A DNA stretch of 33,352 nucleotides from an uncultured Bacillota bacterium (GTDB taxonomy: Bacteria > Bacillota_I > Bacilli_A > RFN20 > CAG-826), in assembly GCA_949298195.1 (NCBI GenBank), contig CASFVT010000023.1, positions 1-33,352 on the forward strand. Reading direction: 5' to 3'. Shown in pieces: positions 1 to 33,352 of the stretch (position 1 is the first letter of the stretch; each line of letters begins with the position of its first letter). The position numbers and the translations under genes are program-made. The notes beneath the pieces were generated by a model. It did no database searches. It had not been told where the DNA came from and was given only the letters and a program-made list of their open reading frames with translations.

Positions 1-1
1 C

Positions 2-136
2 GCCCTCAAGATCGCCCGCGACCTCGGCCTCGAGCCCGGCACTCCGATCATCATCGCCGGCGGCACCCCGACCGGCGCCGGGCGCACCAACTTCATGCGC
101 ATCGTGAACGTCAACTCGATAAAGGATCTCGACTGA
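2..136 (+). CDS. pyk: Pyruvate kinase, C-terminal end (partial)
   Basis: Only the last 44 residues are present; the gene begins before the window. They contain the end of the allosteric C-terminal domain of pyruvate kinase, with the pattern IIIAGGTPTGAGRTNFMRIV, matching the family's closing strand-loop-strand (a glycine-rich turn, then T-N and a short hydrophobic strand). Pyruvate kinase makes pyruvate and ATP from phosphoenolpyruvate and ADP in the cytoplasm. The protein ends soon after this element, so the extra C-terminal domain found on Bacillus pyruvate kinase is absent. Its TGA stop shares one base with the ATG of the sugar kinase downstream (TGATG), implying co-transcription and translational coupling of two sugar-breakdown genes. 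Confidence 0.85.
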   Translation, partial: ALKIARDLGLEPGTPIIIAGGTPTGAGRTNFMRIVNVNSIKDLD

Positions 137-975
137 TGGGACTTGTATTGGCACTCGACATCGGCGGCACCAACACCAGGGCTGCCTTAGTAGACGAGAA
201 TTACGACATCAAGGGCATCGAGATCCGCCCGACCATCCGGGGGGACCGCGAAGCTTTCCTCGAAAACATCAAGAAGACGATCGAGATGCTCGGGGACGAC
301 GTGAGGGACGTGAAGGCCATTGCCGGCGGCGTCCCGGGACGGGTTCGCTACGACGGCTATGTCTATGCCCTTCCCAACGTCGGGGTTAGCGAGATCCCGA
401 TCGCCGAATACCTCGCGAAGGAATTCGGAAAGCCTAGTTACATCATCAACGACGCCGAGGCGGCCGTCCTCGGGGAAGCGAACATCGGGAGCTGGAAAAA
501 GCTTCCTTCCATCTTCTTCATCACGGTGTCGACCGGGGTCGGGGCCGCGCTCGCGAGAAACGGCAAGCTGCTCTCCTCTTCCTACGAGGCCGGGCATACC
601 CTCATCCCCTACAAGGGACATCTATACGAATTCGAGCGCCTCTGCTCGGGCGAGGGGCTGAAGCGCCTTTCCGCCCTGAACGGGCTATCGATCGAAAGCG
701 CGAAGGATTTCTTCGCCCTCGTAAGCGGCAAGAATCCTTTGGCAATCAAGGTCTATGAGGACTGGCTCGAACTCTTCGGGAAGTGGTTCAGGATGCTCAA
801 CGATTCCTTTGCCCCCTCCGCCTTCGTCCTCACCGGCGGGGTCATGAAGAGTGAGAACGTCTTCTTTGCCGATCTAAGGAAGGCGGCCGCCCCATCGCGC
901 CTCGAGAAGTGCGCGCTCGGGCAGGAAGCCGGGCTCCTCGGAGCCGCGGCCTACGCCTGGCAAATGGCCAAGTAA
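136..975 (+). CDS. ROK-family sugar kinase (glucokinase-like)
   Basis: This 279-residue cytoplasmic protein is a ROK-family kinase, expected to phosphorylate glucose or a related sugar with ATP. Visible motifs are the N-terminal phosphate loop DIGGTNTRAAL (residues 8-18), IINDAEAAVLGE (103-114) with the catalytic Asp at 106, a second phosphate-binding stretch STGVGAAL (132-139), EAGH (151-154), and the late adenosine motif TGGV. The usual zinc-binding CxCGxxGCxE signature is missing: the segment after EAGH reads YEFERLCSGEGL and keeps one Cys. The start overlaps the pyruvate kinase stop, and a terminator follows at once. The exact sugar cannot be read from sequence; glucose is a guess from the pyk context. 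Confidence 0.85.
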   Translation: MGLVLALDIGGTNTRAALVDENYDIKGIEIRPTIRGDREAFLENIKKTIEMLGDDVRDVKAIAGGVPGRVRYDGYVYALPNVGVSEIPIAEYLAKEFGKPSYIINDAEAAVLGEANIGSWKKLPSIFFITVSTGVGAALARNGKLLSSSYEAGHTLIPYKGHLYEFERLCSGEGLKRLSALNGLSIESAKDFFALVSGKNPLAIKVYEDWLELFGKWFRMLNDSFAPSAFVLTGGVMKSENVFFADLRKAAAPSRLEKCALGQEAGLLGAAAYAWQMAK

Positions 976-995
976 GGCCGGAAAGCGAAAAGACG

Positions 996-1020
996 GACCC
1001 TCCGCGAGGAGGGCTTTTTT
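996..1020 (+). terminator. Rho-independent terminator after the pyk-ROK unit
   Basis: Six-pair GC stem CCCTCC/GGAGGG with a GCGA tetraloop, followed after one C by six T residues. It lies just downstream of the ROK kinase and separates that unit from the thrS promoter. Confidence 0.85.
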
Positions 1021-1021
1021 A

Positions 1022-1049
1022 TTGACTTTCATGGCGTCGAGGCTATTCT
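1022..1049 (+). promoter_or_regulatory. Promoter of thrS
   Basis: A -35 box TTGACT (5 of 6 to consensus) and a -10 box TATTCT (4 of 6) are separated by 16 nt. Transcription would start near 1056 and run through the T-box leader into thrS. Confidence 0.65.
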
Positions 1050-1055
1050 AAGGGC

Positions 1056-1240
1056 GGCTAAGAAGGAGACACGCCTCTTCGATCGATAGACGAGGGGGTA
1101 CCACTCCGGAGCCGCTCCCCGAAATAAGGGAAGCGTACCCCCAGCGCGTTAAGCGGGGAAAGAGCAAGCGCATTGGCTTGAATTGAGGTGGTACCGCGCG
1201 GAAGCGTCCTCAACGGACGATTTCGCGTTTTTCTTTTTTT
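1056..1240 (+). promoter_or_regulatory. T-box leader controlling thrS
   Basis: The conserved T-box core is at 1181-1198 (AATTGAGGTGGTACCGCG), the part that pairs with the free acceptor end of uncharged tRNA in the antiterminator. It overlaps the 5' arm of a terminator: CGCGGAA and CGTCC pair with GGACG and TTTCGCG across a short loop, followed by a T-run at about 1228-1240. Upstream are GC-rich helices, including a pair between 1093-1100 and 1135-1142. By family knowledge, uncharged tRNA-Thr would favour read-through into thrS. The leader is short and the specifier codon was not assigned: ACC at 1100-1102 and ACT at 1103-1105 are present, but I could not show that either sits in a specifier loop. 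Confidence 0.88.
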
Positions 1241-1252
1241 AGGAGGATTGCC

Positions 1253-3151
1253 ATGAAAGTCATCTACGAAGGGAAGGAAGTCGAGCTCGAAGACGGGGCC
1301 AACGGCTTCGCCCTCATGAAGAAAGCCGACGAGGAAAACAAGAAAAAGGACATCGCCTACAAGGTCGATGACGAGGAATTCGACCTTTCCGCCCCGCTTC
1401 CGGAAGGGAAGGAAGTCTCCTTCATCCGAATCGGGAGCCCGGAGGCCTTCGAGATCCTCAACCACTCCACGAGCCACCTCATGGCGGAAGCCATCCGCCA
1501 TCTCTATCCGGAAGCGAAGTTCGGCTTCGGCCCGGCCATCGAGGAAGGCTTCTATTACGACGTCGATTTCGGCGACGCCGTCATCAAGGAAGAGGACCTT
1601 CCGAAGATCGAGGCCGAGATGAAGCGCCTCGCCAAGGAAGAGAACAAGTTCGTCCGGAAGGAAGTAAGCGCCGCGGAGGCGATGGAAGTCTTCAAGGACA
1701 ACCCCTACAAGCAAGAGCTCATCAAGGAGCATGCCGCGGAGGGCATTTCCCTTTACACCCAAGGCTCGTTCACCGATCTCTGCAAGGGCATCCACCTACC
1801 CTCGACTTCCTACATCAAGCACTTCAAGCTCCTTTCCCTCGCCGGCGCCTATTGGCGGGGCGATAGCAAGAACAAGCAACTCACCCGCATCTACGGGACA
1901 TCGTGGTGGACGGCCGAGGAACTCGCGAGCTACCTCGAGATCCTCGAGAAGCGCAAGAAGAACGACCACCGCCGCCTTGGAAAGGAACTCGGCCTCTTCT
2001 TCATCAGCGACTACGGCCCGGGCTTCCCTTTCTTCCTCCCGAACGGGATGAAGCTCAAGAACGCCCTCCTCGACTACTGGCATGAGGTCCACCGCCGGCA
2101 CGGCTATCTCGAGATCGAGACCCCGACGATGCTCTCGCGCGAGCTTTGGGAAACCTCGGGGCACTGGGACCACTACAAAGAGAACATGTACACGACGAAG
2201 ATCGACGACAAGGACTTCGCGATCAAGCCGATGAACTGCCCCGGGGCCATCCTCTCCTACAAAAACTCCCTCCATAGCTACAAGGAGCTTCCGATCCGTT
2301 ACGCCGAACTCGGCCACGTCCACCGTCACGAGGCCAGCGGGGCCCTCAACGGCCTCTTCCGGGTCCGTTCCTTCACCCAGGACGATGCCCACATCTTCCT
2401 CCGGGAGGACCAAATCGAAGGCGAGGTCGGGGAAATCATCTCCCTCCTCGACGAGGTCTATGCCAAATTCGGCCTGACTTACGAAATCGTCCTCTCGACC
2501 CGCCCGGAGAAGGACTACATCGGGACCGTCGAGTTCTGGGACAAGGCCGAGAAGGCCCTCGGGAAGGCTTGCCTGGATGCCAAGCACCCCTACAAGGTCA
2601 ATCCGGGCGACGGGGCCTTCTACGGGCCGAAGCTCGACTTCAAGCTCAAGGACTCGATGGGCCGGACGTGGCAATGCGGGACCATCCAGCTCGACCTCAA
2701 CCTCCCCCACCGCTTCGCCTGCACCTACATCGACGAACGCGGGGAGAAGAAGGAGCCGGTGATGCTCCACCGGGTCGCCTTCGGTTCGATCGAACGCTTC
2801 CTCGCCATCATCACTGAGAACTACGGCGGGGCCTTCCCGACTTGGCTATCCCCCATCCAAGTCGACATCATCCCGGTCAATCCCCTCGTCCATGGGGATT
2901 ATGCGGGGAAAATCCAGCAGGAACTCTTCGCGAAGGGCGTCCGGGTGCGCCTCCTATCTGAGGACGAGAAACTCGGCTACCGTTTGAGGCAGTCGATCGT
3001 CCAGAAGACCCCCGTCTCCATCGTCATCGGGGACAAGGAAGTCGCCGCGGGCGAAGTCAACGTCCGAAGGTTCGGGGAAGAGAAGGGGAAAAGCCTTCCC
3101 TACCCGGAATTCCTCGCTTCGCTTCTCAAGGAAATAACCGAACGGAAGTGA
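1253..3151 (+). CDS. thrS: Threonyl-tRNA synthetase
   Basis: A full-length 632-residue class II synthetase that charges tRNA-Thr in the cytoplasm. Domain order: TGS-like N-terminus (about 1-60), the editing domain with its HxxxH motif HSTSH (71-75), and the catalytic core with MNCPG (C329, a zinc ligand in the family). Motif 2 includes HRHEASGAL and the FTQDDAHIF stretch; motif 3 contains GSIERF. The C-terminus is the anticodon-binding domain (VDIIPVN to KEITERK). AGGAGG at 1241-1246 lies 6 nt before the ATG. The gene stands alone behind a T-box, so supply is tied to threonine charging, and it ends at a terminator shared with convergent ogt. Confidence 0.98.
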   Translation: MKVIYEGKEVELEDGANGFALMKKADEENKKKDIAYKVDDEEFDLSAPLPEGKEVSFIRIGSPEAFEILNHSTSHLMAEAIRHLYPEAKFGFGPAIEEGFYYDVDFGDAVIKEEDLPKIEAEMKRLAKEENKFVRKEVSAAEAMEVFKDNPYKQELIKEHAAEGISLYTQGSFTDLCKGIHLPSTSYIKHFKLLSLAGAYWRGDSKNKQLTRIYGTSWWTAEELASYLEILEKRKKNDHRRLGKELGLFFISDYGPGFPFFLPNGMKLKNALLDYWHEVHRRHGYLEIETPTMLSRELWETSGHWDHYKENMYTTKIDDKDFAIKPMNCPGAILSYKNSLHSYKELPIRYAELGHVHRHEASGALNGLFRVRSFTQDDAHIFLREDQIEGEVGEIISLLDEVYAKFGLTYEIVLSTRPEKDYIGTVEFWDKAEKALGKACLDAKHPYKVNPGDGAFYGPKLDFKLKDSMGRTWQCGTIQLDLNLPHRFACTYIDERGEKKEPVMLHRVAFGSIERFLAIITENYGGAFPTWLSPIQVDIIPVNPLVHGDYAGKIQQELFAKGVRVRLLSEDEKLGYRLRQSIVQKTPVSIVIGDKEVAAGEVNVRRFGEEKGKSLPYPEFLASLLKEITERK

Positions 3152-3155
3152 AGTA

Positions 3156-3183
3156 AAACCCAGGGGCCCATCCCCTGGGTTTT
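3156..3183. terminator. Bidirectional terminator between thrS and ogt
   Basis: An 11-pair inverted repeat (AAACCCAGGGG / CCCCTGGGTTT) around a five-base loop, with A-rich and T-rich flanks, lies between the convergent genes and can serve both strands. Confidence 0.85.
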
Positions 3184-3205
3184 CACTCGACGACAATCGA
3201 TTCGA

Positions 3206-3715
3206 TCAGTCCCGGTAATCCGGGGCGTGGAATTCACGGCTCGCGTTCGTCTTCTCCATGTTGAGCAGCTTCTTCTTGAGGAGGGGATCCCCACAATAGG
3301 GGCCGATGTCGTCCTTGCCGACGACGGCCCGGTGGCACGGGATGATGAGGGGTATCGGGTTACGGAGGAGGTGTTCCCGGGCCTTCTCGGGCCGGCATTT
3401 GGAGGCCTTGGCGACTTCCTCGTAGGTGCGCGTCTCCCCATAGGGGATGTTTCTCACCGTGTCGTAGACCCGTCCGGCCTCGCCGGGTGGATAGGCAATC
3501 GAGAGGTCGAAGACCTTCCGTTGCCCGTAGAAATATTGGTTCAGTTCGATGATGGCATCGTATTGGTGGATGTTCTCGTCGTTGACCCCGCCTTCCGGGT
3601 CGACGGCCCCGAAGAGGAGGCCGACCACCGCTTTCTCGTTGGCCAAAACGGTGACATCCCCGGCCGGGGTATCGTAAATCCAATAGTTCAGGGGCTTGCT
3701 GTCCTTGTTCTCCAT
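3206..3715 (-). CDS. ogt: Methylated-DNA--protein-cysteine methyltransferase
   Basis: A 169-residue Ogt/AdaB-type suicide DNA repair protein, which moves the methyl group from O6-methylguanine to its own cysteine. The active-site motif PCHR is at 126-129 with acceptor Cys127, preceded by the NPIPLII segment. The upstream helix-turn-helix begins PYGETRTYEEVA (91-102) with the expected Tyr. The recognition helix is unusual: between that segment and NPIP the sequence is KASKCRPEKAREHLLR, without the family's usual AR-AVG-A pattern, so the base-flipping Arg is not in its normal register. A tail of about 15 residues follows the core. No Shine-Dalgarno is visible and the -10 box almost abuts the start, suggesting a leaderless mRNA. 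Confidence 0.9.
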   Translation of the reverse strand: MENKDSKPLNYWIYDTPAGDVTVLANEKAVVGLLFGAVDPEGGVNDENIHQYDAIIELNQYFYGQRKVFDLSIAYPPGEAGRVYDTVRNIPYGETRTYEEVAKASKCRPEKAREHLLRNPIPLIIPCHRAVVGKDDIGPYCGDPLLKKKLLNMEKTNASREFHAPDYRD

Positions 3716-3723
3716 CTAGGTCT

Positions 3724-3753
3724 AATTTAACGAAAACCGGCTTTTTTTGTCAA
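3724..3753 (-). promoter_or_regulatory. Promoter of ogt, placed for a leaderless mRNA
   Basis: On the minus strand a perfect TTGACA (3748-3753) is followed after 17-18 nt by TTAAAT or TAAATT (3724-3730). Transcription should begin about 3717, within a few bases of the ATG at 3715. Confidence 0.65.
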
Positions 3754-3817
3754 AGGGGCTGGGGATGAATATCCGCTTTGTTCCGGTGAGATGGGACATT
3801 TTGATGTGCATTCTTAT

Positions 3818-4417
3818 TCAAATGACCTTTTCGAACCAGATGTCGAAATGGGAGGAGCTGTCGGTTTCGCTGTAACGGAGGGTGAACTCGAAGCGAAGCG
3901 TCCGCGCGCCGGTCTCCAAGTCGATGTCATCAACAGAGATGGCCACATAGTATGAATATGGCATTCCCTCTCCGCGTTCCTTCCATAGTTCGGTTATGCC
4001 ATAGAACCAGGACATTCGCTCAGGGGGAAGCTGACCCGTCAAATCGCAATTGTGCCAGGTGAGCCTTCCAAGGAAAGGACCGGATTCCTCGCCGTTATCC
4101 GAATATTCGCGGATGAAACACGGCCAGCTGCCCTTCTCGAATGTCTTGTAATCGACGTAATCCCAGGGATCAGGATGATCCCAAGGCAATTGGTCGATGT
4201 TGCTGTTCCGATCCGGGATCGCGGTCACCGAAAACCCGCTCAGGAGGTTGAAATACATGGGGTACGGCAATTCGCCGTCGCCGTCCCCCTGAAAATCGAC
4301 GAATTCGTATTCACCGGCACTGAAGTCGTAATAGCGAGACGGGTCTTTCCCGCATGATTGGAGGCTTGGGGCGAGGAACGCCAGCAACAGCAACGACTTT
4401 GCGATTCTCTTTCTCAT
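3818..4417 (-). CDS. Putative lipoprotein of unknown function
   Basis: A 199-residue protein with a lipoprotein signal: basic start MRKRIAK, hydrophobic LLLLAFLAP, then the lipobox LQSC with Cys at residue 22. The mature part is polar, rich in Asp, Glu, Trp and Tyr, looks mainly beta-stranded, and has no family I recognise. It should be lipid-anchored on the outer face of the membrane. It follows a smaller frameshifted secreted-protein gene by 1 nt, so the two probably formed one unit. The region up to 4.8 kb is lower in GC than the flanking housekeeping genes, which suggests accessory DNA. The ATG has a GGAG about 8 nt upstream. Confidence 0.7.
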   Translation of the reverse strand: MRKRIAKSLLLLAFLAPSLQSCGKDPSRYYDFSAGEYEFVDFQGDGDGELPYPMYFNLLSGFSVTAIPDRNSNIDQLPWDHPDPWDYVDYKTFEKGSWPCFIREYSDNGEESGPFLGRLTWHNCDLTGQLPPERMSWFYGITELWKERGEGMPYSYYVAISVDDIDLETGARTLRFEFTLRYSETDSSSHFDIWFEKVI

Positions 4418-4418
4418 G

Positions 4419-4575
4419 TCAGCACTCCATCAATTGGCCGCAGTCGCAGTATTTCTGGCCGGTTGTCTCTTCGGCGAAGTATTTGTTGTGGCGATGGCCC
4501 GCCAAATCGTTCGAGGCCGTAGGCGGAAAAGAACGTCGAAACGGTGAGGGCCGATAGACATGTCCACTTTCTCAT
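4419..4575 (-). pseudogene. Small secreted protein gene, apparently frameshifted
   Basis: An ATG at 4575 preceded by a perfect AAGGAGG (4582-4588, 6 nt away) opens a signal-peptide-like start MRKWTCLSALTVSTFFSAYG. In that frame the rest is low-quality sequence ending in a TGA at 4414-4416 that overlaps the lipoprotein start. One base over, the reading becomes plausible protein, GHRHNKYFAEETTGQKYCDC followed by GQLMEC, ending at a TGA at 4419-4421. Removing one G from the G/C run at about 4496-4503 joins the two into a roughly 51-residue secreted, cysteine-rich peptide. Whether this is a real mutation or an assembly indel cannot be told here. No function is proposed. Confidence 0.5.
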
Positions 4576-4801
4576 ATCATGCCTCCTTGGAAACGTGGAA
4601 AGGCGATGAGGGTGTTTCCGAGGCGAATCGCCACGGCTCGGAGGAGGGTGGGCGGAGGGGGATTTGCAATATTATCTTAATTTGGTCTTGAATGGCTCAG
4701 AAGGGAGCGATTGCGTCTCGCATGGCCTCCGAACAGTCCAAAACAATGAGCGCCCACCGGGCAATGCCGTTTGTAAGTCTGGGTTAGGCCAATAATCCCC
4801 T
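4576..4801. other. Intergenic region, no gene supported
   Basis: This stretch lies between the divergent secreted-protein unit (minus) and the infC operon (plus). It holds the ribosome site of the minus-strand gene (4582-4588), a short palindrome GGCGAATCGCC near 4621, and an AT-rich patch at 4665-4690 that could carry a minus-strand promoter, though no box pair was convincing. A 66-codon minus-strand frame at 4677-4877 runs across the infC promoter, has no ribosome site, and is not credible as a gene. Confidence 0.5.
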
Positions 4802-4829
4802 TGACTGGGCTCCCAGTCCGTGGATAATG
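4802..4829 (+). promoter_or_regulatory. Promoter of infC-rpmI-rplT
   Basis: TTGACT (4802-4807) and GATAAT (4824-4829), each 5 of 6 to the sigma-A consensus, with a 16-nt spacer. The predicted transcript start is near 4836, about 140 nt before infC. Confidence 0.75.
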
Positions 4830-4835
4830 ATGCTC

Positions 4836-4975
4836 GGCAAAGTAGAAAGCGTCCTGCGTGACCGCCGGATTCCCCACGGGAGTCGGCCCGAAGCTACTGG
4901 TTGAAACAGTCTTCTTCGGTTAAGGTCGTGCGCGGGATCGCTCCCGCGTTTTGCTTGCTTAGGAGGAAAAGGAAC
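4836..4975 (+). promoter_or_regulatory. Structured leader of infC operon, L20-leader candidate
   Basis: The untranslated leader ends with a strong hairpin, CGCGGGA (4931-4937) paired with TCCCGCG (4942-4948), followed by TTTT, then AGGAGG at 4961-4966. In Bacillus the same operon is attenuated when excess ribosomal protein L20 binds the leader and favours a terminator just upstream of infC; the position and shape here match that arrangement. L20 binding itself is inference, and I did not resolve the competing helices. Confidence 0.6.
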
Positions 4976-5524
4976 ATCGCCTACTTCAATCGGAACGACC
5001 GTCGGCGTCCGGACAAACGGCCCGACCCCATCAACGAACGCATCCGTTATCCGGAGGTGCGCGTCATCGGCCCCGATGGCCAACAGCTGGGGGTCATGTC
5101 GAGTCGGGCGGCCAATAGCCTCGCCATGTCCTACGAAATGGATCTCTACTGCGTGGCCCCGAATGCCAACCCGCCGGTCTGCAAGATCCTCGACTACGGA
5201 CGCTTCCGCTTCGAACAACAGAAGCAGGAACGGAGCCAAAGGAAGAAGAGCAAGGGCCACGAGATGAAGCAGGTCCAGCTCACCCCGCAGATCGGACTCC
5301 ACGACCTCGAGACCAAGGCCAAGAAGGCCCGCGAGTTCATCGAGGAGGGGGACAAGGTCCAGGTCTGCGTCGTCTTCCGGGGACGCCAGCTCGCCCACAA
5401 GGAAGTCGGCGAGGAGGTCATGAAGAAGTTCTGCGAAACCCTGAGCGACATCGCCCAAGTCGAAAAGCCGCCTTATTGGGAAGGCAAATGGTACAACTCC
5501 ATCATCGGTCCCAAGAAAAAGTAG
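4976..5524 (+). CDS. infC: Translation initiation factor IF-3 (ATC start)
   Basis: A 182-residue IF-3, which binds the 30S subunit, prevents early 50S joining and checks the initiator codon. The N-terminal domain starts around PINERIRYPEVRVIGPDGQQ, the linker is basic (QKQERSQRKKSKG), and the C-terminal domain follows (VQLTPQIGLHDLETKAKKAR). I place the start at ATC 4976: AGGAGG is 9 nt upstream and the length then fits the family. An in-frame TTG at 4901 lies before the leader hairpin and has no ribosome site. IF-3 genes commonly use rare starts such as AUU or AUC, which lets IF-3 repress its own translation. The gene leads the infC-rpmI-rplT operon. Confidence 0.95.
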   Translation: MAYFNRNDRRRPDKRPDPINERIRYPEVRVIGPDGQQLGVMSSRAANSLAMSYEMDLYCVAPNANPPVCKILDYGRFRFEQQKQERSQRKKSKGHEMKQVQLTPQIGLHDLETKAKKAREFIEEGDKVQVCVVFRGRQLAHKEVGEEVMKKFCETLSDIAQVEKPPYWEGKWYNSIIGPKKK

Positions 5525-5537
5525 GAGGAAGGAAAAC

Positions 5538-5741
5538 ATGCCGAAAATGAAATCCAGCCGGACCCTCATGAAGCGGATCAAGGTCACCGGCACTGGCAAG
5601 ATCAAGCACAAGCACGCCTACACCGGCCATCTTGCGCCGAACAAGACCCGCAAGCAGAAGCTCCACCTGCGGCATCACGCCCTCGTGGCCGAATCGGACC
5701 TCAAGCGGATCAACCAGATGATCTACCACAAGGCCCGCTAA
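5538..5741 (+). CDS. rpmI: 50S ribosomal protein L35
   Basis: A 67-residue, very basic L35. The start MPKMKSS, the core GTGKIKHKHAYTGH (residues 18-31), then KTRKQK and a Lys/Arg-rich helix are diagnostic. It sits 13 nt after infC and 18 nt before rplT, the standard order, with AGGAGG upstream. Confidence 0.97.
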   Translation: MPKMKSSRTLMKRIKVTGTGKIKHKHAYTGHLAPNKTRKQKLHLRHHALVAESDLKRINQMIYHKAR

Positions 5742-5759
5742 ATAGGAGGATAACTAGAC

Positions 5760-6137
5760 ATGGCAAGAGTCAAAGGCGGTTCCACCACCCGCGCCCGGAG
5801 GAAGAAGATCCTCAAGGCGGCCGAGGGATACTTCGGCAGTAAGCACCTTCTCTTCAAGACCGCGAAGGAACAGGTGCTCCGCGGCTATCAATACGCCTAC
5901 ATTTCCCGCCGTCAGCGCAAAAGCGACTTCCGGAAGCTTTGGATCAAGCGGATCAACGCCGGCTGCCGGCTCAACGGCATCAGCTACTCCCGCTTCATCG
6001 ACGGCCTGAACAAGGCCGGAATCATCTCGAAGGGCGGGGCCGGCCTCAACCGGAAGATGCTCTCCGAGATGGCCATCAACGACCCGAAGGCCTTCGCCTC
6101 ACTCTGCGAGACGGCAAAGAAGTCCGCGAGCAAGTAA
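5760..6137 (+). CDS. rplT: 50S ribosomal protein L20
   Basis: A 125-residue L20, an early 50S assembly protein and, in Bacilli, the repressor of this operon. The long basic N-terminal helix ([19 protein letters not shown]), the segment [16 protein letters not shown], and the globular part [17 protein letters not shown] match the family. An AGGAGG lies ahead of the start, and a strong terminator follows 19 nt after the stop. The C-terminal tail after SLCETAKKS is short. Confidence 0.97.
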
Positions 6138-6156
6138 ACAACGCGTTTACCAACGC

Positions 6157-6182
6157 AAAACCCCGCCGCGCGGCGGGGTTTT
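6157..6182. terminator. Bidirectional terminator between rplT and thiI
   Basis: AAAACCCCGCCG paired with CGGCGGGGTTTT around a CG centre: a perfect 12-pair inverted repeat between convergent genes, with A and T tails usable on both strands. Confidence 0.9.
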
Positions 6183-6202
6183 CACTTTCTTGGACCCGGT
6201 CG

Positions 6203-7363
6203 CTAGTCCTCTTCCCCAATCGTGACAGTCGATATGTCCATGAGGGCCGCCTCGATGAGGGGCTCGTAATCGAAGGAGGATTCGATCTTGAGGCACTCCT
6301 CGAGCTTTGGCCGCGTGACCGGATGCCGGGGCGTGAAGATGGTACAGCAGTCTTCGTGGGGGCGGATCGAAATGTCGTAGGTAGCGATTTTCCGGGCCAA
6401 TTCGATGGTCATCGTCTTGTCCATCGCGGCCAACGGCCGGACGATGGGGTAGGATGTGACTTCGTTTATCGCGAGGAGCGACTGGAGGGTCTGGGAGGCC
6501 ACTTGCCCAATCGATTCCCCGGTGGCAATGGCCAGGCATTTCCTCCTTCTGGCGAGCCGTTCGGCAATCCGGAGCATCATCCTCCGCATGATGGTGATGG
6601 CATAGGGATCCCCGGCCTTTTCGTAGATGGCGAGCTGGAGCTTGGTGAAGTTGACGACGTGGAGCTTGGCCTTGGCCTGGTAGGCACTGAGAACCCTCAG
6701 GAGGTCTTTCACCTTCTCCACCGCTTCCTCGCTGGTATACGGCGGGGCGGCGAAATGGATGAACTCGAGGGCGATGCCCCGACGGAGGAGGAGGTAAGAG
6801 GCGACCGGGGAGTCGATCCCGCCGCTCATGAGCATGATGGCCTTGCCGAGGCTCCCGAGGGGATAGCCGCCGGCCCCTTGGAAAGTCTTCGCATAGACGT
6901 AGGCCCGGGCCCGGGCGACGATGATCTTGATCCTCAGCTCCGGGTCGTGGACGTCGACCCTGAGACCCGGCACCTTCCTCAGGAGAAAGCCCCCAACTTC
7001 CCGCGAGACGGCATAGCTATCGAGTGGAAAGGACTTGTCGGGCCGGCTCGTCTCGATCTTGAAGGTCGAGGATTTCTCCTCCTCGTAAGCCGCGAGGGCG
7101 GCTTCCTCGATGGAAGACAATTCCCTCTCGCATTCCAGGAAGTAGGAGAGGCGGTTGATCCCGGGGACGTCGAGGAGGCGCTTGAGGGCGGCCTCGCGGT
7201 CCTCACCCACGTAGATGCGGATGTGGTCGCGGTCGCGCCTCACCTCGAGGGTGAGGCCTTTGAGGGCATGGACGATGTTTTCAGATAGCCGCGCGATGAA
7301 GTCGTCGCGGTTCTTCCCTTTCGTCGAGAGCTCGCCGAAATGGACGAGGATTCCTTTTTTCAT
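6203..7363 (-). CDS. thiI: tRNA 4-thiouridine synthase ThiI
   Basis: A 386-residue ThiI that adenylates U8 of tRNA and installs sulfur to give 4-thiouridine. The N-terminus is a ferredoxin-like/THUMP region (about 1-165), followed by the ATP-pyrophosphatase loop MLMSGGIDSP (SGGIDSP at 180-186). The C-terminus ends without a rhodanese domain, as in Bacillus ThiI, so sulfur must come directly from a partner desulfurase. That partner is encoded immediately upstream: the start of thiI overlaps the stop of the nifS-type gene by 4 nt. By family knowledge ThiI may also take part in thiazole synthesis, but no thiamin genes are nearby. Confidence 0.96.
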   Translation of the reverse strand: MKKGILVHFGELSTKGKNRDDFIARLSENIVHALKGLTLEVRRDRDHIRIYVGEDREAALKRLLDVPGINRLSYFLECERELSSIEEAALAAYEEEKSSTFKIETSRPDKSFPLDSYAVSREVGGFLLRKVPGLRVDVHDPELRIKIIVARARAYVYAKTFQGAGGYPLGSLGKAIMLMSGGIDSPVASYLLLRRGIALEFIHFAAPPYTSEEAVEKVKDLLRVLSAYQAKAKLHVVNFTKLQLAIYEKAGDPYAITIMRRMMLRIAERLARRRKCLAIATGESIGQVASQTLQSLLAINEVTSYPIVRPLAAMDKTMTIELARKIATYDISIRPHEDCCTIFTPRHPVTRPKLEECLKIESSFDYEPLIEAALMDISTVTIGEED

Positions 7364-8502
7364 TTCCGGTTCACCAATCCTTTCAATGCTTCCTCGCTCG
7401 CCGCGACGAAGGAGTCGACGTCCTCCGTCGTGGAGAGAGGGGAGAAGGAGACCCGGACGGCGTTCTTGGCCCGTTCGAGGTCACCGGTTTGGGCGAGGAC
7501 GACGTAAGAGAGGTTCTCCTTTTTCGAAGAGCAGGCCGAGACGCTGGAGACGGCCACCCCGAGGTTCGAGAGGCATTCGACATAGACCGAGGCTTTCTTC
7601 CGGAGGAGGGAGAAATTGAAGATGTAGGGAGAGACCCCCACGGGGGAATTGACGACGAATTCCTCGGGCCTGGAAAGGATGTAAGAGCGGATTTTGCCCT
7701 GCAAAACGGCAACTTTCTCCCGGTTTTCCCAGAGGCAGGCCATCGCCTTCGATAGAACGAGGGACATGGAGAGGGCCCCGGGCACGTCGACCGTGCCGGG
7801 GCGGACCCCGCCTTCCTGTTCCCCACCCTGCAATAGCGAGGGGAGGTCGATCTTCTTTCGGTAGACGAGGGCCCCGCTTCCCTTGGTGGACCCGAGCTTA
7901 TGGCCCGAGAAGGAGAAAGCGTCGAGAAGGGGGAAGGGAACCTCCAACTTCCCGAGAGCCTGGGTGAGGTCGCTATGGAAGAAGCATTTTGGGTAGGCGG
8001 AGACGATCCGCGCGAAGGCGGCGAGGTCGTTCACCGCACCGGTTTCGTTATTGACCCCCATGAGGGAAACGAGGATCGTCTTGTCATCGAGGGCGGAGGA
8101 TAGCTTTTCGCCCGAGACGCGGCCGTCGTTTTCGAGGGGGAGGTAGACGACCTCATAGCCTTCCTTCTCAAGCGACTTGAAGACGTTGAGGACGGATGGG
8201 TGCTCCCCTTTTGAGGTGATCAGGCGCTTCCCACGGTTCAAGAAGCGGGAAGCCACCCCGTGGATGAAAACGTTGTTGGCTTCGGTCGCCCCCGAGGTGA
8301 AGACGACCGCATGGGTGGCCTCCGTCGAAGTGACCTTCAAAACCCCCTCCCGGGCCTTCCGGAGGAGACGTTCGGCATCGTAGCCGGCGTAATGGAGGCT
8401 CGAGGGATTGCCGAAGCTCTCCTTGGCCGTCTCGACGTAACACCGGAGGGCCTCCTCGTCGACGGGGCTCGTCGCCGCGTAATCGAGATAGGTCTTCTTC
8501 AT
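7360..8502 (-). CDS. Cysteine desulfurase (NifS/IscS family)
   Basis: A 380-residue PLP enzyme that removes sulfur from cysteine as a persulfide. Visible features are YLDYAATSP (5-13), FTSGATEANN (68-77), the PLP lysine in SGHKLGSTKGSG (K202), and the catalytic cysteine C324 in VSACSSKKEN on a short loop, typical of the NifZ-type branch. The gene lies between ezrA and thiI with 4-nt overlaps at both ends, the Bacillus-like ezrA-nifZ-thiI order. Its job is therefore most likely dedicated sulfur donation to ThiI rather than general Fe-S assembly, since no iscU or sufU is adjacent. Orthology to NifZ specifically is inferred from context. Confidence 0.93.
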   Translation of the reverse strand: MKKTYLDYAATSPVDEEALRCYVETAKESFGNPSSLHYAGYDAERLLRKAREGVLKVTSTEATHAVVFTSGATEANNVFIHGVASRFLNRGKRLITSKGEHPSVLNVFKSLEKEGYEVVYLPLENDGRVSGEKLSSALDDKTILVSLMGVNNETGAVNDLAAFARIVSAYPKCFFHSDLTQALGKLEVPFPLLDAFSFSGHKLGSTKGSGALVYRKKIDLPSLLQGGEQEGGVRPGTVDVPGALSMSLVLSKAMACLWENREKVAVLQGKIRSYILSRPEEFVVNSPVGVSPYIFNFSLLRKKASVYVECLSNLGVAVSSVSACSSKKENLSYVVLAQTGDLERAKNAVRVSFSPLSTTEDVDSFVAASEEALKGLVNRK

Positions 8503-10235
8503 CGAGGGGCGGTCTGTTCCTTGCTGGCGAGGCTTTTGGCCCCGGCGGCCAATTGATAGGCCTTTTCGAAGTCGGCTTGATAGAAGAGGGTCTCGGCCTG
8601 ACGGAGGGAATCGGCGAGGGCTTCATTGCCTCCCCGGTAGCGGTTGGCCTCGACGATCTCGCCTTCGGCCTTCTGCATGGCCTGAAGGTCGCCATGAAGG
8701 GAGGAATCGAGGCGGTCGAGGGCCTTGGCAAGGCGTTCGTGGGAAGCGGAGACCTTCTCGACGTCGATCGGGAGGGCCCGGAGGATCGAGGAGGCCTCTT
8801 CGACGTAGGAACGGATGTCCCCGATCATCGGGGCATAGCGGGCGTCGAGGGCGGGGATGCCGGCCTCCGCGAGGTCTGCTTCGGCTTCCCTTGCCGCGAC
8901 GAGGGCCGGGGTGAGGAGGGCCGCGGCCTCGTCGACGTCGGACTTGAAGGAGCGAAGGCGCATGGTGAAGGCATCCATTCCCTTCTTGGTCGACTGGGTC
9001 TCTTCGTTGAGGCTGTCGAGGCGGGCCAAAAGGACGGTGAAAGGCTGCTTGGTGCCGCTATGGATGAGGTTGTCGAGACGGCGGCGCACGGCCCCGACCC
9101 GGTTGATGGCCGCGTTGGTTTCCTCGATCGCCGCCTTGTCATCGTCGGAGAAGAGATAGAGTTCCTGGGCTTTGGGGATGGCGTGGTTGAGTTGGAGGAA
9201 ATCGTTGTCGAGTTTGGTCGAGGAGCGGTAGACGTCCGGGAATTCCTCCTCGAAGCGCTTCCGGGCGGCCTCCTCTTTCTCAAAGGCATCGAGATAGCCC
9301 TGGATCTTTCCCGAGACGAGGTCGATCCGGTCGCTCAAACCCCCGAGGGCAAGTCCCCGGAGGCGTTCGGACATCGCGTTCACCTCGTTCTCGAGTTCGT
9401 CGATCGTCCCGTCAACGATGATGTGATGGAGGGGATAACCGGCCGCGGCCAGTTCCTCGTAGGTGTTCTTGAGGGAAATGATCTTCGAAGGGAGGACGCT
9501 GGTCAATTGGAGACACATCTCCGGGATGGCCTCCATCTTCCCGTCGAGGGCCTTGAGGGCCGGGTTGAGTTTGTTCTCGAGGATGTCGGTCGCCTCGTCG
9601 TAGGAGGCCCGGTCGATGAGGCTCTCGGCCTCGCTTAGGAGGGCATCGGCCCGGGTGAAGAAGGCCTCGAAAGTCGCCATGAGCATCCCGGCATCCGATT
9701 GGAATGAGAAATAGGCTTCCTTGATCTTCCGGAGGGCGGCTTGGCTGGCGAGATATTGCCCTTGGGCCTTCTTCTCGTCCTCGAACTTGAGGGAGAGGTT
9801 CTTCGAGAAGGAGGCAACGGCCGTTTCGAAGTCGGCGATCTTCCGCCGGGCCTCGGGATACCCCTGTCGGAAAGAGGAGTAGTCGTGGTCTGTTAGGGCA
9901 TCGGAGAGGTGGCGGATGTAGGAGACGCATTCGGCATCCTTGTAGTCCTTGAGGTCCTTGAACTTGTTGTTGAGGTTGATGTAAGTGTCCGCGTAGGTGA
10001 AATTCCGTTGGTTGATGGCCTCCAGGCGGGAGATGTATTGGGAAACCTGGCCGAAGAGGACCCCATGGGTCGACTCGTAACGGCTGGAAAGGTCATCGAA
10101 GTTCCGACGGTAACGCTGGCCGCGGAGGAGGAAGAAGAAAAGAAGCACGACGAGAATCAAACCGGGAATGCCAAGGCCAAGGCCAAGGCCGAGGCCGAGG
10201 GAGAGGGCATCAAAGACTGGCAGGGAGATGAACAT
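8499..10235 (-). CDS. ezrA: EzrA-like septation ring regulator
   Basis: A 578-residue protein with one N-terminal membrane segment (about residues 1-34), a basic stop-transfer (RGQRYRRN), and then more than 500 residues of acidic, heptad-like helices. This is the EzrA layout: membrane-anchored spectrin-like coiled coils that bind FtsZ and limit Z-rings. Length is close to Bacillus EzrA (562). The position next to rpsD and directly before nifS-thiI matches Bacilli and supports the call more than sequence motifs do. I chose the ATG at 10235; the open frame runs 22 codons further but adds a non-hydrophobic stretch. No clear ribosome site is seen. The membrane segment contains a run of five Leu-Gly dipeptides. 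Confidence 0.82.
   Translation of the reverse strand: MFISLPVFDALSLGLGLGLGLGIPGLILVVLLFFFLLRGQRYRRNFDDLSSRYESTHGVLFGQVSQYISRLEAINQRNFTYADTYINLNNKFKDLKDYKDAECVSYIRHLSDALTDHDYSSFRQGYPEARRKIADFETAVASFSKNLSLKFEDEKKAQGQYLASQAALRKIKEAYFSFQSDAGMLMATFEAFFTRADALLSEAESLIDRASYDEATDILENKLNPALKALDGKMEAIPEMCLQLTSVLPSKIISLKNTYEELAAAGYPLHHIIVDGTIDELENEVNAMSERLRGLALGGLSDRIDLVSGKIQGYLDAFEKEEAARKRFEEEFPDVYRSSTKLDNDFLQLNHAIPKAQELYLFSDDDKAAIEETNAAINRVGAVRRRLDNLIHSGTKQPFTVLLARLDSLNEETQSTKKGMDAFTMRLRSFKSDVDEAAALLTPALVAAREAEADLAEAGIPALDARYAPMIGDIRSYVEEASSILRALPIDVEKVSASHERLAKALDRLDSSLHGDLQAMQKAEGEIVEANRYRGGNEALADSLRQAETLFYQADFEKAYQLAAGAKSLASKEQTAPR
10170..10199 (-). repeat. Tandem hexamer inside ezrA membrane segment
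   Basis: Five 6-bp units (plus strand GCCAAG x3, then GCCGAG x2) encode LGLGLGLGLG in the EzrA transmembrane region. Slippage would keep frame and only lengthen or shorten the membrane helix by two residues. Confidence 0.85.
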
Positions 10236-10294
10236 GGCGATATGGTAGCATAGGCGCAGGCCTTCCGGCGGCCTGAACTGCATGGAACAGGCAG

Positions 10295-10323
10295 TTGACA
10301 AGCGCTCCCCTACTACGTAGAAT
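10295..10323 (+). promoter_or_regulatory. Promoter of rpsD
   Basis: A perfect TTGACA (10295-10300), a 17-nt spacer, and TAGAAT (10318-10323, 5 of 6). It is the best sigma-A-type promoter in the window. The transcript would start near 10330. Confidence 0.85.
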
Positions 10324-10329
10324 TTGCCT

Positions 10330-10477
10330 CGCGTTAGGTTAGCGGGCCTTCATTTCCCCGTCCGACGTCCCTTAGCAAATGACAGTAAGCCCGGGGCTAA
10401 CCGGGCCGAAGAAGGGACACCCGGGGGACAAGGGAAGGTCGCCCTTCTTTAACGCCTAGGAAAAGGAGGACTTTAGA
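10330..10477 (+). promoter_or_regulatory. Structured rpsD leader, S4 autoregulation candidate
   Basis: About 148 nt of untranslated leader. GGTTAGC (10337-10343) can pair with GCTAACC (10396-10402), or the latter region can form its own CCCGG/CCGGG hairpin, so two forms compete. A further stem pairs 10409-10416 with 10442-10449 just before AGGAGG (10464-10469 region). In Bacillus, S4 represses its own monocistronic gene through a structured leader; the same role here is inference from position and pairing. Confidence 0.5.
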
Positions 10478-11086
10478 ATGTCCAAGTACACTGCTTCCAA
10501 GTGGAAGCGCTCCCGTCACCTCGGCTTCTCGACCCTCGAGAGCGGTGACGAGCTCAAGAAGCGGGCCTACGGCCCCGGCCAGCATGGCCAAGACCGGAAG
10601 AGGAAGCCGTCCGAATACGGGGCCCAGCTCCTCGAAAAGCAGAAGCTCCGCCACCTCTACGGCGTCAATGAGCGCCAGTTCCGCCGCCTCTTCGTCCTTG
10701 CGAAGAAAGAGAAGGACACCGTCACCGGCCTCGCCTTCTTCCGCATCCTTGAGAGCCGGCTCGACAACCTCGTCTACCGGATGGGCTTTGCCAGGACCCG
10801 CGCCGCGGCCCGCCAGCTCGTCAACCACGGCCACGTCACCGTCAACGGGAAGAAAGTAAACATCCCGAGCTACCTCTGCTCGGTCAACGACGTCATCGCC
10901 TTCAAGGAGGACAGCCCCCTCAAGGTCGTCCGGGAATCCCTAGACGGGAAGCCGACCGTTCCCGCTTACGTGAGCGTCGACGCCGAGAAGATCCAAGGCA
11001 CCTTCACCCGCCTTCCTGAGCGCAATGAGCTCCCGAAGGACATCAACGAAGCCCAGATCATCGAGTTCTACAACCGGAAGCTCTGA
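10478..11086 (+). CDS. rpsD: 30S ribosomal protein S4
   Basis: A 202-residue S4, the primary 16S rRNA-binding protein that starts 30S assembly. The N-terminal part holds PGQHGQDRKRKPSEYG; the S4 RNA-binding domain follows (RLDNLVYRMGFARTRAAARQ, then VNHGHVTVNGKKVNIPS), and the C-terminus is IIEFYNRKL. The four-cysteine zinc motif of some S4 proteins is absent. It is monocistronic: own promoter, long leader, and a terminator 16 nt after the stop. It is divergent from ezrA. Confidence 0.98.
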   Translation: MSKYTASKWKRSRHLGFSTLESGDELKKRAYGPGQHGQDRKRKPSEYGAQLLEKQKLRHLYGVNERQFRRLFVLAKKEKDTVTGLAFFRILESRLDNLVYRMGFARTRAAARQLVNHGHVTVNGKKVNIPSYLCSVNDVIAFKEDSPLKVVRESLDGKPTVPAYVSVDAEKIQGTFTRLPERNELPKDINEAQIIEFYNRKL

Positions 11087-11102
11087 TCGATTCCTCACGA
11101 AG

Positions 11103-11127
11103 AGCCGGCCCCTGGTCGGCTTTTTTC
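11103..11127 (+). terminator. Terminator after rpsD
   Basis: AGCCGGCC pairs with GGTCGGCT (one G-U pair) around CCT, and a T-run follows. Confidence 0.88.
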
Positions 11128-11192
11128 TTGCCTCCAAGGCATGGGGCCCATGACAATTCCGCCCATGCCCTTCCCCTTACGCGCCCCGTCCT

Positions 11193-11198
11193 TATACT
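11193..11198 (+). promoter_or_regulatory. -10 box 7 nt before the ECF-methyltransferase start
   Basis: TATACT (5 of 6) ends 7 nt before the ATG at 11206, so transcription would start at or next to the start codon. No -35 box better than TTCCCC is seen 16 nt upstream, and there is no ribosome site. Confidence 0.5.
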
Positions 11199-11205
11199 TA
11201 TCCTA

Positions 11206-12213
11206 ATGTCCTATCGTAGCCAACTGAAGAAACTGACCGGGAGCGCCATCCTCATCGCCCTCGGCCTCGTCCTCCCCCTTTGCTTCCACGCCATCCCCAA
11301 CGGGGGGAGCATTTTCTCCCCGATCCACATCCCGGTTCTCGTCGGCGGCTTCCTCTTCGGACCGGCCTATGGAACGGCGATTGGCATACTCGCTCCCTTG
11401 CTGAATAGCCTCGCCACCGGGATGCCGCCCCTTTACCCGGTCCTCCCCGGAATGATGGTGGAATGTGCCGTCTATGGGCTGGCCAGCGGACTCTTCTTCC
11501 GCCTCATCAAGACGCGGAAGTTCGGGCTCGACCTTTACCTCAGCCTCATTGTGGCGATGGTCCTCGGCCGCTTCGCCGGGGCTTTCGTCAACTATCTCGT
11601 CTACATGGGGACGGAGAATCCCTATGGCTGGCAGTCTTTCGTCAATGCCTATCTCCTCGTCGGTTGGCCGGCCATCATCATCCAACTCGCCCTCATCCCC
11701 CCACTCGTCTACGCCCTCTTCCGGACACGGCTTTTCACGGAAGCCGACCGGGTACTCTTCCCGTCGTTAGAGCGGAAGAAGACGGTCGCGAAAGAGACGG
11801 CCCACTTTTCATCCCTCGCCGCGGATTGGGCGAAGAAAGGGCCAGTCGACATCGAAAAGGGTCGGCAAATCCTCGCTCCGCTTGGCGATATAGCCTCCCA
11901 TAAGGTCCTCGACGTCGGCTGCGGAACCGGGGTTTTGATCCCTTCCTTTCTTTCCCTCGGGGCGATTCCGACCGGACTCGACGCGGCCAAAAAGATGCTC
12001 GAGGAAGCCCGGAAGGCCTACCCACGGGTCGAGTTCGTGGAAGCCGATTTCTACGCCAGCCACCTCGAGGCCGGAGCTTATGACGAACTCGTGGTCTACG
12101 ATGCCTATCCACACTTCCTCGATGTCGACTCCTTCGCCCAGGAAGCCCGCCGCCTCTTGAAGAAAGGCGGGCGGGGCTTCTCGTCGCCTTCGATCATCCC
12201 CTCGAAAGCATAA
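11206..12213 (+). CDS. ECF transporter S-component fused to SAM methyltransferase
   Basis: Residues 10-172 form a membrane domain with five or six hydrophobic helices, including HIPVLVGGFLFGPAYGTAIG and a Pro-rich loop, as in vitamin-binding S-components of ECF transporters. After a linker (about 173-230) comes a class I SAM-dependent methyltransferase: motif I VLDVGCGTG (234-242), acidic LDAAKKM after strand 2, and VEADFY after strand 3. The reading frame breaks near residue 323 after LKKGGRG; the rest of the domain continues one base over to 12362 (see next entry). I take ATG 11206 rather than an upstream start because it opens the membrane domain and fits the -10 box. The ligand and methyl acceptor are unknown; a salvage protein that imports and modifies a small cofactor is speculation. 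Confidence 0.75.
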   Translation: MSYRSQLKKLTGSAILIALGLVLPLCFHAIPNGGSIFSPIHIPVLVGGFLFGPAYGTAIGILAPLLNSLATGMPPLYPVLPGMMVECAVYGLASGLFFRLIKTRKFGLDLYLSLIVAMVLGRFAGAFVNYLVYMGTENPYGWQSFVNAYLLVGWPAIIIQLALIPPLVYALFRTRLFTEADRVLFPSLERKKTVAKETAHFSSLAADWAKKGPVDIEKGRQILAPLGDIASHKVLDVGCGTGVLIPSFLSLGAIPTGLDAAKKMLEEARKAYPRVEFVEADFYASHLEAGAYDELVVYDAYPHFLDVDSFAQEARRLLKKGGRGFSSPSIIPSKA

Positions 12214-12362
12214 ACGCCCACCATCACCGGCACGGGGGAAACGAACTCGCCCGCATAATCGGGGAGCCAACCAGGGAAAGTCGGTATTTCAAGCCCTTTT
12301 TCCGCCTCCTTTCCTCATCTAGCGAGGGGGATGACTACTTCATGTTACTGAAAAGGAAATAG
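12168..12362 (+). pseudogene. Out-of-frame C-terminus of the ECF-methyltransferase gene
   Basis: One base out of phase with the upstream frame, this segment reads LLVAFDHPLESINAHHHRHG, then GNELARIIGEPTRESRYFKP and FFRLLSSSSEGDDYFMLLKR, with a TAG at 12360-12362. It is exactly what should follow the GG-hydrophobic strand of a class I methyltransferase. Adding one G in the GGGCGGGG run at about 12166-12176 restores a protein of roughly 386 residues. This could be a genuine frameshift, a slippery site, or a sequencing or assembly indel. Confidence 0.75.
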
Positions 12363-12472
12363 AGGCCCCTCTACCGCGGGAAGAGACCGGTAAGTCCGCT
12401 TCCATCCCCTTTTTCCTTTCTCTTGGAAAGGCTTTTCTACCTAGTTTCCTTTCTGGGGGAGAGAAACTCGTT
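12363..12472 (+). other. Short intergenic region with weak hairpin
   Basis: Contains CCTTTC (12415-12420) that can pair with GAAAGG (12426-12431) followed by CTTTTCT, a weak terminator candidate for the upstream gene. Nothing else is seen. Confidence 0.3.
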
Positions 12473-12478
12473 TAAAAT
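12473..12478 (+). promoter_or_regulatory. -10 box 6 nt before the XRE regulator start
   Basis: TAAAAT (5 of 6) ends 6 nt before the ATG at 12485, placing the transcript start at the start codon. There is no ribosome site and no good -35 box. Confidence 0.5.
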
Positions 12479-12484
12479 GCGCGT

Positions 12485-13081
12485 ATGAGCCTAGAAGAAG
12501 CCTTCGGCAAGAACCTTTCCGAACTAAGGAAGGGAGCCCACCTTACCCAGTTGGAACTGGCCGAGAAACTCGGTTACAGCGACAAATCGATTTCGAAATG
12601 GGAGATGGGGAAGGGACTACCTCCCCTCGACGTGACTTCCCGGATTGCCGCTTTCTTCAAGGTGAGCATCGATTCCCTCATCGAGGAGGGCGGGGCGAAA
12701 AAGAGTCTCGAGAACGCGCCCGGGGGGAGCAAGCAGCAAACCAACCGGATCATCATCATGGCGATGATCGTCTGCTTCGTCTTCTTCACGGCCGCGGCCT
12801 TCTTTGCCTACGATCTGATTTTCGGGGAACCGCCCAATCCCAATCTTTGGACCGTCTTCCTCTGGGCCATCCCGGCCTCGACCCTCATCCTCACCTTCGT
12901 GAGTTACCGTTTCTACCACTTCTCCCTCCCCTTCTGGATTCTCCTCTCGATCACCATCTGGGTCTCCTTCATCGACTTGGCCGTTACCTTCGAGGTCTTC
13001 CTCGGCCAGCCGATCTGGTACATCGTCCTCGTCCCGGTGCCCCTCCAGATCGGCATTCTCCTCGCGATGCGGCTCAAATGA
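12485..13081 (+). CDS. Membrane-anchored XRE-family transcriptional regulator
   Basis: A 198-residue protein. Residues about 8-64 are a Cro/CI-type helix-turn-helix: GKNLSELRKGAHLTQLELAE, then KLGYSDKSISKWEMGKGLPP, the common LGVS-xxxISKWE pattern. After a polar linker (about 70-88) come four hydrophobic segments (roughly 89-110, 120-142, 145-165, 170-194), so the DNA-binding domain hangs on the inner face of the membrane. Such XRE-membrane fusions occur widely in Bacillota and often sit beside the membrane proteins they regulate. Here the convergent neighbour at 13122 begins a cassette of membrane and secreted proteins, a possible but unproven target. The mRNA is probably leaderless. Confidence 0.82.
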   Translation: MSLEEAFGKNLSELRKGAHLTQLELAEKLGYSDKSISKWEMGKGLPPLDVTSRIAAFFKVSIDSLIEEGGAKKSLENAPGGSKQQTNRIIIMAMIVCFVFFTAAAFFAYDLIFGEPPNPNLWTVFLWAIPASTLILTFVSYRFYHFSLPFWILLSITIWVSFIDLAVTFEVFLGQPIWYIVLVPVPLQIGILLAMRLK

Positions 13082-13104
13082 AAAACGGCCTAGGCCGTTT
13101 TTTT
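13082..13104. terminator. Bidirectional terminator
   Basis: AAAACGGCC/GGCCGTTTT palindrome around TA, with T-runs on both strands, between the convergent XRE gene and the membrane protein cassette. Confidence 0.85.
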
Positions 13105-13121
13105 GGTTGATTGGCATTCCC

Positions 13122-13658
13122 TCAGCGAAGGTTGTTGAAGTATAGACCGTCGATGAGCCAACGGAAGTTCAGGGCAGCCAACACGAGGAAAAGGAGGACG
13201 GCCAGGACGGAAAAGAGGATGATCGGCCAACTCCCGGAGTTGGCTTCTTTTTCCATCCGGCGCGCATAAAGGAGCGGGACGACCGTGAGAAGCTGGTAAG
13301 CCGCTCCGGCGATGACGAGGAGCCCCAACGGGAGCTCGTGGGCGATCCCGAGCATCAAGGTCCCGACGACAAGGGAGAGGAAGGCCGAGGACGTCTTGAC
13401 CCCGGTGAGGAGCTTCCCGTTCCTCATTAGAAGCGGGCCCACCAGGTGGACGCCCATCGCGAGGACCGAGACCGCCTGAGCGAGGAAAACGAGGTAGACG
13501 ACATCGACGTTTCCTTCCATCACCGTGCAAAAGAAACCGAAGTTCTCCGGGAAATAATGGGTTCCCCCGAGGACGTAGGGGCAAGTGAATGGGAGGGCGG
13601 AAAAGGCGAGCCCCAAGGCCATGAGGGAGAAATTCAGGAACAAGGAGGAGCGTTTCAT
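13122..13658 (-). CDS. Four-helix membrane protein, paralog of upstream gene
   Basis: A 178-residue hydrophobic protein with four predicted membrane segments (about 9-26, 52-74, 88-130 as a pair, 145-166) and a short extracytoplasmic loop after PYVLGG. I do not recognise a family. It is clearly related to the next gene upstream: LPFTCPYV against FPLIVPYV at the same position from the start, and GPLLMRNGKLLTGVKTSS against RPLVFMANGREMAPIRGIYS followed by S. Its ATG overlaps the TGA that ends the upstream copy (TGATG), with GGAGG 10 nt ahead, so it is the last gene of a small minus-strand operon. Function unknown. Confidence 0.75.
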   Translation of the reverse strand: MKRSSLFLNFSLMALGLAFSALPFTCPYVLGGTHYFPENFGFFCTVMEGNVDVVYLVFLAQAVSVLAMGVHLVGPLLMRNGKLLTGVKTSSAFLSLVVGTLMLGIAHELPLGLLVIAGAAYQLLTVVPLLYARRMEKEANSGSWPIILFSVLAVLLFLVLAALNFRWLIDGLYFNNLR

Positions 13659-13774
13659 CAGTCCACCGCCTCCAAATGATAGAAAACGAACTGATCGATC
13701 GAGACATAGGCAAGGTAACCGGCATACCCGAGGAAAAGAAGGCCTCCGAGGATGGCCAGGACGATGCCGATGGC
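13658..13774 (-). pseudogene. C-terminal remnant of paralogous membrane protein, beyond a TAG
   Basis: Thirty-eight codons that continue in the same frame directly after the TAG of the 13775 gene and end at a TGA overlapping the next ATG. They encode a membrane helix, AIGIVLAILGGLLFLGYAGY, then LAYVSIDQFVFYHLEAVD. This aligns with the C-terminus of the downstream paralog (PIILFSVLAVLLFLVLAALN, then FRWLIDG). There is no start codon of its own. It is best explained as the end of one gene of about 197 residues now split by a nonsense codon. Confidence 0.65.
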
Positions 13775-14251
13775 CTAATAAGCCACCTGAGCCCTCGGGC
13801 CAGGAAGCAATGCACTCACGAAATCAAGAACCGTGACAAGGAAGAACGAAGGAACACCGATGAAAACCCACGGATAAGGCGTAAACCCACTAGAGAGGGA
13901 AAAGACTCCCGCTGACAAGCCTCCAACTTTCTCGTTCATGGAAACCAACATCCACAGGTAAATCCCAAAGTAGGCGGAAAAGGTGATTGACGAGTAGATT
14001 CCCCTGATCGGCGCCATTTCTCTGCCATTGGCCATGAAGACCAATGGCCTGAACAAAAGAGCGAAGATCAAAAAGGCCAGCAGGATAACCCAGACGAAAA
14101 ACTCACGTTCTTGGAACAGGTAATAGGAGAGAATGGGAAGAGGAAGAGGGTCAATGTCAACGACATAGGGGACGATGAGCGGGAACAAGACGAGAGCCAG
14201 AAGGAAAAAGGTAGATCCGAAAGCCAAATGTGGTTGTGCCTTCCTGCTCAT
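13775..14251 (-). CDS. Membrane protein, paralog, probably cut by a nonsense codon
   Basis: The open part encodes about 158 residues with membrane segments near 11-30, 44-65, 84-103 and 118-142. I set the start at ATG 14251 (MSRKAQPH) because PYV then falls at residues 28-30, matching 27-29 in the downstream paralog; the frame stays open to an ATG at 14278, which overlaps the upstream secreted-protein frame. The frame ends in TAG at 13775-13777, close to where the paralog has TGG (Trp). Base composition is lower in GC than the flanking housekeeping genes. Either the gene is recently inactivated, or a shorter protein is made. Family unknown. Confidence 0.6.
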   Translation of the reverse strand: MSRKAQPHLAFGSTFFLLALVLFPLIVPYVVDIDPLPLPILSYYLFQEREFFVWVILLAFLIFALLFRPLVFMANGREMAPIRGIYSSITFSAYFGIYLWMLVSMNEKVGGLSAGVFSLSSGFTPYPWVFIGVPSFFLVTVLDFVSALLPGPRAQVAY

Positions 14252-14267
14252 TGTGGATCCCATGCAT

Positions 14268-14590
14268 TCATAGAACATGGTCGTCCGCTAGATGAAAGGG
14301 GATGCCGATGGATTCATCAATCACTTCCCCGGTCACGGCATTGCATCTATTGTAGTTTATGGTGGATTGGCCTTGGGATATCCCGTTATTAGCCAAATAG
14401 TCAAAGAGTTCGCTGGGATTTGAAAAGTCGTCAATCACGTAGCTAGACGACCAATTCTGAGCGATATAGTCGGCGGATTTAACAGATTGGCTCTGGGATA
14501 TTCGTCATTTATGGATCTGTTTTCGTTCATTCCGCCGACTTCCGCGGACGGTAAAACAGCGGCTAGGATCGTCAAGAGCTCAGCGATCAT
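14268..14590 (-). pseudogene. Small secreted protein gene, frameshifted
   Basis: ATG at 14590 with GGAGG about 7 nt upstream opens a signal-peptide-like MIAELLTILAAVLPSAEVGG and continues to NENRSINDE; that frame then degrades and stops at 14435. A second frame takes over as ISQSQSVKSADYIAQNWSSS, then YVIDDFSNPSELFDYLANNG, and ends HLADDHVL at TGA 14268-14270, inside the 5' end of the next frame. Joined, they give about 107 residues: an exported polar protein. The break lies near 14480-14505, in sequence without a long homopolymer, so a sequencing slip is less obvious here. No function is proposed. Confidence 0.6.
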
Positions 14591-14680
14591 AGTGTTCCTC
14601 CACTGCTTACCTTATCCAAAATCGGTGGAAGGCAATACTATCCCTAAAAAATCCAGATATATGTGATTCGAGGTGTTTGG

Positions 14681-15931
14681 CTATTTAAACGCGCCTAAGT
14701 AGTAATTCTTCTTTCCCCGCCGAACGACGAGGTAACGCCCTTCGATGGCCGAGGCTGAATCGAACTTCTTCGCTGGGTCAATTTCCTTCTTCCCGTTGAC
14801 GAGAACCGAACCTTGGGCGATGAAGGTCCGGGCCTGGGTCTTGCTCGGGGCGGCCCCGACCGCGATGAGGAGTTCGACGAGGTCGAGTCCCGCCCCCACT
14901 TCCTTCTTGAGGGAACCGAGGAGCGTCTCGATGTCTTGCCCGCTCAAGGAGGAAACGTCCCCGGAGAAGAGGGCCTCCGACATCTCGATGGCGTGCGAGG
15001 CTTCCTTCTCCCCATGGATGTCCTTGGTGACTTCGTAGGCCAATTTCCGCTGGGCAATCCGTGCCCCGGGGGAGGCCAAGTGCTCCTTCTCGATCTCGGC
15101 GATCTCCTCGAGGGAAAGGAAGGTGAAGACCTTGAGGTAACGCACCGCGTCCTCGTCGGGGCAGTTGATGAAATACTGGTAGAGTTGGTAAGGCGAGGTG
15201 AGGGCAGGGTCGAGGAAGAGAGCCCCGTCCTCGCTTTTCCCGAATTTCTTCCCGTCGGAACGCTTGATGAGGTGGCCGGTCATGCACTCCGCCTCGGCCC
15301 CATCCCCATCGATCTTCCGGATGAGCTCGAGACCGGAAGTGAGGTTCCCCCACTGGTCGTTGCCCCCGATCTGGATCTTGACCCCGCGGTCGCGATTGAG
15401 AAGGTAGAAGTCGATCGACTGGAGGATCTGGTAGGAAAACTCGGTGAAGGAGATCCCGCTTTCGAGCCGGGAGGCGACGATTTCCTTGGCCAGCATGTAG
15501 TTGACCGAGAAGAACTTCCCGTAATCGCGGAGGAAGTCGAGGACGCTCATCGGGGCAATCCAGTCGTAATTGTTGAGGAGCTCGCCCTTCGAAGGGTCGC
15601 TCAAATCGAGGAAGCGCTCGAGTTGGGAACGGATGGAGTCGGTGTTTTCCTTGAGCTTATCCTTGCTTTGGAGGGTCCTCTCTTTGCTTTTTCCCGAGGG
15701 ATCGCCGATCATCCCGGTTGCCCCGCCGACGACGGCATAGATCTTGTGCCCGGCGCGCTGGAGGCGCATGAGGAGGGAAATCATCACGTAGTTGCCGAGG
15801 TGCATCGAGGCGGCCGAGGGATCGAAGCCGCAATAGACGGCGGTCGGACTCGATAGGAGCTCCCGGACTTTTCCCTCGTCCGAGAATTGTTCGATGAGGC
15901 CCCGGGCCTTCAATTCTTCAAAGATATCCAT
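14681..15931 (-). CDS. tyrS: Tyrosyl-tRNA synthetase
   Basis: A 416-residue class I synthetase charging tRNA-Tyr. The tyrosine pocket motif YCGFDPSAASMHLGN (33-47) contains HLGN, the HIGH equivalent. The KMSKS-type loop is KFGKS (229-233), as in the bacterial TyrS branch, with IGGNDQWGN (188-196) between. The C-terminal 65 residues are an S4-like RNA-binding domain (GAAPSKTQARTFIAQGSVLV). TAGAAT at 15952-15957 gives a leader of only about 13 nt, containing a G-rich ribosome site, so there is no T-box here, unlike many Bacillota tyrS genes. Confidence 0.97.
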   Translation of the reverse strand: MDIFEELKARGLIEQFSDEGKVRELLSSPTAVYCGFDPSAASMHLGNYVMISLLMRLQRAGHKIYAVVGGATGMIGDPSGKSKERTLQSKDKLKENTDSIRSQLERFLDLSDPSKGELLNNYDWIAPMSVLDFLRDYGKFFSVNYMLAKEIVASRLESGISFTEFSYQILQSIDFYLLNRDRGVKIQIGGNDQWGNLTSGLELIRKIDGDGAEAECMTGHLIKRSDGKKFGKSEDGALFLDPALTSPYQLYQYFINCPDEDAVRYLKVFTFLSLEEIAEIEKEHLASPGARIAQRKLAYEVTKDIHGEKEASHAIEMSEALFSGDVSSLSGQDIETLLGSLKKEVGAGLDLVELLIAVGAAPSKTQARTFIAQGSVLVNGKKEIDPAKKFDSASAIEGRYLVVRRGKKNYYLGAFK

Positions 15932-15951
15932 GGAATTCCCCCCAAGGCCGT

Positions 15952-15957
15952 ATTCTA
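15952..15957 (-). promoter_or_regulatory. -10 box of tyrS
   Basis: TAGAAT on the minus strand, 20 nt before the ATG. No convincing -35 box was found 16-18 nt upstream. Confidence 0.45.
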
Positions 15958-15983
15958 CCCCAAAAGCACCATGAAGAGACGAA

Positions 15984-16003
15984 AAAAGCCCCCGGAGGGG
16001 CTT
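15984..16003 (-). terminator. Terminator of groES-groEL
   Basis: On the minus strand AAGCCCC pairs with GGGGCTT around a short loop and is followed by a T-run. It lies about 17 nt after the groEL stop. Confidence 0.85.
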
Positions 16004-16019
16004 GGAGGCTCAGGAAGGA

Positions 16020-17651
<1,632 letters not shown>

Positions 17652-17658
17652 TTATTGG

Positions 17659-17940
17659 TTAGTCCTCGACGACGGCGAGGATGTCCTCGACCTTGATGAG
17701 GAGGAGGTCCTTGTCCCCTTCTTCGTAATCGGTGCCGGCGTATTCCCGGTAGATGACCTTGTCGCCGACCTTGAGGCCCTCGATGGCCTCGAGTTTCCCG
17801 TCGACTTTCTTGCCCGGGCCGATGGCGACGACGGTCGCGAGGTTGCCGGTCTTCTTCTCACTGGTGAGGATGATGGAGCCGATTTTCTTCTCGGCCTTCA
17901 CCTTCTCGATGACGAGGTAATCATTGAGCGGTTTGATCAT
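17659..17940 (-). CDS. groES: 10 kDa co-chaperonin GroES
   Basis: A 93-residue GroES, the lid of the chaperonin. MIKPLNDYLVIEK opens the first strand, a mobile loop follows (KAEKKIGSIILTSEKKTG), and the C-terminal strand is DLLLIKVEDILAVVE. I start it at ATG 17940, not at the upstream in-frame position 17979, because AAGGAGG lies 11 nt before 17940 and the family begins exactly there. It is the first gene of the HrcA-type heat-shock operon. Confidence 0.97.
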   Translation of the reverse strand: MIKPLNDYLVIEKVKAEKKIGSIILTSEKKTGNLATVVAIGPGKKVDGKLEAIEGLKVGDKVIYREYAGTDYEEGDKDLLLIKVEDILAVVED

Positions 17941-17974
17941 TGTTTGCAATGCCTCCTTTTTGGCTACGGAGACA

Positions 17975-18002
17975 ATCATATCCGCCTTTTTGGCACTGTC
18001 AA
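17975..18002 (-). promoter_or_regulatory. Promoter of groES-groEL
   Basis: On the minus strand TTGACA (17997-18002) and TATGAT (17975-17980), 16 nt apart. The -35 box lies inside the CIRCE element, so repressor binding would block RNA polymerase directly. Confidence 0.85.
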
Positions 18003-18016
18003 TAGGTGAGTGCTAA
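17990..18016. promoter_or_regulatory. CIRCE operator (HrcA binding site)
   Basis: TTGGCACTG, nine bases, GAGTGCTAA on the plus strand. One arm is a perfect match to CIRCE and the other matches 7 of 9 positions. HrcA, which binds this element and is released on heat stress, is not encoded in the window. Confidence 0.93.
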
Positions 18017-18062
18017 AGTTTTTGAACGGCCATTGGTTCCGGCCATCACTTCGGGTAACGAA

Positions 18063-18090
18063 AGAAAAAAGGTGCCCCTCGGGGGCACCA
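18063..18090 (-). terminator. Terminator of the LacI-family regulator gene
   Basis: On the minus strand GGTGCCC pairs with GGGCACC and is followed by TTTTTTCTTT. It lies just after the regulator stop and insulates groES. Confidence 0.88.
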
Positions 18091-18103
18091 GACTGCTTGC
18101 CTT

Positions 18104-19108
18104 CTAACGGCTTTTGGTCGAGTCGCGCGCGACGAGGGTGGCCTCGAAACGATAGCTCTTCTCGATGAGGTCGTGGTTGAGGAGGTCGATGAGCATGTAC
18201 ATGCTCCGCCGCCCCACTTCCGCCATGTCGACCTGAAGGGAGGTGAGGGTCGGACGGACGATGTTGGCGTACTTGGTCCCGACGAGGGAGACGACCTCGA
18301 CTTGGTCGGGGACCTTGAGGCCGCTATCGGTGGCCGCGTTCTCGATGGCCGCGGCGATCGAGTCGCGGTAGCAGATGAAGTAGCCGCCCTGCGACTTCCC
18401 GATGAGGTCTTTGAAATCGTGGTAGGTGCGCGTGTAGGAGTCGTCGCAGTTGAGGATGTGATAAGGACGCCCGAGGCTCTCGTGGGTCTCGACGAAGGCC
18501 TTCTCGCAGGTTTGTAAGAGCCTTCCCCCGTCGTGGACGTGGAGGAAGGTCATTTCCCGCTCGCCGCCCGCTTCGTAGTAATCGCGGATCAGCTTGACGA
18601 GTTGGTCCTTGTAGGAGAAAAGGACGCAGCCGACCTGTTCCCCGACGATCTTGTTGTTGACGACGATGGCCGGGACCGAGTAGCTGTTGATCTTCATGAT
18701 GTCCTCGGCATCGAGTTCGTCGTCGAAGATGATGGCCCCGTCGACATGGGTGGTGATCACCCGTTCGATCATGGTGAGGGCTTCCTCGTGGCTATGGGAG
18801 GTCGTGAAGAGGGTCAGGACGAAGCCCTTTTCCTTGGCCACCTCACTGATGCCGTTGAGCATGTTGGCGATGTAGACGTAGTTGGCCGAGGGAATGATGA
18901 CCCCGATGTTCGTCGTCTTGTTGGTCGCGAGGGCCTGGGCGAGTCCGCTCGGCTTGTAGCCGAGGCGCCGGATCGTTTCCTCGACCTTGTTCTTGGTGTC
19001 CGATTTGACGTTGCCCTTGTTGTTGATGACCCGTGAGACGGTGGCGAGGGAGACCCCACTGGCCTTGGCCACTTGGTAGATGGTCACCCGTTCCTTCATG
19101 TTCTTCAT
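18104..19108 (-). CDS. LacI-family transcriptional regulator
   Basis: A 334-residue repressor of the LacI/GalR family. The helix-turn-helix and hinge are clear: TIYQVAKASGVSLATVSRVI, NNKGNVKSDTKNKVEETIRR, then LGYKPSGLAQAL. The rest is a periplasmic-binding-protein-like sensor (NIGVIIPSANYVYIANMLNG onward, ending RFEATLVARDSTKSR). The effector is unknown; sugars are typical. I use ATG 19108; the frame also opens at a TTG six codons upstream, overlapping the GAGGT ribosome site. It has its own terminator and promoter. A palindrome over the promoter suggests autoregulation. No sugar transport genes adjoin it, so its regulon lies elsewhere; the glycogen operon is one candidate, without direct evidence. 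Confidence 0.9.
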   Translation of the reverse strand: MKNMKERVTIYQVAKASGVSLATVSRVINNKGNVKSDTKNKVEETIRRLGYKPSGLAQALATNKTTNIGVIIPSANYVYIANMLNGISEVAKEKGFVLTLFTTSHSHEEALTMIERVITTHVDGAIIFDDELDAEDIMKINSYSVPAIVVNNKIVGEQVGCVLFSYKDQLVKLIRDYYEAGGEREMTFLHVHDGGRLLQTCEKAFVETHESLGRPYHILNCDDSYTRTYHDFKDLIGKSQGGYFICYRDSIAAAIENAATDSGLKVPDQVEVVSLVGTKYANIVRPTLTSLQVDMAEVGRRSMYMLIDLLNHDLIEKSYRFEATLVARDSTKSR

Positions 19109-19131
19109 AGAGTTGATTGACCTCAATGAAG

Positions 19132-19173
19132 ATGATGGGGCCCCCTGTTACATTTTTCAATGAAAATTTTCAT
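19132..19173 (-). promoter_or_regulatory. Promoter and operator candidate of the LacI-family gene
   Basis: Minus strand TTGAAA (19155-19160) and CATCAT (19132-19137) are 17 nt apart. A perfect 14-bp palindrome ATGAAAATTTTCAT (19160-19173) abuts the -35 box. It resembles a LacI-family operator in size and symmetry but lacks the usual central CG. Confidence 0.5.
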
Positions 19174-19203
19174 CGAATGGCATTTACCGATTTCTACGAT
19201 GAC

Positions 19204-19251
19204 AAAAATACATCGCCATTACTGAACAAATGACACAGTAACGACGATGTA
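19204..19251 (-). terminator. Strong terminator after pncB
   Basis: In minus-strand RNA, 19236-19251 pairs with 19209-19224 over 16 positions (14 Watson-Crick, 2 G-U) around an 11-nt loop and is followed by UUUUU. Both mismatches on the plus strand become G-U pairs on the minus strand, showing which strand is terminated. Confidence 0.85.
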
Positions 19252-19276
19252 ACCCCTGTAAATGGTAACCGATTGT

Positions 19277-20383
19277 CTAATTCGACAAGGGATACGGAAC
19301 CCGTTTGAGCCGCTTGGAGGGGACTTCGCCCCGGCCTTCCTTGGCCTCGGGGGAACCGTCGAGCTCGACGAGGTCGCCGGTATAGCCGACCGTCGAGTTG
19401 GCGATGAGGGAGGTGCCGACCCCATAGGTATCGACCGGGACCCCTTCCTTCGTCCATTCGTCGATCTTCGCGGCCGTGAAACCGGAACTCACGGTGATCT
19501 TGACAAAAGGGAAACCCGCCTGGTCGAGTTCGCGCCGCAGGGCATAGATGAGTTCCTTGCACACCCCATGGGGGTCGAAACCCGAGGTGTCCTTCCCGTC
19601 GAAATAGTGGTCGATGAGTGATTTGGAGGTATCGACCCGCACGGCCGATAGATCGTGGCCAAGGGCCTTGGCAAGACGGATGGAATCCCGCACGACGTCA
19701 TTGTGGTAATCGATGAGGGCGGTGACCTTTTGCCCTGGGTAGCAACGATGGTAAAGCCGGGCGGCTTTCTCGATGTCGCCCCCGCAGATTTCGATGAGGG
19801 CGTGGGGCATCGTGCCCATTCCCTTGATCCCGACCCAGGAACCTTGGGCGTCGGTCGAGAACTTGCGGATGCCAGCGACGTAGGAGGCATAGCCGTCCCC
19901 GGCCTGGGTGAGGTAATCGTCCTGACGGTCGGCCATCGAGAAGCAGTCGGTGCCCCGGAGGGCCTTCACCACCTCGAAGGTGTTGGTGGCCACCGCGCTC
20001 CGGCGGGTCAAGATGCCGTCGATGATCGATTCAAGGTAGCCGAAATCCTCGTAACGGCCCCTGACTTTGAGGACCGGTTCCCCGGCCCCGACGATGTCGC
20101 CGTCCTCCAAGGCGTGGATCTCGAGCTCTTCGGGGTGGGCGCTGAACCGGTGGAGGATGGCAATCGATTCGTCGAGGCCGCAAGCCATCACGCCGTCCTT
20201 CCGCTGGAACCACTGCTCGAGGACGATGTGGCCGGGTAGTTCCCTCCTCACGATTTCGCGGGTCTTCAGGAAGTAGTTGGCCGAGAAGAACCCCTCGCCG
20301 ATCCTTTCGTCCAGCTTGAAAGTCGAATTGGTAAGCCGGGCGATCTTCCCGGCTTCCTTGAGGGAGATTTCCAGTTCTTCCAT
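19277..20383 (-). CDS. pncB: Nicotinate phosphoribosyltransferase
   Basis: A 368-residue type II phosphoribosyltransferase that makes nicotinate mononucleotide from nicotinate and PRPP, the entry to NAD salvage. Family elements are FFSANYFLKT (33-42), LTRRSAVATNT, IKGMGTMPHALIE (the substrate loop), LSAVRVDTSKS, and KITVSSGFTAAKI near the end. It belongs to the shorter class (about 370-400 residues). Ten nt separate it from ytpR, and it is the last gene before a strong terminator. With the pantothenate kinase gene at the head of the run, the operon joins CoA and NAD precursor salvage. Confidence 0.93.
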   Translation of the reverse strand: MEELEISLKEAGKIARLTNSTFKLDERIGEGFFSANYFLKTREIVRRELPGHIVLEQWFQRKDGVMACGLDESIAILHRFSAHPEELEIHALEDGDIVGAGEPVLKVRGRYEDFGYLESIIDGILTRRSAVATNTFEVVKALRGTDCFSMADRQDDYLTQAGDGYASYVAGIRKFSTDAQGSWVGIKGMGTMPHALIEICGGDIEKAARLYHRCYPGQKVTALIDYHNDVVRDSIRLAKALGHDLSAVRVDTSKSLIDHYFDGKDTSGFDPHGVCKELIYALRRELDQAGFPFVKITVSSGFTAAKIDEWTKEGVPVDTYGVGTSLIANSTVGYTGDLVELDGSPEAKEGRGEVPSKRLKRVPYPLSN

Positions 20384-20392
20384 GTTTTTTCC

Positions 20393-20989
20393 TCAGGCGA
20401 AGAAATCGCTCCCGATTTCCCCTGCCGCTCCTACGTAGGCCTTTCTTTCGCCTTCCCCGAGCCCGAGCTCCTTTTCCGAGCAGATGAGGGCCTCGAGCGG
20501 GATGTTTTTCTCGACGTGGGAGAAGAACTTTTCCCCGTTTCTACCGAGGTAACCCGGCAAAAGGAGGACGACTTTCGCCCCGACTTCGAGTCCCTCGAGG
20601 GAACTGACGGTATGCATAAGACTTCCCTCCCCGCCTTCGAGGGTGACAATCGAGGTTTTCTCGAACAGGGGGTGCTCCTCGAGGAGGACGATTTTCGCGA
20701 CGACGTAGCCGGAATCGGCTTCGAAGACCGGAACCGGGAACCCGGCGTTCCGGATCTCGCTCCCGACGATGTCCAAGAGGGCCTTGGGGGGCTTCACGAG
20801 CATCCCGTTCCCCTTGATCTTGGCCTTCCTCGCAAAATTGAAGAGGTTATAGCCGATCGGTTTCCCCTCTTCGTCGATTATCATCGTCACCTCCCCGTGG
20901 GTGAAACTCCCGGCGGCTTTCTTTTCGGGATCGACGAGGACGAGGAGAACGTCCCCCAGGCTATCGTGGGGATAATAAAGACGGGTCAT
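20393..20989 (-). CDS. YtpR-like tRNA-binding domain protein
   Basis: A 198-residue protein with an N-terminal domain as in YtpR (DUF4479-like: LVLVDPEKKAAGSFTHGEVT, IGYNLFNFA) and a C-terminal OB-fold tRNA-binding domain (VFEADSGYVVAKIVLLEEHP, then LEVGAKVVLLLPG, EALICSEKELGLG) like those in PheT and Arc1p. YtpR-type proteins are widespread in Bacilli; a role in tRNA or translation quality control is assumed but not settled. Its neighbour trmB, 3 nt away, also acts on tRNA, and the two lie close together in Bacillus as well. Confidence 0.85.
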   Translation of the reverse strand: MTRLYYPHDSLGDVLLVLVDPEKKAAGSFTHGEVTMIIDEEGKPIGYNLFNFARKAKIKGNGMLVKPPKALLDIVGSEIRNAGFPVPVFEADSGYVVAKIVLLEEHPLFEKTSIVTLEGGEGSLMHTVSSLEGLEVGAKVVLLLPGYLGRNGEKFFSHVEKNIPLEALICSEKELGLGEGERKAYVGAAGEIGSDFFA

Positions 20990-20992
20990 GGC

Positions 20993-21601
20993 TCATCCTT
21001 TCCGGCCGATCAGGGCCCTGTTGATTTTAATCCCTTCCGCCAGGAAACGCTCCTCGTATTCGCTTCTGGCCTCTTCCTCCGGATAGGGCGGTTCGAGCAA
21101 TGATGCCCCCGCTTCTTCCAAGTGTTCGAGGGCATACTCGAAAAGGGGAAGGTTGTCGGTCCGGAATTCGAGAAGGCCGTCCGGGGCGAGGAGACTCAGG
21201 ATGTTAGAGAGGCGGGTGGGGAATAGAAGCCGCCTCTTCTCGTGACGGGCCTTGGGCCAGGGGTCGGGGAAATTGACGTGGATCTTTTCGAAGCGGAGGC
21301 TCGAAAGGGGAAAGAAGGCCACGTCGAAATCGAGGTTGAGGAAGCGGACGTTGGTCAGTGAAAGTTCCACGGCCTTCCGGGCCGCGGTCCCGCAGCTGGA
21401 GACGTCGCGTTCAAGGCCAAGATAGTTGATTTCGGGGTGAAGGAGCCCCATTTGCGTGAGAAAACCGCCTTTCCCCGACCCGATTTCGAGAACCAGGCGA
21501 GGATGGGAATAGTATGGGTCGGCAAGCTCTATGTTCCGCGGCGAGACCTCCGGGTGGGCATCGATGTAGCCCGGGGTCCAATCCTTGTAACGGCCCCGCA
21601 C
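20993..21601 (-). CDS. trmB: tRNA (guanine-N7)-methyltransferase
   Basis: A 202-residue SAM-dependent enzyme that methylates G46 of tRNA. The SAM loop is LEIGSGKGGFLTQMG, the family signature IHVNFPDPWPKARHEKRRL is intact, and FRTDNLPLFEYALEHL follows. I set the start at GTG 21601, which gives RGRYKDWTPGYIDAHP as the N-terminus, like other TrmB proteins. The frame stays open far upstream, but that part is antiphase to pepV and has no protein character. The GTG begins 2 nt after the pepV stop. Confidence 0.93.
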   Translation of the reverse strand: MRGRYKDWTPGYIDAHPEVSPRNIELADPYYSHPRLVLEIGSGKGGFLTQMGLLHPEINYLGLERDVSSCGTAARKAVELSLTNVRFLNLDFDVAFFPLSSLRFEKIHVNFPDPWPKARHEKRRLLFPTRLSNILSLLAPDGLLEFRTDNLPLFEYALEHLEEAGASLLEPPYPEEEARSEYEERFLAEGIKINRALIGRKG

Positions 21602-21603
21602 GG

Positions 21604-22968
21604 CTAGCGCGCCGCCTTCCCGAGGGCGTGGATCGCGTGGGCGTAGATGGCGATGTCTTTTTCGAAATCGGCCAGGTGGATGTATTCGTCGGGGGCGTGC
21701 ATGTTCCCGTCGTGCCCCGGGAAGGCGGCCCCGAAGGCCACGCAGTTCTTCACGTGCTTGGCATAGGTGTTCCCCCCGATGGCCAAGGGCTTGGCGAATA
21801 GCTTCCACGTCTCGGACTTATAGACCTTCATGAGGGTCTTCACGAGGAGGCCGTCCTTCTTCTCGAGGAGAACGGGGGAGCGGGAGAGAAGGGTCAAGTT
21901 GAAGCCGGTCGCGGCGGCGAGTCTCTCCTCGGCCTTACCCGGGTCGACGTCTTCCCCGTAACGGTAGTCGACGGTGAAGGAGAGGACGTTCCCGTCGTAA
22001 GAGAAGATGCCATAGTTCCAACTCGCGGCCCCGAGTTCCGGGGAAACCGAGTTCCCGCCGAAGGCAGTGCCGTCATGGGCGTCGAGGGCCCTAGCGAGGC
22101 AAACGAGGGTCTCGTTTCCGTAGAAGTCGGCCAGGGCCTTGATGGCGAGAACCCCGGCATTGGCTCCCTTGTGCGGCTCGGCCCCGTGGGCGCTCTTCCC
22201 CTTGAATGTGACCAAGAGGAGGGCATCGCTCAATGAGATGTCGCAGTCGATGCCCTTCGTTTGGAGGTAAGAGGCGAATTCCCGATCGGGCGGGAGCGAA
22301 ACCAGGCAGGAATCGCAGACGGCATTGACGGCCGAACCGCCGGATATGGCGATGACCGGACTGAGCGAGCAAACTTTCGATGCCTTCAATTGGTCGATTC
22401 CCTTCTCGGCGTAGATGAGGGGGTAATCGGCGTCCGGGGTGAAGGCGAGGGCCGGGACTTCGCCCTTCCCCTCGGCGAAATAGTGCTCGAGGCAAGAGGA
22501 ACCGCGTTCCTCGTCGCCGCCGACGACGAACTTGACGCGGTAGCCGCCGAGGAGGCCGTTGTCCTTGAGGAGCTTGAGACCATAGAAAGCGGCGATGAGG
22601 GGGCCCTTGTCGTCGCTGGCCCCGCGGCCGATGAGCCGCCCTTCTTTGTCGATGGTCGCCTTGAAAGGCGAGGAGGTCGACCACTTGCCGGTGGCCGGGA
22701 CGACGTCGGCATGGGCGTAGACCCCGATTAGGGGTCCTTGCTCCCCCGCTTCGATCTCGACGGCCCGGCCGAGGACCTTCCGCGCCTTGAAACCGTAATC
22801 GCGGGCCAGCTTGAGCAGGTAATCGAAGGCCTTGTCGACCCCTACCCCATAGGGTTTATCGGGGGTTTTCGTTGCTTCGTCGTAATGCGAATCGATGCCG
22901 ATCAGCTTCTGGAGGGCCATCGTGGCCGTCTTGAGGTAGGTCTTGGCGAGTTTCTGGAATTTGGACAT
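21604..22968 (-). CDS. pepV: Dipeptidase PepV (M20 family)
   Basis: A 454-residue cytoplasmic zinc dipeptidase. Metal ligands are in YAHADVVPATG (H86, D88) and GASDDKGPL (D120), with the catalytic Glu and its neighbour in GGDEERGSS (E153, E154). The insert between metal site and lid and the full length match PepV. Late motifs include HGAEPHKGANAG and CVAFGAAFPGHDGNMHAPDE. It cuts dipeptides, completing peptide use. It sits between the ECF S-component (4 nt away) and trmB. Confidence 0.95.
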   Translation of the reverse strand: MSKFQKLAKTYLKTATMALQKLIGIDSHYDEATKTPDKPYGVGVDKAFDYLLKLARDYGFKARKVLGRAVEIEAGEQGPLIGVYAHADVVPATGKWSTSSPFKATIDKEGRLIGRGASDDKGPLIAAFYGLKLLKDNGLLGGYRVKFVVGGDEERGSSCLEHYFAEGKGEVPALAFTPDADYPLIYAEKGIDQLKASKVCSLSPVIAISGGSAVNAVCDSCLVSLPPDREFASYLQTKGIDCDISLSDALLLVTFKGKSAHGAEPHKGANAGVLAIKALADFYGNETLVCLARALDAHDGTAFGGNSVSPELGAASWNYGIFSYDGNVLSFTVDYRYGEDVDPGKAEERLAAATGFNLTLLSRSPVLLEKKDGLLVKTLMKVYKSETWKLFAKPLAIGGNTYAKHVKNCVAFGAAFPGHDGNMHAPDEYIHLADFEKDIAIYAHAIHALGKAAR

Positions 22969-22972
22969 GTTT

Positions 22973-23671
22973 TCATTTCCTTTCTTGACGGTTGTTCCGA
23001 AGGGAGAGCTTCAGAAGGGGTCGACGGACCGCCGGGACGATGATCCCGGCGATGAGGGCCTCCCCGAGGGCCCCGAGGAGAAGCGAGGCGGCGAAGGTGA
23101 TTCCCACCCCGACGGCAACGTCCCCTTCCATCCGGAAGTAGGCCCCCGTCTCGACCGGGAAGAAGAGGAAGAGGGCCAGGAAGACGAGTCCGGTGTGAAG
23201 GAGGGTCAGGAAGAAAGAGAGGAGGCCGTTTCCGAGGCCAGACGATAGTTTAGGACTTCTTCGGGCAAGAGAAAAGGCAAGCCCCGCCAAGAAACCGAAG
23301 AGGAGGCGTGGGAGGATGCTGACCCACGGGTAGACGAAGAAGGCGTTGAGGCCACTCGCGTTCACGAAAGCCTGGATCATGGAGGTGAAGCCGAAGGCGA
23401 AACCGTATAGGAGCCCCCGCCGGGGGCCGCCGAGGGAAGCCCCGATGAGAACGGGGACGTGGAGGAGGGTGAGGGCCAGCCACGGAAAGACGAAGAGATA
23501 CCCGAGCTGGGGGATGAGGCCCATCGTCAGGATGATGGCGATGAGGATGGCATCGAAGGCGATCTCGGAAGTCTTCCCCTCTTTCCTTTTCCGGTCTTTG
23601 AAGTAAAAGGCGATGATTAGGGCCAAGAAGGCGAAGATGAAAGCCCAAGTGAGCAGCGAACGGTAGTCCAT
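22973..23671 (-). CDS. ECF transporter S-component, possibly pantothenate
   Basis: A 232-residue membrane protein with about six hydrophobic helices. After an N-terminal helix and a charged stretch (KDRKRKEGKT), the S-component pattern follows: AFDAILIAIILTMGLIPQLG, then VFPWLALTLLHVPVLIGASL with GGPRRGLLYGFAFG, as in substrate-binding units of energy-coupling-factor importers. These units need a shared EcfA-A'-T module, not encoded here. It lies 3 nt after coaX, which phosphorylates pantothenate, so pantothenate is the most likely ligand (a PanT-like role). That is context inference; ligand residues were not identified. Confidence 0.78.
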   Translation of the reverse strand: MDYRSLLTWAFIFAFLALIIAFYFKDRKRKEGKTSEIAFDAILIAIILTMGLIPQLGYLFVFPWLALTLLHVPVLIGASLGGPRRGLLYGFAFGFTSMIQAFVNASGLNAFFVYPWVSILPRLLFGFLAGLAFSLARRSPKLSSGLGNGLLSFFLTLLHTGLVFLALFLFFPVETGAYFRMEGDVAVGVGITFAASLLLGALGEALIAGIIVPAVRRPLLKLSLRNNRQERK

Positions 23672-23674
23672 TCC

Positions 23675-24445
23675 CTATTCCACCTCGTTTTTCCGGTAAA
23701 TCCGGTAAAGGCCTTCCATGAGGAGGTCGGGTTCGTAAGTGAACTCGTCAAGGAGGGGTTTGACGAAACGAGCGTTTCCTCCCGTGAGATAGGGGGTCAG
23801 GGGCTCCTTGGCCAATTCGGCGTAATCCTTCAAGAAGCCCCGGGCGGCATGGGCGACCCCGTATAGGAGCCCGGCATTGAGGCTATCGAAGGTGTTTTTG
23901 CCTAGCGGGGAGGAAGGAAGGGCGAGGCTCGCCTCCGGGAGGGAAGAGGTCCTTTCCTTGAGGGAGGTGGCCCCGCTTCGGAGCCCCGGGGCGATGGCCA
24001 CCCCTTCGAAGGCCCCGTCCCTGGAAACGAATATGTACTTGTTGGCCGTCCCGAAATCGGCGATGAAGGCCGGGAGGCGGCCACGGAGGATGGCCCCCGA
24101 GGCGGCCGAGACGAGGTCGCTTCCGACCTCCAGCGGGTGTTCGACGTGGAGGGGCACCCCGCTTCTAATCCCGGGCCCCACGATGAGGGGCGGGCGCTTG
24201 AGAAGCCGCTCGAGGACGAGGGCGAAAACCGGGGTGAGGGGCGAGACGACCGAGGAAAGGATGGCCCCTTGGGGGGCTAGCTCGCTGAGCTGGCGGCCGA
24301 ATTTCGAATAGAGGATGAGGGAGATGTACTCGTCCGGGGTCTTCCTGACCTCGGTTTCGAGGGAAAGACGGGATTTTGGCGTCCGGTCATCGCCGATGAG
24401 GGCGAGCTTGACCAAACTGTTGCCGATGTCGACGGCAATGATCAT
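23675..24445 (-). CDS. coaX: Type III pantothenate kinase
   Basis: A 256-residue ASKHA-fold kinase that phosphorylates pantothenate, the first step of CoA synthesis. The phosphate loop is AVDIGNSLVKLAL (D6), the pantothenate motif is VGSDLVSAASG (Ser where GADR-type sequences have Ala), and the third motif is FIADFGTANKYIF with GVAIAPGLRSGA. Residues TGGNA near the end fit the family. CoaX works as a dimer with a monovalent cation. It is the first gene of the long minus-strand run; GGAGG lies 8 nt before its ATG. Confidence 0.93.
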   Translation of the reverse strand: MIIAVDIGNSLVKLALIGDDRTPKSRLSLETEVRKTPDEYISLILYSKFGRQLSELAPQGAILSSVVSPLTPVFALVLERLLKRPPLIVGPGIRSGVPLHVEHPLEVGSDLVSAASGAILRGRLPAFIADFGTANKYIFVSRDGAFEGVAIAPGLRSGATSLKERTSSLPEASLALPSSPLGKNTFDSLNAGLLYGVAHAARGFLKDYAELAKEPLTPYLTGGNARFVKPLLDEFTYEPDLLMEGLYRIYRKNEVE

Positions 24446-24489
24446 GAAGAGGTCCTCCGCTCCAGTCCCAAGGGGTACCGGGCCCGATG

Positions 24490-24495
24490 AGTATA
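24490..24495 (-). promoter_or_regulatory. -10 box of the coaX operon
   Basis: TATACT on the minus strand (5 of 6) gives a leader of about 38 nt with a clear GGAGG. No good -35 box. It is divergent from the -10 box of the gene at 24541, 33 bp away. Confidence 0.5.
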
Positions 24496-24528
24496 GCGCT
24501 TCCCCTTTAAGTAGGGAACGAACTGGCC

Positions 24529-24534
24529 TAGTAT
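24529..24534 (+). promoter_or_regulatory. -10 box 6 nt before the small membrane protein start
   Basis: TAGTAT ends 6 nt before ATG 24541, with no ribosome site, consistent with a leaderless mRNA. Confidence 0.45.
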
Positions 24535-24540
24535 CCTCTC

Positions 24541-24993
24541 ATGAAGCAAATCGATGTCTATGGGGTGAGGAGGGCCATCCTCCTATACTCCCTCGCCCTC
24601 CTGCTCGCCATCCTCGGGATGCTCGCCTTCGTCCTCTTCTACCTCCATTTCGGCGAGGACTGGCTCTTCTATTGCATCTTCTTGATGGTCGTCCTCATCC
24701 TCTACATGGGCTACCTCCTTCTTTACGAGGCCGTCTTCCGTTACGAAAAGGCCGTTCGCGTGAAAGGCCACAAAGTCCGGGCCAAGGTATCCTGGCACGA
24801 CCCCTTCGGAAGGAACCGTCAACGCATCTCGGCCGTTTACACGACGGAAAAAGGGGAACTGGTCGGCGATTTGCTGGGGAATTTCGCCCTTTACCGGAAA
24901 AAGCCGGTCGAGGGGGAGGAAATCGTGTGTTACCTTCTCGACGACGGGCGTTTCCTTGCCATCGACCCGAGAAGCCTAGCCAAGTTCGACTGA
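24541..24993 (+). CDS. Small two-helix membrane protein of unknown function
   Basis: A 150-residue protein. Two membrane segments (about 11-36 and 43-62) form a hairpin with both ends inside, followed by a basic soluble domain of about 85 residues (YEKAVRVKGHKVRAKVSWHD onward) that looks like a small beta barrel; the pattern EGEEIVCYLLDDGRFLAID near the end fits an OB-like or DUF3592-like fold. I do not recognise the family. The gene stands alone between the divergent coaX operon and convergent leuS. A -10 box and no ribosome site immediately precede the ATG. Confidence 0.7.
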   Translation: MKQIDVYGVRRAILLYSLALLLAILGMLAFVLFYLHFGEDWLFYCIFLMVVLILYMGYLLLYEAVFRYEKAVRVKGHKVRAKVSWHDPFGRNRQRISAVYTTEKGELVGDLLGNFALYRKKPVEGEEIVCYLLDDGRFLAIDPRSLAKFD

Positions 24994-24995
24994 GC

Positions 24996-25026
24996 AAAAA
25001 AGGGCCGGGGGCCTGGCCCCGACCCG
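24996..25026 (-). terminator. Terminator of the glg-leuS operon
   Basis: On the minus strand GGGTCGGGGCC pairs with the facing CCCCGGCCC arm (one mismatch) and is followed by seven T residues. It lies 15 nt after the leuS stop. Confidence 0.85.
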
Positions 25027-25040
25027 GTTGGAAAAGAAGG

Positions 25041-27446
25041 CTAGACGACGAAGTTGACGATCCGTCCCTTGACGTAGACGAGCTTCCTCACCTCCTTGCC
25101 CGCGAGGTAAGGGGCGGCCTTGCCCGAGGCGTAAGAAGCGGCCTTGGCCTCTTCCTCGCTTGCTCCCGGGGAGAGGAGGAGGACATCGCGGACCTTCCCG
25201 TTGATGGAGAGGGCGACCTTGACTTTCTCCTGGACGAGCTTGCCTTCCTCGTAGGTCGGCCATTCCTCGTAGGTGAGCGATCCCTCGTGGCCGAGCCGCG
25301 ACCACATCTCCTCCCCGATGAAGGGGCAAATGCAGCTGAGCATCTTCACGAATCCCTCGAGGTAAGGCTTGTATAGGGACTTCGCCTTGTAGCAGTCGTT
25401 GACGAAGACCATCATCTGGGCGATGGCCGTGTTGAAGGAGAGGGCCTCGAAGTCATTGGTGCATTTCTTGACCAATTCATGGTAGGAACGGGTGAGGCTC
25501 CCGTCGTCGACTTCGCTCCATTTGGAACGGAACTCCTCCTCGTCGACGAGGCGGTAGGCCCGTTCGAGGAAGCGACGGGCCCCGAGCAGGCCCGCGGTCG
25601 ACCACGGCTTCACCTCGTTCAAGGGGCCGGCGAACATCTCGAAGAGGCGGAGGGAATCCGCCCCGTATTCCTCGACAATGTCGTCGGGATTGACGACGTT
25701 CCCGCGCGATTTGGACATCTTCTCCCCGTTCTCGCCGAGGATCATCCCCTGGTGGACGAGACGCTTGAAGGGCTCGGTGCCGCTGACGACCCCGAGGTCA
25801 AAGAGGAACTTGTACCAGAAGCGGGCGTAGAGGAGATGGAGGACGGCGTGCTCGCTTCCCCCGACGTAGAGATCGACCGGCATCCAGTGGTCGGAGAGTT
25901 TCTTGTCGCAGAGCTCCTTCTCGTTATGGGGATCGATGTAACGGAGGAAATACCAAGACGATCCCGCCCATTGGGGCATCGTGTTGGTTTCCCGGGTCCA
26001 CGTCTTCCCCTCGAGTTCCACTTTGAGCCAGTTCTCCGGGGCCCTCGATAGGGGCGGCTTCCCGTCCTTGGTCGGGGTGAAATCGTCAAGGGGAGGGAGG
26101 GCAACCGGAAGCTCATCGACATCGACCGCCCGTTCGTTCCCCTCGCCGTCGCTCAGCATCGGGATCGGCTCGCCCCAATACCGTTGACGGGAGAAAATCC
26201 AGTCCCGGAGTTTGTAATTGACCTTGAGACGGCCCTTGCCCATCTTCTCGAGGTGTTCGAGGATGCTCTTCTTGGCCATGGCGATGTCGAGCCCGTCGGC
26301 GAAGGCCGAGTTGATGTGCGGGGCATCGCCCTCGAAGGCCGCTTTCGAAACGTCCCCTTCGAGGACCTGGATCATTCCGAGGCCGTGGGCCTTCGCGAAG
26401 AGGTAGTCGCGCTGGTCGTGGGCCGGGACGGCCATGACCGCCCCGCTACCGTAGCTGCCAAGGACATAGTCGGCCACGTAGATCGGAATCTTCTTCCCCG
26501 AGATGGGATTGACCGCGTAAGCCCCGGTGAAAACACCGGTTTTCTCCTTTTCGGAGGCGGATATGCGGGCCAAATCGCTCTTGGAAGTCGCTTCCTTGAC
26601 ATAAGAGTCAACGGCCGCTTTTTGTTCTTTGGAGACGATGGTGGCCAGAAGCGGGTGCTCGGGGGCGAGGCAACAGTAGGTGCAACCGAAGAGGGTATCC
26701 ACCCGGGTCGTGAAGACCTTGAAGGTGAGGTCGGTGAAGGCGACGGCGAAATCGATCTCGACCCCGGTCGAGCGTCCGATCCAGTTTTTCTGCATCTCGA
26801 TGGTCGATTTAGGCCAGTCGAGGCCGGCCAGGTCTTTCTCCAAGCGGTCGGCGTAGGCCGTTATCTTGAGGATCCACTGCCGCATCGGCATGCGGATGAC
26901 GGGGTAGCCCCCGCGCTCGCTTTTCCCGTCGATCACCTCCTCGTTGGCGAGGACGGTCCCGAGTTCCGGGCAATAGTTGACCGGGATGTCGGAAACGTAG
27001 GCTAGGTCGTGCTCGAAAAGACGGACGAAAATCCACTGGGTCCACTTGTAGTAAGAGGGGTCGATGGTCGCGATTTCCCGGTCCCAGTCGTAGGAAAAGC
27101 CAAGGCTTTTGAGTTGCTCCCGGAAGTGGTCGATGTTTTTTCTCGTGAAGGCCTCGGGATGCTCGTTGTTGGCGATGGCGAATTGCTCGGCCGGGAGCCC
27201 AAAGGCGTCCCAGCCCATCGGATGGAGGACGTTATAGCCCTGCATCCTCTTCATCCGGGCGACGATGTCGGTCGCCGTATAGCCTTCCGGATGGCCGACG
27301 TGGAGCCCCTGCCCCGAGGGGAAGGGGAACATGTCGAGGGCATAGTATTTCGGTTTCGAGAAATCGGAAGTGTCGCAGGAAAAGAGCTTCTCCTTTTCCC
27401 AAAGCGAGCGCCACTTCTTGCTGATGGCGCGGTGATCGAAACTCAT
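25041..27446 (-). CDS. leuS: Leucyl-tRNA synthetase
   Basis: An 801-residue class I synthetase, normal length. The HIGH motif is [13 protein letters not shown] near residue 47, the editing (CP1) domain spans roughly 220-400 with [11 protein letters not shown], and the KMSKS loop is [17 protein letters not shown]. The anticodon-binding helices and a C-terminal domain follow. AAGGAGG precedes the ATG closely. It lies only 25 nt downstream of glgA with no terminator between, so it appears to be the last gene of the glycogen operon; no leucine T-box is present. Confidence 0.98.
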
Positions 27447-27471
27447 GGCTTACCTCCTTGCGAGGCCCGGA

Positions 27472-28896
27472 CTAAGAGATGGAATTGTAGAGTTCCCCAT
27501 AGGCGGCGGCCGATTTCTTCCATGAGCGATCGAGGCCCATGGCCGTCCGGGCCATCGCGTAATAGAGCGGTTGGTCGCGGTAGACCTCATCGGCGAGGGA
27601 AACGGCGTAGTCGAGGCCTTGCTCATTATAATCCCGGAAGGCCAGCCCGTCAGGCCGCTTCGATCCGAGGTCGAGATAGCCGTGGACGGTGTCGCTTAGC
27701 CCGCCGGTATAGCGGACGATCGGGAGGGTGCCGTAACGCTGGGCGACCATCTGGGAGATGCCGCACGGCTCGAAAAGGCTCGGCATGAGGAAGAAGTCGC
27801 ACCCGGCGTAGATCTTGTGGGCGAGGGCGTTGTTGTAGCCGATGTAAATGCCCATCGTGAGGGGAAATTCCCGGCGCAGGTCCTCGAGCTCCTGCTCGAG
27901 TTCGTATTCACCGCTTCCGACCACCACGAAGTTGGCGCCGTTACGGAGGGCTTTCCGCATCGAGGCAATGGCGAGCGATATCCCCTTTTGGAAGGTGAGG
28001 CGGGTGACTAGCCCATAGACGGGCCCGCCCATCCACTTGAGGTTGAAGGAAGCGAGGAGGTCGCTCTGGTTGACGTGCTTGCCATCCTCGAGGTTCTTGC
28101 CCTTCCCGTAATTGGCGGCGATGTAGACGTCGGTCCGGGGATTCCATTCCTCGACGTCGATCCCGTTCAGGATGCCGACGAAATCGCGTTCCCGAAGCCG
28201 AAGGACCCCATCGAGTCCCTGCGAGAAGGCCGGGGTGAGGAGCTCCTCCCGGTGGGTCGGGGAAACGGTCGTGATCTTGTCGGCGAAAACGATCCCCGAC
28301 TTCAAAGTCGAGACCATCCCCTCGAAACGGACGGCCCCCGAATCGAAGAGGGAATCGCTTAGACCGTAGAAATCATTGAGGAAATAACGGTCGATCATTC
28401 CCTTGAAGGCCGGATTGTGGATGGTCAGGACGCTCTTGGTCCCGAGATAGAAGGGGTCGTCCCGGTTCTTGAGCAAACAGGGAATCATCCCCGTCTGCCA
28501 ATCGTGGACGTGGATGACGTCGGGCTTGAAGGCGGCCACTTTGAGAGCCTCGAGGGCCCCGAGGGCGAAGAAGGCGAAGCGTTCCCCGTCGTCGGAATAA
28601 CCATAGAGGGATTCGCGGTTGTAGTAATAGTCGTTTTGGAGGAGAAGGAAGCGCAAACCCCCCTTCTTCCATTCGAAAACGGCCGCCCCTTGCTTCCGCC
28701 AGGACATCTGGACGTAGAAGCCCCCGAGCTTCTCGAGCTTAAGCCCCTTATCGGCGATGGCTTGGTAGAAAGGCAAGACGATGACCACCTCGTCCCCCCG
28801 CTTGGCAAGGGCCTTGGAAAGGGAATAGGCGACATCGGCCAGCCCCCCGGTCTTGGCGAGGGGGTTGCTCTCGCTCGCGATCATCGCGATTCTCAT
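27472..28896 (-). CDS. glgA: Glycogen synthase
   Basis: A 474-residue GT5 glycosyltransferase that extends alpha-1,4-glucan from ADP-glucose. The N-terminal ADP-glucose loop is KTGGLADVAYSL (15-26); HVHDWQTGMIP and TIHNPAFKG lie in the first domain, and the C-terminal GT-B domain has FLMPSLFEPCGISQMVAQRY with the catalytic Glu, then TGGLSDTV. Its start overlaps the glgD stop by 4 nt, so the three glg genes are translationally coupled. A branching enzyme and phosphorylase are not in the window. Confidence 0.97.
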   Translation of the reverse strand: MRIAMIASESNPLAKTGGLADVAYSLSKALAKRGDEVVIVLPFYQAIADKGLKLEKLGGFYVQMSWRKQGAAVFEWKKGGLRFLLLQNDYYYNRESLYGYSDDGERFAFFALGALEALKVAAFKPDVIHVHDWQTGMIPCLLKNRDDPFYLGTKSVLTIHNPAFKGMIDRYFLNDFYGLSDSLFDSGAVRFEGMVSTLKSGIVFADKITTVSPTHREELLTPAFSQGLDGVLRLRERDFVGILNGIDVEEWNPRTDVYIAANYGKGKNLEDGKHVNQSDLLASFNLKWMGGPVYGLVTRLTFQKGISLAIASMRKALRNGANFVVVGSGEYELEQELEDLRREFPLTMGIYIGYNNALAHKIYAGCDFFLMPSLFEPCGISQMVAQRYGTLPIVRYTGGLSDTVHGYLDLGSKRPDGLAFRDYNEQGLDYAVSLADEVYRDQPLYYAMARTAMGLDRSWKKSAAAYGELYNSIS

Positions 28897-30011
28897 AATA
28901 TGGCTCCTTGCTTGAGGTAGATCGGGGTCTTCGCGGCCCCCTCGATGCTATGGCGGGCGGTGATGATCGAGTATTTGTCGATGACGCAGTTGCGGACGGT
29001 CGCCCGGTCGCCGATGGCGACGTTGGAGAAGACGATGGAATCCTCCACCACCGCGTCTTTCCCGATCTTGACGTCCCGGCAGACGATCGAATGATGGACT
29101 TTTCCCTCGACGATGCAGCCATTGGAGACGAAGGAGTCGCTCACCGAGGCCTTGGCCCCGTAAAGGGCCGGCGGGGTATCGTGGGTGAGGGTGAAGATGG
29201 GGCGCTCGGGATCGAAGAGGCTATCGGCCACTTCCCGATTGAGCATCTCGAAGGAATAGTCGATGTAGTGCTTGAATGAATCGAAACGGCGGGCATAGCC
29301 GGTCCACGGGACGGCATGGACCTTCACGAGCGAATTGTGGAAGAGGTACTCCATCGTCTCCCGGAAACCGAAGGACATGTCGACCCGTTCATGGGCCTTG
29401 ATGAGGTCGAAGAGAAGGTCACGCTTCATGATCCAGACCTCGAGGGAGACGTTGGCCTTCTTCTTCCGCCCGGCGTTCTTGTAGGTAGAGGTAATGTAGC
29501 CGTCTTCCCCGATATCGAAGGCATAGGAGCCGATGAACTCCTCGTCCGCGTCCTCGATCGGCTTGTAGACGATGGTGAGGTCCTCGCCGCGGGCGATGTG
29601 CTCCTCGATGAGGGGACGGAGATCGATGTTGCTGACGATATGGGGGGCCGCGACGACGACCGTCTTGGCATTCGAGTCGTAGAGGACCCAGTCGTTCTCC
29701 TTCACGTTGGCGATGTCGGTGTTGTAGGCCGGGTTGAGGATGCCGCGCTCGTTGTAGAAGATGACCTCGCGGCCGATTTTGGTGTTATTGGTCCACGAGG
29801 AGAGGTTCCCCATGTGCTTGAGCATCGAACGCTGGTGGTCCTTGATGAGGATGCCGATGGCGTCGACCCCGGCATTGGAGAACATCGAAAGGGCGAAGTC
29901 GGAGAAGGCATAACGCCCGAGGAAGCTGGTCGAGGCCAGGGGCCGGGAGGAGGTGAGGCCACCGAGCTCCGGGGAGTTGTGGCAATCGAGTAGACCGATG
30001 ATCTGGTTCAT
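28893..30011 (-). CDS. glgD: Glucose-1-phosphate adenylyltransferase regulatory subunit GlgD
   Basis: A 372-residue GlgD, the partner of GlgC in Bacillota. The nucleotidyltransferase start is degenerate, LLDCHNSPELGGLTSSRPLA, without the GGxGTRL loop, as expected of the non-catalytic subunit, while the C-terminal left-handed beta helix is kept (SDSFVSNGCIVEGKVHHSIV, then CRDVKIGKDAVVEDSIVFSN). I start at ATG 30011, overlapping glgC by 4 nt; the open frame runs back another 231 codons but is a shifted reading of glgC. GlgD usually raises GlgC activity in a mixed tetramer. Confidence 0.95.
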   Translation of the reverse strand: MNQIIGLLDCHNSPELGGLTSSRPLASTSFLGRYAFSDFALSMFSNAGVDAIGILIKDHQRSMLKHMGNLSSWTNNTKIGREVIFYNERGILNPAYNTDIANVKENDWVLYDSNAKTVVVAAPHIVSNIDLRPLIEEHIARGEDLTIVYKPIEDADEEFIGSYAFDIGEDGYITSTYKNAGRKKKANVSLEVWIMKRDLLFDLIKAHERVDMSFGFRETMEYLFHNSLVKVHAVPWTGYARRFDSFKHYIDYSFEMLNREVADSLFDPERPIFTLTHDTPPALYGAKASVSDSFVSNGCIVEGKVHHSIVCRDVKIGKDAVVEDSIVFSNVAIGDRATVRNCVIDKYSIITARHSIEGAAKTPIYLKQGAIL

Positions 30012-31144
30012 AGCCGGGCCGCCTTTCCATTGACCACGAGGGCGATGCCATCGCGCTCCTCGTTGATTTTCTCGTCTTTTTCGATCAGGGTGTCGGGGCC
30101 GATGATGGCATCGCTCACCTTCGCCCCGGAACGGACGATGGCCCCGTTCATGACCACCGAGTTGATGACCGAAGCCCCTTCCTCGATGAGGACGTCGCCG
30201 GAGACGACGGAGTGGCGGACCTTCCCGAGGATGGCCGCCCCTTGGTTGATGAGGGAATCGGAAACCGAGGCCCGGGGGCCGATGTATTGGGGGGTCGAAT
30301 GGGCATCCTCGGAATAGATGCGGTTGTCGCCCTGGACGGTGTAGAGGTTGGTCGTCCCGGCGCTCATGAGAAGGTCCATGTTGGCCTGGTGGAGGCTCGC
30401 GACGGTGCCGACGTCCTTCCAATACCCCTCGTAGAGGTAGACGCTCAGCTTCCGCTTTTCCCTGAGCATCGTCGGGATGATGTCTTTCCCGAAGTCGTGG
30501 GAGGAGTTCTCTTTCTTGTGGTCGGCAAGGAGGGCCGAACGCAGGACTTTGTAGGTGAAGATGTAAATGCCCATCGAGGCCAGGTTGGAGATCGGTTTCT
30601 TTGGCTTCTCCTGGAAGTCGACGATCTCGTCTTTGTCGTTGGCCACGAGGATTCCGAAGCGCGGGGCCTCCTCCATCGGGACCCGGTAGACGGAAATGGT
30701 GCAATCCGAACCGGTCTGGATGTGCTTCCTGAGCATCGGGTCGTAGCTGCAGCTATAGATGTGGTCACCCGAGAGGATGAGGACGTACTCGGGGTCGACC
30801 CGGTCGAGCCAGTCGATGTTCTGATAGATGGCGTCGGCCGTCCCGAGGTACCAATTGCTTCCTTCCTCCGTCTCCTTGGGAGTGAGGACCGAAGTGAGGG
30901 AACGGACTCCGTTGAGGCCCCACTTCTCACCGTTGCCGATGTAGGTGTTGAGCTCGCTGCTCTCATATTGGGTGAGGACCCCGACCGACGTGATGCCGCT
31001 ATTGGCGCAGTTGGAGAGGGGGAAATCGATGATTCGGTATTTGCCGCCGTAACTCACGGCAGGCTTCGCCACTTTCTTGGTGAGGGATTGTAGGCGCGTG
31101 CCTTTCCCCCCTGCCAAGATCATGGCCGCGAGTCTAGTGCCCAT
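30008..31144 (-). CDS. glgC: Glucose-1-phosphate adenylyltransferase GlgC
   Basis: A 378-residue enzyme that makes ADP-glucose from glucose-1-phosphate and ATP, the committed step of glycogen synthesis. The catalytic loop AMILAGGKGTRLQSLTKKVA (7-26) is intact, with FPLSNCANSGI, DHIYSCSYDPML and the sugar-phosphate loop VDFQEKPKKP. The C-terminal beta helix ends VSDAIIGPDTLIEKDEKIN. AGGAGG lies 13 nt upstream of the ATG, a rather long gap. First gene of glgC-glgD-glgA-leuS. Confidence 0.97.
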   Translation of the reverse strand: MGTRLAAMILAGGKGTRLQSLTKKVAKPAVSYGGKYRIIDFPLSNCANSGITSVGVLTQYESSELNTYIGNGEKWGLNGVRSLTSVLTPKETEEGSNWYLGTADAIYQNIDWLDRVDPEYVLILSGDHIYSCSYDPMLRKHIQTGSDCTISVYRVPMEEAPRFGILVANDKDEIVDFQEKPKKPISNLASMGIYIFTYKVLRSALLADHKKENSSHDFGKDIIPTMLREKRKLSVYLYEGYWKDVGTVASLHQANMDLLMSAGTTNLYTVQGDNRIYSEDAHSTPQYIGPRASVSDSLINQGAAILGKVRHSVVSGDVLIEEGASVINSVVMNGAIVRSGAKVSDAIIGPDTLIEKDEKINEERDGIALVVNGKAARL

Positions 31145-31177
31145 CTTCGCGTATGTACCTCCTGTAACTCTTAATAA

Positions 31178-31205
31178 ATGATACCCCGAAGCGACCGCGT
31201 GGAAA
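31178..31205 (-). promoter_or_regulatory. Promoter candidate of glgC operon
   Basis: Minus strand TATCAT (5 of 6) with a weak TTTCCA 16 nt upstream. Divergent from the rpmB promoter. Confidence 0.45.
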
Positions 31206-31231
31206 GCCTAAAATCGGGCCCCTTTCAACGA

Positions 31232-31260
31232 TTGAATCCCCTCTAGGTGCGTGCTAGACT
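31232..31260 (+). promoter_or_regulatory. Promoter candidate of rpmB
   Basis: TTGAAT (31232-31237), a 17-nt spacer, and TAGACT (31255-31260), each 4 of 6 to consensus. The leader holds a small hairpin (CACGCGCC with GGGCGTG). Confidence 0.5.
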
Positions 31261-31300
31261 ACTCCACGCGCCGTTTTGGGCGTGCAAGTGAGGTGAAATC

Positions 31301-31495
31301 ATGTCAAGAGTATGCCCCATCACCGGCAAGGGACCGCTCACCGGCAACAACCGGAGCCATAGCGTCCGGGCGACCCGCCGGGTCTGGAATGCCAATCTCC
31401 AGAAGTACCGCATCTCCATCAACGGGAAGATGGTCCAGGTCCGGATGAGTGCCCGGGCCTACCGTTCGCTCACCAAGTCGACCAAGGGCGAATAA
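31301..31495 (+). CDS. rpmB: 50S ribosomal protein L28
   Basis: A 64-residue L28. MSRVCPITGKGPLTGNNRSH, then SVRATRRVWNANLQKYRI, is the family core; it has one cysteine (C5), so the zinc-binding four-cysteine form is absent. GAGGTG lies 6 nt before the ATG. Monocistronic, with its own promoter and terminator, on the plus strand between two minus-strand operons. Confidence 0.97.
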   Translation: MSRVCPITGKGPLTGNNRSHSVRATRRVWNANLQKYRISINGKMVQVRMSARAYRSLTKSTKGE

Positions 31496-31515
31496 GGCCG
31501 GTAGTAAGGAAAAGG

Positions 31516-31542
31516 AAGCGGCACGGCCGCTTTTCTTTTTTT
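31516..31542 (+). terminator. Terminator after rpmB
   Basis: AAGCGGC pairs with GCCGCTT around ACG, followed by TTCTTTTTTT. The opposite strand has only an interrupted T-run, so termination of the convergent membrane gene is weaker. Confidence 0.85.
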
Positions 31543-31544
31543 GC

Positions 31545-32267
31545 CTAAAGAAGGGAGACGGTGCCCGCGAGATAGCAAGCCATCGCACTGAGCAATACCG
31601 AAAGGATTATCCGGATGAGCGTGTATCCCCACTCGCTCAAGGCCAAGAGATTCCTCCTCGGGCGGACGTAGAGGAAACTCCCGTCCGGTTCGGCCACCTT
31701 GTCCATCTTCGTCCCCTCGAGGAGGCGCGGGTAAAGGAGGGGGGCCGCGCTTAATAGGGCAAAGAGGAAGAAGAAGATGGCGAAGGCCAGCATCCCCCCG
31801 AGGGCAGCATCGTCGGCCGCGTAGAAGCGGAGGGCGATGGCCCCCGCTAGGGCCCCTAGGAGAGCGAGGGAGGCGGCATCGAGGAAATACAGAATGAGAT
31901 GGGCCCTCTCGCGGGCGAGGTCGAAATGGAAGCGGAGGAGGATCTCGGAAAGGGGAGCCAGTAGTAGAAGGAGCATCCCCCCGATGGCCATCACGAGGAG
32001 GTAGGCCGCCCCCTGGGCTTCGTAGGCGATCCGAAGGAGGGCGAGGATTCCCCCGAGGGAAGTCAAAACGGCAAAGACGGCCGCGAGGATTTCCTTGAGG
32101 AGGAGAGGGAATCTCTTACGGGAATCCATCGCCACCTCGTAGGGGAAGTGGGAGAAATAGGAGAAACGGGCATCCACCGCTTTCTTGTAAAGCACCGGAA
32201 CGAAGAAAAAGAAGAAGATTTCCACCAGTCCCCCGATGAGGGAAAGCAGGAGTGAGGCCTCAATCAT
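31545..32267 (-). CDS. Multi-pass membrane protein of unknown function
   Basis: A 240-residue protein with about six hydrophobic segments (roughly 5-27, 58-80, 88-110, 125-145, 150-175, 212-236). A soluble stretch of about 35 residues, LLEGTKMDKVAEPDGSFLYV then RPRRNLLALSEWG, lies before the last helix. No family is recognised. Its start overlaps the end of rpe by 8 nt, so it is the last gene of the kinase-rpe unit. In Bacillus the gene after rpe is a thiamin pyrophosphokinase; this protein is not one. Confidence 0.75.
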   Translation of the reverse strand: MIEASLLLSLIGGLVEIFFFFFVPVLYKKAVDARFSYFSHFPYEVAMDSRKRFPLLLKEILAAVFAVLTSLGGILALLRIAYEAQGAAYLLVMAIGGMLLLLLAPLSEILLRFHFDLARERAHLILYFLDAASLALLGALAGAIALRFYAADDAALGGMLAFAIFFFLFALLSAAPLLYPRLLEGTKMDKVAEPDGSFLYVRPRRNLLALSEWGYTLIRIILSVLLSAMACYLAGTVSLL

Positions 32268-32940
32268 CGAGCAGTCCTTTCATCCTTTCTTCGAAGTCGG
32301 AGTGGCCGAATAGGTAAGAACCGGCCACCAGAATATCAACGCCCGAGGCAAGGGCTTTCTTGGCGGTCGCCCGATTTATCCCCCCGTCGATGGAGAGATA
32401 GATCCTCCGTCCGGTGGAGAGAATGGCCTTCCTGATGGCCGATGCCCGTTCCGGGGCATCCTCGAGGAAGGGCTGGCCCCCGCGGCCCGGCTCGACCGAC
32501 ATGAGAAGAACGAGATCGACCTGGGGCAAGAAGGGGAACAAGGCGGAAACCGGGGTTCCCGGCTTAAGGGAAACCCCGATGGCGGCATCCGGGAAGAGGG
32601 CGCGGAGCCCTTCCGGGCGAATCCCGGCCTTTTCCAAGGCTTCCACGTGGAAGGTGATGGCATCGGCCCCGAGGGCCAGGAAGCGCCGGCCCGTTTCGAC
32701 GACGTCCTCGACCATCAAGTGGACATCGCGGTAAGCCCGGGTTGAGGGCAGGACCTCATCGAGCTCGTGCCCGAAGAAAGAGATGTTCTCGACGAAACGC
32801 CCGTCCATCACGTCGAAGTGGATGAGCCTAGCCCCGGCGGCTTCGGCCTTCCTCACCTCCGAAAGGAGGTTCCCCTGGTCGGCCGCCAAAAGGCTCGGGG
32901 CGACGCTAGGAGAGGTAAGCGAAGTCAGTTCTATTCTCAT
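32260..32940 (-). CDS. rpe: Ribulose-phosphate 3-epimerase
   Basis: A 226-residue TIM-barrel metal enzyme that interconverts ribulose-5-phosphate and xylulose-5-phosphate in the pentose phosphate pathway. Family motifs are VAPSLLAADQGNL (residues 13-25), LIHFDVMDGRFVENISFF (His and Asp bind the metal), DVHLMVED, MSVEPGRGGQPFLE, YLSIDGGINRATA and ILVAGSYLFG. I start at ATG 32940, which overlaps the kinase stop by 4 nt (ATGA); the open frame reaches 33069 but is antiphase sequence there. The prkC-rpe linkage is typical of Bacillota. Confidence 0.96.
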   Translation of the reverse strand: MRIELTSLTSPSVAPSLLAADQGNLLSEVRKAEAAGARLIHFDVMDGRFVENISFFGHELDEVLPSTRAYRDVHLMVEDVVETGRRFLALGADAITFHVEALEKAGIRPEGLRALFPDAAIGVSLKPGTPVSALFPFLPQVDLVLLMSVEPGRGGQPFLEDAPERASAIRKAILSTGRRIYLSIDGGINRATAKKALASGVDILVAGSYLFGHSDFEERMKGLLDD

Positions 32941-33352
32941 TTGAAACCGAAAATCCTCGACAGAAGTCCCTTTTTCGTCTTGAAATTGTTGCCGTCTTTC
33001 ATGGCCTCGAGGATGGCTTCCTTCATCTGGGCTGCGCTTCGGAAGCGTTCCTCGGGCCGCTTCCGGCAAGCCCGGACGACGATCTTGTCGATCGCCCGGC
33101 TGAGGTCAGGCATCGCCTTGCTAGGCTCCGGGAAGTGCTTCTTGATCTGTTCGACGGCCACCTCCTCGGGGGTCGGGGCATCGAAGGGCACGCTTCCGGT
33201 CAGCAGTTCGTAATAGACGATTCCCATCGAATAGATGTCGCTTTCGATCCTAGCCGTGTGGCCCATGAGGATCTCGGGGGCCGTGTAGTAGACGGTCCCG
33301 GCGATTGCGTCGCTTTCCCCGCCGTCATCCCCCACCGGGGTCGAGATGCCGA
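32937..33352 (-). CDS. Ser/Thr protein kinase, PrkC-like, C-terminal end (partial), no PASTA
   Basis: The window ends inside this gene; the last 138 residues are visible. They begin at the activation segment (GIST, the end of a DFG-I-S motif), then GTVYYTAPE (subdomain VIII), SDIYSMGIVYYELLTGSVPF (subdomain IX), and the closing helix with CRKRPEERF (the subdomain XI Arg). The protein then stops after KKGLLSRIFGFK, with no membrane helix and no PASTA repeats, which follow this point in typical PrkC. The closest known layout is the short PrkC of some mollicutes. The gene overlaps rpe by 4 nt; rsgA, normally between them, is absent. Confidence 0.88.
   Translation of the reverse strand, partial: GISTPVGDDGGESDAIAGTVYYTAPEILMGHTARIESDIYSMGIVYYELLTGSVPFDAPTPEEVAVEQIKKHFPEPSKAMPDLSRAIDKIVVRACRKRPEERFRSAAQMKEAILEAMKDGNNFKTKKGLLSRIFGFK

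Follow-up and report, generated by a model that had tools for sequence, protein, structure and literature searches.

The gene at positions 11206 to 12213 (plus strand) of the window, by which we mean the whole stretch of 33,352 nucleotides that was analysed, joins an ECF transporter S-component to a class I SAM-dependent methyltransferase. This fusion is a genuine, lineage-specific union of a conserved operon pair and constitutes a new variant among the ECF S-components. The gene neighbours of its relatives point tentatively to modification-coupled uptake of a nickel-related compound, a chelate, by the fused protein. We give this reading somewhat less than an even chance and regard it as the leading hypothesis, not as a result.

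Domain architecture and frame of the window gene

The window gene is a single ORF of 335 amino acids, extending from the ATG at 11206 to the stop codon at 12211–12213 on the plus strand, and comprises an S-component, a linker, and a truncated methyltransferase. The features of the region are listed below.

10478–11086, plus strand: rpsD (ribosomal protein S4), the upstream neighbour, outside the system (Pfam)
11104–11124, plus strand: terminator-like hairpin and T-run after rpsD (pattern match only)
11206–12213, plus strand: open frame of the fusion in this assembly (ORF and Pfam)
11206–11745, plus strand: ECF S-component domain, residues 1–180, with PF12822 at 8–167 (Pfam, model, and alignment)
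11746–11793, plus strand: linker, a DR..LFP stretch present in the fused proteins and absent from the separate genes (alignment)
11794–12174, plus strand: class I SAM methyltransferase, the part in the main frame, with the motifs VLDVGCGTG and YPHFLD (Pfam and alignment)
12165–12180, plus strand: G-rich tract, the site of the frame break relative to the intact congeners (alignment)
12178–12362, plus strand: conserved methyltransferase C-terminus in another frame (LLVAFDHPLESINAHH...FMLLKRK, stop at 12362) (translation and alignment)

The hairpin and T-run behind rpsD form a sequence pattern suggesting that the fusion gene is its own transcription unit.

Residues 8–167 matched the Pfam family PF12822 (ECF_trnsprt) with 67.8 bits against a cut-off of 30.7 (E = 1.5e-18), and the CbiM/NikM family was absent from the Pfam hits of the protein. 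Modelled with AlphaFold (m227296988969; pLDDT 82.5), the N-terminal domain adopted the six-helix S-component fold. In a Foldseek search, the best 12 PDB matches of this model were all ECF S-components (TmRibU, PanT, FolT, ThiT, and RibU), with TmRibU as the closest fold (TM 0.71/0.79) and modest E-values (best 4.8e-3). A comparison of the S profile with the sequences of solved S-components yielded weak TmRibU matches only. The family match and the fold matches bear out the earlier note, which had recognized an ECF S-component in the N-terminus. Its term "vitamin-uptake type" is apt for the fold. It does not extend to the subfamily, as the window S domain reached the cut-off of none of the named vitamin models (the best similarity was to the FolT family TIGR04518, where the window scored 31.8 bits and L106 scored 42.6 bits, both against 60), or to the gene neighbourhoods, in which nickel and metal genes occur. 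A search for riboswitches as a clue to the ligand returned none above the Rfam thresholds in the window or in 19 related loci.

A comparison of 37 methyltransferase-linked S domains showed residues H28, H41, M83, E86, and Q160 to be invariant in every one, and H28 was kept in only 52% of the S domains without a methyltransferase link. A metal or a ligand rich in nitrogen would fit the two invariant histidines, as far as sequence conservation indicates. Both termini of S-components lie inside the cell, so that the fused methyltransferase would sit where SAM is available. The genome of the window encodes one EcfT (G000:C19) and two adjacent ECF-type ATPase genes. The window also contains a second PF12822 S-component, at 23033–23563 on the minus strand.

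Residues 235–323 matched Methyltransf_11 (58.9 bits against a cut-off of 21.2; E = 8e-16), and Methyltransf_25 was likewise above its cut-off. With the SAM motif I VLDVGCGTG present, the domain qualifies as a class I methyltransferase with a Rossmann SAM-binding domain. Profile searches thus found both domains above the Pfam cut-offs and in one frame, in the order that the earlier note had given. The methyltransferase part of the full AlphaFold model matched UbiG and similar enzymes. The family shares Methyltransf_11/25 with UbiG/BioC/CpaM-type methyltransferases, and UbiG is among its nearest solved structures. It is nevertheless separate from them: a PHF motif follows its SAM domain, it is either fused with an importer or paired with one, and it stayed below the equivalog cut-offs of UbiG (38.1 of 102.95 bits), BioC (36.2 of 184.95), and CpaM (37.6 of 180). 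There is weak similarity to CpaM and BchM. In divergent members of the fusion, the SAM motif is altered to VGTGKG and VGSGLG (L010, L011).

The reading frame had been described as running from 11206 to 12362, which needs correction: it ends at 12213, and the stop codon at 12362 belongs to a different frame. As the stop at 12213 precedes the conserved C-terminal part, the window copy does not hold the whole catalytic domain in one frame. The translation of 12159–12362 yields the conserved methyltransferase end, which aligns with the C-termini of the intact congeners; approximately 60 terminal residues are displaced to this other frame. Six other window genes (rpsD, ezrA, iscS-like, thiI-like, tyrS, and groEL-like) align with their congener homologues in a single frame, and the break in the fusion gene therefore appears to be isolated, whether it is a mutation or an assembly error. 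The displaced end has kept its conservation well, so the break is probably recent or artefactual. We infer that the frameshifted window copy is functional now or was so recently.

Origin of the fusion and the separate gene pair

An intact single-ORF form of the fusion, 383–389 amino acids in length, is encoded in nine other congeneric genomes, each of a different species (L002–L004, L006–L011), and a partial one lies at a contig end in G035 (L005). Because nine other congeners encode the intact form, the joining of the two domains is more than chance. When 70 S domains were placed in a tree, the fused ones, eleven in all, formed one clade (support 100/99), nested in a supported group (96/98) that otherwise consists mostly of clostridial S domains, many of them with a separate adjacent methyltransferase gene. 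Within the class of the window, the S family occurred in 81 of the 395 sampled genomes, with the fused methyltransferase confined, in that sample, to the genus of the window. The tree topology indicates that the fusion arose once, in this genus. In the window and several congeners, it lies directly downstream of rpsD, a shared adjacency that fits vertical descent.

The Clostridia sample comprised 391 genomes, from the class of G461 (an uncultured Roseburia locus). The profile of the fused S-methyltransferase protein (E ≤ 1e-30) matched 166 of them, nearly all through the S part, while a search with the methyltransferase profile placed that family in 30 of the 391. Approximately 24 of these 30 clostridial methyltransferase genes directly adjoin an S gene by coordinate comparison. 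The S gene usually comes first with the methyltransferase gene abutting it, and the order is reversed in one genome (G841). Directly ahead of the pair in L035 and L037 stand ecfA1-ecfA2-ecfT. The fusion appears to formalise an older operon, an S gene followed by a methyltransferase gene, that is still separate in Clostridia. The possibility that the two domains are always separate genes, raised earlier against the fusion, does not hold in view of the nine further fused species, although in the other lineages seen the genes are separate and adjacent. A 373-amino-acid open frame in G737 was considered as a second independent fusion and rejected, as it crosses the S gene in a frame other than that gene's own; the S-component and the methyltransferase are separate genes in that genome.

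Gene neighbours and the candidate cargo

Genes for nickel enzymes, their maturation, and metal uptake accompany several of the separate pairs, a setting that indicates transition metals and nickel in particular. G737 encodes, on one strand, hypB, an NAD(P)/FAD/4Fe-4S oxidoreductase of approximately 900 amino acids, hypA, the S-component, and the methyltransferase. A [NiFe]-hydrogenase large subunit and HypA stand beside the pair in L108/L109. In G857 and G536, the pair and a [NiFe]-hydrogenase operon that includes HypA and a HypF-like gene (HypF by eye) are oriented divergently. NikA/NikB-type genes occur near the pair in L115 and adjoin it in G786; in G729, the pair is flanked by NikA/NikB-type genes on one side and DUF4198-CbiO-CbiQ genes on the other. 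CbiO/CbiQ and DUF4198 are the neighbours in L116. CODH/ACS genes (delta subunit) and a CooC-like ATPase are located approximately 3 kb from the pair in L032. The methyltransferase also occurs as a standalone gene, after hypA-hypB in L100 and beside hypA/hypB in L089. Other standalone copies lie behind the gene for an ABC-importer binding protein of the FecB/BtuF type, and the permease of the FecBCD-type operon scores best against BtuC. Corrinoid-type neighbours, assigned by eye, are a CobU-like gene close to the L037 pair and a CobT-like gene close to the methyltransferase operon of L098.

Of 42 methyltransferase loci, 4 had HypA or HypB within 7 kb, against a rough expectation of 0.2% per locus, and 20 of the 26 S-methyltransferase pairs were without a nickel gene inside that distance. 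The contrast in nickel neighbours between the pairs and the S-only loci gave p = 0.02 with a gene set picked after inspection of the loci. LarA beside the S-kinase loci was dropped as support for nickel, since counting it as a nickel gene erases the contrast between methyltransferase-linked and other S loci (p 0.47). In the Clostridia sample, HypA accompanied the methyltransferase moderately (17 of 30 positive genomes versus 14 of 49 others; p = 0.018), and the positive genomes tend to be larger. The check for cofactor-pathway genes beside homologues, suggested earlier, thus turned up genes related to nickel and other metals in some loci and did not indicate a vitamin pathway.

Two further observations concern these loci. 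In L115 (5016–7700), two more class I methyltransferases flank the pair beside the NikA/NikB-type genes. In L055 (2419–4850), a NifH-like gene, a NifD-like gene (the latter by eye), and a FecBCD-type importer lie next to the pair, and a link to a tetrapyrrole or metal cofactor is possible there.

In the window's own genus, HypA was present in 5/5 genomes of the window's fusion clade (G000, G002, G012, G030, and G035), in 7/8 congeners with a standalone methyltransferase, and in 2/18 congeners with neither form of the enzyme. It was found in 0/6 genomes of the divergent fusion clade (G025, G018, G032, G028, G021, and G011), which means that HypA cannot be the only factor served by the cargo. 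The genomes with the window-clade fusion or the standalone methyltransferase differed from the rest in HypA content with p = 6e-7, a value from a post hoc grouping that ignores relatedness; all methyltransferase-positive versus all negative congeners gave p = 0.002, likewise with relatedness ignored. A hypB-oxidoreductase-hypA trio, with an NAD(P)/FAD/4Fe-4S oxidoreductase of 948 amino acids, is encoded in the window's genome (G000:C7:103760–107640; L122:8761–12640) and also in G002 and G012, and the oxidoreductase occurs with hypA or hypB in G014 and G005. We rejected a [NiFe] hydrogenase as the client of HypA/HypB in the genus, as none was found in its 37 genomes, the window's own included. 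The nickel client of the trio may be the oxidoreductase or another enzyme.

Seven of the eight standalone methyltransferases in the genus adjoin a FecB-type binding protein, and congeners with the Hyp trio encode one of two arrangements, the fusion or a FecB-type ABC importer followed by the same methyltransferase. The Hyp genes and the methyltransferase are thus retained across a change of importer type, an argument for the enzyme acting on the imported cargo and not on the transporter. The gene neighbours and this swap are the reasons for proposing a nickel-related cargo. In the proposed mechanism, the S domain would capture the cargo outside the cell, dock on the shared EcfA-EcfA'-EcfT module of the genome, topple, and release the cargo inside. 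The tethered cytoplasmic methyltransferase at the C-terminus, of a small-molecule type, would then methylate the cargo or its organic ligand, and methylation would trap the cargo or free what it carries. The cargo would most likely be a nickel chelate or its ligand, feeding a system linked to HypB/HypA. Transport, the nickel theme, and the methylation of the cargo are what we infer from these comparisons. The coupling of modification to uptake that the earlier note had suspected is supported by the conserved gene pair, the single origin of the fusion, and the importer swap, and falls short of proof.

A vitamin or a corrinoid, such as a cobamide precursor or a folate-like compound, could instead be imported by the same architecture and methylated afterwards, with the nickel neighbours reflecting shared anaerobic cofactor clusters. 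PF12822 is the family of the vitamin S-components, and the resemblance to FolT and TmRibU fits such a cargo, as do the BtuC-like permease, the CobU-like and CobT-like genes, and the weak similarity of the methyltransferase to CpaM and BchM. Against it stand the subfamily scores below the vitamin cut-offs, the lack of vitamin riboswitches in the window and the 19 loci, and the nearby HypA/HypB and [NiFe]-hydrogenase genes, which are not known to contribute to the salvage of vitamins or corrinoids. On balance, we judge this cargo to be unlikely.

Synthesis and uptake genes travel together in metallophore loci, which the constant methyltransferase beside either an ECF S-component or a FecBCD importer resembles. 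The enzyme could accordingly build a metallophore that is exported and retrieved by the S-component or the FecBCD importer, in which case the fusion merely joins the two activities. However, clustering of the neighbours revealed no other chelator-biosynthesis or export gene recurring near the pair, and a chelator made by one small methyltransferase alone is unlikely, which renders this scheme improbable.

It is more doubtful still that the methyltransferase domain serves to sense SAM or to regulate, gating the transporter, and not as an enzyme for the cargo. The altered SAM motifs of the divergent fusions would suit a sensor, and the S-component fold does occur joined to signalling domains (PMC11109136), but most lineages encode the methyltransferase separately, some of them without any S-component, and with the SAM motif conserved. 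That the window gene is a pseudogene, or its break an assembly error that makes this copy uninformative on function, is suggested by the displaced C-terminal end and is very unlikely given the conservation of that end, the intact window genes checked, and the nine congeners with an intact fusion.

Relation to known systems

The fusion and its relatives share the family model and the six-helix fold with PF12822-type S-components such as RibU, PanT, FolT, and HmpT, as well as an EcfAA'T module encoded elsewhere in the genome or, in relatives, ecfAAT immediately upstream. They differ from these proteins in the C-terminal methyltransferase, the invariant H28/H41/E86, the metal and nickel neighbours, and the lack of a match to a vitamin subfamily model. 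With NikMNQO/CbiMNQO they would have in common an ECF-type uptake linked with nickel, and one pair (L116) lies beside CbiO/CbiQ; the S-component of those systems is NikM/CbiM, whereas here it is PF12822 with a methyltransferase partner. ABC importers of the FecBCD/BtuCDF type, in which the same methyltransferase family follows the binding-protein gene, replace the fusion in HypA-bearing congeners, but they are unrelated to ECF transporters and their genes are separate from the methyltransferase. SAM-dependent chemistry on an imported metal chelate has a precedent in HmuW-type enzymes, class C radical SAM methyltransferases that free iron from imported heme (PMC10404700). The likeness is one of analogy only, HmuW being a radical SAM enzyme and unrelated in protein and transporter.

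The S family has other partners as well. Members with a C-terminal P-loop kinase-like domain occur in L067 (1076–2236), L069 (2393–3523), and L073 (4973–6094); the last of these and the adjacent-gene versions in L081 and L082 adjoin LarA-type racemase genes. Two S-components end in DUF1893 (TM1506), in L071 (3245–4228; by eye) and L072 (5926–6876; Pfam match). A protein of approximately 360 amino acids (YPKM..QD..KL.YQ) adjoins S-components in L033 (4867–5937), L059 (6672–7739), L060 (5021–6121), L086 (3987–5156), and L087 (4278–5351), and the L059 copy had no Pfam match. These partners were rejected as clues to the ligand, since they agreed on no single pathway.

We found no description of the S-methyltransferase pairing in the literature, where subscription papers were thinly covered, so that this is weak evidence of novelty, and no assigned substrate for the large S family. 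The covalent union of an S-component with a methyltransferase for small molecules, which Clostridia conserve as an operon, would be an instance of uptake coupled directly to chemical modification. It is possible, if rather doubtful, that a branch of PF12822 has turned into a nickel-chelate importer whose methyltransferase modifies the ligand, coupling metal release or ligand trapping to transport, and that it feeds a HypA/HypB system serving a flavin/iron-sulphur oxidoreductase and not a hydrogenase. ECF transporters carry vitamins, and nickel and cobalt enter through the separate NikM/CbiM type. The nickel link, if true, would represent a second ECF route to metals and would suggest a substrate for an S family that is present in 166 of the 391 Clostridia genomes.
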